Shown here one piece after another: positions 1-49,872 of a stretch of 49,872 nucleotides of DNA. The notes below the pieces were generated by a model. It was given only the letters and a program-made list of their open reading frames with translations, was not told where the DNA came from and did not search any database. Positions within the stretch are counted from its first letter, which is position 1. The number at the start of each line of letters is the position of its first letter. Made by a program: the position numbers and the translations under genes. Source of the DNA: Plectonema radiosum NIES-515 (lineage in GTDB: Bacteria > Cyanobacteriota > Cyanobacteriia > Cyanobacteriales > Nostocaceae); contig NZ_JAOWRF010000033.1 of assembly GCF_025753815.1 (NCBI RefSeq), positions 1 through 49,872 on the forward strand. The letters run 5' to 3'.

Positions 1-255
1 GATGCGCCATCATTGTTCCTGCTACGCAGAAAGACATTCAACGCATCCTCTCCTGCCTCACTCGCATTCATCTCAACACCAAACTGAGTACAGTTATGGT
101 GTGAGCCTTCTGCTTATTGAGGTAAAAATTTAAAATTTATATTTCAAGTCAGCAACGTAATATTTAAAAAGGGATAGGTATTTTGCCTATCCCACACTAC
201 TTCTATACATTTTTAAAATTGGCGATACTTACTTTTTGGCTGCACAAAACTCAAC
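1..255. other. Left edge; possible partial ORF and fasciclin terminator
   Basis: On the minus strand a frame is open from about position 117 to the window edge and encodes something like EGSHHNCTQFGVEMNASEAG before leaving the window. It could be the start or an internal part of a gene continuing to the left, but I do not recognise it and it is too short to call. The rest of the segment is the 3' flank of the fasciclin gene. Nothing else is supported. Confidence 0.25.
166..193 (-). terminator. Rho-independent terminator of the fasciclin gene
   Basis: GGGATAGG (171-178) and CCTATCCC (186-193) form a perfect 8-bp stem with a 7-nt loop. Read on the minus strand, the stem is followed at once by TTTTT, the arrangement of an intrinsic terminator. 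It lies about 60 bp past the stop of the minus-strand fasciclin gene. Confidence 0.7.
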
Positions 256-840
256 TTAAAATTCCGATGGTAGAAGTACTTTGTCAACTTCAATGATCAC
301 ACCGTTCTTAGCGACGGTAGAAGGATATTTACCGATCGCATCATTTAACTTGACTGTACCTGAAGAATCGTCAACAACAATTTTGACAGGCTGACCTTCA
401 ATAGTCTTGACTGCACCACTATCGACGTTTTCTTTAGTGATTTGACCGGCAACCAAATGATATTGCAACACTTTCGTTCGGTTTTCCGACTGACTATATC
501 GCTTGAAGACATCTTTCGGTAAAGCGTTAAAGGCTTTATCCGTTGGGGCAAAAATTGTATACTCACCTTGCTTGAGAGTATCCAGAAGACCAGCTTGCTT
601 TAATTCACCTACAAGATTGGCAAATTTACTATCTTGTATTAGCGTCTGAGCAATGTCTTTATTGGAATTGCGATAAGGAACGCTGCTGTAAGCAGAAGGT
701 TGAAAAAGGGCGTAACGTGAATAGAATTTAGCTAAGACAGGAAAACTGATCAGGGTAGTAACACCAGCAATCCCGACAAAGCAAGTCAACTTTTTGATCC
801 AATTTTTGCTAATTAGGGGATTTCGATTTTTATTAAGCAT
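256..840 (-). CDS. Fasciclin (FAS1) domain protein
   Basis: A 194-residue protein with one FAS1 domain, a fold used for adhesion or extracellular interactions. Residues about 15-37 are a hydrophobic signal or anchor segment (CFVGIAGVTTLISFPVLA), so the protein is probably exported or membrane-attached. The domain spans about 60-193. It shows the two FAS1 hallmarks: the H1-like stretch YTIFAPTDKAFNALP in the middle and the H2-like end NGVIIEVDKVLLP. An LQYHLVAG segment lies between them. Single-domain FAS1 proteins of this size are common in cyanobacteria, with no settled function. The gene stands alone, has its own terminator, and lies 3' of the minCDE operon on the same strand. Domain certain; biological role unknown. 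Confidence 0.9.
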   Translation of the reverse strand: MLNKNRNPLISKNWIKKLTCFVGIAGVTTLISFPVLAKFYSRYALFQPSAYSSVPYRNSNKDIAQTLIQDSKFANLVGELKQAGLLDTLKQGEYTIFAPTDKAFNALPKDVFKRYSQSENRTKVLQYHLVAGQITKENVDSGAVKTIEGQPVKIVVDDSSGTVKLNDAIGKYPSTVAKNGVIIEVDKVLLPSEF

Positions 841-1127
841 AAGGGTAGGTAAGTTCGACCTGAACTGTATAAGAAAAAAGCGATCGCGCTTCTCTTACAA
901 CTAGTATATCTTGAGAATACAATCGCTCAATAAATGCAAAAATGATGGTTTTTTGATTTATTATCTGCAATTTATAAGCATTCTCAACCGATGCAAAAGC
1001 CTCGATACCAGCTATGAAAGCAACAATCCTGATTTAGAATACAAGCGATCGCTTTCACTTTTCCTACAAATCGCTAATTTTCTTATTTTTACTTAATGCG
1101 ATCGCAAGTTTTGTCAGATTAATCATT

Positions 1128-1250
1128 AGACATCTTGGAAAAACATTGTAGAGACGCCAAATGTAGAGACGCCAAATTTCGCGTCTCTACAACGATTGTA
1201 GACAACGCACAATTAATTTCTACTTCTTGTATCTATTACTAATTGTTTAA
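1128..1250. repeat. MITE-like dispersed repeat, copy 1
   Basis: This copy contains TGTAGAGACGCCAAA twice in tandem, then CGCGTCTCTACAACG, then ACGCACAATTAATTT. These parts occur in the same order in the other copies of this window. It begins near TTAGACATC, similar to the ends of other copies. It lies just 3' of minE, so its hairpin may also act as a terminator for the min operon. Confidence 0.6.
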
Positions 1251-1266
1251 ATTATTATCAGTAAAA

Positions 1267-1566
1267 TTATTTAGTCGTATCTGTATCATCACTCTTCGGT
1301 ACAGTTTCTTTTATTCTGCGGATAGGCAAATTGGCTATTAAGGCTGTGGTTCGTTCGTTGCTTTCTAAAGAAAACTCCAAACCATCCATTTCAACTTCTA
1401 CGTAGCGACAAACTATTGCTAAGATTTCTTGCCGCATTTTTTCCAACGTCTGAGGATCTAAATCAGCGCGATCGTGAGCAATCACCAGTTGCAAGCGACG
1501 TTTCACTTGAGTGCGACTGGTGTCAGAAGTGCGAGAAAAAAGTCTTTCGAGAAATTCAAGAATCAT
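1267..1566 (-). CDS. minE: Cell division topological specificity factor MinE
   Basis: A 99-residue protein of normal MinE length. The N-terminal anti-MinCD part (about residues 1-40) has the amphipathic start [10 protein letters not shown] and the [12 protein letters not shown] segment that contacts MinD. The rest is the topological specificity domain, with [17 protein letters not shown] as a beta-strand. MinE displaces MinC from MinD on the membrane, stimulates MinD ATPase and so confines the FtsZ inhibitor away from mid-cell. It is the last gene of minC-minD-minE, 27 bp after minD. Identity is firm from sequence and operon order. Confidence 0.97.
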
Positions 1567-1593
1567 TGCGGCTAGGTGTGCGAAGACTGGAAA

Positions 1594-2400
1594 TTAAACA
1601 ATCTTTGTCCAAAGCAATCTTCTCAAACGAGTGAAAATATTGTCTTGGGGTGAGTCCAACTCAAGAAATTCAACTGTTTCCCCTTCCAATCTCCGAGCAA
1701 TGTTGTCAAAGGCTGTGGCAGCTAAAGAGGGAGTTTCGCTTAATACCAAAGGTTCCCCGCGATTGGTTGAAACAATCACGCGCTCGTCGTCGGGTATTAC
1801 GCCAATCAAGGGAATTGCCAAAAGTTCCTGAACATCTTGAACTGACATCATATCATTTGCCCGAACCATTGCGGGTCTGATGCGGTTAATTATTAAATGA
1901 ATCCGCTTGATGCCTTGTGCTTCTAGTAACCCGACTACGCGATCGGCATCGCGGACGGAAGCAATTTCTGGAGTGGTGACAATTAAGGCTTCTTTGGCTG
2001 GAGCGATGGCATTTTTAAACCCCATTTCAATTCCCGCAGGACTATCAATTAATACATACTGATACTTCTGCGCTAGTGCATTCACTAGTAACTTCATTTG
2101 GTCGGGAGTGACGGCATCTTTACTGCGGTTTTGTGCCGCTGGCAAAAGTACCAGATTTGGCTGCCGCTTATCTTTAACTAAAGCTTGTTCTAAACGACAC
2201 TCTCTGGCTAGAACTTCCACCGCTGTATAAACGATGCGATTTTCTAACCCTAGCAACAAATCTAAATTTCTCAAACCAAAATCTGCATCAACCAAGGCTA
2301 CTTGACGCCCCATTTTGGCTAAAGTCATACCCAAATTTGCGGAAACAGTGGTTTTACCCACACCTCCTTTACCGGAGGTTGTAACAATAATGCGAGTCAT
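1594..2400 (-). CDS. minD: Septum site-determining ATPase MinD
   Basis: A 268-residue ParA/MinD-family ATPase. The deviant Walker A motif KGGVGKTT is at residues 10-17, ALVDADFGLRNLD follows, and VLIDSPAGIE is the Walker B region. The C-terminus ends in an amphipathic basic/hydrophobic helix (IFTRLRRLLWTKIV), the membrane-targeting sequence expected of MinD. ATP-bound MinD dimerises on the inner membrane, recruits MinC to block FtsZ assembly, and is released by MinE. It sits between minC (50 bp upstream) and minE (27 bp downstream) on one strand, so it is almost certainly co-transcribed. The length is normal and no key residue is missing. Confidence 0.98.
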   Translation of the reverse strand: MTRIIVTTSGKGGVGKTTVSANLGMTLAKMGRQVALVDADFGLRNLDLLLGLENRIVYTAVEVLARECRLEQALVKDKRQPNLVLLPAAQNRSKDAVTPDQMKLLVNALAQKYQYVLIDSPAGIEMGFKNAIAPAKEALIVTTPEIASVRDADRVVGLLEAQGIKRIHLIINRIRPAMVRANDMMSVQDVQELLAIPLIGVIPDDERVIVSTNRGEPLVLSETPSLAATAFDNIARRLEGETVEFLELDSPQDNIFTRLRRLLWTKIV

Positions 2401-2450
2401 GATCGAAACGCGCTCAATTAAGAATCAGAAAAATATACTTTGAAAGAAAT

Positions 2451-3473
2451 TTATGGCTCTTGATTAATCCTACTTAATTGGGAGCGGGAAAAATCACTTG
2501 CTTTCGAGATGCGAATTCCTTCAGCGGTGATATGTGCCACTTCTGGGAAAAATTGCATCGGGGATTTTTCGGGTGCCCTAGCGAGAGCATCGGCAATCCG
2601 CAATTGGGTAGGCTCCATTTGTACAGCCATAATTAAACATTCGCGATTGCCACTGGCACCTGCGTGAGCAATTCCACGTAGACGACCCCAAACTAGAATA
2701 TCTCCATCTGCGACTACAATACCACCTGGATTTAAATCTCCCAAGATAATTACACTACCTGGGTGACGAATTAATTGTCCAGAACGCACGGTCATTTGCA
2801 GATAAAGGGCATCTGCTAGGGGTTGTACGACTGTTGTCGAGCCTAAATTCAGAGTAGATTCAGGTTGTACTTGTTCTACAGAATAGCCAGATGATACGGC
2901 AGCGATCGCTGTTTGCCGACGGCTGGTAGAAACTGATTTTAACTGAAGTTCGACTTCATTTAAAGATTCGGCGAGTTCTTGGAGTTGTCTGGTATCCAAC
3001 AAGCGATCGCGTGCCACTAGATGCACTGGGGTGTTAGGTAAACGAAAGCGATCGCCACCTTTTAACCGCAGTTTCATTTGTTGCCAAATTTCCGACCAAC
3101 TGACTTCCGAGGGAGGCACTTGGGATTCTGTTGGTAAAATTAACAACAGCCTTCCTGACTCACTTTTCCACTTAACCTGGATATTATTATCTACCGTGCC
3201 CTCTAACAACGGTAATTCAGTGAATTCCACAACAGCGTCGGCATTTGATTTTACATCATCCTCTAAAGCCGAATTTGTCTCGGAATCGGTAGGTTCAGAA
3301 TTCGACTTTAAATAAACCAGGACAGAATCTACTTCTTGATCGGGAAGGACAGAATTTGACTCTGTATCACCTGGGGTAGAATTTACTTCTACATCAGAAA
3401 AGTTAGAGATTGACTCTGGGTTATTATCGGCAGAATTTAAATTTAAATCGGAAATAGCATAATCACTAGTCAT
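2451..3473 (-). CDS. minC: Septum site-determining protein MinC with long acidic N-terminal extension
   Basis: The C-terminal half is a clear MinC beta-helix domain that dimerises and binds MinD (QLIRHPGSVIILGDLNPGG, DILVWGRLRGIAHAGA, then RIADALAR). The N-terminal inhibitory domain lies before it. I place the start at the ATG at 3473, giving about 340 residues. A TTG at 3494 would add seven residues, and neither has a strong ribosome site. The first 100 or so residues are unusual: low-complexity and rich in Ser, Asn, Asp and Glu, with a loose NSxxxDxExNS recurrence. Escherichia coli MinC is 231 residues and lacks this. MinC inhibits FtsZ polymerisation. The gene heads the minCDE operon. Identity firm; role of the extension unknown. 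Confidence 0.93.
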   Translation of the reverse strand: MTSDYAISDLNLNSADNNPESISNFSDVEVNSTPGDTESNSVLPDQEVDSVLVYLKSNSEPTDSETNSALEDDVKSNADAVVEFTELPLLEGTVDNNIQVKWKSESGRLLLILPTESQVPPSEVSWSEIWQQMKLRLKGGDRFRLPNTPVHLVARDRLLDTRQLQELAESLNEVELQLKSVSTSRRQTAIAAVSSGYSVEQVQPESTLNLGSTTVVQPLADALYLQMTVRSGQLIRHPGSVIILGDLNPGGIVVADGDILVWGRLRGIAHAGASGNRECLIMAVQMEPTQLRIADALARAPEKSPMQFFPEVAHITAEGIRISKASDFSRSQLSRINQEP

Positions 3474-3695
3474 GCAATACCAGCCAAAAGACAAAGGACA
3501 AGGGACTAGGAACTAGGGGATAGGGATTTTCATACTTCTTTGTGAACCCAATTTGTAAGAGTGCATTCATTCACTTTTAGACTCTTCTGGGCAGGGGTAA
3601 AAGCTTTTTGCGATCTCTTTTGCCCCTGCTCTTTATTCTTTCGGTAAATAAGTGCAAGAAGTTTAATATTAGATTAGTTGTAGGCAACAAGATCC

Positions 3696-5066
3696 TCACC
3701 CAGCATTTTTAGTTAATCTTCGATATACAGTAGCCAAAGCATCAGCATCACCGACATTACCAGGAAACAGCACCACTGGCAAATTAGGGAACTGGGGATG
3801 ATCCGATGGAGTAATCACCATTGAACAACCAGCTAAAATTTGACCGAGTAAACGCGCTTTTGTCAAAGCTAGACCATTACTTAAGACATCGTTTGAGGTA
3901 ATACCACCCTTACTGATTAAGAATCCGATATCTGATGGTAAACCCCGGACAATATCCATTAACAAGCCGGAAACCTTTTCTCCAAAGTCTAACCGTGTTT
4001 TTACATCTTTGAAAGAAAGTTCTTGACGACTAGTATAAACTACTGGTGTTTTTCCTGCGTTGTGTGCTGCGTGGGTACTTTCAATCATCTCGGTTAGCAG
4101 TGTAGCAGATTGATTTGGCTCATCAAGCAATCTTTGTACATTGACTTCGATTCCCAGGGTACCCTCAGCTTCTAATAATTTTTCTAACTGCTGAGTGGTC
4201 TTTTTGACATGAGAACCGACAATAACTGCACCCGGTTTACCTGAGCGTACATAAGAACCCATATTTTCGGGAGCGATCGCTTGCTCCGGTAATGCCGCCA
4301 AAGCAGTTAAAATACTCGCAGCACTGCGAAATAAAAAGCGTTTTCCTTGACTCGCTGCACTCAACACGTCTTCAGCAAAGCGATTTAAATCAGCTTGAGT
4401 TTCACCATCAACGACAGCGCACTGATTACCGCTCAGTTTCATTAGCCTTTCCAGACTACCAGCACGAATATCGGACAGTAAAAATCTTTCTACCGCATCA
4501 GCTTGAATACGTCCTTGAGTTTTTTCTTCTACATACTTAGGTAAGTAACTGTAATGGTAGCCAAAAACTGAATCACGAGCAAATTCAGTTTCATGAACTG
4601 GGGTGGGTACACCGTCGATAATTAAGTAATGTATACTATCACGGGTGATGCGTCCTCCTTCTCTTCTCCTGTCGGAGACGCTCTGCGAACGAGAGGCTTC
4701 GCCAACAAAAAATGCGGGTACGATAAAATGAGCATCAAATGGACCGAGTTCAGCGGCAATAACGTCAGTTTCAATGGGGTAATGTCCGCGCAAAGTCGAA
4801 TCAGAACGACTTACAATCAGAAAATCGTTAACTTCTTCTTCTTTTAAGGCTAATTTCAGGTTATGACATACTTCTTTAGTCACAGATGCGGCTGATTCTG
4901 GAGGTAGTGACCTTGTATTAGTCAGCACAAAGAAAATTGGGGAATCATCCTGTAAACCAGTGCGTAAAGTTTCCACATCCCAGCGCATCAACAGCAAGCA
5001 GCTGTGGACAGTTTGAGAACCTGTAGGGTCATCATCCAAAACAATTATTTTTGGTTTTTTGCTCAT
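3696..5066 (-). CDS. Four-carbon acid sugar kinase family protein (DUF1537/OtnK-like)
   Basis: About 456 residues. The N-terminal domain starts KIIVLDDDPTGSQTVH, the typical substrate-binding start of the family, followed by RSDSTLRGHYP. The C-terminal nucleotide-binding domain has FLISKGGITSNDV and a GNVGDADALATVY end. Family members phosphorylate acid sugars such as threonate or erythronate; the substrate here cannot be told. I chose the ATG at 5066. It is 5 bp after the stop of the upstream membrane-protein gene, so the two are co-transcribed. Odd feature: between PAFF and GGRITRDS sit 15 extra residues (VGEASRSQSVSDRRR), encoded by an in-frame 45-bp repeat. It may be tolerated as a loop or may impair the enzyme. 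Confidence 0.85.
   Translation of the reverse strand: MSKKPKIIVLDDDPTGSQTVHSCLLLMRWDVETLRTGLQDDSPIFFVLTNTRSLPPESAASVTKEVCHNLKLALKEEEVNDFLIVSRSDSTLRGHYPIETDVIAAELGPFDAHFIVPAFFVGEASRSQSVSDRRREGGRITRDSIHYLIIDGVPTPVHETEFARDSVFGYHYSYLPKYVEEKTQGRIQADAVERFLLSDIRAGSLERLMKLSGNQCAVVDGETQADLNRFAEDVLSAASQGKRFLFRSAASILTALAALPEQAIAPENMGSYVRSGKPGAVIVGSHVKKTTQQLEKLLEAEGTLGIEVNVQRLLDEPNQSATLLTEMIESTHAAHNAGKTPVVYTSRQELSFKDVKTRLDFGEKVSGLLMDIVRGLPSDIGFLISKGGITSNDVLSNGLALTKARLLGQILAGCSMVITPSDHPQFPNLPVVLFPGNVGDADALATVYRRLTKNAG
4662..4706. repeat. 45-bp small dispersed repeat inserted in frame in the kinase gene
   Basis: The insert begins TCTTCTCCTGTCGGAGACGC and ends GAGAGGCTTCGCCAAC, and contains an inverted pairing around the GAGACGCTCTGCGAACGAGAG core. 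I recognise this type of sequence as a small interspersed repeat of Nostocales spacers. It is 45 bp, a multiple of three, and interrupts an otherwise continuous family motif (VPAFF | EGGRITR). No second copy lies in this window. Confidence 0.65.
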
Positions 5067-5071
5067 GAAAA

Positions 5072-5734
5072 TCAACTAGAAGAATGTAACTTTCTGATCT
5101 CGGCTTGTACCTCAACGGCAATCTGCAATGATTCATTGAGAAGTTGAGCGTATTCGCTTGCTTGACTACTAACTTGTAAAGCTTGCAGATTCGCTAAATT
5201 ATTGACAAATAACTCTTGGTTATTTGCGAGTAATTTTTTATTATCTCGCAAAATTCGCTCTGTTTTCAGAGCACGAACTAAATCTTCTCTAATCAGTTGC
5301 AAAGCCGCGATCACATTGTCTCTATCATTGATAGTACCTTCATTCCCAAATGTTGTCAGTTGATCGTTAATATCTATTGCTTGAATAACTCCATGATATT
5401 TATCAGCTTCATCTAAAAGTATTGTCAGTGCTTGGGGACAGGTTTTTCTTCGCCATAACCAACGCCCAAAAAGTACGGCAATTGGTACAATAGTTAGTAA
5501 GCTGATTCCGATTAAAATCGAAGAACCAATTATCGGTAAAATGATAAACGCATAAATAAACCCGACAATTATCGGGGTCAGCGCTAAAGCCACAAGCATT
5601 TCATTGAAGAAAAATCCCCATCGTTTTTCTTTATCTTTGATAATAGAGGGTCGAAAGACATCATCTGGATCAAATCCAGTCAAACGTCTGAGTTCCCCTT
5701 TGGTAATTTCTAAACCTAATAAATCTGGCTGCAC
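5072..5734 (-). CDS. Hypothetical two-helix membrane protein
   Basis: A 220-residue protein I do not recognise. Residues 1-35 are soluble, with ITKGELRRLTGFDPDDVFRP. Two adjacent hydrophobic segments follow at about 45-68 and 70-90 (MLVALALTPIIVGFIYAFII, then SSILIGISLLTIVPIAVLFG) and form a membrane hairpin. The remaining 125 residues are helical, polar and heptad-like (LLANNQELFVNNLANLQALQ), probably a cytoplasmic coiled coil. The stop lies 5 bp before the kinase start, so the pair forms an operon. A scaffold or regulatory role is possible but not shown. Confidence 0.75.
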   Translation of the reverse strand: MQPDLLGLEITKGELRRLTGFDPDDVFRPSIIKDKEKRWGFFFNEMLVALALTPIIVGFIYAFIILPIIGSSILIGISLLTIVPIAVLFGRWLWRRKTCPQALTILLDEADKYHGVIQAIDINDQLTTFGNEGTINDRDNVIAALQLIREDLVRALKTERILRDNKKLLANNQELFVNNLANLQALQVSSQASEYAQLLNESLQIAVEVQAEIRKLHSSS

Positions 5735-5867
5735 AACTAGTTACTCCTATTGAAGTGCGAGTTGCGTACCAATATTAACATTATTGTGAATGAGGGAGTG
5801 AGGACACCGCCTTAATTGTCTATCTCTAGAGACTTTTTCGGTATTTTGACTAAAAACATCGAAACCG

Positions 5868-5903
5868 TCGTAGAGACGTTCCACTCCTTACGTCTCTACA
5901 ATT
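5868..5903. repeat. CGTCTCTACA-type hairpin, partial copy of the dispersed repeat
   Basis: GTCGTAGAGACGTTCC and its approximate complement TTACGTCTCTACAAT form a hairpin immediately after the stop of the transglutaminase-like gene. It resembles the first half of the MITE-like repeats and may act as a terminator. Confidence 0.45.
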
Positions 5904-5904
5904 G

Positions 5905-6522
5905 TTAATTAACATCAGTTCTCAAAACAAGATTATACTTTTCTAACGATTCCAAAGAAACATCTGGAAGATTAAGAAGTATATCATTCCATTGACTATA
6001 AGCAAGTATTGCTTCCACAACTAGCGACAATGGTTCAGAGAAAATATTCTCAAAGTCTGCTTCTTGTGGAAATTGAATTTTATAAGCTAATTGTTCTTTT
6101 GGGGGGACAAATTGAGCATTAACATTATGACGATTTCCTCTTGCATCAACACGATACCAACCTATTTCGGGTAAGTAAACTGCATTGAAGCCATGTAAGC
6201 TATAAGGTTCACCATTATCGTTAATGCTCAATCTCTGATAGCAAAATCCTGCGGGAATGTTATTAGCTCTTAGTAGTGCTGCTAGCAAATGACTCTTGGC
6301 AAAGCAATAACCTGTTTTATATTTGAGTACATCTGAAGCTCGACAGGTTAGAGGGTTCATTTGATAGTCGTAGCTATGATAAATTTTATCCCTTACCCAC
6401 TCAAAACAAGCGAGTGCGATCGCTTCCGATGTTTGATATTTAAATCCAATCTTTTTCGCAAGTTCTAAAATTGTCGGATGTTGCCAATCAATCACTTCAC
6501 TTGCTTTGAGATATTCTTCCAT
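5905..6522 (-). CDS. Transglutaminase-like domain protein
   Basis: A 205-residue soluble protein with a transglutaminase/protease-like core. The catalytic Cys is in TGYCFAKSHLLAALLR at about residue 93. The His is in YSLHGFNAVYLP at about 131 and the Asp in WYRVDARGN at about 147. Spacing and order match the family (Cys-His-Asp). Upstream the segment AIALACFEWVRDKIYHSYDY is the usual helix before the active site. Bacterial members are mostly thought to act as peptidases or amidases rather than cross-linkers; the substrate is unknown. There is no signal peptide. A GTAGAGACG...CGTCTCTACAA hairpin abuts the 3' end and may terminate it. It stands alone on its strand. Confidence 0.85.
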   Translation of the reverse strand: MEEYLKASEVIDWQHPTILELAKKIGFKYQTSEAIALACFEWVRDKIYHSYDYQMNPLTCRASDVLKYKTGYCFAKSHLLAALLRANNIPAGFCYQRLSINDNGEPYSLHGFNAVYLPEIGWYRVDARGNRHNVNAQFVPPKEQLAYKIQFPQEADFENIFSEPLSLVVEAILAYSQWNDILLNLPDVSLESLEKYNLVLRTDVN

Positions 6523-6597
6523 CTTGCTCTCCCAAACACAGTTAGAATAACTTTACCTTTGATATCATGTCCGTTTAATTGACATTAATAAAAAAAT

Positions 6598-6638
6598 CCG
6601 AACCCCAAGAGACGTAGCACAGAATAGTCTAATCATCA
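6598..6638 (-). repeat. Inverted partial copy of the dispersed repeat
   Basis: Read on the minus strand this segment gives AGACTATTCTGTGCTACGTC followed by CTTGGGGTTCGG. It is nearly identical to 48014-48050 of the copy near the aminopeptidase gene. The two are in opposite orientation, showing that the element family moves or recombines. Confidence 0.6.
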
Positions 6639-6663
6639 TATGTAATAAACCTGTCATTATTAT

Positions 6664-6746
6664 ACATCTCCAAAAAACAATGTAGAGACTTCGGACGATC
6701 GCGTCTCTTGGGGTTTGGGCAACGCATAGTTCATTTTTGGAGATGT
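6664..6746. repeat. MITE-like element with terminal inverted repeats
   Basis: An 83-bp element bounded by ACATCTCCAAAAAA (6664-6677) and ATTTTTGGAGATGT (6733-6746), inverted repeats matching at 13 of 14 positions. Inside are TGTAGAGACTTCGG, CGCGTCTCTTGGGGTTTGGG and CAACGCATAGTTCATTT, the parts shared with the other copies. It is small and non-coding, consistent with a miniature transposable element mobilised in trans. Confidence 0.65.
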
Positions 6747-6851
6747 CTATTTGACATAGTAATTAGACAAATAACTAATTTCTAATGTCCAAAAAATTCC
6801 CGTCATAGCCCAACGCTACAACGGGAGAATAATAAAAAGATTTTGTATAAA

Positions 6852-8138
6852 CTATCGATAAGCCACTTGTGGATCTGCCCAAACTTGTGTGACTTGTTCA
6901 CCATAAGTAGTAGGCTGATCTATATCAGTTGCGGCGTCAGTTTTACCATCGCTAGAAACTGTTACTAAAGGCCAGTTTTCATCTCCTAATTCACCAGTAC
7001 GGAACATAACATTATCAGGCTGAGTTTTGCTCCAACCTAACAACACAGAAATTTTATCGTGCTCTTGTTCGTTACTACCAGCATTTTCTAGATTACCAGG
7101 AGCAACGGTATTAGTGTTATTTTTTTGTCGATCCCAAATCACCGCGCTATCGGAAGCATCAGACGTATTAAATACTGCTTCAAATCTACGTGCTAAAAAG
7201 CGATCGCCTTTTTGAGACCAGCTGACAGGAACTAAAACGCCAATAGTCCCTTCACCGTTAGCATCTGGTGATGATACCTTAACATTCAATAGCGCATCTC
7301 TATTATAAGAAGTTGAAGACACTACCCGTAAATTCTTGGTTTGCCTATCTTCAATAAACAGAACACTGCTAACCCGGCTATTGTGCATTTGGGGTTTGAC
7401 TTCTAATTGTATGCGGCTATAAACAGTATACTTACCATCCGGAGAAACTATAGGTACACTGCGGTAATAGCGCACTCCACCACCCTTGGAACTCATAGCC
7501 TCTTGAGTAGACTGTATCCATTGCCAAGGAATAGGATAAGGACTTCCTATGGGATCTGTTTGTGCTGTTTGAGACTCATCAGGCTTGGGATCAACATTTA
7601 TGTTTGTTGTATTTGGTTGCGATCGCGTTGTTGCCGGCGAGATTGTCGCTGCATCTAATAATTCATCAGCAGGCTTATCTATTGCGATAACACTATCTTC
7701 GCTTGTCCAAGACTTAAGTTTACCAGCTTTCAATCTTTCTACTAAATTACTTTGACTGGCTGATTCACTCGTCAATGGTGCGAGTTCAACTGCTGCCAAG
7801 GGATCGGGAGTAGATGCTTCTTCCTTGATTAATGGTGCCAGCTCAACTGCTGCCAATGGGTCAACAGTCAGTTCTTGATTTGACAGAGAATTATTTTCTG
7901 CTGTCAAAAGCTGCGTTTTATCTGATATAGGTGACAGTTGCGGGTCAACAGCAGCCATTTCCACTGATTCTGAGTCAGAGTCTCCTGACACAGGAGTGAT
8001 TTGAGCTACCTGTGATTGTTTCGCTGAACTAGAGTGACCCGATCCAGCCACTAAAGGTGCGATAAAAAGCATAACCACAACATACTTGGTGAATGGTTTT
8101 ACGCGGAACCATCCTGACAGCAAAAGGGTTTTAAGCAT
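6852..8138 (-). CDS. Conserved cyanobacterial-type secreted protein of unknown function
   Basis: A 428-residue protein. Residues about 15-33 are hydrophobic (KYVVVMLFIAPLVAGSGHS) and look like a signal peptide. A long, acidic, Ser/Thr/Pro-rich linker follows to about residue 200. It contains a near-duplicate: DPLAAVELAPLIKEEASTP, then DPLAAVELAPLTSESASQS. The globular C-terminal part (about 205-425) has SPYPIPWQWIQSTQEAM, then strands such as VSPDGKYTVYSRIQLEV, VSWSQKGDRFLARRFEAVF and VTVSSDGKTDAATD. The last resemble TolB-like propeller repeats, so a beta-propeller-like fold is possible. I cannot assign a function. It has no close neighbours on its strand and a 1-kb spacer upstream. Confidence 0.75.
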   Translation of the reverse strand: MLKTLLLSGWFRVKPFTKYVVVMLFIAPLVAGSGHSSSAKQSQVAQITPVSGDSDSESVEMAAVDPQLSPISDKTQLLTAENNSLSNQELTVDPLAAVELAPLIKEEASTPDPLAAVELAPLTSESASQSNLVERLKAGKLKSWTSEDSVIAIDKPADELLDAATISPATTRSQPNTTNINVDPKPDESQTAQTDPIGSPYPIPWQWIQSTQEAMSSKGGGVRYYRSVPIVSPDGKYTVYSRIQLEVKPQMHNSRVSSVLFIEDRQTKNLRVVSSTSYNRDALLNVKVSSPDANGEGTIGVLVPVSWSQKGDRFLARRFEAVFNTSDASDSAVIWDRQKNNTNTVAPGNLENAGSNEQEHDKISVLLGWSKTQPDNVMFRTGELGDENWPLVTVSSDGKTDAATDIDQPTTYGEQVTQVWADPQVAYR

Positions 8139-9112
8139 GTTTTAACTCTCTAGAGGACGGTTGCTGTGTGAGGAGCACCTGCTGAGACAGTAATGGGACA
8201 AACTACACTATATGTATAACAACAAACCAATTGATTGAACCAGATATTTTATTCAAATTTTGCACAGTTTTACATAAACCAGATAACATGCCCTATACCT
8301 TGAAGAAGTACTGAGTTTTTACTTGGAATATGCTAGCAATGTACTGACACTAAGCACACACGAACTACTGATATACAGAAATTCGCCGCTGCTAAAACCT
8401 AACGACACCATAATAAACGCGATCGCGCTATTCGGGTGTTGAACGCATCAATTTTACTTACTACTTTTACTGGCAACCTGCGCTCACAGAACGTGTTTGT
8501 TTCTTGTGGCTTTAATCAAAGCTAACCTATTATAGGCAGCTTATTTTTATTTCGTGCCACACACCAGACCCCCATAACTGCAAAAGTATGACCTGACTGA
8601 AAAACTTGGTAAACGCACAACCTATCATACTGTGAAGAAGGCACTTATGCACTTACGCAGAGGGCACTTATGTAGTAATATGGTCGCTTGCTCAAACCCA
8701 CACCAATTCCAGACCACCAAAGCGAAAATTTTGGTGGGGGGCTTAAAAATACGCTTCCTTTGATCGCCAGAAGCACTACCTGCATCTACCAAAAGATAGA
8801 CATTCCAATTTAAGTTGCAATGCTTGCAAAAGCAAACTACTACTTAATTGATATTAACTACAACGAAACCCGAAGTCTTTGGGAACTATTAGGAACGATA
8901 TTGAGTGTGTAAACTCAGAACGTTTTGTTCTTAGACATCGCAAGGGAATTAAACTTGACAAAAGCAGATGCGTTTTATACTGGCTTATCTGCCAGATGAT
9001 TCATTATAACCCTGGTTAGCGATGCTGTCTTTTACAACCACCAAATCATTTTACAGCTAAATGAGCAATTTTTTAGTTAGTGTGATTGTGAAACTGCAAA
9101 ATTATTAGGGAA
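8139..9112. other. Long spacer without a supported gene
   Basis: About 1 kb between the divergently read secreted-protein gene and fmt. I find no coding frame with a ribosome site, no tRNA-like cloverleaf and no strong inverted repeat. A single HIP1-like GCGATCGCG lies near 8420. The promoters of both flanking genes must lie here, but I cannot place them. Confidence 0.5.
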
Positions 9113-9180
9113 TGGGTAATCGGTAATTGGTAATCGGTAATCGGTAATGCCCATTGCCCAATTCCCATTGCCCAATTCAC
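9113..9180. repeat. Heptamer repeat tract upstream of fmt
   Basis: About five GGTAATC/GGTAATT heptamers are followed by CCCATTGCCCAATTC units. Such degenerate heptamer tracts are a Nostocales trait. The tract runs into the start of the fmt open frame, which argues that the upstream in-frame ATG at 9154 is repeat-derived rather than the real start. Confidence 0.8.
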
Positions 9181-9189
9181 CATTTCCTT

Positions 9190-10194
9190 ATGAAAGTCGT
9201 ATTTTTTGGTACTCCCCAATTTGCCGTACCTACCCTAGAAAAATTGCTGAATCATCCAGAATTTGAAGTTTTGGCAGTAGTTACCCAGCCAGATAAACGT
9301 CGGGAACGGGGTAACAAACTGATACCATCACCGATAAAAGCTGCCACCACTGCTATTAACCTACCAATATGGCAACCCCAGCGGATAAAAAAAGACACTG
9401 AAACCTTAACTAAACTTAAACAATTACAGGCAGATGTATTTGTCGTAGTTGCCTATGGGCAGATTTTATCTCAAGAAATCTTGGATATGCCCAAATTGGG
9501 TTGTATTAATGTACATGGCTCGATTTTGCCGAAATATCGGGGTGCAGCTCCGATTCAGTGGTGTTTGTATAACGGTGAGAAAGAAACCGGCATCGCGACA
9601 ATGTTAATGGATGCGGGGATGGATACGGGAGCCATGCTGCTGAAAGCGACTACACCGATTAAATTACTGGATAATGCTCAAGATTTGGCAATTAGGCTAT
9701 CTCTAATCGGTGCAGATAAGCTTGTGGAAACGCTATCTCAGCTAGAACGGGGGGAAATTGAACCAATTGCTCAAGACGATTCACAAGCTACTTATGCACC
9801 TTTAATTAAAAAACCGGATTATGCATTGGATTGGTCAAAAAGCGCTTTTGCATTACACAATCAAATTAGAGGCTTTTATCCCAACTGCACTGCGACCTTT
9901 CGCAACCAACCGCTAAAAATCACTGCCACCGCTCCCCTTGGTTCTGCTTTTTGGAGTGAGTTACCACCAGAATTACAAGAAATAGAGCATAAATTGCCTG
10001 ATTTATCAACCATATCAAGTAATCCAGGAGTTGTGGTCAGCATTGTCAAGGGAATAGGAGCGATCGCTCAAACCGGCGATGGTTTATTATTGCTACGAGA
10101 AGTTCAGCTAGCCGGCAAACGTCCTCAATCAGGATGGGATTTTGTTAATGGTACCCGACTAGCTGTAGGAGAAGCGTTTGCCGGTGGGAGTTAG
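9190..10194 (+). CDS. fmt: Methionyl-tRNA formyltransferase
   Basis: Formylates initiator Met-tRNA with 10-formyl-THF for translation initiation. With the start at 9190 the protein begins [17 protein letters not shown] and has 334 residues, normal for the family; the longer frame adds only repeat-encoded residues. The N-terminal formyltransferase domain has the active-site segment [18 protein letters not shown] (about residues 106-123) with the catalytic Asn and His. The conserved Asp lies in [13 protein letters not shown]. The C-terminal OB-fold tRNA-binding domain follows from about 210 ([20 protein letters not shown] ... GFYPNC). The gene is followed by a perfect hairpin. Identity firm. 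Confidence 0.97.
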
Positions 10195-10246
10195 GAGTGC
10201 TCTTCAGTGGGAGACAAGGGAATTGCTGATTCTTGACTTTAGTACA

Positions 10247-10265
10247 GACGTTCCGCCGGAACGTC
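10247..10265. terminator. Hairpin downstream of fmt
   Basis: GACGTTCCG and CGGAACGTC form a perfect 9-bp stem around a single C. The same core (GACGTTCC...GGAACGTCTCTACCAA) is found in the third unit of the tandem repeats at 26856-26951. It is therefore a dispersed repeat that may serve as a terminator between convergent genes. There is no T tract. Confidence 0.45.
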
Positions 10266-10287
10266 TCTACAACTTTGCGACTCCTAA

Positions 10288-10632
10288 CTATTCATAGAAA
10301 CGGCAAGAATCACAGGGTCCTTCTGGGTTAACTGCACAGCGAATAATCTCTGAATTAGCATTATAGTGGCAGGTGGCATCTCCGACTACCCAACGTCCGT
10401 TTACCAAACTTTTCTCTGATGGTCGTTTGGCGGATTGTACGTAAAGAGCTATATTTTGTAAACAGTAACGTCCTGCCTTAAGCTGATATCTGTGGCGTCG
10501 CTCTAAAACTGCGTAGGTTTTACCTTCCAAATCGAGATAGTTTCCGGGTTGTGGTGTCCAATCAAATTGTACGTTGCCGAGGGATTGGCGCGGATGCGTC
10601 AGAATCACCTCGGTTGAAAGAGATGGCTCCAT
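10288..10632 (-). CDS. Small cysteine-containing cyanobacterial protein (DUF6464-like)
   Basis: A 114-residue soluble protein. The middle is beta-rich (PGNYLDLEGKTYAVLERRHR, then YQLKAGRYCLQNIALYVQ). The C-terminus carries conserved-looking cysteines in DATCHYN, IIRCAVNPEGPCDSC and RFYE. The CxxNPxGPCxxC pattern suggests a metal- or cluster-binding knuckle. I believe this matches the uncharacterised cyanobacterial family DUF6464, from memory only. No function is known. It is convergent with fmt, which ends about 90 bp away. Confidence 0.8.
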   Translation of the reverse strand: MEPSLSTEVILTHPRQSLGNVQFDWTPQPGNYLDLEGKTYAVLERRHRYQLKAGRYCLQNIALYVQSAKRPSEKSLVNGRWVVGDATCHYNANSEIIRCAVNPEGPCDSCRFYE

Positions 10633-10836
10633 AAGCTTTTGTAATTTGGTTTACATTATTAGGATGGTAACGCACTCTTGTTACCCAATTTTGCCTAGTT
10701 TATGTTAGATTTAACGATTTATTAAAATTATGCCTGCGTAGTGAGGACTTCAGTCCTCTGTTGATAATATGAGGACTTCAGCCCACATTCCGCAGGTGCG
10801 ATCGCAAAAAAGCGACACTGAACTTTGCCCTAGAAG

Positions 10837-11019
10837 TTAAAAGTTGCCAGGATCGTCATCAAGTGCTAATAAGAAATTAATCAAGTCTGTTTGCTGTTGT
10901 GGACTAAACCCAGCCTGATTATCTACATAAAACTCATGACCTGTGCCATCCAGGTTACTCCGCTCTGGGCTTAAAGCAGGGTTCAATTTGTTGGCTCCCA
11001 CAACTTTCTCACAGGGCAA
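10837..11019 (-). pseudogene. C-terminal relic of a larger gene, probably a di-haem cytochrome c-type protein
   Basis: A 60-residue open frame with NPALSPERSNLDGTGHEFYV and GFSPQQQTDLINFLLALDDD. That ending resembles the C-termini of di-haem cytochrome c / thiol-oxidoreductase-like proteins, which end in a short helix about loading the last haem domain. No CxxCH is left. The upstream side is cut exactly where a dispersed-repeat segment (GGCAACGCATAATTAATTT) begins, so the rest of the gene was probably lost in an element-associated event. Family assignment is a guess. Confidence 0.4.
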
Positions 11020-11051
11020 CGCATAATTAATTTAGGTCGATGTCTACTAGT
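11013..11051. repeat. Partial copy of the MITE-like repeat
   Basis: GGGCAACGCATAATTAATTT followed by AGGTCGATGTCTACTAG matches the right half of the other copies (compare 48053-48083). It abuts the truncated gene relic. Confidence 0.6.
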
Positions 11052-11141
11052 TAGTTTCGAGTACCTAGTTTAACATTAAGGGGAATTGCGAATTGACAAA
11101 CAGTTTTGTCGTCTTAACCTGTCACGAATGCCTCTGCCCTT

Positions 11142-11306
11142 ATGACTGTAAAACTCCAGACCGAAAAAGACAAGTTGCCCGCTTGCACTAATATAAAGCG
11201 AAATCAAGAAACAGAAAACGAAAAAGTTCTATGTTCTCATTGTCAGCGCACAGCTGCGAACGGTATTAAATGTAAGGGAATTTGTGTGGCTGACAATGAC
11301 TATTGA
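11142..11306 (+). CDS. 54-residue CxxC zinc-ribbon-like protein
   Basis: An ATG frame of 54 codons plus stop. The protein starts MTVKLQTEKDKLPACTNIKR. Its second half has KVLCSHCQRTAANGIKCKGI followed by CVADNDY. Five cysteines (one at about 15, the rest as CxxC and CxxxxC) suggest a small metal-binding knuckle. It is upstream of, and convergent with, cyanase. The regular composition and the cysteine pattern make it likely real. I recall similar short proteins in other Nostocales but cannot name a family. Confidence 0.6.
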   Translation: MTVKLQTEKDKLPACTNIKRNQETENEKVLCSHCQRTAANGIKCKGICVADNDY

Positions 11307-11507
11307 GACAATGAACAGTTGAGCGATCGCAATCAAAGCTAGGGTTCACGTCTTTCCTTCCTTGTTGAATTGAGGAGAAATCTGCTCAATTCAACAACTG
11401 CAACGGTTCATACATTTTGGCAATCTAATTGCAAGCTATAGACCTAAAAATACCACTCGATGTACAAAAACCATTATGGTTGAAGAGCGGTTTTAATGTA
11501 GTGATAA

Positions 11508-11948
11508 TTACCATTTTTTGTAAGGGAGGAACTTACCTGACATAACAATTTTCACGCGATCGCCTTTTGGGTCTTCTTCCTTGCTTACATCCAAAGTAAA
11601 ATCGATAGCACTCATAATTCCATCACCAAACTTTTCTTGAACTATATCTTTGAGTGGAAGTCCGTACACCTGCATAATTTCATAGAACCGATAAACAAAA
11701 GGGTCAGTTGGAACAATAGAATCACTACCTTTTATCGGGTATTTAGTTAAATATGACGCATAGTCCGCACCAAGCCCTAATGCCTCAACTAGCAACTTTG
11801 CTTCTTCAGGTGAAGCACTCGCTTGACGGTAAATTACAGAGGCAATCCATACTTCGTTACGTTGCAACTTGAGTGCTAATTCTGCAAAAGTTAATCCCTT
11901 ATCTTCTTTTGCTGCTAAAAGTTTTTGAGTAATTTCAGAAATAGACAT
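11508..11948 (-). CDS. cynS: Cyanate hydratase (cyanase)
   Basis: A 146-residue protein of the length expected for cyanase, which converts cyanate and bicarbonate to ammonia and CO2. The N-terminal helical domain (residues 1-80) resembles a POU-like fold ([20 protein letters not shown]). The C-terminal catalytic part has [20 protein letters not shown], carrying the Arg and Glu of the active site. [11 protein letters not shown] carries the Ser. It ends [10 protein letters not shown], typical of the family. The enzyme is a cytoplasmic decamer of dimers. No cyanate/nitrate transporter gene is next to it, unlike some cyanobacteria. Identity firm. Confidence 0.97.
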
Positions 11949-12152
11949 GTTTGTTTGTAATGGTTGATTTGTTCTACTAGATTCATCTCATCACATATGC
12001 CTGCGACTATCCCGCATCCTGTACCCTTGTATCTAATGATGAAGCTGTCATGCTAACCATTATGCAGCATTTACGTCATTTTCAAAAATACACCATTTGC
12101 GATCGCACCTGCGGAATCTGGGCTTGGGTTCTCACTACGGCTTTAAAATTGT

Positions 12153-12235
12153 GGAACAGACGTAGCACATGCAACGTCTCTACATGGGTTTTGGGTCACG
12201 CATAATTAATTTCCACTTCCTTTGTGTCTAATACG
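12153..12235. repeat. MITE-like dispersed repeat, copy near the glycosidase gene
   Basis: ACAGACGTAGCACATGCAAC, then GTCTCTACATGGGTTTTGGG, then TCACGCATAATTAATTTCCA and a GTGTCTAATAC end. Same module order as at 6664 and 14780. Confidence 0.6.
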
Positions 12236-12314
12236 TCTTTTAGAAATGACTTGAGAAAAGTTACACCGATGCGCTAGTGTTCATAATCGTGACTGCATGT
12301 TGTAACATCAGGCG

Positions 12315-14738
12315 ATGACAAATCAATCTTCCCCAGAAATTCCTTCTTGCACTTGGAGCCGTCCCATTGGTAAAGGGTGGGACAAACCTTATACTGTTCG
12401 TTATCCCAGTAATATTGATGATGGTCCTTGGCATGGAATGCCTCTAGGAGGTTTCGGTGCTGGTTGTATCGGTCGTTCTTCACGGGGAGATTTTAACCTT
12501 TGGCATATTGACGGGGGGGAACATACTTTTCAAACTATCCCCGCTTGTCAATTTAGTGTATTTGAGTCAGATGGAAGTTCTTCTCAAGCTTACGCTTTGT
12601 GTACGCAACTCCCTGAGGATGAGAGTTTGGCTGGGTGGAAGTGGTATCCTGAAGGGGACGCGATGAATCGCGTCACTACGGGGAATTATCACGCTTTATA
12701 TCCACGTAGCTGGTTTGTGTATGAAAATGTGTTTCAAGCACAGTTAACTTGCGAGCAGTTTTCCCCTGTGTGGGCAAATAATTATCAAGAAACTAGCTAT
12801 CCACTCGGAATGTTTGTGTGGACTGCTCATAACCCAAGTGAAGCACCTATTACTCTGAGCATTATGCTCACCTGGCAAAATATGGTAGGCTGGTTTACTA
12901 ATGCTATCAAATCTCCTGAAGTGCGGGTGCGCGATGATGGCAGTCCGGTTTACGAGTATCAGCCGCGTTTGGGCGAAAGTGAAGGTAATTATAACCGATT
13001 AGTGGAAAATAGTCAATATATCGGGTTTGAGTTGGGTAAAGTTGGTATTAATGAACCTGTAAAAGAAGGTGAAGGGCAATGGTGCATTGCTACCGAAAAA
13101 CATTCCCAAGTTGAGTTATTCTATCATAGCCGCTGGAACCCAGTTGGGACTGGTGAGGATGTGTGGCAAAGCTTCGCGGAAGATGGTTCTTTGACGAATT
13201 ATCTTGATGATACATCGGCAGCGGTGGGGGAACAAATAGGAGTTGCCCTTGCGATTCGTTTTACTCTGCAACCGGGGGAAACTCTAGAAATTCCCTTTGT
13301 TCTGAGTTGGGATTTTCCGGTGACAGAATTTGCGTCTGGAATCAACTATTACCGCAGATATACAGATTTTTTTGGTCGCTCTGGCAAGAATGCTTGGGCG
13401 ATCGCTTGTGTTGCTCTTCAACAATATCAAAGTTGGCGATCGCAAATTCAAACTTGGCAACAACCAATTCTCAACCGCCAAGATTTGCCAAACTGGTTTA
13501 AAATGGCTTTGTTTAATGAGCTTTACAACCTCACCAGCGGTGGTACTCTCTGGAGTGCAGCATCATTACTCGATCCTATCGGTCAATTTGCAGTCTTAGA
13601 GTGCTTAGATTACCGCTGGTATGAAAGTCTCGATGTGCGGTTGTATGGTTCCTTTGCTTTGTTGATGCTGTTTCCGGAACTGGAAAAAGCGGTAATTCGT
13701 GCCTTTGCACGGGCTATTCCTCAAAGTGATGAAACTGAGCGTATCATTGGCTACTACTTGACTACAAAAACAAACAGTCCGATAGCAGTCAGGAAAGTCG
13801 CAGGGGCAACACCTCACGATTTAGGTGCACCGAATGAACATGTTTGGGAAAAAACAAATTATACTAGCTATCAAGACTGCAATTTGTGGAAGGATTTAGG
13901 CTGTGACTTTGTTTTGCAAGTATACCGCGACTATTTGTTTACGGGTTCTCATGATATAGAATTCTTAACTGATTGCTGGAATGCGATCGTGCAGACTCTT
14001 GATTATGTCAAAGATTTTGATCGAGATGGCGATGGTATTCCAGAAAATTCTGGTGCCCCTGACCAAACTTTTGATGATTGGCGGTTGTTAGGTATAAGTG
14101 CTTATTGTGGTGGATTGTGGTTGGCAGCTTTAGAAGCGGCGATCGCAATCAGTGATATTTTAATCAGATACCCGACAGACAAGCAAGATTCTAAACAATT
14201 CGCAGATCAAAAATCTGTCTACGAAAGTTGGTTGAAACAATCTCGCTCTATCTACGAAGAAAAACTTTGGAATGGTCAATACTACCGACTTGATAGTGAA
14301 AGCGGTTCTGATGTGGTGATGGCAGATCAATTGTGCGGTCAATTTTATGCTCGTTTGTTAAGTTTACCTGATATTGTTTCAAGCGATCGCGCTTTTTCTG
14401 CCTTACAAACAGTTTATAATACCTGCTTTCTCAAATTCCATAATGGCAAGTTTGGTGCTGCTAACGGTCTTCGTCTTGACGGTTCACCAGAAAATCCTCA
14501 AGCTACTCATCCTCTAGAAGTTTGGACAGGAATAAACTTTGGGCTGGCAGCTTTTCTGGTACAAATGAAAATGAAAAATGAAGCATTTAGCTTGACCCAA
14601 GCTGTGGTCAGCCAGATTTATGACAATGGTCTGCAATTCCGCACACCAGAAGCAATCACCGCATCTGGTACATTTCGTGCCAGTACCTATCTCCGTGCAA
14701 TGGCAATTTGGGCTATTTACTTAGTTATTGGTGAATAA
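12315..14738 (+). CDS. GH116 family glycosidase (non-lysosomal glucosylceramidase type)
   Basis: An 807-residue protein. The N-terminal beta-sandwich (to about residue 330) opens with DDGPWHGMPLGGFGAGCIGR, a hallmark of the bile-acid beta-glucosidase/GBA2-like family. The C-terminal (alpha/alpha)6 catalytic domain carries HDLGAPNEHVWEKTNYTSYQ and NSGAPDQTFDDWRLLGISAY. The latter is followed by CGGLWLAALEAA. These segments hold the acidic residues of the active site; I do not assign the nucleophile by number. The late KFGAANGLRLDGSPENPQAT and WTGINFGLAA are also typical. Family members hydrolyse beta-glucosides, including glucosylceramide, or beta-xylosides. The substrate here is unknown. There is no signal peptide. 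A hairpin follows at 14780. Confidence 0.92.
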   Translation: MTNQSSPEIPSCTWSRPIGKGWDKPYTVRYPSNIDDGPWHGMPLGGFGAGCIGRSSRGDFNLWHIDGGEHTFQTIPACQFSVFESDGSSSQAYALCTQLPEDESLAGWKWYPEGDAMNRVTTGNYHALYPRSWFVYENVFQAQLTCEQFSPVWANNYQETSYPLGMFVWTAHNPSEAPITLSIMLTWQNMVGWFTNAIKSPEVRVRDDGSPVYEYQPRLGESEGNYNRLVENSQYIGFELGKVGINEPVKEGEGQWCIATEKHSQVELFYHSRWNPVGTGEDVWQSFAEDGSLTNYLDDTSAAVGEQIGVALAIRFTLQPGETLEIPFVLSWDFPVTEFASGINYYRRYTDFFGRSGKNAWAIACVALQQYQSWRSQIQTWQQPILNRQDLPNWFKMALFNELYNLTSGGTLWSAASLLDPIGQFAVLECLDYRWYESLDVRLYGSFALLMLFPELEKAVIRAFARAIPQSDETERIIGYYLTTKTNSPIAVRKVAGATPHDLGAPNEHVWEKTNYTSYQDCNLWKDLGCDFVLQVYRDYLFTGSHDIEFLTDCWNAIVQTLDYVKDFDRDGDGIPENSGAPDQTFDDWRLLGISAYCGGLWLAALEAAIAISDILIRYPTDKQDSKQFADQKSVYESWLKQSRSIYEEKLWNGQYYRLDSESGSDVVMADQLCGQFYARLLSLPDIVSSDRAFSALQTVYNTCFLKFHNGKFGAANGLRLDGSPENPQATHPLEVWTGINFGLAAFLVQMKMKNEAFSLTQAVVSQIYDNGLQFRTPEAITASGTFRASTYLRAMAIWAIYLVIGE

Positions 14739-14779
14739 TCTGTGCATGTTTAATTTGTAGTGATTTCTGAATAAAAGAA

Positions 14780-14862
14780 TGTAGAGAGGTTACATGTAAC
14801 TTCTCTACAAGGGTTTCAGATAACGCATAATTAATTTCCACACCTACCTATGTCTACTAGGT
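14780..14862. repeat. MITE-like repeat with palindromic core after the glycosidase gene
   Basis: TGTAGAGAGGTTACA is followed at once by TGTAACTTCTCTACA (14780-14809), a near-perfect palindrome (14 of 15 pairs). Then come AGGGTTTCAGATAACGCATA, ATTAATTTCCAC and TATGTCTACTAGG. The order of parts equals the other copies. The palindrome could end transcription of the glycosidase gene. Confidence 0.65.
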
Positions 14863-15510
14863 CAACCTAATTAAAAGCACATACCTCTAGAAGCAGATTT
14901 TAGCTTTTGTCAAAATTTGCGGTAAGTTTTTATCAAAAATATTTTTACATCTATGGTTACACTTTCCGGTTATTTCAAGAAGTAATAGAAAAGATGAGTA
15001 GTGGTTAAGTTTTAGCAAAGGAAAGACTCAAGATTACTAGTTTCAAAAATGCAAATATTACTAGATTGAGCCAAAAATATAACCAATTTCACACTAATTA
15101 TGTTCACAATGCACAATAATTTTGATAAAAGGTGCTTTTACCAAAATTATTTTGTGAAGTCATAATGTCTGTAAAAATGAATGGAACACAAATGAATATC
15201 TTTCAATTACATTTATTTGCGATCTATGTTTAAACTAAAAGAGGAAAAGTTATAACAGTTATTTGCTTGATGGTTATTTTATTAAACTACGGTTAAAGAA
15301 TAAGTGAAATTTTGATAAAGTATGGAAGGGTTATTAACGGGGATAGGCGAAATTTTCTCTTAACACTAGGCACAATTAGTACACTGATAAATTCAGTAAT
15401 TGAGGTTACAAAAAAAATGTTTTATTTGATACAGTTATTTAACTAAAAGTCGCTGAAAAATGAGAGGAAAGCAATTAGTAATTAAAAACACAATGAATTG
15501 CGTTTTTCAG
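14863..15510. other. AT-rich upstream region of hetC
   Basis: About 650 bp with no supported gene. In Anabaena the hetC promoter is known to be NtcA-activated from a site several hundred bases upstream, so regulatory sites are expected here. I find no perfect GTA-N8-TAC. The nearest relaxed match is TGT-N9-ACA at 15101-15115, which could be chance in such AT-rich DNA. Confidence 0.4.
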
Positions 15511-15512
15511 AG

Positions 15513-15541
15513 GCTATTGGAATAAAGCTAAAGCCAATAGC
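15513..15541. promoter_or_regulatory. Stem-loop upstream of hetC
   Basis: GCTATTGG (15513-15520) and CCAATAGC (15534-15541) form a perfect 8-bp stem with a 13-nt loop, 84 bp before the hetC start. It could act in the leader of a longer hetC transcript or bind a dimeric protein. Confidence 0.4.
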
Positions 15542-15564
15542 TTAAGTAATTGTCAGTTTTTTTG

Positions 15565-15579
15565 GTGCTATAATAGCAC
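15565..15579. promoter_or_regulatory. Palindrome over a TATAAT box just upstream of hetC
   Basis: GTGCTAT-A-ATAGCAC is a perfect 7+1+7 palindrome that contains TATAAT at 15569-15574, 50 bp before the hetC ATG. A -10 hexamer inside a dyad is a good place for an operator. No convincing -35 lies 17 bp upstream (GTAATT), as in activator-dependent promoters. Confidence 0.45.
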
Positions 15580-15624
15580 GCTCCGCCAAAGTTAAAAATT
15601 TACTAAAACATTTAAGATTAAACC

Positions 15625-18600
15625 ATGAACTCCTTTTTGTCGTTAAGAGTTCAGGGAGAGCTGAAGCATACAAGCAATCAGCATCCCACTCCCCGTGCTA
15701 TCCTCGGATTGTTGAGGTTAGTTGCTGTTAATACAAACCTAGCATTGGACTTTAGCTCTTTTTGGAAAATTCTGGAGTTTCAACTAGGTGACGATTTGAG
15801 TAGCTACGGTATCTTTGGAGATGAAGAAAGCCGTAATGTTGTTTACTTAGTTTGCAGTGGAAAAGTGCGACTGCTAGGCTTTGACGCAACTTTGAGACGA
15901 GAAGTATCAACTCAGTTGCTTGGATCAGAGCAAATTTTTGGCGCAGACGATTTCTTTATTCATAAATCTTTACAATATCGAGCGATCGCATCAAGTGCGG
16001 GTTTGATTGCTTGCATTACTCTAAATGACTTAAAACCGTGGTTCAGTGAAATACCCAATCTTAAAGATTATTTACAGCAAACAACTTATGAGCGACAAAC
16101 GCTGATTTTCTTCAAAACCCATACAGAATTTCGCTATCAAACCAGCCAACAACTCCAAAAAATCTTACCCAACTTCAAACAAATCAAGATAAATGCTGGC
16201 TCATCTTTACTAGAAGCAATTCCACCTGATCTTGGTCGCTTTTGGCTTGCAAGTGGACTTCTTCACACTTTATCAGACACTCAGTCACCTGTTGTCGGAC
16301 AAAGCTGGGGATATGCGATGACGCTACCAACTTGGGTTGCCGAAACTGACTTACTAGTATATCACCTGCCTGAAGAAAATTGGGAATTGGCTTCTACGAC
16401 GACGGCTCCTCAATTAGCCAACCAGCGGCAAGTTCTTCAAACTGACACAACAAACCAACCGGAAATCGAAGAAGAACACTCTCAAGCAAAGACATTTCCC
16501 CTGTTGGTGCCTTCTAGCAACTTAGAGTTAGAGACACCGGAAATTGACTTTCCCCAAGTAAACCCACCTTGGTCGATCGCTTCGTTATGGGGTCGCTATC
16601 GGTTTATTCAACAGTACAGTTCTTCAGATTGTGGTGCAGCGTGTTTGGCGATGGTTAGCCAATACTGGGGTAAACGCTTCAGTTTGAGCACTTTGCGTAA
16701 TTTAGCACAAATAGACCAAAACGGTGCGTCTGTTTCCGATTTAGCGGCAGCAGCAGAAACTTTGGGATATGATACGCTAATTGTGCGGGCTTCTTTAAGT
16801 AAGTTGGAATGGCAAACTAACCCTTGGATCGCCCACTGGCAACAAATTCACTACGTAGTTGTTTGGGAAGTTAAAGGCGATCGCATCATCATTTCCGACC
16901 CTGCCATCGGTAAGCGATCGCTTTCGCGCCAAGAATTTTTGGCTGGCTGGACAGAATATGCTGTGCTTTTACACCCCACAGAACGCTTCCAAGGGATTGA
17001 AAGCGAAAAAATTTCACATACGCGCTATTTACAGTTATTTTGGGATTACCGCCACCTTTTAAAGAAAATCATTCTCACTTCATTGTTCTTAGGGATTTTT
17101 GGGCTGGTAACTCCTTTATTTGCTCAGTTGTTTCTCGACATGATGCCATTAAAAAGCAGCGTCACATTAAATGTGCTTGTTGGCAGCTTTCTTTTTTTTG
17201 GCATCTTGCGTATAGCGTTTTCCGCATTCTATCAACACCTTCTAGACTACTTTGCGAACCAAATCGACTTGAGATTAATTGGCAATTTTATTCGCCATGC
17301 GCTAAATTTGCCGTCGCAATTTTTCGCTTCTCGCCAAGTCGAAGACATAATCAGCGGTGTTCAGGAAAACCGTAAAATCCAACAGTTTCTCACCCGTCAT
17401 GCTTTGAGTGCAATTATAAATGCACTTTTTGCTTTTGTCTATATCGGATTGATGGCTTTTTACAACTTGTCGCTGACATTGGTGGTTTCGCTGTTTATTT
17501 TAGCGATCGCAATTTTGAATTTAGCGGCAAATCCGTTGCTTAATCGAGTGTCGCAAGAAATCGGCAACTCAGCGGCAGCGCAAAACTCATCTTTAGTTGA
17601 AGCGATCGCAGGTATTACCACCGTCAAGAGCGCAGCAGCCGAAAGCTTAATCAGTTCCCGTTGGCAAGAGCGCTTTCTGGATATGTTAAAAGTGCGTTTT
17701 CAGGGGCAGAAACTAGCCAACAACTTGCAAGTAATTAGCAATTTGCTTAATCACCTCGGTACTACAGCCGTGTTGTGGTGTGGAGCGACTCTGGTAATGA
17801 GCGAGCAAATGACGATTGGTCAGTTTGTCGCTTTTAACATCGCATACGCTAATGTCCTCAAACCAGTTTTGGCTTTAGTGAAAGTGTGGGATGAGTTCCA
17901 AGGGGTGCTGATTTCCATCGAAAAGGTGAATGATGTCTTTGGTTGTGCCGCTGAAGAAAATCTTCAAAAACCGCTATCGGTGCTGCCACCGATTCAGGGA
18001 GAGGTAATTTTTGAGAATGTGTCTTTTGGTTACAAGCAAGGTGAACCGCACATTTTGCAAAATATTTCTTTTCAGGTGAAACCTGGACAGACGATTGGCA
18101 TTGTTGGTGCTAGCGGTGCGGGTAAAAGCACTTTAGTAAATTTACTGGCTGGTTTATATCCTCCAAGCACGGGACGGATTTTGATTGATGGACGTGATAT
18201 AGCAGATATTTCTCTGCAATCGTTGCGAAGTCAGCTAGGTGTGGTGCAACAAGAATGTTTTCTGTTTTCAGGGACGATTTGGGAAAACATTACCCTGTTT
18301 GACTCACAGTTGACTCTCGATCAGGCGATCGCTGCTGCCAAGTTAGCCGAAGCACACACCTTTATCGAAACGCTGCACGACGGTTACAACACCCAAGTGG
18401 GAGGACAAGGGTTGATGCTATTGAGTGAACAGCAAAAAAAAATAGCGATCGCTCGTGCACTTGTCAGAAATCCCCCAATTTTCATTTTAGATGAAGCCAC
18501 AAGTTCTCTAGATGCATCACAACGTCGGTTTCAACAAAATTTAGCCCGCTTGAATCGCACCACTTTCCTGATTGCCCATCATCTCGCGGTGGTTCGCAAT

Positions 18601-18717
18601 GCTGACTGCATACTTGTCTTAGACAGAGGTATCCTTGTTGAACAGGGCACTCATCAAGAACTAATGGCAATTAACGGTATTTATTACCACCTATCTCAAC
18701 AGCAAGTGCATTTGTAA
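15625..18717 (+). CDS. hetC: HetC: C39-peptidase-type ABC exporter of heterocyst differentiation
   Basis: A 1030-residue protein, close to Anabaena HetC in length. Layout: cyclic-nucleotide-binding-like N-terminus (about 60-200); C39 peptidase (about 325-450) with Cys336 in SSSDCGAACLAM, His409 in QIHYVVVW and Asp425 in IISDPAIG; transmembrane ABC domain (about 470-760); nucleotide-binding domain with Walker A GASGAGKS (Lys834), Walker B FILDEATSSLD (Asp956, Glu957) and H-loop His985. Odd: the ABC signature is LSEQQ (933-937) instead of LSGGQ, so both glycines are lost. HetC is needed early in heterocyst differentiation; its substrate is not established. I name it HetC because hetP follows, with a HetR-type site between. 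Distinguishing it from other exporters of this architecture rests on that context. Confidence 0.85.
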   Translation: MNSFLSLRVQGELKHTSNQHPTPRAILGLLRLVAVNTNLALDFSSFWKILEFQLGDDLSSYGIFGDEESRNVVYLVCSGKVRLLGFDATLRREVSTQLLGSEQIFGADDFFIHKSLQYRAIASSAGLIACITLNDLKPWFSEIPNLKDYLQQTTYERQTLIFFKTHTEFRYQTSQQLQKILPNFKQIKINAGSSLLEAIPPDLGRFWLASGLLHTLSDTQSPVVGQSWGYAMTLPTWVAETDLLVYHLPEENWELASTTTAPQLANQRQVLQTDTTNQPEIEEEHSQAKTFPLLVPSSNLELETPEIDFPQVNPPWSIASLWGRYRFIQQYSSSDCGAACLAMVSQYWGKRFSLSTLRNLAQIDQNGASVSDLAAAAETLGYDTLIVRASLSKLEWQTNPWIAHWQQIHYVVVWEVKGDRIIISDPAIGKRSLSRQEFLAGWTEYAVLLHPTERFQGIESEKISHTRYLQLFWDYRHLLKKIILTSLFLGIFGLVTPLFAQLFLDMMPLKSSVTLNVLVGSFLFFGILRIAFSAFYQHLLDYFANQIDLRLIGNFIRHALNLPSQFFASRQVEDIISGVQENRKIQQFLTRHALSAIINALFAFVYIGLMAFYNLSLTLVVSLFILAIAILNLAANPLLNRVSQEIGNSAAAQNSSLVEAIAGITTVKSAAAESLISSRWQERFLDMLKVRFQGQKLANNLQVISNLLNHLGTTAVLWCGATLVMSEQMTIGQFVAFNIAYANVLKPVLALVKVWDEFQGVLISIEKVNDVFGCAAEENLQKPLSVLPPIQGEVIFENVSFGYKQGEPHILQNISFQVKPGQTIGIVGASGAGKSTLVNLLAGLYPPSTGRILIDGRDIADISLQSLRSQLGVVQQECFLFSGTIWENITLFDSQLTLDQAIAAAKLAEAHTFIETLHDGYNTQVGGQGLMLLSEQQKKIAIARALVRNPPIFILDEATSSLDASQRRFQQNLARLNRTTFLIAHHLAVVRNADCILVLDRGILVEQGTHQELMAINGIYYHLSQQQVHL

Positions 18718-19772
18718 TGTAACTGGCAGCGGTTATTTTTTTTCGGAATTAAAAAATATTTTTATTGAGAATACTTTAGTGATATTCACTACTTAAGTTT
18801 ATATAACTTACTAAACAACGTAACGATTTACTCGTTTAATTTGCTTTGTCTTTTTTGGAAATTTTGTTATGGGTATTTTATCGTATTTATAATTGTTTTT
18901 CTTGCTAAATAATTCTTGCATATCTATTCATATGTTAAAACTTATTATTTATATTTATTTTATGAGTTTTATGCAAAATTTACAAGTTTTCTATGCTGAA
19001 TTTGCAATGATGTTATAACCGCCAAAGTCTTTGGTACCAGAGTGTTATGACAAAAATTCCGCAAAAATAATCGGAATTTTTCTCCAATCAATATTATTTA
19101 TAACCATCAATAATATTGGTTTAAAAAATGCCAAAAATCTAACAGTATTTATGTCTTATTAAGAATTTTATTTAATAGGAGACTTGACAATAAAGACAAC
19201 CAAGAAAAAGTCTCAACTAAGTATTAAATGAGGGGTATAACCCCCTATCAAATAGTAATAAAGGACAAAATATAAAGTTGCACAATACTTAAGTAAATAT
19301 TCCAAGATGAACTGTAAATTTGACTTATAAAAATGCCAAAATGGCAGATGACATTAACAGCAAAAAATAGTATAAATACAAATGTTACTCTTAACGATAG
19401 AAGATAAATATTTTATCTTCGCCAGTCTGAGATTCATCGGTTTTTTCTTAAGCCCTCCTAAGAAAAGTGTAAATTGTAATACATATCCATATCAGGGAAA
19501 AGGAATTAAATTAGGAGTTGGCACAATTTTCATTTTTGACAAAGCTGTATCTACCAAAAGCCACATCCAAACTTTTTCCTGCCAGTCATCTGTCATGACG
19601 AAAGGTAAAAATTTACCTTTCACTTACAGTCAAGCAACAGCTTTCAAACTGTAACTTTGACTCTTGGACTTATTTCTTTGCCTTTACACCAAAGCAAGTC
19701 AGACAACATTGCGGCAGGAGCAGTAAACAAACTTGATTACAAACAATCGAGTTTCCCATCAATGGTCAGCTT
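18718..19772. other. Spacer between hetC and hetP, with promoter function
   Basis: AT-rich DNA of about 1 kb. An open frame at 19382-19654 has no ribosome site and no recognisable product; I do not call it. The notable element is the HetR-type inverted repeat at 19230. The region after it is probably the long untranslated leader of hetP. Confidence 0.5.
19230..19246 (+). promoter_or_regulatory. HetR-type inverted repeat upstream of hetP
   Basis: GAGGGGTATAACCCCCT agrees at 14 of 17 positions with the HetR-binding sequence of the Anabaena hetP promoter as I remember it (GAGGGGTCTAACCCCTC). The left half-site GAGGGGT is identical; the right half differs in its last two bases. The dyad GGGGT-ATA-ACCCC is intact. 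It lies 1,077 bp before the hetP ATG. A weak -10-like TAAATA is at 19294-19299. HetR is the master regulator of heterocyst formation and directly activates hetP in Anabaena. Confidence 0.7.
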
Positions 19773-20009
19773 ATGGAAAAAATCATCTTAGTAAATACAG
19801 TCGAAACCTCAAGTCAACCAAGCAGTTCAGAAATTAACGAATACGGGCAAGTAGTTAAAATTGCCATCACAGATGTTCAGCAGGTGCTTTTCTGCCAGGT
19901 GGTATTAGCAAAAGATAAAACAACCGCAATTACCACTAACCATCTTGAGCGTTTGTTTGACTACCAGGAAACTGTAAAATGGCGCATCTGTGAGAGGTCA
20001 CTTTGGTAA
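19773..20009 (+). CDS. Hypothetical 78-residue ORF, doubtful
   Basis: An ATG frame inside the probable hetP leader. The translation contains EINEYGQVVKIAITDVQQVL and FCQVVLAKDKTTAITTN, which has a protein-like composition. There is no ribosome site near the ATG and I recognise no family. It could be a relic, a leader-encoded peptide or chance. Listed only so that the reader knows it exists. Confidence 0.25.
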   Translation: MEKIILVNTVETSSQPSSSEINEYGQVVKIAITDVQQVLFCQVVLAKDKTTAITTNHLERLFDYQETVKWRICERSLW

Positions 20010-20322
20010 GTGGCACAAACATTTAGGCGATCGCTCTTAATAATGACCCAGGATGCAAGCCTAATTTTATTGCTTAGGAATGCTTCAGCAATCAGCAGAT
20101 TTTGTCAACAAAAAAAATCAAGGTGCAAATCAAACTTGATGTTGAAGGCAAGAGTTTGTAACAAGTCAGACCACTGCACGCAATTATCTACCAATCCATC
20201 CCCAATGAGCTAATCAAGCAGCTGCCCACAAAGCGCTGTTGATCAAAGCACTCTTTCCATTTTCCCACCAAAAATCAAACCCAAAGTTAAGCTGGTTTAC
20301 TTCATCCAACACACCTAAAACC

Positions 20323-20793
20323 ATGAATCAAGATATTACTAACATTAGTCACAAATTAAATAAGGTAATTAATCCTGAGCAATTAGACCAGGTAGTTGAA
20401 GCCATTCTTGCGGGAAAGTATTCCTGGGCTTGTGTTTTGATGCTACGCTTGGCTGGGTACAATCCTTTACATTACATTCCCTACCGCACCTATAATCGGT
20501 TGCTTAAAGAAAACACCCAGCAGCTCAGGTCAAATCAACAGCACAACGAAAATTTACAAATCGTCAAATCATCTTCCGAAAAAAGGTCTGAAGGTAATCT
20601 TTCACCCAGTTGCTTAAGCAAAATTAAAGACCTAGCTTATTTAGAAGTGGTTGGCAAACATCAAACAGAAATTCGTGGTCGGGGTCTAGATCAGGGGTTG
20701 GGAACACAGATTAATGAGCATCAATCCATTAAATCTGAATTAAGACCAGAAATGGCTCCCGAATTTTCCGAAAAATTATCTAATTTAAATTAA
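20323..20793 (+). CDS. hetP: HetP family heterocyst commitment protein
   Basis: A 156-residue protein from the ATG at 20323; the in-frame TTG at 20239 adds a segment unlike the family. The HetP signature spans about residues 20-62: [40 protein letters not shown] and LKEN. HetP drives commitment to heterocyst fate downstream of HetR. It lies 3' of hetC, as in Anabaena, with a HetR-type repeat in its long upstream region. Odd: residues 101-122 read [19 protein letters not shown] followed by RG. This resembles the leader plus double-Gly site of the precursor peptides encoded at 30-33 kb. The C-terminal tail is polar and variable. Whether this motif is a general HetP feature must be checked. Confidence 0.9.
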
Positions 20794-20977
20794 CAGTGTG
20801 TCATCAACTTATAGCTTTGGTAATTGAGAATAGGGCATGGATGAAGGAAGAGGGATAATGAGAAAAAGGAAAAAGGGGAAACCCCGCTCCCCGCACTGCC
20901 TAAACTTTTCCCCTCCTCGCTCATAATTTATATGCCCTATTCGCTTTACCCAAGGCTATGATAGTTATTAAAAAATC

Positions 20978-21724
20978 ATGAATGACCTTTCAAAATTAGT
21001 TATTGAACCAAAGGAGATTGTCAACTTCCTCAAAAGCGAAATTAGTTTCAAACAAGTCTGTCAAAAAATGTTGTTTCAAAAGGTGATATGTCAGGCTGCA
21101 CAAGAAAGAGGGATTATTGTAACAACAGAGGAAATTGAGGCAGAAGTAAATCGTCAACGTCGTGAAAAGCGTTTGGAAAAAGCTACAGATACTTTGTCAT
21201 GGTTAACAGATGAATTGATTAGTTTGGATGATTGGGAAGTCGGAATCCGCAATCATCTACTGTCACAAAAATTAGCTCAGACGCTCTTTGCTCAAGAAGT
21301 AGAAAGTTTCTTTATCCAAAATAACCTTAATTTTGAGCAAGTTGTCTTTTATCAAATCATTCTTGATTCTGAAAAACTGGCTCAAGAACTTTATTATCAA
21401 ATTGAAGAAGGTGAAATCAGTTTTTATGATGCGGCTCACCTTTATGATATTGATCATAAGCGCCGAAAAAAGTGCGGTTACGAAGGAAAAGTCTATCGTT
21501 GTTCCATAGAGGTAGACATAGCTACTATTCTATTTACAACAATACCTAAGCGGTTGATTGGACCGCTGAAAACCGACCGAGGTTATCATCTTTTAATGGT
21601 TGAAGAGTTGATTCCTCCTGAATTATCACCTGAAAGATATCAAGAAATTCTTAATAATATGTTTGAGCAGTGGCTAAATGCGGAGTTAGATTATATACTT
21701 AATTTAGCCCAATTAGAAACTTAA
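20978..21724 (+). CDS. Parvulin/SurA-type peptidylprolyl isomerase, copy 1
   Basis: A 248-residue protein. The N-terminal helical SurA-like part (1-120) has FQKVICQAAQERGIIVTTEE and SWLTDELISLDDWE. A divergent parvulin domain follows (about 125-215), including FYQIILDSEKLAQELYYQIE, CGYEGKVYR and PLKTDRGYHLLMVEE. It has no signal peptide, so it is probably cytoplasmic or exported by another route. Proteins of this type are regularly found beside C39-peptidase ABC exporters and HlyD adaptors in cyanobacterial bacteriocin-type loci. A chaperone role for precursor peptides is an inference. A related copy is encoded at 29066. The parvulin catalytic residues are not clearly conserved, so activity is uncertain. 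Confidence 0.82.
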   Translation: MNDLSKLVIEPKEIVNFLKSEISFKQVCQKMLFQKVICQAAQERGIIVTTEEIEAEVNRQRREKRLEKATDTLSWLTDELISLDDWEVGIRNHLLSQKLAQTLFAQEVESFFIQNNLNFEQVVFYQIILDSEKLAQELYYQIEEGEISFYDAAHLYDIDHKRRKKCGYEGKVYRCSIEVDIATILFTTIPKRLIGPLKTDRGYHLLMVEELIPPELSPERYQEILNNMFEQWLNAELDYILNLAQLET

Positions 21725-23232
21725 CTACTTAGGTCGAGAGAAAGCGATCGCTTTGGCTTGTCAAAAGTCCCATTAAACCTTATTTCTCTTTATGAAGTTT
21801 GTTTGTTCGTTTGTTTAGCCAAGGCAAGGTAGTTCAAATCTCATGAGTCAGACTATAATTTTTTCATACTTCTCATAAATTCTTAAATTCTATACATATA
21901 ATTTATTAAAATATCTATATTTTTACTACTTTAGATAGATGCAAAAAAGCCTCTGCAATGTATTTATAGTATTTAACGATGAAATCTTGCCGAGAAAAAA
22001 TTAAGTTTGACATCAACACATTTTAGGTTTTGCATTCTACCTGATAACGATGTTTATCAAACAAAAGAGGTAATAAAATTTAAATTAACTTGAAATTAAA
22101 TAGTGATTTCAAGTACAACTAGTAAATAAATTATAAAGTTGTGGTAAAGATTTGATTTTATTATCAGAATATCTTGACTAAATATACCGAAATATATTAA
22201 TTAAGAATAAGTGTGTGAGTGCATAGTATAAGAATCTATCGCTTTGCAGCTGAAATTGACTTTTAGATCATTTCAGATTTATAAGAATCTGCTGATTGTA
22301 AAAGAGGTAATGGTAGGCTAGCAAAAAAGGAATAATGGCTAGAACAGTTGAACAGTTTTTTCTTAACCATTTTTAACAAATGTGTGAATCAACTTCAGCT
22401 AGCTTTACAGCCTTTAGCATTTGCTGAACATCAAGTTACGGTTGGAATAAATTTCTGAGCTTTTTCTCGTTTTTATCCCCAAAGTGCATAAATTGATTTT
22501 TCAACACCCATAAAGGATACAGAAACAGAAAAAATCTCTCTAGGCTTAACCGACGTTGAGGAAGTGAGGTATGGAATTAATAGAATAAAACTTACGTATT
22601 CATGTAACTTATAAAAGCCTCACAAATTCTAGGTTTAACTAGTAACTAATTCACTGGTTGAGGTGCTGTGTCAGGTACTGTTGTTTATCAAAGACTCAAC
22701 AGTTATGGTTTATGCATGTTTTGTCAAGGTTGCTTACTACTGCTGGCTGAAAATTCGTTTGACAGTCTTAATTTGGCAAACTTTTGTCGGCAGCATTGAA
22801 AAAGAAAATTAATGACAAGGTAGACTAGAGCGAAAACTTATGTCTATCTATGCATTTAATGATTTTGTCGATGTAAAAAGATATATAAACTCCTTGGCTT
22901 ATCTAGCAAAGTTTTCAGTTAAAATTTTGTTTAGGGAAGGAAATCAAAACATAATGTCATCTGACTACAAATTTTTAAGCGTGGCTATATTTCCAGAGAA
23001 TCTAATTAAGCCTGGATATTGACGCACAAAATTATACAACCCGGTAATAACCCCCCTAGACTAGCAAAGCACAGGGGGGAAACCCGGTGTTAGTTGCACA
23101 TCAAGTAACATAATTAGCCTTTTAGGACTAATTAATGCAAGCAGCTGTAAAACTTTAGCTTGCAGGCTTGGAGAAACAGCTGCTGTAGACGAACTTGCCC
23201 ACGTTTGACATTGACGACAACTGGAGTAAATT
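21725..23232. other. Long AT-rich spacer before the second exporter locus
   Basis: About 1.5 kb. It has a HIP1 palindrome (AAAGCGATCGCTTT) soon after the PPIase gene. A GC-rich imperfect hairpin CCCCCCT...AGGGGGG (23051-23079, 15-nt loop) is near its end. An ATG frame at 22840-23022 encodes 60 residues (MSIYAFNDFVDVKRYINSLA at the start) without a ribosome site; I do not call it a gene. I see no RNA gene. Confidence 0.5.
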
Positions 23233-23520
23233 ATGTCACAAAATTCCTTGAAAGACAAGGCTATTGAGAACTACGACTTGGAAAAAAGCAAGTTTTTAAA
23301 GCCTTTTGAGTGTCATGTTCAAATTAATAATTTCGGCGATAATTTGCAGCCAAAATATAGTCTTCGGAGAAAAACTATATTGTTGGCAGATAGGGCTAAA
23401 TATCGCCAAATGTGTCAAGTATTAGGTTATTTACCAAAAATAGTGGGGGATTGGATTGCTGTCGGATGGAATGAGCGATACCTGCGGTACACGAGTATGC
23501 GATCGCGCGTCCATACCTAA
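23233..23520 (+). CDS. Hypothetical protein, C-terminus altered by a repeat
   Basis: A 95-residue frame with a fair ribosome site (TGGAG, 6 nt before ATG). The first 80 residues look protein-like, with FECHVQINNFGDNLQPKYSL and AKYRQMCQVLGYLPKIVGDW. The last residues are encoded by GAGCGATACCTGCGG...GAGTATGCGATCGC, a small repeat that recurs 57 bp further on. So the gene is probably truncated or extended by that repeat. It lies 210 bp before the second exporter gene. No family recognised. Confidence 0.45.
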   Translation: MSQNSLKDKAIENYDLEKSKFLKPFECHVQINNFGDNLQPKYSLRRKTILLADRAKYRQMCQVLGYLPKIVGDWIAVGWNERYLRYTSMRSRVHT

Positions 23521-23572
23521 TCAATATCTGGAACGAGCGATACCTGCGGACTGTGAGTACGCGATCGCATCC
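23477..23572. repeat. Two tandem copies of a GAGCGATACCTGCGG repeat
   Basis: GAATGAGCGATACCTGCGG... GAGTATGCGATCGC and GAACGAGCGATACCTGCGG... GAGTACGCGATCGC occur about 57 bp apart and end in HIP1. They match a class of short dispersed repeats common in Nostocales spacers. The first copy overlaps the 3' end of the preceding frame. Confidence 0.65.
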
Positions 23573-23732
23573 ACTTCACTTGCAATGATTCGGCTTTGAA
23601 AAAATTCACCAAACTAAGCATGTGGGAATTAATATCTGCAACTGGCAATTTAACTCCTAACTTAGTTTCTATTAATATGTAGTCAAATGTTAAAAACCCT
23701 TGACTATTATCTGAAATTTGCAGGGGGAAACT

Positions 23733-26700
23733 GTGTTTTCACAGCAACAGTTAAGTCAACAACTCACCAAAATTTTGGGTGAGACGCTTTGCGACAGTGA
23801 ACTTGATAGGTGTTTGGCAGGAATTGAAATTGTTGAACCACCTTTATCTAAGCAATTTTGGCAAGCAGAAGAAGCAAAACCAGGGATTTATATTATCCTG
23901 GGGGGTAAATGCAGACTTTTAGATAGTGCTGATAACTTAATTACTACTATAAATGTTGGGGAATCATTTGGTGAGGTAACTCTGTTTCCCGAAGAAGAGT
24001 TAACAAGTTACGCTGCGAGAGCTTCTGTTAATTTAAAGCTTGGCTATATCTCCTCTGAAGCGCTGCAATTGGTTCTTCGCCAACATCCAAGTATAAGCGA
24101 TCGCCTAAGAGAACGCGCCGAAATTTGGGATTTAATGCTGTTATGTCGGCAAAATTCTCAACTTGCGGGACATACTTCTCTTGTTGAAGGGATGCTCAAA
24201 GCCTTATCTTATTTTTCACGGCATTACCTAGAAATTGGACCGATACCAGCAACAGTATCTCAAGATTGCCAGATATTGCTGTTGCATCGCGGTCAATTGC
24301 AACATACTGACGGACGCTGTTTGACACCTGGTAATATATGTGAATTTGACACCAATAATTGGCACACCAAAGAAAAAGCGATCGCCTATATTCTCAAAAA
24401 TTCTGATGTCTCTGCTGCACTGCAACACTGTCCGGAATTAGGGTTTTTTATCAATTCCACCCCTCTCAAGTCTGCCCCCGTTGAACGGGAGCAGCGAAAA
24501 AGCAGGTCAAATTCAAAAGAATATTTTGATACATCAGCAAAAATCATTCCCTTTCCCCAGCGCGATCCCAAGTCAAAAGAAAAGCCAAAAAAACAGCGTC
24601 CTTTCTTTCCTACCCCCAAAGTGCAAATCGGGCATTGGTGGGGACACCTCACCAAGCGCTATCCATATTATGCTCAACAAAGCGCTTCGGATTGCGGCTC
24701 TGCCTGCTTGGTGATGATTGGTAACTATTGGGGCAAGCACTTTAGTGTCAATCGCTTGCGGGATATGACCAACGTCAACCGCAGTGGGGCATCTTTACGT
24801 GCCCTAGCAGCGGCAGCCGAAAGCCTGGGTTTTGCTACCCGTCCCGTCAAAGCCAGTCTAGATAAATTAGCAGAACAATCTCTGCCCGCGATCGCTCACT
24901 GGGAAGGCAAGCACTTCATCGTCGTCTATGAAATCACCAAAAAGCGAGTGATAGTCGGCGATCCTGCCCTTGGACAACGCACCTTAACCAAAAGCGAATT
25001 TAACACAGGCTGGACTGGTTATGCATTGTTATTGCAACCCACATCTCTACTCAAAGATGCCAAAGCCGAAAGTACAGGCTTTTGGAAGTTTTTTGAGTTA
25101 GTCAAACCCCACTACCGGGTACTGATAGAAGTCTTTTTGGCAAGCGTGCTGATGCAGCTATTTGGACTAGTAACGCCGATATTCACCCAGTTGTTGCTAG
25201 ACAGAGTGCTTGTGCAACGCAGCGTTGCCACCTTAAACGCCGTTGGGGTGGGAATGATCGTTTTTGGCTTATTCAGTATCGCCATGAACGGAGTGCGGCA
25301 ATATCTGCTCGATCACACCGCAAACCGCGTTAGCCTTTCTTTGTTGGTAGGCTTTATCAAACATACCCTGCGCTTGCCCCTCTCTTATTTCGAGTCGCGT
25401 TATGTCGGAGATATCGTCTCTCGCATTCAAGAAAACCAGAAAATTCAGCGTTTTCTAACTGGGCAGACACTCTCAATCATCCTGGATATGATGACATTGG
25501 TTGTCTATCTAGCTCTGATGTTCAGTTATAGCTGGCGGATGGCATTATTAGTGTTGTTTACTGTGCCGCCATTTTTTATCTTAGCCCTGAGTAGCACAAG
25601 TATTTTACGCCGCATTTCCAGAGAGATTTTTAACGCTGGTGCCGAAGAAAATAGCTATCTCATAGAATCGCTGACCGGTATTCGCACAGTTCGCTCATTA
25701 GCTATTGAACAGACGGTGCGGTGGCATTGGGAAGAACTGCTGCATAATTTGATCAAAAAAAGCTTTAATGCCCAGATAATCGGCATCCGCTTGCAAATTC
25801 TCAGTGGTACGATCCAAACCTTTGTGAATACAGGATTGATGTGGTTTGGTGCATGGCAGGTGATTCAAGGTGAGCTGACTGTTGGGCAATTAGTTGCTTT
25901 CAATATGTTGGTGGGTAACGTCTTGAGTCCTTTTCAACGGTTGTCTGGACTGTGGAATGAATTGCAGGAAATCGTTATTTCCACCGAACGGATTAATGAT
26001 GTTTTAGAAGCAGAACCAGAAGAAGACTTACATAATAAACCCCGTAAGTCACTGGGTAGACTTGAGGGTAATATCCGCTTTCAGAATGTCACCTTCCGCT
26101 ATCACCCAGAAAGTGAAACGAACGTGCTGGAAAATCTGACTTTTGAAATTCAGCCCAATCAAATGGTGGCAGTTGTCGGACGCAGTGGTTCAGGAAAAAC
26201 AACCTTAAGTAAGTTGATTTTAGGTTTATACCCTACGACAGATGGCAAAGTATTGATTGACGGTCATGATATTGCTACCATCTCATTGCGATCGCTTCGT
26301 TCTCAAGTTGGTGTAGTCGATCAAGATACCTTTCTCTTTGGTAGTACCATTCGTGAAAACATCTCCATCGCTCACCCAGAAGCTTCATTAGAAGAAATTA
26401 TTCAAGCAGCACGATTTGCAGGAGCTGATGAATTTATTCAGAACCTGCCAATGGGTTATCAATCCCAAATAGGTGAAGCTGGTGGTATGCTTTCTGGCGG
26501 ACAACGCCAACGCCTAGCGATCGCTCGCGCTTTGTTGGGAAATCCGCGTTTATTACTTTTTGATGAAGCCACCAGTCACCTAGACTCTGAATCAGAACGC
26601 ATTATTCAGAACAACCTGAAAACAATTCTCAAAGGACGCACAAGTCTAATTATTGCCCATCGCCTTTCTACTGTCCGCAATGCTGATTTGATTTTAGTTT

Positions 26701-26804
26701 TAGATCGGGGCGTATTAGTAGAAAGCGGCACTCACGACGAATTAATTACCAAAAAAGGTCATTATTACTACTTAAATCAACAACAACTAGCTCAAGCAGG
26801 TTGA
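23733..26804 (+). CDS. Peptidase-containing ABC transporter (C39, cNMP-binding N-terminus)
   Basis: A bacteriocin-type exporter that cleaves leader peptides after Gly-Gly and exports the core. I choose the GTG at 23733, which has AGGGGG about 7 nt upstream; a TTG at 23718 adds five residues. Layout: cNMP-binding-like domain (about 40-160), Ser/Lys-rich linker, C39 peptidase with Cys in SASDCGSACLVMI (codon 24693-24695), His in GKHFIVVYE and Asp in VGDPALGQ; six-helix ABC domain; complete nucleotide-binding domain with GRSGSGKT, LSGGQRQRLAIARALL, LLFDEATSHLD and IAHRL. Unlike the HetC above, the signature is intact. HlyD follows 191 bp later. It probably serves the precursors at 30-33 kb and perhaps the microviridin precursor. 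Confidence 0.95.
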   Translation: MFSQQQLSQQLTKILGETLCDSELDRCLAGIEIVEPPLSKQFWQAEEAKPGIYIILGGKCRLLDSADNLITTINVGESFGEVTLFPEEELTSYAARASVNLKLGYISSEALQLVLRQHPSISDRLRERAEIWDLMLLCRQNSQLAGHTSLVEGMLKALSYFSRHYLEIGPIPATVSQDCQILLLHRGQLQHTDGRCLTPGNICEFDTNNWHTKEKAIAYILKNSDVSAALQHCPELGFFINSTPLKSAPVEREQRKSRSNSKEYFDTSAKIIPFPQRDPKSKEKPKKQRPFFPTPKVQIGHWWGHLTKRYPYYAQQSASDCGSACLVMIGNYWGKHFSVNRLRDMTNVNRSGASLRALAAAAESLGFATRPVKASLDKLAEQSLPAIAHWEGKHFIVVYEITKKRVIVGDPALGQRTLTKSEFNTGWTGYALLLQPTSLLKDAKAESTGFWKFFELVKPHYRVLIEVFLASVLMQLFGLVTPIFTQLLLDRVLVQRSVATLNAVGVGMIVFGLFSIAMNGVRQYLLDHTANRVSLSLLVGFIKHTLRLPLSYFESRYVGDIVSRIQENQKIQRFLTGQTLSIILDMMTLVVYLALMFSYSWRMALLVLFTVPPFFILALSSTSILRRISREIFNAGAEENSYLIESLTGIRTVRSLAIEQTVRWHWEELLHNLIKKSFNAQIIGIRLQILSGTIQTFVNTGLMWFGAWQVIQGELTVGQLVAFNMLVGNVLSPFQRLSGLWNELQEIVISTERINDVLEAEPEEDLHNKPRKSLGRLEGNIRFQNVTFRYHPESETNVLENLTFEIQPNQMVAVVGRSGSGKTTLSKLILGLYPTTDGKVLIDGHDIATISLRSLRSQVGVVDQDTFLFGSTIRENISIAHPEASLEEIIQAARFAGADEFIQNLPMGYQSQIGEAGGMLSGGQRQRLAIARALLGNPRLLLFDEATSHLDSESERIIQNNLKTILKGRTSLIIAHRLSTVRNADLILVLDRGVLVESGTHDELITKKGHYYYLNQQQLAQAG

Positions 26805-26855
26805 GTCTAGGTAATACGCTTGGTGTTATATCATGCTCCGTGAATTACTTACAAC

Positions 26856-26951
26856 GTAAAGACGTTCCAACCGAACGTCTCTACCAAGTAAAGACGTTCC
26901 AACCGAACGTCTCTACCACGTAAAGACGTTCCGTCGGAACGTCTCTACCAA
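26856..26951. repeat. Three tandem 32-bp hairpin repeats
   Basis: Units at 26856-26887, 26888-26919 and 26920-26951 start GTAAAGACGTTCC and end GAACGTCTCTACCAA or CAC. The first two are almost identical; the third has a self-complementary centre (GTTCCGTCGGAAC). Each can form a GACGTTC/GAACGTC stem. They lie between the exporter and HlyD genes and could modulate read-through. They have no spacers, so they are not CRISPR. Confidence 0.85.
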
Positions 26952-26995
26952 GGATTTTAGGGTTAACTCTCCCATATATTCTGGGAAATAGAACT

Positions 26996-28531
26996 ATGCC
27001 ATATGCATCTGTTAATTCTTCATCCCCACTCCCCCAAGAGGAGGGGGATGAGTATAAAAGTTATACGCACTCCAAAGAATCTGCCCAAACATCAGATAAC
27101 GCTCAAGACTTGTACTACGGCACCGAAGAACTGCTGGATGCCTTACCCAGAGTTTGGACTCGTGGTGTGTTGTATGTGTTGGTAGGCTTTGCATTTGTCT
27201 TGTTACCTTGGGCAACGCTTTCAAAGGTAGATGAAACAGGAAGTGCCAGAGGACGTATAGAACCAAAAGGTGCAACCCAAAAGTTAGACACATCTATAGG
27301 TGGAAGCGTCAAAGCTGTCAGGGTAAAAGAAGGTGACACCGTGAAAGCAGGGCAGGTTCTGCTGGAACTTGAATCTGATATTTTGGAAACTGAAATGCAA
27401 CAAGCCAAAGAAAAATTACAAGGCTTGCGAAATCAAGTAGGGCAACTCGATGTCATCAAAAAACAATTAGAATTAACCCTTGGTGTTCAGGAGCAACAAA
27501 ACCGATCGCAAGGCTTAGAAAAAATATCTCAAGTCAACCAGGCAAAGCAAAATCTGGATGCGAAACAAAGTATTTATAATCTCCAAAAGCTAGAAAAACA
27601 AGCATTACTCAGTCAAGCACAGCAGCAAATTAGCACCACTCAGAATGACGAGAAATCAGCTCAAAATCGTTTGATTATAGATTCAAGACAAGTGGAACGT
27701 TTTAGCCAGCTTGTTAACGATGGTGCCGTTTCGACAAACCAAGTTGACCAACTCAAAAAAGAAGAACAAGAAAGCAAACGACTTTATGAAAAAGCTAAAT
27801 CTGACATCAAACAAGCTGAATTACGTTTAACTGAAGAACAAAATCGCTATCAGTCCACAATGAGTCAGTTGGGGTCGGATATTAAGCAAGCAAATCTGCG
27901 ATTGCAAGAAGAACAAAATAGCCATCAAAGCCTATTGCAAACTGGTAAACTGGCTATGTTGAGAAATCAGCAACAAGTCAAAGATTTAGATACACAAATT
28001 GGGACGTTAAAATCGCAAATTGCCCAAGCTGGAAGCCAAGTTACATCATTAGAACTGCAAATGCAGCAACGAATCGTGCGATCGCCTATTGATGGTGTGA
28101 TTTTTGAATTTCCCACCACCAAGCCAGGAGCAGTCGTCCAACCAGGACAAAGGATTGCTCAAATTGCACCCAAAAATACTAACTTTGCACTCAAGGCTCA
28201 GATACCCAGTCAAGATAGTGGTTTCTTGAAGGTGGGAATGCCAGTCAAAATCAAGTTTGATGCCTATCCTTTCCAGGAATATGGCATCGTCCAAGGAAAA
28301 CTTACTTGGATTTCTCCCGACTCTAAAGTTAGTCAAACACCCCAAGGAAATGCAGAAAACTTTGATTTAGAAATCACCATAGACCAACAGTATATCCAAA
28401 ATGGTAAAAAACGTATTCCATTAAGCGCGGGACAGACTGCAAATGCTGAAGTAATTATTCGTCAACGACGGGTGATTGACTTCGTTTTAGATCCGTTTAA
28501 GAAGCTCCAAAAAGGCGGTTTGGAGATGTAG
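26996..28531 (+). CDS. HlyD-family membrane fusion protein
   Basis: A 511-residue periplasmic adaptor that links an inner-membrane ABC exporter to an outer-membrane channel. After a polar N-terminus there is one membrane helix at about 58-75 (VLYVLVGFAFVLLPWATLSK). The first half of the lipoyl/barrel-sandwich follows (GRIEPKGATQKLDTSIGG, VKEGDTVKAGQVLLELESD). A long coiled-coil hairpin covers about 130-350 (Gln/Glu/Lys-rich, ISTTQNDEKSAQNRL and others). The second half lipoyl segment is IVRSPIDGVIFEFPTTKPGA, and a beta-barrel completes it. It clearly partners the preceding ABC exporter. No TolC-like gene is in the window. Identity of family firm. Confidence 0.93.
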   Translation: MPYASVNSSSPLPQEEGDEYKSYTHSKESAQTSDNAQDLYYGTEELLDALPRVWTRGVLYVLVGFAFVLLPWATLSKVDETGSARGRIEPKGATQKLDTSIGGSVKAVRVKEGDTVKAGQVLLELESDILETEMQQAKEKLQGLRNQVGQLDVIKKQLELTLGVQEQQNRSQGLEKISQVNQAKQNLDAKQSIYNLQKLEKQALLSQAQQQISTTQNDEKSAQNRLIIDSRQVERFSQLVNDGAVSTNQVDQLKKEEQESKRLYEKAKSDIKQAELRLTEEQNRYQSTMSQLGSDIKQANLRLQEEQNSHQSLLQTGKLAMLRNQQQVKDLDTQIGTLKSQIAQAGSQVTSLELQMQQRIVRSPIDGVIFEFPTTKPGAVVQPGQRIAQIAPKNTNFALKAQIPSQDSGFLKVGMPVKIKFDAYPFQEYGIVQGKLTWISPDSKVSQTPQGNAENFDLEITIDQQYIQNGKKRIPLSAGQTANAEVIIRQRRVIDFVLDPFKKLQKGGLEM

Positions 28532-28630
28532 TTGATACTTCCAATTTACGGGTATCAAGTCTAAGTGTTTGACGGCACTGTGGAAAAATCAATTTAGTCC
28601 CCTTATTGTTTGCTGTGACTGAAAAAAAAC

Positions 28631-28659
28631 GTAGAGACGTAGGATTGCTACGTATCTAC
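28631..28659. terminator. Hairpin after the HlyD gene
   Basis: GTAGAGACGTAG (28631-28642) pairs with CTACGTATCTAC (28648-28659) at 11 of 12 positions with a 5-nt loop. It belongs to the GTAGAGACG hairpin class seen throughout the window and may end the exporter/HlyD transcript. Confidence 0.45.
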
Positions 28660-28786
28660 ATACATGCCATTTTTTACCACCAATTTCTGAAGTGAACTGT
28701 ATTGATATCAAATCTGTCTGAGATTTACCAGTGCCGGGAATTTACCTGAAATCTAGATATAGCTATACCAGGAGGAAGGTTATTAT

Positions 28787-28990
28787 ATGCATCCAATTGA
28801 GCTAATGAGAAAATATGGCTGGTCTTACCACAAACTAGCCGCAGAGTTTGGAGTTTCCGAAGTTGAAGCCAGACGATGGGGATTTAGAAAAACTGCCAGT
28901 AACTACCGAAATCCCACCTCAATGGCTTACAAACTAGCAGAAAAAATTGATCGGGAATTATCAACTACATCTGCATCTGCATCTGCATAG
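28787..28990 (+). CDS. Small HTH-like protein with SASASA tail
   Basis: A 67-residue protein with a very strong ribosome site (AGGAGGAAGG, 7 nt before ATG). The text MRKYGWSYHKLAAEFGVSEV followed by EARRWGF reads as a helix-turn-helix: a WSYHKLAAEFGVS turn and a recognition helix. The C-terminus ends STTSASASA. It lies between HlyD and the second PPIase gene of an exporter locus, so it could be a local regulator. A direct link to peptide expression is inference. I recall small proteins like this in other Nostocales but no named family. Confidence 0.7.
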   Translation: MHPIELMRKYGWSYHKLAAEFGVSEVEARRWGFRKTASNYRNPTSMAYKLAEKIDRELSTTSASASA

Positions 28991-29065
28991 AACCATTGTT
29001 AGAACCTAAGTGACCTAGACTCGGCTTCAAAGTTAGTTTTTAATAAGAAGTGGAGAAATTATATT

Positions 29066-29848
29066 ATGCCTCAACATCTAACCATCTCTAATTCAGACAT
29101 CATTCGCAGCCTTCAACTATCCTGTCAGATTCATGATTTTCTAGAAGCTATAGCATTTAAAACAATTATTACCGAAGCAGCCCAAGAAGCTGGCATTCAA
29201 GTAGAGGAGGAGGAAATACAAAAAGAAAGCGAAAAACTCCGGCTAGAACACAAACTCGTCAAAGCTAAAGATACTTGGAATTGGCTGAGAAAACATCATC
29301 TATCTTTGAATGAGTTTGAAGAATTAGTTCGCGACAAGGTTCTTTCCCAAAAGTTAGCTAATCATCTTTTTTCGACTCAAGTAGAAAGGGTTTTTTATGA
29401 ACGTAAACTTGAATATATCGCCGCTATCACTTATGAAATCATTTTTGATGATAGAGACTTGGCTTTAGAACTATTTTATGCCCTTGAAGAAGGCGAAGCT
29501 ACTTTTCAAGAAATTGCTCGTTTATATATTCAAGAACCAGAACTTCGTCGTGCTGGTGGATATCAAGGACTTAGACATCGTAAAGATTTTCGTCCAGAAA
29601 TTGCAGCGGCTGTATTTGCTGCAACTGCACCGGAAATTCTCAAACCGATTACCACCCAAAAAGGAGTGTATCTAATTTGGATTGAAGAAATAATTCAACC
29701 GCAATTAGATGAGCAGTTACGCCAGAAAATTATTACAGAATTGTTTTCGGCTTGGCTCAAGCAACAGCTTGAAAGTTTAGAAATCGTTACGCAACTCGAC
29801 TCAGATACTAATTTGCAACTACAGCATGAATTATTCAAGCCGGCTTAA
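29066..29848 (+). CDS. Parvulin/SurA-type peptidylprolyl isomerase, copy 2
   Basis: 260 residues, the same architecture as the protein at 20978. The SurA-like N-terminus has FKTIITEAAQEAGIQVEEEE and TWNWLRKHHLSLNEFEELVR. A parvulin-like domain (about 128-215) has AITYEIIFDDRDLALELFYA, LYIQEPELRRAGGYQGLRHR and KPITTQKGVYLIWIEEI. The GGYQG turn and the KPITTQKGVYL strand are parvulin-like. There is no signal peptide. GGAG precedes the ATG. It is followed by two hairpins and then the precursor genes. Probably handles the exported precursors before or during export (inference). Confidence 0.85.
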   Translation: MPQHLTISNSDIIRSLQLSCQIHDFLEAIAFKTIITEAAQEAGIQVEEEEIQKESEKLRLEHKLVKAKDTWNWLRKHHLSLNEFEELVRDKVLSQKLANHLFSTQVERVFYERKLEYIAAITYEIIFDDRDLALELFYALEEGEATFQEIARLYIQEPELRRAGGYQGLRHRKDFRPEIAAAVFAATAPEILKPITTQKGVYLIWIEEIIQPQLDEQLRQKIITELFSAWLKQQLESLEIVTQLDSDTNLQLQHELFKPA

Positions 29849-29925
29849 TTTAGTCTGTTACTTAATAGTAACTAGCTAAAATGTTCAAAATACTTATTAA
29901 TGTCGAGTTCTTCATTACAAATTTT

Positions 29926-29964
29926 ATGTACATAAGTATTTTTTCCGCAAATACTTATGTACAT
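29926..29964. repeat. Perfect 16-bp inverted repeat
   Basis: ATGTACATAAGTATTT (29926-29941) and AAATACTTATGTACAT (29949-29964) pair perfectly over 16 bp with the loop TTTCCGC. No T tract follows. It lies 77 bp after the second PPIase gene. It could be a processing or termination hairpin or a small palindromic element. Confidence 0.75.
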
Positions 29965-30062
29965 TGATAAATATAATCATTTTTTATTTTGGTTCTTTAA
30001 AAGCATTGTCATTCAAGGCTTATAAGCTTTAAAAGAACTAAGAAATAATCAATAATTTTCGT

Positions 30063-30103
30063 ATAGGCATTAAAAAATAACTATCAATGCCTATTTTGTT
30101 GTT
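30063..30103 (+). terminator. Rho-independent-like terminator before the first precursor gene
   Basis: ATAGGCATT (30063-30071) and AATGCCTAT (30086-30094) form a perfect 9-bp stem, followed by TTTGTTGTTG. It separates the PPIase transcript from the first precursor gene. Confidence 0.6.
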
Positions 30104-30170
30104 GCTAATTTTAAATTGAATTTGTCGTTATTTAATAATTTAAAATTCTCAAAAAACACTAAAAAAAGTA

Positions 30171-30199
30171 TTGACTTTGACAGAAAATAAGTTATATTA
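30171..30199 (+). promoter_or_regulatory. Candidate promoter of the first precursor gene
   Basis: TTGACT (30171-30176), a 17-bp gap, and TATATT (30194-30199) resemble a sigma-70-type promoter. It lies 110 bp before the precursor ATG and just after a terminator. An overlapping TTGACA at 30177 has no equally good -10. Confidence 0.45.
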
Positions 30200-30308
30200 T
30201 AAATATGAGCAGCAGAAAGAAGTTATTTGCTCAATATGCAAACAATAGAAATAAGTTGTTCGCCGCAAAAAATCCCAGAACCTAACATTTAATTCCCAGG
30301 AGAAACCC

Positions 30309-30647
30309 ATGATTATTTCAGATTTGAATTACTTGGAAGCTGTAAGTCAAGAAACCGAAGTTATCGGTGGTTCTTATTATTATAACCCTGGCTATAACTT
30401 CTACAAAAACGTCAGCGCGAATGTAAACACCAACACTGTCTTTAATTCCAACACCAACATCAACGATGTCTTCAACAAAAATGCAAACATCAATGTCAGA
30501 TCGAGTGTAACAGGTAATTCATCTACCTTTGCCTTGGACAACGAAGCTCAAGGTTACAACAGCAACACTCAAGGTGCGCTAAATCAGCTAGCAGTTGCGG
30601 GACAATACTCCGGTCAAAATGGAGTCTTCGTTGCTGCCGCAAACTAA
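30309..30647 (+). CDS. Double-glycine-leader precursor peptide 1 (Asn-rich)
   Basis: 112 residues with an excellent ribosome site (AGGAG, 6 nt before ATG). The leader is ISDLNYLEAVSQETEVIGG, ending in Gly-Gly at residues 20-21, as expected for C39 peptidase cleavage. The core is 91 residues. After an aromatic start (SYYYNPGYNFYKN) it alternates hydrophobic and Asn/Thr residues: NVSANVNTNTVFNSNTNIND and VFNKNANINV. It then has Gln/Gly-rich stretches (AQGYNSNTQG, AGQYSGQNG). It has no Cys and no obvious modification sites. The alternation suggests beta-strands, possibly self-assembly. Expected substrate of the exporter at 23733. Function unknown; antimicrobial or surface roles are both possible. 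Confidence 0.85.
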   Translation: MIISDLNYLEAVSQETEVIGGSYYYNPGYNFYKNVSANVNTNTVFNSNTNINDVFNKNANINVRSSVTGNSSTFALDNEAQGYNSNTQGALNQLAVAGQYSGQNGVFVAAAN

Positions 30648-30670
30648 TAAAACCTAGCTTTACCTAACCT

Positions 30671-30702
30671 CAAAGAATTGCTCATAACAGAGTAATTCTT
30701 TG
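30671..30702 (+). other. Stem-loop after precursor 1
   Basis: CAAAGAATTGCTC (30671-30683) pairs with GAGTAATTCTTTG (30690-30702) at 12 of 13 positions with loop ATAACA. It may protect the 3' end of the precursor message; a true terminator follows. Confidence 0.6.
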
Positions 30703-30727
30703 AAGTGCGATTTACTGCTTTTGACAA

Positions 30728-30780
30728 AGGTAATGGCAATCAAATCTTATTTAAAGAGTCTTGCCATTACCTATTTTTTT
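30728..30780 (+). terminator. Rho-independent terminator after precursor 1
   Basis: AGGTAATGGCAA (30728-30739) and TTGCCATTACCT (30761-30772) pair perfectly over 12 bp and are followed by ATTTTTTT. This is a textbook intrinsic terminator, so precursor 1 is probably transcribed as a single-gene unit. Confidence 0.8.
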
Positions 30781-30809
30781 AGATTTTAAAATTAGAAGAT
30801 AGAGAAGTT

Positions 30810-31076
30810 ATGCATATTTGCGATCTCGATTACTTAGAGTTGGTTTCGGAAACATCCACCATGCATTTAAATGGTGGTAAGGCTGTCGCAATTTCTGCAT
30901 TTTCAGCAAGTGCCTTTGGTGATGCAACCAGCATCAATACTTTTTTGAGAAATCTAGCAATTAGTGGATCTAATGGTTCCCTCGCTAATAGTTCAGTTCA
31001 TATTGCTTCAATATCATCTGGTGGCAGCACTTTTGCTTATGCTTCTTCTTTAGCTTATGTTTCTTCAAGTCCTTAA
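30810..31076 (+). CDS. Double-glycine-leader precursor peptide 2
   Basis: 88 residues. The leader contains ICDLDYLELV and ends HLNGG (residues 22-23), the same motif as precursor 1. The core is Ser/Ala-rich with alternating hydrophobic residues (VAISAFSASAFGDATS and SVHIASISSGGSTFAYASSL). This is a beta-strand-like pattern without Cys. A GAGAAG lies before the ATG as a weak ribosome site. Probable substrate of the local C39 exporter. Confidence 0.8.
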   Translation: MHICDLDYLELVSETSTMHLNGGKAVAISAFSASAFGDATSINTFLRNLAISGSNGSLANSSVHIASISSGGSTFAYASSLAYVSSSP

Positions 31077-31089
31077 TTGATATAAAAGC

Positions 31090-31659
31090 GTGGTATCTGC
31101 ATCTAAGCCATATTTTGTATTTATTGAACATCATATTAGCGGACAGGTAACTGAAGTCTTTCGTCAACGCTTAAGTCGGGCTTTTGAAGAAGAATTTGAG
31201 CTTAATTATCAAGATTACTGCATATTTCTGCCGCAAATGGAATCTACAGTTTTTGCGGGAACAGCAGCGATCGCAGATGTTTTCTTGGATAGTATCGCTT
31301 GGTCTGGAGGCAACACAACCCTAGAAGCGATCGCACATAATATTCCGGTCGTCACATTTCTAGGAGACTTGATGCACAGAAGGCATACAATGGCTATGCT
31401 GAAAATGATGAGCATCGAAGAGACGATCGCTGCGAGTAAAGAAGAATATGTGCAGATTGCGGTTCGTCGTTTTACCCGCAAGAGCGCAAGGTATCTTTAT
31501 ATGGCTGTAGCTGATTATAGACAGGTGATGGTCATCCAGCCCGATTTGGTAGATCGCTATAACTTAGGGGTAGTGTTGCAACAACTTGGTGAATTTAAAG
31601 AAGCGATCGCTTGCTATCAAACAGCCTTAGAGTTAAATCCCCAACACCAGCAGGCGTAA
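31090..31659 (+). pseudogene. Rearranged relic of a TPR/O-GlcNAc-transferase-like (GT41) gene
   Basis: The 189-residue frame joins two pieces in reversed family order. Residues about 5-130 match the C-terminal catalytic region of bacterial SPINDLY/OGT-like proteins (LNYQDYCIFLPQM, FLDSIAWSGGNTTLEAIAHN, IPVVTFLGDLMHRRHTMAM, SKEEYVQIAVR). Residues about 135-189 are TPR-like (VDRYNLGVVLQQLGEFKEAI, CYQTALELNPQHQQ), which normally lie N-terminal. Both parts are truncated; the start is a GTG with no ribosome site. A deletion between two tandem copies would give this order. Probably non-functional. Confidence 0.65.
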
Positions 31660-31775
31660 ATTAGCTCAGGACAAATTATAACAATCAATAGCAGTTAATA
31701 ACAATCAGTTTTGTTTGTAACTTTTTCATTAGTCTGTTTTTTCCGACTTAATTAATAATCACAGGTAGTACGATT

Positions 31776-31976
31776 ATGGAACGGGAAGAATTTGTAGTTA
31801 AACGGATAGTATCACCTGAGGGCAGAGTGATTGCTGAAATAAAAAGCTTTGTCAAGACATCTGGTGATGGTCAAAGTGAGATTAGTCAAAGCATTTCCAT
31901 GAACGTTTCGTCAGATAAAAACTCCCAAAAATGTTCGCAATCTGGATTTTTTTCGATTTCTTCTAGTAATGAATAG
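31776..31976 (+). CDS. Small hypothetical protein of the precursor region
   Basis: 66 residues: EREEFVVKRIVSPEGRVIAE, then IKSFVKTSGDGQSEISQSIS and MNVSSDKNSQKCSQSGFFSI. The start is charged and beta-like, the end Ser/Asn-rich. It has no double-Gly leader motif. It lies between precursor genes and could be a small partner protein or a diverged precursor. No family recognised. The coding character looks real. Confidence 0.55.
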   Translation: MEREEFVVKRIVSPEGRVIAEIKSFVKTSGDGQSEISQSISMNVSSDKNSQKCSQSGFFSISSSNE

Positions 31977-32159
31977 TAAATAATAACAGTTTGCATTTTA
32001 ACCTGGAGTTTTAATGATTTACTTCCCGGATAAACAATAACATATCCCTAGTACAGTAAGACAAAAGCAAAAAGACTAAGCATTTAATCCCCAGTGAAAT
32101 GTTGGATTATTTTATTCGTGCAATACTCGCTTTATTCCTCGAATTCTACTGACGTAGTT

Positions 32160-32510
32160 ATGAATAAACGCTTAATCATCAAGGACTTAAATTATCTAGA
32201 GCCGGTTAAGGAAAATACTGTTGTCGGAGGTGATGATGTTGTCGCTCTTACTGGCACGATTGCAATAACCGGACCTGGTTATGCTAGTGCTGGTGCGGTG
32301 GCACTTGCTGCCGGTCAGATTACTGGCATCGATATTCAAACCCAAACAAGTGCCTCAGCGAGTATCAGTTTAGCTAATGCAAGAGCCGAAGCCTATGCAA
32401 GGACTGGAAACAATACTGCTGTATCCTTGAGTTATAGTAACTCTAGTTTTAATCCTAGAAGTTCTAATAGGTCTAATTCGCTTTCTTTGAATTCAACAAC
32501 GACACCATAA
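32160..32510 (+). CDS. Double-glycine-leader precursor peptide 3
   Basis: I place the start at the ATG at 32160 (116 residues), because it puts the leader motif at the very N-terminus, as in the other precursors; an upstream ATG at 32094 adds unrelated residues. The leader is IKDLNYLEPVKENTVVGG. The core is Ala/Gly/Ser-rich: GTIAITGPGYASAGAVALAA, then QTQTSASASISLANARAEAY, and a Ser/Asn-rich tail. The residue alternation matches precursor 2. No Cys. Confidence 0.8.
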   Translation: MNKRLIIKDLNYLEPVKENTVVGGDDVVALTGTIAITGPGYASAGAVALAAGQITGIDIQTQTSASASISLANARAEAYARTGNNTAVSLSYSNSSFNPRSSNRSNSLSLNSTTTP

Positions 32511-32793
32511 GGGTAAGTATTCTCAAATTTTACACCAATTTTAACGGCTCTTTATCTAATTAAAATTAGTGCAAAATGTGAGAATACGCAAATTAAAACT
32601 AGCCAGATCATTAGGGCATTTACAAAATGATTTTTCTTTGATAGAATAATATACAAGAGCAATTTTTATACTCACCTTTGCTTTTCCGCAAAGTAGTTAA
32701 TCGAGGTCGTAAATTATGGGATGGAGTGCTGTGAAATCCTCTCATATCAATCATTTTTAAATTGTCATCTATCTAAAATAAGGAGGTTTCTTC

Positions 32794-33126
32794 ATGAGTG
32801 TATTACAGATATCAGACCTGAGCTTTTGTGAAGTAGTAGAGAAAGAAATCGAAGTCCAAGGTGGTGCATATATTTTGGCGGGAAACATAAAAAATGAAAA
32901 TTTACGCTCGTTAATAACGAGATCGTTTTCTCCTTCGCTGCTTGTAGAATACGATCGCCAACCACTTTATTCCACGACAGATATTGTAGTTGACAAATTA
33001 CAGAATCAAATCACTGGTGAATCAGGATATTTAACCTCAAGTAAAGATGGGAAATATCAATCTGGTGTGATAGTTGGTCAAAACTCTGTAAAAAGTTTTG
33101 CCTCATACATTTCCTCTTCTACTTGA
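32794..33126 (+). CDS. Double-glycine-leader precursor peptide 4
   Basis: 110 residues with a strong ribosome site (AGGAGG, 7 nt before ATG). The leader is ISDLSFCEVVEKEIEVQGG, with YL replaced by FC. The core differs from the Ser/Ala-rich ones: AYILAGNIKNENLRSLITRS, then FSPSLLVEYDRQPLYSTTDI and a Ser-rich end. So one leader type serves unrelated cores. No modification enzyme motif is obvious for it. Confidence 0.8.
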   Translation: MSVLQISDLSFCEVVEKEIEVQGGAYILAGNIKNENLRSLITRSFSPSLLVEYDRQPLYSTTDIVVDKLQNQITGESGYLTSSKDGKYQSGVIVGQNSVKSFASYISSST

Positions 33127-33173
33127 CTTAAATATCCATTACCAATTCAATACCTAATAGCTCAAAAAAGTAG

Positions 33174-33506
33174 ATGCAGATTACTGATTTGTCGTATTTA
33201 GACAATGTTCTACAAGAGGAGTTGATTTCAGGTTCTGCTGGAGTGCTTGTAGATGCTACCGCATCAGCTTCAGGCTATCCAAGCAGCACTTTCATTTTTA
33301 CAGATGCTAGAGGTAAACTCTTGCCGAGCGGTGTTTCTATAGCATTTGGTCGAGGATTAGCAGTGGCAAATGGTGATAATCTTACAGTTAACGTTACAGT
33401 CGCAGGTGATGGCGATATTGTGTTAGGAAAAACTATAAATCGTCATTTTCAAGCTACTGCTATTGCCCGTGGTTTTGTCATCGCGATTGATTTACCTAAC
33501 CGCTAG
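33174..33506 (+). CDS. Leader-type precursor peptide 5, altered cleavage site
   Basis: 110 residues starting directly with the leader: ITDLSYLDNVLQEELISG, then SAG. The expected Gly-Gly is Ser-Gly or Ala-Gly here, so cleavage may be after ISG, after SAG, or lost. The core is beta-like and hydrophobic-alternating: VLVDATASASGYPSSTFIFT, then SIAFGRGLAVANGDNLTVNV and VIAIDLPNR. No strong ribosome site (AAAAAGTAG before ATG). Confidence 0.75.
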   Translation: MQITDLSYLDNVLQEELISGSAGVLVDATASASGYPSSTFIFTDARGKLLPSGVSIAFGRGLAVANGDNLTVNVTVAGDGDIVLGKTINRHFQATAIARGFVIAIDLPNR

Positions 33507-33718
33507 ATATAGCAATGCGGTTTGATTGCGTAAAAATATACGTTCGGCTTATTCGGGTGTGGATTTTCCAAACCCAATAGGGTCTGTTATGTTAGGTGTT
33601 TTGAGTACGGCACCAAAGCCTTGAAAATGGTGTCGTCATGAATGTCGATAATGCACCCGACAATACCTAATTTTGTTCAAAACCTTTTGAATTTAATTTA
33701 CTTGAAGGAGCAATCCAC

Positions 33719-34090
33719 ATGTCTGACAACGATCGCTCAGATTTAAATTCTCAAGCAGTACCATTCTTTGCCCGTTACTTAGAAGGGCAATTCTGCGAAG
33801 ATTTGTCTGAAGAAGAAATGGAAGCAGTTCAAGGTGGTACTACATTTGTGACGCTAAAATTCCCCTCCGACAACGAAGAAGGTGGTCATGGTGGAGGGGT
33901 TGTCACTAATAAATTCCCCAGGGATAAAGAAGATTGGGGTGGAGGAGTTGTTACTAATAAATTCCCCAGCGATAAAGAAGATTGGGGTGGAGGAGTTGTC
34001 ACCAGAAAGTACCCATCAGATGCTGATGAATATGCTGTGACACAAAAGTATCCATCAGATGGAGACGATCACGCTTTTCCCATAGATTAA
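33719..34090 (+). CDS. mdnA: Multi-core microviridin precursor peptide
   Basis: 123 residues, ribosome site AAGGAG. The leader has VPFFARYLEGQFCEDLSEEE, whose PFFARxL helix is the recognition motif for the ATP-grasp ligases, and ends EAVQGG at 39-40. Five microviridin-like cores follow: TLKFPSDNEE (45-54), TNKFPRDKED (63-72), TNKFPSDKED (79-88), TRKYPSDADE (95-104), TQKYPSDGDD (108-117), separated by Gly-rich or short linkers. The TxKxPSDx[ED][ED] pattern supplies Thr/Ser-Asp/Glu esters and a Lys-Glu/Asp amide. In core 2 the Ser is Arg68, so one ester is impossible. Microviridins are protease inhibitors. The ligase genes follow directly. Confidence 0.95.
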   Translation: MSDNDRSDLNSQAVPFFARYLEGQFCEDLSEEEMEAVQGGTTFVTLKFPSDNEEGGHGGGVVTNKFPRDKEDWGGGVVTNKFPSDKEDWGGGVVTRKYPSDADEYAVTQKYPSDGDDHAFPID

Positions 34091-34139
34091 AGCTTTGATT
34101 TGTAGTCAAATCTGAAGTTCTCAACGTTCTCAATTTTGA

Positions 34140-34155
34140 GAGCGCTGAAGCGCTC
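34140..34155 (+). other. Hairpin between precursor and ligase genes
   Basis: GAGCGCT and AGCGCTC pair perfectly around GA, 50 bp after the precursor stop and 21 bp before the ligase ATG. A CTCAATTTTGAG stem overlaps upstream. It may attenuate or process the transcript so that precursor exceeds enzymes. Confidence 0.45.
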
Positions 34156-34176
34156 ACTACAAAAATAAATGTTTTT

Positions 34177-35166
34177 ATGCATCTATCGCGTGATGTTGTT
34201 TTATTAATTACCCACAGTGGTGATTTTTTCACAATAGATAGAGTAGCACAAGCTGTATCAAAACGGGGCGCACAACCGTTTCGCTTGGACACTGATAAAT
34301 TTCCGCTGCAAGTGAAACTGAAACAGCAACTGGGCAATAAAAGCAGTCACAGACTCGAATACGATCGAGCATCTTCTCATCTACATTCTATCGATAGCGA
34401 TCAGGTAGTAGCAGTTTGGATGCGTCGGATTTTTGCTCCCCAGATGAATACAGAATTGCTTCCTCAATTCCAAGCAGCTTGTGCTAGGGAGTCATTGGCA
34501 ACTTTAAATGGTTTTTGGGACAGTTTGCGAAAAGCGCGTTGGGTAGATAATTTACAGCAAATTGCTGTTGCCGAAAACAAGCTACACCAACTGCGAGTAG
34601 CGTCTGAGGTTGGTCTTATTATCCCTCAGACTCTTGTCACCAACAATGCTGAATCTGTGGGGGAGTTTTTCTCTGAGGTGAAGGGTAAAATGGTGACTAA
34701 ACTGTTAACTCCTATTTCCATGAGTATGAAAGGCTCCCCTTTCTTTTTTTACACCAGTGCTGTTAAAGAAGAAGACTTGCTTGATGGGGAAACACTGCGG
34801 TATTGTCCGATGGTTTTTCAAGAAGAAATACCCAAACAATGGGAATTGCGGGTGGTGTTTGTTAATGGTAATTTCTTTGTAGGAGCGCTAGATGCATCTG
34901 TTTATAATACATCTACTCTTGATTGGCGTTGTGCGAAAAACGAAGCTTGTGTATGGCAACCTTATGAATTGCCAATTGGAATCAAACTTGCGATCAAAGA
35001 TTTTATGGCAAGGTTTGGGCTACTTTTTGGAGCCTTTGATTTTATCGTCACACCAGCAGAAGAATACGTCTTTTTAGAAGTTAATCCTGTAGGGGAATGG
35101 GGAATGTTAGAGCGAGATTTGGACTACCCGATTTCGGAAGCGATCGCTTCGGCTTTGCTTCCCTGA
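34177..35166 (+). CDS. mdnC: Microviridin ATP-grasp ligase, ester-forming type (MdnC/MvdD)
   Basis: 329 residues. It starts DVVLLITHSGDFFTIDRVAQ, then QPFRLDTDKFPLQVKL, the N-terminal domain of graspetide ligases that binds the precursor leader. The ATP-grasp core has KGKMVTKLLTPISMS, FQEEIPKQWELRVVFVNGNF and FGAFDFIVTPAEEYVFLEVN, which carries the metal/ATP residues. It ends NPVGEWGMLERDLDYPISEA. Similarity to MdnC/MvdD from memory, rather than MdnB, suggests it forms the two lactone (ester) bonds on each core using ATP. It is followed by the second ligase 37 bp later. Confidence 0.92.
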   Translation: MHLSRDVVLLITHSGDFFTIDRVAQAVSKRGAQPFRLDTDKFPLQVKLKQQLGNKSSHRLEYDRASSHLHSIDSDQVVAVWMRRIFAPQMNTELLPQFQAACARESLATLNGFWDSLRKARWVDNLQQIAVAENKLHQLRVASEVGLIIPQTLVTNNAESVGEFFSEVKGKMVTKLLTPISMSMKGSPFFFYTSAVKEEDLLDGETLRYCPMVFQEEIPKQWELRVVFVNGNFFVGALDASVYNTSTLDWRCAKNEACVWQPYELPIGIKLAIKDFMARFGLLFGAFDFIVTPAEEYVFLEVNPVGEWGMLERDLDYPISEAIASALLP

Positions 35167-35203
35167 AGTATTTAATTTCAAATATTGATGGGGTTTACTT
35201 CAG

Positions 35204-36253
35204 ATGACAGTTTTAATAATTACCCATAGCCAAGATAACGAGAGCATTCCTCTAGTAATGCAAGCGATCGCAGCGCAAGGAGGAAAGGCTTTTCGTTTTG
35301 ATACAGACAGATTTCCCACTCAACTACAACTAAATATTTACTACGGTAAAGAAAAACAGCAACTAATTCTAATTGATGAAGACAAAAAATTAGACTTGAG
35401 CGAAATATCAGCAGTTTGGTATCGACGAATTGCGATCGCTGCAAGAATTCCGACCACAATGGACTCGCAACTAAGACTTGCCTCGGTGCAGGAGTCTCGT
35501 GTCACCATTCAGGGTATGATTGCCAGTATACCGGGATTCCACTTAGACCGATTGCCAAATATCCGTCTTGCCGATAATAAACAGCTACAATTACAAGTAG
35601 CACGAATGCTAGGTTTAGATACACCACGCACGCTGATTACAAATAATCCCCAAGCAGTTAAGCAATTTTACCAAGAGTGCGAGCAGGGTATGATTGCAAA
35701 AATGCTTTCTTCCTTTGCTATCTACGATCGCGAAGCACAAGAGCATGTAGTATTCACCAATCCGGTTACAGATGCAGATTTAGACAATCTGGATGGATTG
35801 CATTTGTGTCCGATGACATTTCAAGAGAAAGTACCCAAAGCACTGGAGTTACGGACAACGATTGTTGGTAAACGTGTATTTACCGCAGCGGTTGATTCCC
35901 AAAGTTTGCAACGATCTCGTTACGACTGGCGCCGAGAAGGAATTGCCTTACTCAATGCTTGGCAACCTTACGATTTACCCCAGGATATACAGAACAAGCT
36001 GCTTGAGCTAATGGCTCACTTTGGTTTAAATTATGGAGCAATTGATATCATTTTAACACCTGACGGTCGGCATATATTCCTTGAGATTAATCCTGTGGGT
36101 GAATTTTTCTGGATGGAACATTGTCCTGGCTTTCCGATTTCTCAAGCGATCGCTGAGGTATTGTTAACTAACTCCCATACAAAAGACTTCTTGCAGTTAT
36201 TTGAGCAAAAAGACGATCAAAAACATCAAAACGCATTTTCCCCGCAAGTTTAA
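35204..36253 (+). CDS. mdnB: Microviridin ATP-grasp ligase, amide-forming type (MdnB/MvdC)
   Basis: 349 residues, paralogous to the preceding ligase. It starts TVLIITHSQDNESIPLVMQA, then GGKAFRFDTDRFPTQLQL; the DNESIPLV stretch is typical of the MdnB/MvdC type. ATP-grasp segments are GMIAKMLSSF, FQEKVPKALELRTTIVGKRV and GAIDIILTPDGRHIFLEINP. It should form the Lys-Glu/Asp lactam after ester formation. About 30 extra polar residues at the C-terminus are unremarkable. No acetyltransferase (MdnD) or dedicated transporter (MdnE) gene follows; the next gene is on the other strand. Confidence 0.92.
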   Translation: MTVLIITHSQDNESIPLVMQAIAAQGGKAFRFDTDRFPTQLQLNIYYGKEKQQLILIDEDKKLDLSEISAVWYRRIAIAARIPTTMDSQLRLASVQESRVTIQGMIASIPGFHLDRLPNIRLADNKQLQLQVARMLGLDTPRTLITNNPQAVKQFYQECEQGMIAKMLSSFAIYDREAQEHVVFTNPVTDADLDNLDGLHLCPMTFQEKVPKALELRTTIVGKRVFTAAVDSQSLQRSRYDWRREGIALLNAWQPYDLPQDIQNKLLELMAHFGLNYGAIDIILTPDGRHIFLEINPVGEFFWMEHCPGFPISQAIAEVLLTNSHTKDFLQLFEQKDDQKHQNAFSPQV

Positions 36254-36272
36254 TTTTTAATTTCTCCATCAG

Positions 36273-37076
36273 CTAGTTTTTTTTACGTTTCAATGCCACA
36301 CCAATAACACCAGCAACTAAGATAGCAGCTATATTATTTGAAGGTTCAGGTACGGAAACTCTAGCTTGATTTCGCTTGACTTCGATTAAAGTTAAATTTG
36401 TTTGGTTAGGAAAATAACGTTGCAAAGAACCTGCAAAAGAAGATGTGATAAATTCTTCTTTCCCGCCAAAATTAAAATTACTGCCTCGATTTATGAAGCT
36501 AACATTGTCACTATTTTCAACACCAATAAAATCGTCATTGCCTTCGGTCGTTAAATTACCGGTGATGCTAAAAAAGTCTAAAAGACTGTTATTATTAGTG
36601 TCGAATAAAGCGAAAAATATATCTCCAAAAGCTCTAGCATTTTCGGCTGGTGGATTGTCTATAGATGTTTTTAACTCTAAATCACCTAAAAAGTCAAAAG
36701 AAAAATTTGTATTTGCATCAATAGCGAAGTTACCTAGAACTGTAGCTTGACTATTTGCTAATGCTAAGTAATCTCTACCTTCACCCAACGCTATGCTGAA
36801 AGATGAATTTGATGCTGTTGGTGGAGAAACGATAAAAGCTGCCTTAGGGTCAGCAAATGCCGTTGCCGTAGCCTTATCGATACCAATAACAAGGTTTTCT
36901 ATGTCAATGCTACTTGAAGTTAGTGTAGGGCTTTGACTAAATTGTGTAAAGTTGAATTGTCCTTGAGAAGAAGCAAAGGTAGCAGCTTTACTGGGTGAAA
37001 TTGCTAACATTGAACTTGCGATCGCCGGCGTAGCTAATAACAACACGCGCTTACAAAAAATTATGTACTTTTTCAT
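36273..37076 (-). CDS. PEP-CTERM-type secreted protein
   Basis: 267 residues. Signal peptide at 1-31 (RVLLLATPAIASSMLAISPS, then KAA). The mature part is beta-rich and Asn/Ser-rich (FDFLGDLELKTSIDNPPAEN, then FALFDTNNNSLLDFFSI). The C-terminus is a sorting tripartite signal: VPEP, a hydrophobic helix (NNIAAILVAGVIGVAL) and KRKKN. Such proteins are processed by an exosortase-type system, usually with exopolysaccharide. It is convergent with the microviridin ligase gene, 19 bp apart. The particular function is unknown. Confidence 0.85.
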   Translation of the reverse strand: MKKYIIFCKRVLLLATPAIASSMLAISPSKAATFASSQGQFNFTQFSQSPTLTSSSIDIENLVIGIDKATATAFADPKAAFIVSPPTASNSSFSIALGEGRDYLALANSQATVLGNFAIDANTNFSFDFLGDLELKTSIDNPPAENARAFGDIFFALFDTNNNSLLDFFSITGNLTTEGNDDFIGVENSDNVSFINRGSNFNFGGKEEFITSSFAGSLQRYFPNQTNLTLIEVKRNQARVSVPEPSNNIAAILVAGVIGVALKRKKN

Positions 37077-37528
37077 ACAAGTTTATTCTGATTACTTTTG
37101 ACGTTGGTTACAATGCGCGTCGTAGTTACGCACTCAAAGCTCAAATTTTCCCAAGCAGCATTAGCTGGGAAAATTCTCTATGAATCACCCTTCAATCATC
37201 CATCGACGGAATTTAAATATGTTTGATCCAGAACCCCTACAAGACGTAGCAGTGCTACGTGACAATAATTAGTTTTCGGAAATTTATCAAGTAAATTTGT
37301 TGTTGATAAATGATTTAAACGTCTTTGCACCCAAAAACAGTAACGCATTTCAACAAAAATACTTACGTAAATATACTAGAGGAAGTTTTGATATAATTGT
37401 GTAAAATTTATATAAACTGATTGATTTTTTCCATGAACTTCACAATAATTTACTGTGAAGGCACTGTAAAATTAATAACAGACGTAGCAGTGCTACGTCT
37501 CTACAATTTGTCGGATATGACGCTGTAA
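37077..37528. other. Spacer with two GACGTAGCAGTGCTACGTC palindromes
   Basis: ACGTAGCAGTGCTACGT at 37244-37260 and GACGTAGCAGTGCTACGTC at 37481-37499 are copies of one palindrome. The second lies 29 bp past the stop of the minus-strand M16 gene and can serve as its terminator. No gene is supported between them. Confidence 0.6.
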
Positions 37529-39031
37529 TTAATTCTGCGCTTGTGGTTGTGGTGAACCGGGAATTGTCACATCGATCGCTGTCACCTGTGCTGCTAACTG
37601 GGTAAGTGGAGGGTTAATAGCAGTTTGATTCCCCACTACCAGTGTCACCATATTTTCTGGCTTGAGATATTTCTGCGCTACTCGTTGCACATCCGCAGCT
37701 GTAGTTGCAGCTACAGCTTTTTGATAGCGAAACAGAAAATCAGCCGGATAGCCGTAATATTCGTAGCGCATCAAACGTGATAAAGTTTGTTTCGGGTCTT
37801 GAAAATTGAAAACAAACGAATTGAGTGTAGACGATGAAGCAAAAGCCAATTCCTTGGGAGTGACTTTTTCAGTTTGGGTGCGCTTGATTTCGGTTTGCAT
37901 AGCTTTGACAAACTGTACAGTCGCATTTGATCGCGTTTGTCCCCCAGCAACGAATAACCCAGGATAATCAAAGCGGGGACTCCAAGAACCGTATACAGAA
38001 TAAGCTAAACCTTGACGCGATCGCACTTCATTAAACAAGCGTCCACCAAATCCATTTAACACTTCATTCAACACACCCAACGCCGGATAATCGGGACTAT
38101 TGAACTGTCCGCCCAAATGCCCGATGAGAATGCTACTCTGAGTCAGTTGTGGCTGATTGACAAAATACACCCCACCTAATTTAGCTTGCTTCACCACAGG
38201 TAACTGAAGTTTAGGCAAATTTGGGTTAGCCTTCCAATCACCAAACTTAGCTTGAACAAGTTCGCGCATCTTCTTAGAATCAAAATCCCCGATAATCCCC
38301 AAAATCATATTATTTGGGTAAAAATATTGCTGATAAAACTGACTCAAATCCTCACGCGAAATCTTATCTATCGTTGCATACTCAGTCGTTCTGGCATAAG
38401 GGCTATCCTTACCATAAATCAACTTACTAAATTCCCGACTAGCAATATCATCAGGAGCATCATTGCGTCGAGCAATACTACCTCTTTCCTGCGTCTTTGA
38501 CAGATCCAGCTTATCAGCAGCAAAAACCGGCTCTCGCAGCACCTCAGCAAACAGCCCAAACACCATTTCTAAATCTTCAGTAAGCGACTCAAAACCAGCA
38601 CCAGCCGAAGTCTCACCAATACTAGTTTCCACCGAAGCCGCTCGTTGTTCCAACATTTGATTTAGCTGATCCGGAGTATGCTTGCGAGTTCCTCCAGTTC
38701 GCATCACCTCCCCAGTCAAGTCAGCCAAACCGACCTTATCACTCGGCTCAAAGCGATCGCCAGTACGCACCAAAGCACTACCACTCACCAACGGCAGATC
38801 GCGATCCTCTATCAAATATACAACCATCCCATTTTGCAGCACAAAGCGATCGTACTTCGGCAACTTCACCTCAGGTAAAGGTGCAAACCGCAACTCAGTA
38901 TAAGGCTTCGCTCCCGTCGCTGCCACAGCAAAATCAAACATTCCCACAAGCAACAGAGTAAAACCAAGCATCAACGAATACAAAAGCCTTTTCCCCATTA
39001 CCCTCTTCCTCTTACCCCTAACCTTACCCAT
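37529..39031 (-). CDS. M16 peptidase-like protein lacking the zinc motif
   Basis: 500 residues with a signal peptide (LLYSLMLGFTLLLVGMFDFA). Two M16 domains follow: N-terminal FVLQNGMVVYLIEDRDLPLV with GLADLTGEVMRTGG at the place where active members have HxxEH, and C-terminal LNEVLNGFGGRLFNEVRSRQ with GLAYSVYG. The zinc motif is absent, so this is the non-catalytic partner type, comparable to alpha subunits of processing peptidases. It lies directly after the active M16 gene, and the two probably form a heterodimer in the periplasm. ATG at 39031 has AAGGAAG upstream; ATG at 38998 is an alternative. Confidence 0.9.
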   Translation of the reverse strand: MGKVRGKRKRVMGKRLLYSLMLGFTLLLVGMFDFAVAATGAKPYTELRFAPLPEVKLPKYDRFVLQNGMVVYLIEDRDLPLVSGSALVRTGDRFEPSDKVGLADLTGEVMRTGGTRKHTPDQLNQMLEQRAASVETSIGETSAGAGFESLTEDLEMVFGLFAEVLREPVFAADKLDLSKTQERGSIARRNDAPDDIASREFSKLIYGKDSPYARTTEYATIDKISREDLSQFYQQYFYPNNMILGIIGDFDSKKMRELVQAKFGDWKANPNLPKLQLPVVKQAKLGGVYFVNQPQLTQSSILIGHLGGQFNSPDYPALGVLNEVLNGFGGRLFNEVRSRQGLAYSVYGSWSPRFDYPGLFVAGGQTRSNATVQFVKAMQTEIKRTQTEKVTPKELAFASSSTLNSFVFNFQDPKQTLSRLMRYEYYGYPADFLFRYQKAVAATTAADVQRVAQKYLKPENMVTLVVGNQTAINPPLTQLAAQVTAIDVTIPGSPQPQAQN

Positions 39032-39132
39032 AATCTTCTTCCTTCGCGCCCTTTGCGCCTTGGCGGTTCGTTTCTCCCTCAGGCTAGAAGCCTGGGGCTA
39101 CACGTACAAAGCCTGCCTACGCAGGCTATTAA

Positions 39133-40737
39133 TTACCCCTTCTTCGACAACAACTTACCAACAGTGCGATTCTCCGGTGTAAAACTTTCCCTTGCCACCC
39201 GTTGAATATCCCCAGGAGTCACAGCCGCAATTTGATCCAACTGCTTAAACAAATTGCGCCAAGAACCAGTTTTCACCTCATATTCCAACAATTGTTGCGC
39301 CATACCCATATTAGAATCAAGCGATCGCAACAAACCCGCTCGCGCTTGCGTCTTGACTCTCTCCAACTCAGAAGGGGAAACAGGCTGAGTTTTCAAAGCG
39401 TCAATTTCCTTTCTTAAAGCGATCGCAACCTCATCAACATTGCGACCAGGAGCCGTCAGAGCATAGAAGAACATCAAATTCGGATACTTCTCTCCCGGAA
39501 ATCCGCTGGAACCTTGAGCACTCAGCGCCAAACGTTGTTGTTCTACCAAAGACTTATACAAGCGCGACGTGCGCCCACTACTCAACAAACTGCCAATAAT
39601 GTCATAAACTGCATTATCTGGATGAGTAATTGCCGGACGGTGATAACCTTCTAAATACCAAGGTTGCGAAGGTAGTTCTAAAGTAACTTCCCGCGTTTGC
39701 TTTTGAGGAGGTTCCACCGGTACTTGGGTTCGTGGTTTCGGTTTAGCCTTAAAGCGTCCAAAGTAAGTTTGTGCTAGTTGTTTGACTTGATTTGGCTTAA
39801 CATCTCCAACAACAGCGATCGTTAAATTGCTCGGTACATAGTACGTATCGAAAAACTTCCGCACATCTTCCCGTGTTAGGTTGCGGATATCCTCGTCATA
39901 ACCAATCACCGGACGCCTGTAAGGATGCACTTTAAAAGCCGCATCGTTAAATTTCTCCACCATCAACCCGATGGGAGAGTTTTCCACCCGCAGGCGTCGC
40001 TCCTCTAAAATTACATCTTTTTCTTTATAAAACTCGCGAAATACAGGATCGAGAAATCTGTCAGACTCCAAAGACATCCACAATTCCAACTTGTTAGAAG
40101 GAAAGCTGTAAAAATAACGAGTCGCTTCTGTGGAAGTATTTGCATTTAAACCAACACCTCCCGACTGTTCGACAATTCGCCCCAACTCGTTTTGCTTGAC
40201 TAATTTGGCTGCTTGTGCTTCAACATTTTTAAACTCGGCAGATAACTTAGCAACTTCATCTTGTTTACCAGTAGCTTTCGCTGTTTTAATTTGGCTAGAT
40301 AACTGATCCAAACGGTCTAATAAAGGTTTCTCAGCCTTGTAGTCTTTTGTACCAACAAACGTTGTCCCCTTAAATGCCAAATGCTCTAGAAAGTGCGCCA
40401 CGCCTGTTTTTCCATTTGGCTCATCCACGCCACCGACATCAGCGTAAGTAAGAAAAGAAACTACAGGGGCTTGATGGCGTTCCAAGACAATGAACTTCAT
40501 GCCATTATCAAGACGAAACTCCGTTAATTGTTTAATTACTCGATCTAAATAAGGTTGAATCGAAGTTGGAGGTGGTGGAGTTTGCGTTTTGGCTAAAGCA
40601 ATTTCTGGTAACAACCCCCAACAAAAAAAGATTGGCAAAATAAGGGTTACAACTAGAGTAAGAATCGGTATTCTCAAGCTTGAGCCTGAAAAAAATCTCA
40701 AATCTACAATTGGTGAGAAGTAACTAAGCTGCTTCAT
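39133..40737 (-). CDS. M16 family zinc metallopeptidase
   Basis: 534 residues. A signal or anchor segment at about 22-48 (IPILTLVVTLILPIFFCWGL) indicates export. The active-site motif HxxEH is in GVAHFLEHLAFKGTT. About 75 residues later EATRYFYSF and EKDVILEERRLRVENSP supply the third zinc ligand region. A helical insert rich in Lys/Ala separates them. The C-terminal M16 domain has GSLLSSGRTSRLYKSLVEQQ with RLALSA. Insulinase-type peptidases degrade short peptides. The next gene downstream encodes the inactive partner, 101 bp away, in one likely operon. Confidence 0.92.
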   Translation of the reverse strand: MKQLSYFSPIVDLRFFSGSSLRIPILTLVVTLILPIFFCWGLLPEIALAKTQTPPPPTSIQPYLDRVIKQLTEFRLDNGMKFIVLERHQAPVVSFLTYADVGGVDEPNGKTGVAHFLEHLAFKGTTFVGTKDYKAEKPLLDRLDQLSSQIKTAKATGKQDEVAKLSAEFKNVEAQAAKLVKQNELGRIVEQSGGVGLNANTSTEATRYFYSFPSNKLELWMSLESDRFLDPVFREFYKEKDVILEERRLRVENSPIGLMVEKFNDAAFKVHPYRRPVIGYDEDIRNLTREDVRKFFDTYYVPSNLTIAVVGDVKPNQVKQLAQTYFGRFKAKPKPRTQVPVEPPQKQTREVTLELPSQPWYLEGYHRPAITHPDNAVYDIIGSLLSSGRTSRLYKSLVEQQRLALSAQGSSGFPGEKYPNLMFFYALTAPGRNVDEVAIALRKEIDALKTQPVSPSELERVKTQARAGLLRSLDSNMGMAQQLLEYEVKTGSWRNLFKQLDQIAAVTPGDIQRVARESFTPENRTVGKLLSKKG

Positions 40738-40768
40738 AGGGAGAATAAAGGGACGCTTGGACTGGGAA

Positions 40769-40822
40769 GGGGGACAAGGGGGACAAGGAGGACAAGGGGG
40801 ACAAGGAGGACAAGGAGGACAA
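40769..40822. repeat. Six tandem 9-bp GGGGGACAA/GGAGGACAA units
   Basis: Six units of GGGGGACAA or GGAGGACAA run without interruption between the divergent M16 and TetR genes. Such 9-bp tracts vary in copy number by slippage. They could affect the spacing of promoter elements for the M16 operon. Confidence 0.85.
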
Positions 40823-41010
40823 GGGAGCGGGGGGAAAATATTTGTTCTTTCTTAGCCTTTTTCCCTTACCTCTCAACAAAATTACCCCATGCCCAATGCC
40901 TGAATCAAACAGGGCGTTAATCTTGTATTAAGGTTTCTGTGATTTTTATACTTCACGTTAGACAATAATGCTACAAATCCTGTTTTGGAAACATTACCGT
41001 AACTATTATT

Positions 41011-41625
41011 ATGCGAGTTTTTAATTCTTCTCCGCCTGCTGAGGCACAAACCCGTACCCGGATTTTAAGTGCGGCTTTGCGGTTGTTTGCATCTCAGGGA
41101 TTTGACGGTACGACTACCCGCGACTTAGCGCAGGCAGCTGGTGTAGCTGAAGGTACTTTGTTTCGTCATTTCCCGAATAAAAAGGCGATTTTGGTTGAGG
41201 TAGCGACTAACGGCTGGGTGGAGATTTTGACAGATTTGCTGACAGAATTGAGTGAAATGGGCAGTTATAAGGCTGTAGCGCAAGTGATGCGCCGGCGGAT
41301 GTGGAATATGCACAAAAATGTCGATTTGATGCGAGTTTGTTTTATGGAAGCGCAGTTTCACCCAGATTTGCGCGATCGCATTCAATTAGAAGTCATTGAT
41401 AAAATGAGTTCTGTTGCCGAAGCTTTCTTTCAAACCGCGATGGATAAAGGCATCTATCGCCAAACTAATGCTAAATTAGTTGCCAAAGTTTTTTTAGGAA
41501 TGTTTGCGATCGCAGGCTTTTCCAATAATACCTTGATGGAACCTGATGCCTCTCCGGAAGAAATGAAAGAAATGGCAGAAGGACTCGCTGATATATTCCT
41601 TAATGGTGTGTTGGTCAAAGAGTGA
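41011..41625 (+). CDS. TetR-family transcriptional regulator
   Basis: 204 residues. The N-terminal HTH is complete: RTRILSAALRLFASQGFDGT, then TTRDLAQAAGVAEGTLFRHF and PNKKAIL. The C-terminal ligand/dimer domain is helical, with RRRMWNMHKNVDLMRVCFME. It is divergent from the M16 pair and upstream of the GTPase operon (97 bp away), so it may control either. No clear operator dyad was found in the 270-bp divergent spacer. Effector unknown. Confidence 0.93.
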   Translation: MRVFNSSPPAEAQTRTRILSAALRLFASQGFDGTTTRDLAQAAGVAEGTLFRHFPNKKAILVEVATNGWVEILTDLLTELSEMGSYKAVAQVMRRRMWNMHKNVDLMRVCFMEAQFHPDLRDRIQLEVIDKMSSVAEAFFQTAMDKGIYRQTNAKLVAKVFLGMFAIAGFSNNTLMEPDASPEEMKEMAEGLADIFLNGVLVKE

Positions 41626-41721
41626 GGAGTTAGAAGTGAGGAGTTAGGAGTTGATGAGGAAAGACAAAAAATTATGGTTTTAGAGTAGACTTGGAGACAA
41701 ACAACTTGAGCAGGTTATCCG

Positions 41722-43974
41722 ATGGATAGAACTACACTCATTACTAACATTCTTGAGAAGCGTAAACCCCTTGCTCAGAGGATTCAAGTGGTACAGGGGA
41801 ACTTGAAAACTCTTTCCACAGCCCTGCATCAAGTGGAGGAGTACCGCAATCACCTTTTAAAACAAGTTGATGATCCGAATGTTATTGGGAGACTTGAAGA
41901 GATTAGTTTTTCTAACATTCAGTTGACTATTGCCTCTGAGTTAGAAACCTTAACTAAGCTAAAAAACCGTTTTTCTCGCGATACTCTCAATATAGGTGTA
42001 GTGGGACGTGCTAGACAAGGAAAAAGCCGTCTCCTGCAAAGTTTAACCAGATTAAGTGCAGCCGAAATCCCTGATGGCGATCGCCAACATTGTACAGGGG
42101 TTCGGAGTACAATTCACCATAACCCCAATGTCGATACTTATGGAGAGGTGTGGTTTCATACGGAGCGATCGTTTTTAGATGAAGTGATTACTCTTTACTA
42201 TGAAAAACTTCGTTTAGGCATAAAACCTATCACTTTAGAAGAATTTGCCAATAAACCTTTACCACAATTACCTCAAGATATCCCTGGTTATGCAGCACCA
42301 GGGGCAATGTATGAACATTTAAAGCGATATCATACTCACCTAGATCAATATCGTCATCTCTTCAAAGAAACTTCCCCTCTAATTATTCAGAAACATCAGA
42401 TTCGAGAATATGTTTCTCAAGATACTCTTGATGGTCAACGAATTTTATTTAACTATTTAGCGGTTAAGGAAGTAAAAATTACCTGCACATTCCCGAATGT
42501 TGATATTGGGAAAATTGCTTTAGTAGATATGCCAGGTTTAGGAGATACCGGACTTGGAGATGAAGAAAGGTTAATTCAAGCATTAGGAAAAGATATTGAT
42601 TTTGTTTTATTTGTGAGAATGCCTAAATCTGCCGGGGATTATTGGGCAGATGTAGATGTTAAATTATACGATACGGCTCGTTCAGCTTTAGCTGATTTGC
42701 CAGTTAACTTATGGTCATTTGTGGTACTTAATAGAACTAATGCCGAATCAAATAATGGCGATAATTTGAAAAATTGCCAAGATTTATTGGATACAGTAGA
42801 AGAAAAACATATTAAGGTAGAAAAATCTTTGATTGCTAACTGTGGTAATGACACAGAAGCAACTAAACTTTTAGATCAAGTTTTGGATTATTTAACTAAT
42901 AATATGATCGTTCTCGATCAACAATACACTTCTGCTTGTCAAGAACGTTTAAAAGAAATTAATAAAATCGTCAATGCGGAATTAAACAAAGCCAAAACCA
43001 TCTTCAATCAAAATGTAGAAGACGATTCTCAAGAAACTGAAGAACTCTTTAGCGATTTATTCGGAGATAATGATAGTGGCTGGTGGAAAGACGTTGCATT
43101 AGGACTTCAAGGACTGAGAACACAGCTTTGGTATCTGCGTCAAACTCCCAATGAAGAGTTACATAGTGGTGTCATTGCTGCTATTGAAAATTGTGAACAA
43201 GATAAAGGTATTTTATCTTCAGAAAATGCTCTACAAGAGATTAATGATCGAATTATGATTAGTAGTGCATTCCGAACTTATCCTGATTATCAAGATGAAC
43301 TGAGGGTATTTATCTCTCATCGTTTCTTATCTTTAGATGAAAATCTCAAGCGGACAGTGGAATTAGCAAAAAATCAGGTTGTTAATGTTTTAAAAGAAAA
43401 AGGACGTTTAAGCATCATAAGCAATACCGAAGGTTCGGAGTTTTTTACTGAAATCTCTGAACTCATACCAGAACGTTTTACAAAGCTAAAAGCCGGATTT
43501 AAAATCATAGCAGGCTTTCAATTATCATATCGTGGATTAATTCTTCCACGTATTCGTCAACACCTAGACGGACTTACTAATATTAGTGCTATGACGGGTC
43601 AATCAGGAGGAATTTCGGAACAACAAGATAAAACACTTACTGTTTCTAAAGATACAACTGCTGAAGATATTTTAACGGCTCTGGAAATCGATTATGATAA
43701 AGCGATTAATACGATTAAACCAGCCATAGAAGAATTGCTGTGTGAACCTAATGAAGCGGTTCATGCAATGGTAGAGGAATTTATTGATAACATCATTCGT
43801 CAAAAAGACATTCAAAAAGAATGGAAAAATTTTCTCCGAGGACTTCGGGGAAAGATATGGTCAGACATTTTTGGAAAAAAAGAAAGGGATAGAGAGATGA
43901 GAAAAGAATGGCTGGACTCAGTTAATCAAGTTACTCTAGTTAATCAACTTGAATCTTTTAATTTAGCTCAATAG
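41722..43974 (+). CDS. Dynamin-like large GTPase
   Basis: 750 residues. GTPase motifs: G1 GVVGRARQGKSRLLQSLTRL (about 93-112), G2-type Thr in HCTGVRST, G3 VDMPGLGDTG (about 273), and G4-like VVLNRTN. A helical stretch precedes the G domain (1-85). About 370 helical residues follow (INKIVNAELNKAKTIFNQN and others), comparable to the stalk of bacterial dynamin-like proteins, and the end is basic (FGKKERDREMRKEWL). It has no transmembrane helix. First gene of a three- or four-gene operon with a second GTPase. Membrane remodelling or defence roles are both plausible; none is shown. Confidence 0.8.
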   Translation: MDRTTLITNILEKRKPLAQRIQVVQGNLKTLSTALHQVEEYRNHLLKQVDDPNVIGRLEEISFSNIQLTIASELETLTKLKNRFSRDTLNIGVVGRARQGKSRLLQSLTRLSAAEIPDGDRQHCTGVRSTIHHNPNVDTYGEVWFHTERSFLDEVITLYYEKLRLGIKPITLEEFANKPLPQLPQDIPGYAAPGAMYEHLKRYHTHLDQYRHLFKETSPLIIQKHQIREYVSQDTLDGQRILFNYLAVKEVKITCTFPNVDIGKIALVDMPGLGDTGLGDEERLIQALGKDIDFVLFVRMPKSAGDYWADVDVKLYDTARSALADLPVNLWSFVVLNRTNAESNNGDNLKNCQDLLDTVEEKHIKVEKSLIANCGNDTEATKLLDQVLDYLTNNMIVLDQQYTSACQERLKEINKIVNAELNKAKTIFNQNVEDDSQETEELFSDLFGDNDSGWWKDVALGLQGLRTQLWYLRQTPNEELHSGVIAAIENCEQDKGILSSENALQEINDRIMISSAFRTYPDYQDELRVFISHRFLSLDENLKRTVELAKNQVVNVLKEKGRLSIISNTEGSEFFTEISELIPERFTKLKAGFKIIAGFQLSYRGLILPRIRQHLDGLTNISAMTGQSGGISEQQDKTLTVSKDTTAEDILTALEIDYDKAINTIKPAIEELLCEPNEAVHAMVEEFIDNIIRQKDIQKEWKNFLRGLRGKIWSDIFGKKERDREMRKEWLDSVNQVTLVNQLESFNLAQ

Positions 43975-43989
43975 TAGTGAGGAAAAATT

Positions 43990-45267
43990 ATGACAGATGG
44001 AAATGAAGAATTAAAAATCATTATGGTTGCTCTCAGAGGAATGGGTAAAACCAGTCTTTTAGCAGCCATGCACGAAGAATTTCGCAAAACCTTCGATAGA
44101 GCTAATCTTGATACTTGGGTAGATGATAACAATACATTACGCGCCATAGAAGAATGTAAGTCTGTCTTGAAAAATATAGATGCAAAATTAGAAAATAAAG
44201 TTACTCCTACGCAGCCTAAAGACAACCCTTGGAGTGACCAAGGTTTCAGCTTTGAGCTTGGTAGTAGTGGAAAAAAGTTTATGAAATTGAGGTTCACCGA
44301 TCCCTCTGGTGAATACTTTAATCCAAATGCGTCAGATGAACAAAGACAATATGTTAAAAGACAGCTAAATGAATGTGATGCTGTAGTAATTCCTATTGAT
44401 GCTACTGCACTCATGCAAAAAAAGACGGGAAAAGTAAATAATGCAGAAATCGGCACATGGCATGAAGAAAAAAATAGTTCTCAGCGCATTACCCAACTAT
44501 TAAAAGATGCTTATACTAATGTAAAATCGCCTAGATTAGTGATTTTAGCTCCTGTCAAGTGCGAAACCTATACTAAAACACCTAGAGATGCAGAAAGCTT
44601 ACTATACCATGTCAGAATCGGATATGGTGAATTACTCAATTTTTTTAAATCAGATTCTTTAATTGATAAGGTAGCTGTAGTAATAGCTCCAGTCCAAACT
44701 ATTGGAAATGTAGTTTTTAGTTATGCCAAGACTGATAACGATGGGTATACAAAGTTTTACTACCATAAAACTCCTATTAATGCTCCCTACGAACCGAAAG
44801 ATGGCGATCAACCTCTGCGATATATCTTATTGTTTCTCATTAATGTTTTCTTAGAAAACAAAAAAGAAATTCTTAAAAAAGAACAAGAGAATTTAAAAGC
44901 ACTTACAAGTGAGCTTGGTAAGGATAAAAGTAAGCTAGACAATGCAAAAAGAGAATTTGATGAAAAACAAAAACTCTTAAATGAACGTAATAATACATGG
45001 TGGTTAGCTAGAGCTATATTCAATATCTTTGATGATAGAGAATCACGGTACTATACAGCGAAAGAGCAATTTGACCAAAAACAAGTTGATTTTCAAGAAA
45101 CCCAATCAAATGTTGAAACAACTTCGCTCAAAGTTCAAGCAACTCAAGAAGAAATTAATGCATTCAATAATGCCTTATATAAATTTGCGATCGGCTGTAA
45201 AAATAATGATGGGTTTGCGGTTGTTCAAGGGCATAAATGGTTCAATGTTCCCCAGTCTATTTTCTAG
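43990..45267 (+). CDS. P-loop GTPase-like protein with coiled coil
   Basis: 425 residues, ATG 16 bp after the dynamin-like gene, AGGA upstream. P-loop ALRGMGKTSLLAAMHEEF at about 14-31; Walker-B/G3-like FTDPSGEYF at about 100; LAPVKCE at the place of G4; VVIAPVQTIGNV near G5. A hydrophobic segment RYILLFLINVFLE follows, then a strong coiled coil (about 295-400, Lys/Glu/Asp-rich). It resembles TRAFAC-type GTPases that I recall from NTP-dependent conflict-system surveys (DO-GTPase-like), from memory and unverified. Probably works with the dynamin-like protein. Confidence 0.65.
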   Translation: MTDGNEELKIIMVALRGMGKTSLLAAMHEEFRKTFDRANLDTWVDDNNTLRAIEECKSVLKNIDAKLENKVTPTQPKDNPWSDQGFSFELGSSGKKFMKLRFTDPSGEYFNPNASDEQRQYVKRQLNECDAVVIPIDATALMQKKTGKVNNAEIGTWHEEKNSSQRITQLLKDAYTNVKSPRLVILAPVKCETYTKTPRDAESLLYHVRIGYGELLNFFKSDSLIDKVAVVIAPVQTIGNVVFSYAKTDNDGYTKFYYHKTPINAPYEPKDGDQPLRYILLFLINVFLENKKEILKKEQENLKALTSELGKDKSKLDNAKREFDEKQKLLNERNNTWWLARAIFNIFDDRESRYYTAKEQFDQKQVDFQETQSNVETTSLKVQATQEEINAFNNALYKFAIGCKNNDGFAVVQGHKWFNVPQSIF

Positions 45268-45290
45268 CGAGCAACAAGGATGGTTGAGTT

Positions 45291-46256
45291 ATGAGTAACT
45301 TTGAAATCTATGTTAAAACTTCCGCACTAGGCAAGACAGGTATTCACTGGCGTCGGATCGAGAGTGAAGAACGTCAGCTTGTAGAAGTTCCTAGTTTGAT
45401 CAAACATCAAGTTATAGGAGAAGAAAATGGTCAAATAACTATTGTTAACGATTTAATTGATGAAGTTAAGCCCTCTCTACTTATATTTAGAGATAAGAAT
45501 GGCGAAAAGCTTCTATTAGAAATTACAGGAATTGAATCACCCCAACGCTCTATTAGGCTGGGACGAAAAGTTTTCAATTCTATGGTTTGGATAGCTGATG
45601 ATATAGAAGAAAACGAAGTAGTCTTACGAAAGATTGCTTATAGCGCAATCCAGAATATTTTACAGAAAGATTTTTCATTAAGTGAAATGATTGAGAAATC
45701 AGTAGAATTCTATGGACTAGAAGAATTTAGAGTCAATCTAAAAGAAATTAACGAATATATTGGGCATATTCAACCAGTTGATAGTCATCATTTTAGTGAT
45801 ATAGAATCATATCAAGAATATCAAATAGAACATAAATCGTCTGAAAGTTTAGATAAATTGGCAGAAGAACTCCAAAATTATGCCCTACCTAAACAATGGG
45901 TGAATTGGGATGGAGAAACAAAAAACGATGGCGTTTTAATTGTTGTGACAGAAAATTTAGAAAAAAGAACTATTCTGCACAAAGCTGGAGTCTGGAGAGG
46001 TTTTGCAACTAATGTAGAAGAACCTGCAAAAGTAGTTGAATTACAGGAAAAAAAAACGAAAACGTTGCCACCAGTGGAGACACTACCAGCAGAACAGACT
46101 CAAATACCCCATCAACCAATTTCAACTCCTTGGCGCATAATCATAATGCTGATAGTGGGGATAATAGTGATATTGTTCATAATTCTCGGATTCCCATCCC
46201 CGGTGCAAGCTCCACATCAACCGGAGAAGAATCCACAATTGTATTTGTTGAGGTAA
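45291..46256 (+). CDS. Hypothetical protein with C-terminal membrane anchor, GTPase operon
   Basis: 321 residues. The N-terminal 110 residues are beta-rich (VKTSALGKTGIHWRRIESEE, then SLLIFRDKNGEKLLLEITGI). A helical middle (SLSEMIEKSVEFYGLEEFRV), a Pro/Gln linker and one membrane helix at about 281-302 (WRIIIMLIVGIIVILFIILG) follow. Tail of about 20 residues. It starts 24 bp after the GTPase gene (GAGTT near ATG, weak ribosome site). It could anchor the GTPase complex at the membrane. No family recognised. Its 3' end overlaps a frame that continues in the next gene, so a frameshift is possible. Confidence 0.7.
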   Translation: MSNFEIYVKTSALGKTGIHWRRIESEERQLVEVPSLIKHQVIGEENGQITIVNDLIDEVKPSLLIFRDKNGEKLLLEITGIESPQRSIRLGRKVFNSMVWIADDIEENEVVLRKIAYSAIQNILQKDFSLSEMIEKSVEFYGLEEFRVNLKEINEYIGHIQPVDSHHFSDIESYQEYQIEHKSSESLDKLAEELQNYALPKQWVNWDGETKNDGVLIVVTENLEKRTILHKAGVWRGFATNVEEPAKVVELQEKKTKTLPPVETLPAEQTQIPHQPISTPWRIIIMLIVGIIVILFIILGFPSPVQAPHQPEKNPQLYLLR

Positions 46257-46336
46257 GTAAATCGATAGTAAATATAGTAAATTTTGTAGGAGATGTGGTT
46301 TCCTCATTATTAACAGAAGAAACCATAACATCTTTA

Positions 46337-46861
46337 ATGTCTCGATTAGATGATGAACAAAATTGGAATTTATTTTATATTGTCAATTTCTTAAACTTAT
46401 ATTACTATTACTCACCTGATACTTCTCCTTCTCAAAAACATGACATAAGTATTTTATATGGAGAGCTAATTCAAAAAATAAAGCTTAAAGACAAAGAGTA
46501 CAAGTGCGACCTTGCAGAACAGTTTAAAAAAATAATGAGTTTATATGGAGAGCTAATTCAAAAAATAAAGTGTGAAGGCGAAGACTACAAGCGCAAAGTT
46601 GAGGAACAGTTTCAAAAGAGTCATCAAGGATTAGATTCTAAAGATAACAACAAAATTCCTAATCATCCTGAGATTATTAATAAATTTAATGTTTTAAATA
46701 GTCATGAAAAACAAAATTTGAAGTATCTTGGTTGGTTTATTTTATATTGCAAAATCTATAGGTTAGATATAAATGATCCAAAGAGGATAACGCCGATTTG
46801 GCAGCGTTACTCTCGCTTAATTGAGCAGATTAAATGTTTGCCTATTAATGAACGGATTTAA
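46337..46861 (+). CDS. Hypothetical protein with 29-residue internal repeat
   Basis: The frame is open from 46130, but its first part overlaps the coding end of the preceding gene in another frame. The first ATG clear of the overlap is at 46337, giving 174 residues; the real start is uncertain. It has a tandem repeat of period 87 bp (29 residues): ILYGELIQKIKLKDKEYKCD and SLYGELIQKIKCEGEDYKRK. Then comes a helical end (EKQNLKYLGWFILYCKIYRL). It may instead be the frameshifted C-terminal part of the membrane-anchored protein. No family recognised. Confidence 0.5.
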   Translation: MSRLDDEQNWNLFYIVNFLNLYYYYSPDTSPSQKHDISILYGELIQKIKLKDKEYKCDLAEQFKKIMSLYGELIQKIKCEGEDYKRKVEEQFQKSHQGLDSKDNNKIPNHPEIINKFNVLNSHEKQNLKYLGWFILYCKIYRLDINDPKRITPIWQRYSRLIEQIKCLPINERI

Positions 46862-46925
46862 TATGAGTGTAATTTGAACTTTGCCTAACAAACATTTGCA
46901 GTATAATCAATCACGCAAAAGTTAA

Positions 46926-47375
46926 TCATAATTTATAACCCCTAACTGTTTTTGCTTGCTGACGCCATTGTTGCACTAATTCGATCGCCGGACATAAATC
47001 TCGTCGCTGCATGGTTGCTACCTGGAAGCGCAAAACTTGTTGATGCAATCTGTGCGTGGGAGTTTCTGCCAACTGTGCCACCGAACCTATACCTGCATGA
47101 AGCAATAATCCGCAATATTGCGTCCCCACACTGGGAATGCGAGCCAAATCCGCCAAAGCTACCCATTTATTTACATACTGAAGATGAACTTGTAATTTAT
47201 TTGCCAACGCCACCTTAGATTGCAAACTATTTCCTTGTTGAAAGAGCGCTTTTGTGGTAAATATCCCGCAGTTTTGGAGTTGGACTAGTTCTTCCTGACC
47301 TAATCCTGGCAATTGTTCAATCGACCAATCGCCAGTTGGCGTATTGTCCAATTTAGCTTGATTTTTAACAGACAT
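46926..47375 (-). CDS. DUF4332 (helix-hairpin-helix) protein
   Basis: 149 residues. Two helix-hairpin-helix-like segments: IEQLPGLGQEELVQLQNCGI and LARIPSVGTQYCGLLLHAGI. The second is followed by GSVAQLAETPTHRLHQQV. This matches DUF4332, a family with HhH motifs and a suspected DNA-binding or nuclease-accessory role. The function is not known. It is convergent with the GTPase operon, which ends 65 bp away. Confidence 0.85.
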   Translation of the reverse strand: MSVKNQAKLDNTPTGDWSIEQLPGLGQEELVQLQNCGIFTTKALFQQGNSLQSKVALANKLQVHLQYVNKWVALADLARIPSVGTQYCGLLLHAGIGSVAQLAETPTHRLHQQVLRFQVATMQRRDLCPAIELVQQWRQQAKTVRGYKL

Positions 47376-47511
47376 TTTTTACCTGAGAAATAAGTTTGTT
47401 TAACTATTGTGACAAATTCACTCGTTGAGATCCTTGTCGATAGTTAGATAACAACAAGAACATTACGCAGTACTGTAGAGTTAGTAATTCTAACTCCAAC
47501 AGTTTGAGCCA

Positions 47512-47820
47512 ATGTTAAATAAAAACGGAAGCTTGAGGAGAAAAGCGATCGCCAACATCCTTGTTGCCATAACAACCGCGCTAACTTCTGCGGGGTTAGT
47601 CAGCTGCGGTAACGACGAACCAAAGCCACAGACTGAAACCCAGCAACAAAATCAACAAAATACTCAGTACAATAATCAGACTAACCAAAAGCCTATCCGG
47701 TCTAACAACGACCAAAAAGACGACAAAGACGACAAAGACGACCAAAAAGACGACAAAGACGACCAAAAAGACGACCAAAAAGACGACCAAAAAGACGACA
47801 AAGACGACGACAAAAAGTAG
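47512..47820 (+). CDS. Putative lipoprotein with Asp/Lys-rich repeat
   Basis: 102 residues. A signal peptide with a lipobox-like GLVSC (Cys at about residue 32), so it is likely lipid-anchored. After a Gln/Asn-rich stretch (QQQNQQNTQYNNQTN) the last 40 residues are (D)QKDD/KDD units, encoded by GACGACCAAAAA/GACGACAAA repeats. Such a tail is strongly charged and could bind cations or extend from the surface. The antisense frame over it (Val-rich) is a shadow. The repeat number is likely variable between strains. Confidence 0.7.
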   Translation: MLNKNGSLRRKAIANILVAITTALTSAGLVSCGNDEPKPQTETQQQNQQNTQYNNQTNQKPIRSNNDQKDDKDDKDDQKDDKDDQKDDQKDDQKDDKDDDKK

Positions 47821-47833
47821 GGACTGGGGATTA

Positions 47834-47943
47834 GAAGCCCCGACGATTAAAATCGCGGCTACACAAACGCTCGTCCGCCTACCTTGGACTAACCTGAAAA
47901 TAGGGTTTTAAATTTAATCTGACGAGAGTAATAAAAGAGCGTT
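47834..47943. repeat. About 107-bp dispersed repeat, copy a
   Basis: Starts GAAGCCCCGACGATTAAAAT, passes CGCGGCTACACAAACG, CTAACCTGAAAATAGGGTTT and ends TAATAAAAGAGCG. A nearly identical second copy lies at 49708-49813, so the aminopeptidase gene is flanked by direct repeats. Confidence 0.85.
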
Positions 47944-48008
47944 AGGAAAAGAATTATTACCAATGCTCATTGCGAGCGTGCCCATTGCCCAATAGACATA
48001 GGAGTGAA

Positions 48009-48083
48009 AATGAGTGTAGAGACTATTCTGTGCTACGTCTGTTGGGGTTCAGATAACGCATCATTAAATTCGGTCGATGTCTA
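48009..48083. repeat. MITE-like dispersed repeat upstream of the aminopeptidase gene
   Basis: TGTAGAGACTATTCTGTGCT, ACGTCTGTTGGGGTTCAG, ATAACGCATCATTAAATT, then GGTCGATGTCTAATGCC. Same modules as the other copies; the first part is inverted at 6598-6638. Confidence 0.6.
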
Positions 48084-48140
48084 ATGCCCAATGCCCCATG
48101 CCCCATGCCCATTGCCCATTGCCCAATGCCCAATGCTGAT
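48084..48140. repeat. CCCATGC/CCCATTG heptamer tract
   Basis: ATGCCCCATGCCCCATGC and CATTGCCCATTGCCCAATGC run up to the start of the aminopeptidase gene. They resemble the tract before fmt and give a false N-terminal extension to the coding frame. Confidence 0.8.
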
Positions 48141-49515
48141 ACAAAACACTTCTAACTCCCTTGTGGATACTCTACGGCAGCGAAGACAAAAACTAGCCAG
48201 CCTAATTGATTTTCCGGTAATTCTCTGGTCAGGAAACAACAGTCCGCGTAACTTTCCAGCAAATGTCTTTCCTTTTCGCGCTAGCAGTCATTTCCTCTAT
48301 TTTGCGGGACTTCCCTTACCAAACGCGGTAATTCGCTTAGAAGCTGGAAAGTTAGAACTATTCATGGACGATCCTAAACCGAGTAGCGCTTTATGGCATG
48401 GAGAAACGCCAATTAGAGAAGAAATCGCCGAAAAAATTGGCGCGGATGTTGCTAAACCAATGGTGGAATTAGAATTATCAGTAGAAGGTGCGGCAACAAT
48501 TGCCGTGCAAGATGCTGCCACTTGGACTCAGCAGTCGCAACTCTTGGGTAGATTAGTATTACCGCAAATTCAGCCAGCCGGAATTGACTTAGAGTTAGCC
48601 AAAGCAATTGTTACAGTACGTCTCACCCACGACGAAGCAGCATTAAGCGAGTTAAGAAAAGCGGCTGCTGTCACCATCGAAGCGCATAAAGCTGGTATGC
48701 GTGCTACAACTAGCGCCAAAATAGAAGCAGAAGTCCGGGCAGCGATGGAAGCAGCGATCGTGGCACATAACATGACTACTTCCTACAACAGTATTGTCAC
48801 CGTTCATGGCGAAGTTTTGCATAGCGATCGCTATCACCATTCTTTGCAACCTGGTGATTTACTACTTGCTGATGTCGGTGCGGAAACTGAAATGGGTTGG
48901 GCTGCTGATGTCACTCGCACTTGGGCTGTATCTGGAAAATTTTCATCTACCCAGAGAGATATTTATGATGTCGTATTGGCAGCTCATGATGCGTGCATTG
49001 CCAAAATCCGTCCTGGTGTAGAGTATAAAGATATTCATTTACTAGCTTGCAGCGTCATTGCGTCAGGTTTGGTAAATTTAGGCATTTTCAAAGGAAATCC
49101 GCAAGACTTAGTAGAAATGGATGCTCACGCACTGTTTTTCCCCCACGGAATCGGTCATTTGCTGGGTTTGGATGTGCATGATATGGAAGACTTGGGGGAT
49201 TTGGCAGGGTATGAAGAGGAAAGAGAAAGAAGCGATCGCTTTGGTTTAAGCTACCTACGTTTAAATCGTCCCCTCCGTCCCGGAATGTTAGTTACAATCG
49301 AACCTGGCTTTTATCAAGTCCCTGCGATTTTAAATGATGCTAACCTGCGCTCAAAGTATCATAACATCGTCAATTGGGAGCGTTTCTCTCAATTTGCCGA
49401 TGTACGCGGAATCCGCATTGAAGATGATATTTTAGTTACAACAGAAGGCAGCGAAGTTTTAACAGCCGCATTGCCAAATCAAGCCAGTGCTGTAGAGGAT
49501 TTGGTTAGTGGTTAG
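48133..49515 (+). CDS. Xaa-Pro aminopeptidase (aminopeptidase P family)
   Basis: M24 metallopeptidase removing N-terminal residues before proline. I start it at the ATG at 48133 (460 residues); the ATG at 48091 lies in heptamer repeats. The N-terminal domain has ILWSGNNSPRNFPANVFPFR with SSHFLYFAGLPLP. The catalytic domain holds the five metal ligands: two Asp in LLADVGAETEMGWAADVTRT, His in FFPHGIGHLLGLDVHD, Glu in LVTIEPGFYQVP, Glu in GIRIEDDILVT. Insert after HDMEDLGDLAG (YEEERERSDRFGL) is usual in the cyanobacterial type. Likely cytoplasmic dimer. Identity firm. Confidence 0.95.
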   Translation: MLIQNTSNSLVDTLRQRRQKLASLIDFPVILWSGNNSPRNFPANVFPFRASSHFLYFAGLPLPNAVIRLEAGKLELFMDDPKPSSALWHGETPIREEIAEKIGADVAKPMVELELSVEGAATIAVQDAATWTQQSQLLGRLVLPQIQPAGIDLELAKAIVTVRLTHDEAALSELRKAAAVTIEAHKAGMRATTSAKIEAEVRAAMEAAIVAHNMTTSYNSIVTVHGEVLHSDRYHHSLQPGDLLLADVGAETEMGWAADVTRTWAVSGKFSSTQRDIYDVVLAAHDACIAKIRPGVEYKDIHLLACSVIASGLVNLGIFKGNPQDLVEMDAHALFFPHGIGHLLGLDVHDMEDLGDLAGYEEERERSDRFGLSYLRLNRPLRPGMLVTIEPGFYQVPAILNDANLRSKYHNIVNWERFSQFADVRGIRIEDDILVTTEGSEVLTAALPNQASAVEDLVSG

Positions 49516-49529
49516 TCGATAGTGGTTAG

Positions 49530-49680
49530 TTGTTAGTGGACAGTGGTTATTGCTGAAAAAATAACCCTCTAACTCCAAACTCCAAACCCCTAACTCCAAA
49601 CCCCTAACTCCTAACTCCAAACTCCTAACTCCTAACTCCTAACTCCTAACTCCTAACCCCTAACTCCTAACCCTCTTTTA
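49530..49680. repeat. CTAACTC heptamer repeat tract
   Basis: Repeated CCTAACT and CCAAACC/CCAAACT heptamers extend for more than 100 bp. They are the strand-specific degenerate heptamers characteristic of Nostocales spacers. No gene inside. Confidence 0.85.
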
Positions 49681-49707
49681 TGACTCTGGAGAGAGAATAA
49701 TAATTAT

Positions 49708-49813
49708 GAAGCCCCGACGATTAAAATCGCGGCTACACAAACAAAGTCCGCCTACGCGGACTAACCTGAAAATAGGGTTTCAAATTTAATCTGGCGAGAG
49801 TAATAAAAGAGCG
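49708..49813. repeat. About 107-bp dispersed repeat, copy b
   Basis: Second copy of the repeat at 47834, with small differences (for example GTCCGCCTACGCGGAC in place of GTCCGCCTACCTTGGAC). The GTCCGCC...GGAC part can form a hairpin here. Confidence 0.85.
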
Positions 49814-49872
49814 CTAACCCCTAACCCCTAACCCCTAACTCCTAACTCCAAACCCCTAACCCCTAACCCCTA
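49814..49872. repeat. CCCTAAC heptamer repeats to the window edge
   Basis: CTAACCC heptamers with some CTAACTC variants continue to the last base, so the true tract is longer than seen. Confidence 0.85.

Follow-up and report, generated by a model that had tools for sequence, protein, structure and literature searches.

In the Nostocaceae, the C-terminal tail of HetP is, judged as a family from its sequence, a leader of the DLxYLE double-glycine class, and its upkeep follows the presence of the C39 exporter HetC, whose gene adjoins hetP. HetP thereby appears as the best candidate for the substrate of HetC. The motif itself has been known since 2011; what is new here is the evidence joining the HetP tail to HetC.

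The window, by which we mean the whole stretch of DNA that was analysed, comprises positions 1-49,872 of the forward strand of contig NZ_JAOWRF010000033.1 (Plectonema radiosum NIES-515, assembly GCF_025753815.1). A preliminary description of the window had proposed that HetP ends in a leader-like segment with a double-glycine site and that HetC recognises it. As an observation this proves largely right, its double-glycine part being wrong for the copy in the window, and the proposed recognition by HetC is partly supported.

hetC and hetP in the window

The product of hetC (Table 1) matches Peptidase_C39 (E = 1.2e-37) and ABC_tran (E = 5.1e-32), both above the Pfam cut-offs, and its N-terminus has a weak match to cNMP-binding domains that stays below the cut-off. 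With these two domains and the complete set of catalytic residues, HetC is the C39 exporter adjoining HetP that it had been taken for. A HlyD membrane fusion protein encoded in the same operon is usual for Gram-negative exporters. In the window, the interval from hetC to hetP holds no HlyD-like ORF of the expected size.

Table 1. Features of the window discussed in the text
Feature	Position	Strand	Remarks
hetC	15625..18717	+	1030 aa, C39 peptidase and ABC exporter; placed by the trees in the HetC1 clade
C39 peptidase domain of HetC	16597..16983	+	residues 325-453; Q330, C336, H409 and D425 all present
hetP	20323..20793	+	156 aa from ATG; an alternative TTG at 20239 would add 28 residues
Leader-like segment of HetP	20614..20682	+	residues 98-120; GR in place of GG in the window's genus
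Candidate cargo of HetP	20683..20790	+	36 residues C-terminal to the leader-like segment; putative function
SurA-like protein gene	20978..21724	+	adjoins hetP; label from the cluster description in PMC3140520
Second long-type C39 exporter (ABC2)	23718..26804	+	38% identity to HetC; comparison set
HlyD-like ORF of the ABC2 cluster	26996..28531	+	label by resemblance and cluster order (PMC3140520)
Small precursor	30309..30647	+	leader IISDLNYLEAVSQETEVIGG
Small precursor	30810..31076	+	leader HICDLDYLELVSETSTMHLNGG
Small precursor	32160..32510	+	leader IIKDLNYLEPVKENTVVGG
Small precursor	32794..33126	+	leader QISDLSFCEVVEKEIEVQGG
Small precursor	33174..33506	+	leader QITDLSYLDNVLQEELISGS
Microviridin-type precursor	33719-34090		PF12559, NF033738

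Among loci with at least 6 kb of downstream DNA, a SurA-like gene with at least 50% identity to that of the window is found within 6 kb downstream of hetP at 21 of 29 loci with an intact hetC. None was found near hetP at the 35 loci where hetC is fragmented or gone. The SurA-like protein may be part of the HetC-HetP system.

Further along, the five small ORFs downstream of ABC2 begin with N-terminal leaders of the DLxYLE or DLxFCE type. Behind the microviridin-type precursor come two large ORFs (329 and 349 aa, 34177-36253) that have, by eye, the look of ATP-grasp ligases.

The NCBIfam HetP model NF037966 covers only residues 3-64 of HetP (119.4 bits against a curated cut-off of 45). The leader-like segment sits in the C-terminal third, outside this domain and separated from it by a linker. 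The stretch originally singled out, 20623-20688, is indeed in frame within HetP (residues 101-122). The double glycine claimed for it, with a Gly at the same distance as in the precursor leaders, does not hold up: this copy reads G-R-G, and the spacing from the Asp to GG differs by a few residues between leaders. A Pfam search of HetP returned no match, and no relative of solved structure was found (best E = 0.38). AlphaFold2 gave a poor model of HetP (mean pLDDT 51.6, pTM 0.20), and its helix at residues 104-114 and low confidence beyond residue 122 were given no weight.

The HetP tail as a double-glycine leader

A pattern for the leader, drawn up with sight of HetP as well as the small leaders, gave 57 matches in 18,056 six-frame ORFs (81 sequences, 1.54 Mb): 46 in HetP, 11 at the N-termini of small ORFs and none elsewhere, compared with a mean of 0.6 in shuffled ORFs. 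Going by their listed positions, all 11 small leader ORFs fall outside the interval from hetC to hetP. An HMM was trained on these 11 leaders, with no HetP in the training set. At E ≤ 1 it picked out 86 HetP among 31,349 ORFs, and 35 others: the 11 leaders used for training, another 23 small leader ORFs and one ORF that is neither.

Profile comparison gives the same picture. When 45 distinct HetP tails from genomes with HetC were aligned to 31 small leaders using hhalign, the score was 27.6 (probability 95, E = 2.8e-8), and none of 200 column shuffles reached it (maximum 12.0). Twenty-three segments were taken along HetP: scores between 16 and 27 are confined to the four within residues 85-125, and the other 19 remain below 10.

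In the 45 distinct tails the D, the VV and the first G are invariant, and position -4 is always I or V; the last leader residue is G in 41, R in 3 and A in 1. The tail has V at -12 and no hydrophobic residue at -7. Of the features that mark the class, HetP therefore shows the core with a hydrophobic residue at -4, and a C39 exporter gene adjoins it, hetC being 1.6 kb upstream of hetP. It departs from the class in that the leader is not at the N-terminus of a small precursor: the HetP segment starts at residue 98.

The resemblance to precursor leaders that had been seen by eye thus stands for the family, in the HMM and the profiles. It is unconvincing for the window copy by itself, which scores E = 1.5 against the 11-leader HMM. 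Chance likeness was considered and is ruled out at the family level by the pattern, HMM and profile tests; for the window copy alone the likeness is not significant.

The tail is kept where HetC is present

We searched 210 Nostocaceae genomes with completeness of at least 90% for HetP and HetC, and 203 were scored. The seven dropped genomes either gave no HetP match (G022, G175 and G176) or had no HetP1 locus with its own HetC state (G012, G028, G079 and G081). The HetC state was assigned by a bit-score cut among the matches listed. In nine of the 80 genomes scored as having HetC, the hetC frame falls short of 1000 aa or hetC is missing from the stretch examined; the catalytic residues were read in 78 of the 80.

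The DL core is found in 74 of the 80 genomes with HetC compared to 41 of the 120 without it, and G[GAS] in 76/80 compared to 61/120. A tail of at least 25 residues past the core occurs in 80/80 and 40/120, respectively. Core, G[GAS] and a tail of at least 20 residues past the glycines occur together in 69/80 genomes with HetC and in 14/120 without. The four genomes with HetC that do not have G[GAS] are the four examined genomes of the window's genus, which read GR; the strict pattern finds the core kept in three of them, and the fourth reads DIPYLE. The window HetP is apparently the least canonical copy of its family.

The remaining three genomes belong to one genus (loci L213, L214 and L219; genomes G096-G098) and carry a HetC whose catalytic Cys is replaced by Ser, one copy having His replaced by Asp as well. 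Here HetP ends within 14 residues of the motif core: the DL core is seen in 1/3 and G[GAS] in 2/3, and none of the three has 25 residues after the core or the full combination of core, G[GAS] and tail. Two other genomes of this genus are without HetC. As a single genus is concerned, the loss of the catalytic Cys is perhaps one event.

A Fisher test of the co-occurrence gives p = 1.4e-27, a value that ignores descent and is not to be quoted alone. We accordingly refer to an rpoB tree of 58 genomes, one per genus and HetC state (that with the lowest handle, G153 replacing G152). Among 11 independent pairs on this tree, tail length agrees with HetC in 6.0 on average, opposes it in 0.0 and does not differ in 5.0 (median p = 0.031). 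The corresponding median p is 0.039 for the strict motif, 0.0625 for GG alone and 0.375 (not significant) for the DL core alone. Mere shared ancestry as the cause of the co-decay is rejected on the tail-length result. The hetP tree (198 bases) yields five supported pairs and does not decide on shared ancestry.

The state of hetC was followed at 74 of the 80 named loci, those with enough upstream DNA. The DL core survives at 32/33 loci with an intact hetC, 15/28 with hetC fragments and 5/13 with no trace of hetC, and the tail of at least 25 residues at 33/33, 21/28 and 5/13. This gradient from intact through fragments to no trace suggests that hetC is lost first and that the tail decays afterwards. 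The link proposed between the HetP segment and HetC is in this way supported in part: the segment belongs to the leader class that accompanies HetC-type exporters, and its retention tracks that of HetC.

An ABC-exporter homologue of HetC is present in 210/210 Nostocaceae genomes, and among the alignments listed it spans the C39 region in genomes without HetC. Two lineages without HetC end HetP at the same place after VVGK with most of the core kept (g31: L113, L122, L124, L125 and L282; g7: L272, L277, L280, L285 and L287). In other genomes without HetC (g18 and kin; L140, L141, L274-L276, L278, L281 and others), a conserved new ending, REKKSA, replaces the GG region.

Selection on the segments of HetP

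Within genera that have HetC, pN/pS amounts to 0.09 in the HetP domain and 0.10 in the motif, compared to 0.36 in the linker and 0.33 in the C-terminal piece. With HetC present, constraint on the motif thus matches that on the HetP domain, and the C-terminal piece is hardly more constrained than the linker. Once HetC is gone, the motif is only partly released (0.17, 95% bootstrap interval 0.13-0.23, compared to 0.10, 0.06-0.14, with HetC). The C-terminal piece is not relaxed: its pN/pS is 0.16 (0.08-0.27) in the nine measurable genera without HetC compared to 0.33 with HetC. These selection results are the main evidence against reading the tail as serving HetC only.

A second pair, and HetP outside the Nostocaceae

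In a tree with the second exporter as outgroup, 18 HetC2 loci form one clade, sister to 19 sampled HetC. Fifteen HetP2 are found beside HetC2: eight have a clear leader with GG (for example INDLNYLEPLESQQINTTGG), one is borderline and six are without the motif. No HetP was found near HetC2 at 3 of the 18 HetC2 loci.

In genomes without HetC we read 20 paralogue loci, namely 12 of the 22 that reach residue 98 among the matches listed and 8 short ones. Within about 5 kb, 18 of the 20 showed no HetC-like match, and the other 2 have partial matches only. The 12 HetP2-like paralogues that reach residue 98, with no HetC2 seen alongside, have all lost the GG (12/12), and four of them stop inside the motif. 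This is the nearest approach to a refuting condition named in the preliminary description, a motif present in HetP paralogues of species without any C39 exporter, and its outcome goes against that refutation. The hetC2-hetP2 pair thus partly behaves like hetC-hetP. At several HetC2 loci (L262-L264, L268 and L271) small ORFs with DLxYLE leaders adjoin hetP2, because of which HetC2 probably has more than one substrate.

An order-wide search found a HetP-family gene in 214 of 389 genomes, 94 of these outside the Nostocaceae. We take the GTDB Nostocaceae to be the heterocyst formers, and the 94 genomes of other families are accordingly presumed to be non-heterocystous. From 79 of these 94 we sampled 80 HetP genes. 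A leader, G[GAS] and a C-terminal piece (median 18 residues) are present in 55 of the 80, and 46 of these 55 have Trp or Phe among the last six residues. These HetP (L411-L490) end after the GG in, for example, FRELPWF, RGWLFPW or FRYFWW, and such end peptides look like candidate signalling or antimicrobial peptides.

Twenty loci of other families were read with wide flanks: 17 carry a HetC2-type exporter, 19 an HlyD-like gene and 13 a SurA-like gene. The exporters are 45-54% identical to HetC and 55-65% identical to a HetC2. The usual order, exporter, HlyD, HetP, SurA, is that of hetC, hetP and SurA in the window with HlyD added. On the simplest reading of this gene order and these identities, HetC and HetP would be a heterocyst-specific offshoot of an exporter-precursor pair.

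Relation to earlier work and to known systems

Wang, Fewer and Sivonen (2011; PMC3140520) described the motif KIXDLXYLEX10GG in HetP, which they regarded as a putative bacteriocin precursor, together with a proposed cleavage site, and suggested that HetP is cut by an M16 peptidase. Theirs is the same motif in the same protein family as ours. HetC does not occur in the main text of that paper, and the co-decay, catalytic-site and second-pair evidence given here is new, with none of it found in the accessible portion of PMC3140520. A 2015 survey, as far as its accessible text goes, restates the motif (PMC4558948). In the open-access literature the motif string was found only in these two papers, and we found no paper that joins it to HetC.

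According to the accessible sections of a 2024 study (PMC10986499), the N-terminal domain of HetC is a cysteine protease needed for heterocysts, the catalytic residues of HetC are required for differentiation, and its substrate is unknown, as the preliminary description had assumed. The same sections report no gene for a leader-bearing protein near hetC and raise the question whether HetP-derived peptides are exported. In the accessible part of PMC4133259, HetC-GFP and HetP-GFP are both placed at the heterocyst poles, raised hetP-sfgfp bypasses a hetC peptidase-region mutant, and a C-terminal GFP fusion of HetP is functional and has unchanged placement in such a mutant. hetC is given as absent from Nodularia spumigena CCY9414 in the available text of PMC3610870.

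C39 leaders, in the parts of PMC6363468 at hand, bind as a helix whose hydrophobic residues occupy a groove. The last 13 residues of the leader are enough, and C39-like domains that merely recruit substrates exist. HetC shares the C39 Cys, His, Asp and Gln with LahT150 (PMC6363468) and with PteB-EbfG of Synechococcus elongatus (PMC4997328), as these are described in the accessible text. The leaders of these PCAT/AMS systems end in GG, GA or GS, as the HetP tails do in 76 of the 80 genomes with HetC, those of the window's genus reading GR. Unlike them, the HetP leader does not start a small precursor but follows a regulatory domain of about 65 residues and a linker. The HetP tail is also without the hydrophobic residue at -7 given as a rule for LahT in the same portion of PMC6363468. 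The gene for HetC, unlike that of the usual PCAT, has no immediate HlyD neighbour.

NHLP and Nif11 (N11P) precursors carry a long N-terminal part ahead of the double-glycine site, and in this HetP is like them. By description it is set apart from them by its own model (NF037966), its regulatory domain and the DLxYLE class of its leader.

A model for HetC and HetP, and its alternatives

We infer that the C39 domain of HetC probably binds the HetP tail and, in most lineages, cuts it after the double glycine and exports the C-terminal peptide, with an effect on commitment. HetP would accordingly be built like an export precursor, with the HetP domain, a loose linker, a DLxYLE-type double-glycine leader and a C-terminal peptide. 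HetC would be the cognate reader of this leader, its C39 domain binding the DLAYLEVV stretch at the cell pole. Cutting after the double glycine, in most lineages, would release the HetP domain (about residues 1-120) into the cytoplasm and send the C-terminal peptide of about 36 residues towards the periplasm. A peptide passed to the periplasm fits the absence of a HlyD gene beside hetC.

In the window's genus, with its GR, binding likely persists and canonical cutting is unlikely. Cleavage near RGLDQ, as originally suggested for this species, is doubtful because P1 would be Arg. That this genus has no double glycine (4/4) though the catalytic residues of its HetC are intact is an argument against cutting by HetC.

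The bypass of the hetC mutant by hetP-sfgfp, in the portion of PMC4133259 available, fits HetP acting with or below HetC. The functional and unmoved HetP-GFP in the same portion shows that not all that overproduced HetP does depends on cutting. Since 14/120 genomes without HetC keep core, GG and tail, a second reader or a second function is possible.

The tail may instead tether HetP to the C39 domain and never be cut, placing HetP at the poles or gating HetC, with the GG incidental. Such docking would suit the window's genus, in which HetC is intact and the GG lost with the core kept in three of four genomes, as it would the lineages truncated after VVGK that keep the core. The polar localisation that HetP and HetC have in common (PMC4133259, accessible part) and the recruiting C39-like domains (PMC6363468, accessible part) are in keeping with it as well. 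We nonetheless hold it to be unlikely. Nearly all genomes with HetC keep G[GAS] (76/80) and all keep the tail, and in the three genomes where HetC has lost its Cys, HetP ends just past the motif. Moreover, the accessible sections of PMC10986499 report that differentiation needs the catalytic residues of HetC, and those of PMC4133259 that HetP-GFP is placed the same in the hetC peptidase-region mutant.

We consider it improbable that the main readers of the tail are other C39 exporters or a different protease, for instance the M16 peptidase proposed by Wang et al. (PMC3140520), with HetC a mere frequent neighbour. An exporter homologue is indeed available in all 210 Nostocaceae genomes, with the C39 region included among the alignments listed for those without HetC, and the motif stays fairly constrained there. 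Yet the tail decays in those same genomes, the association follows HetC on the rpoB tree, and the second pair follows, in part, its own HetC2. Very improbable, finally, is an origin of HetP from an export precursor whose tail is now an ancestral leftover decaying at random. The architecture does occur well outside the family of the heterocyst formers and decay of the tail is widespread; against this, purifying selection in genera with HetC is as strong on the motif as on the HetP domain, and the tail is lost non-randomly with respect to HetC.

Recognition and cutting of the tail by HetC, the reading that we favour, can be extended more tentatively. HetP may be a two-part signal: HetC would cut it at the pole, the freed domain would drive commitment, and the peptide would enter the shared periplasm as a message to neighbouring cells. 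On the same tentative footing, the pair would be a domesticated form of an older exporter-precursor system of non-heterocystous cyanobacteria that releases short, often Trp- or Phe-containing peptides.

Implications for heterocyst development

Contrary to a statement in the accessible part of PMC10986499, the gene neighbouring hetC does encode a leader-bearing protein. If HetC reads HetP, a development-specific exporter gains a substrate and the genetic link between hetC and hetP gains a mechanism. A peptide-export system would then have been turned into a developmental switch.
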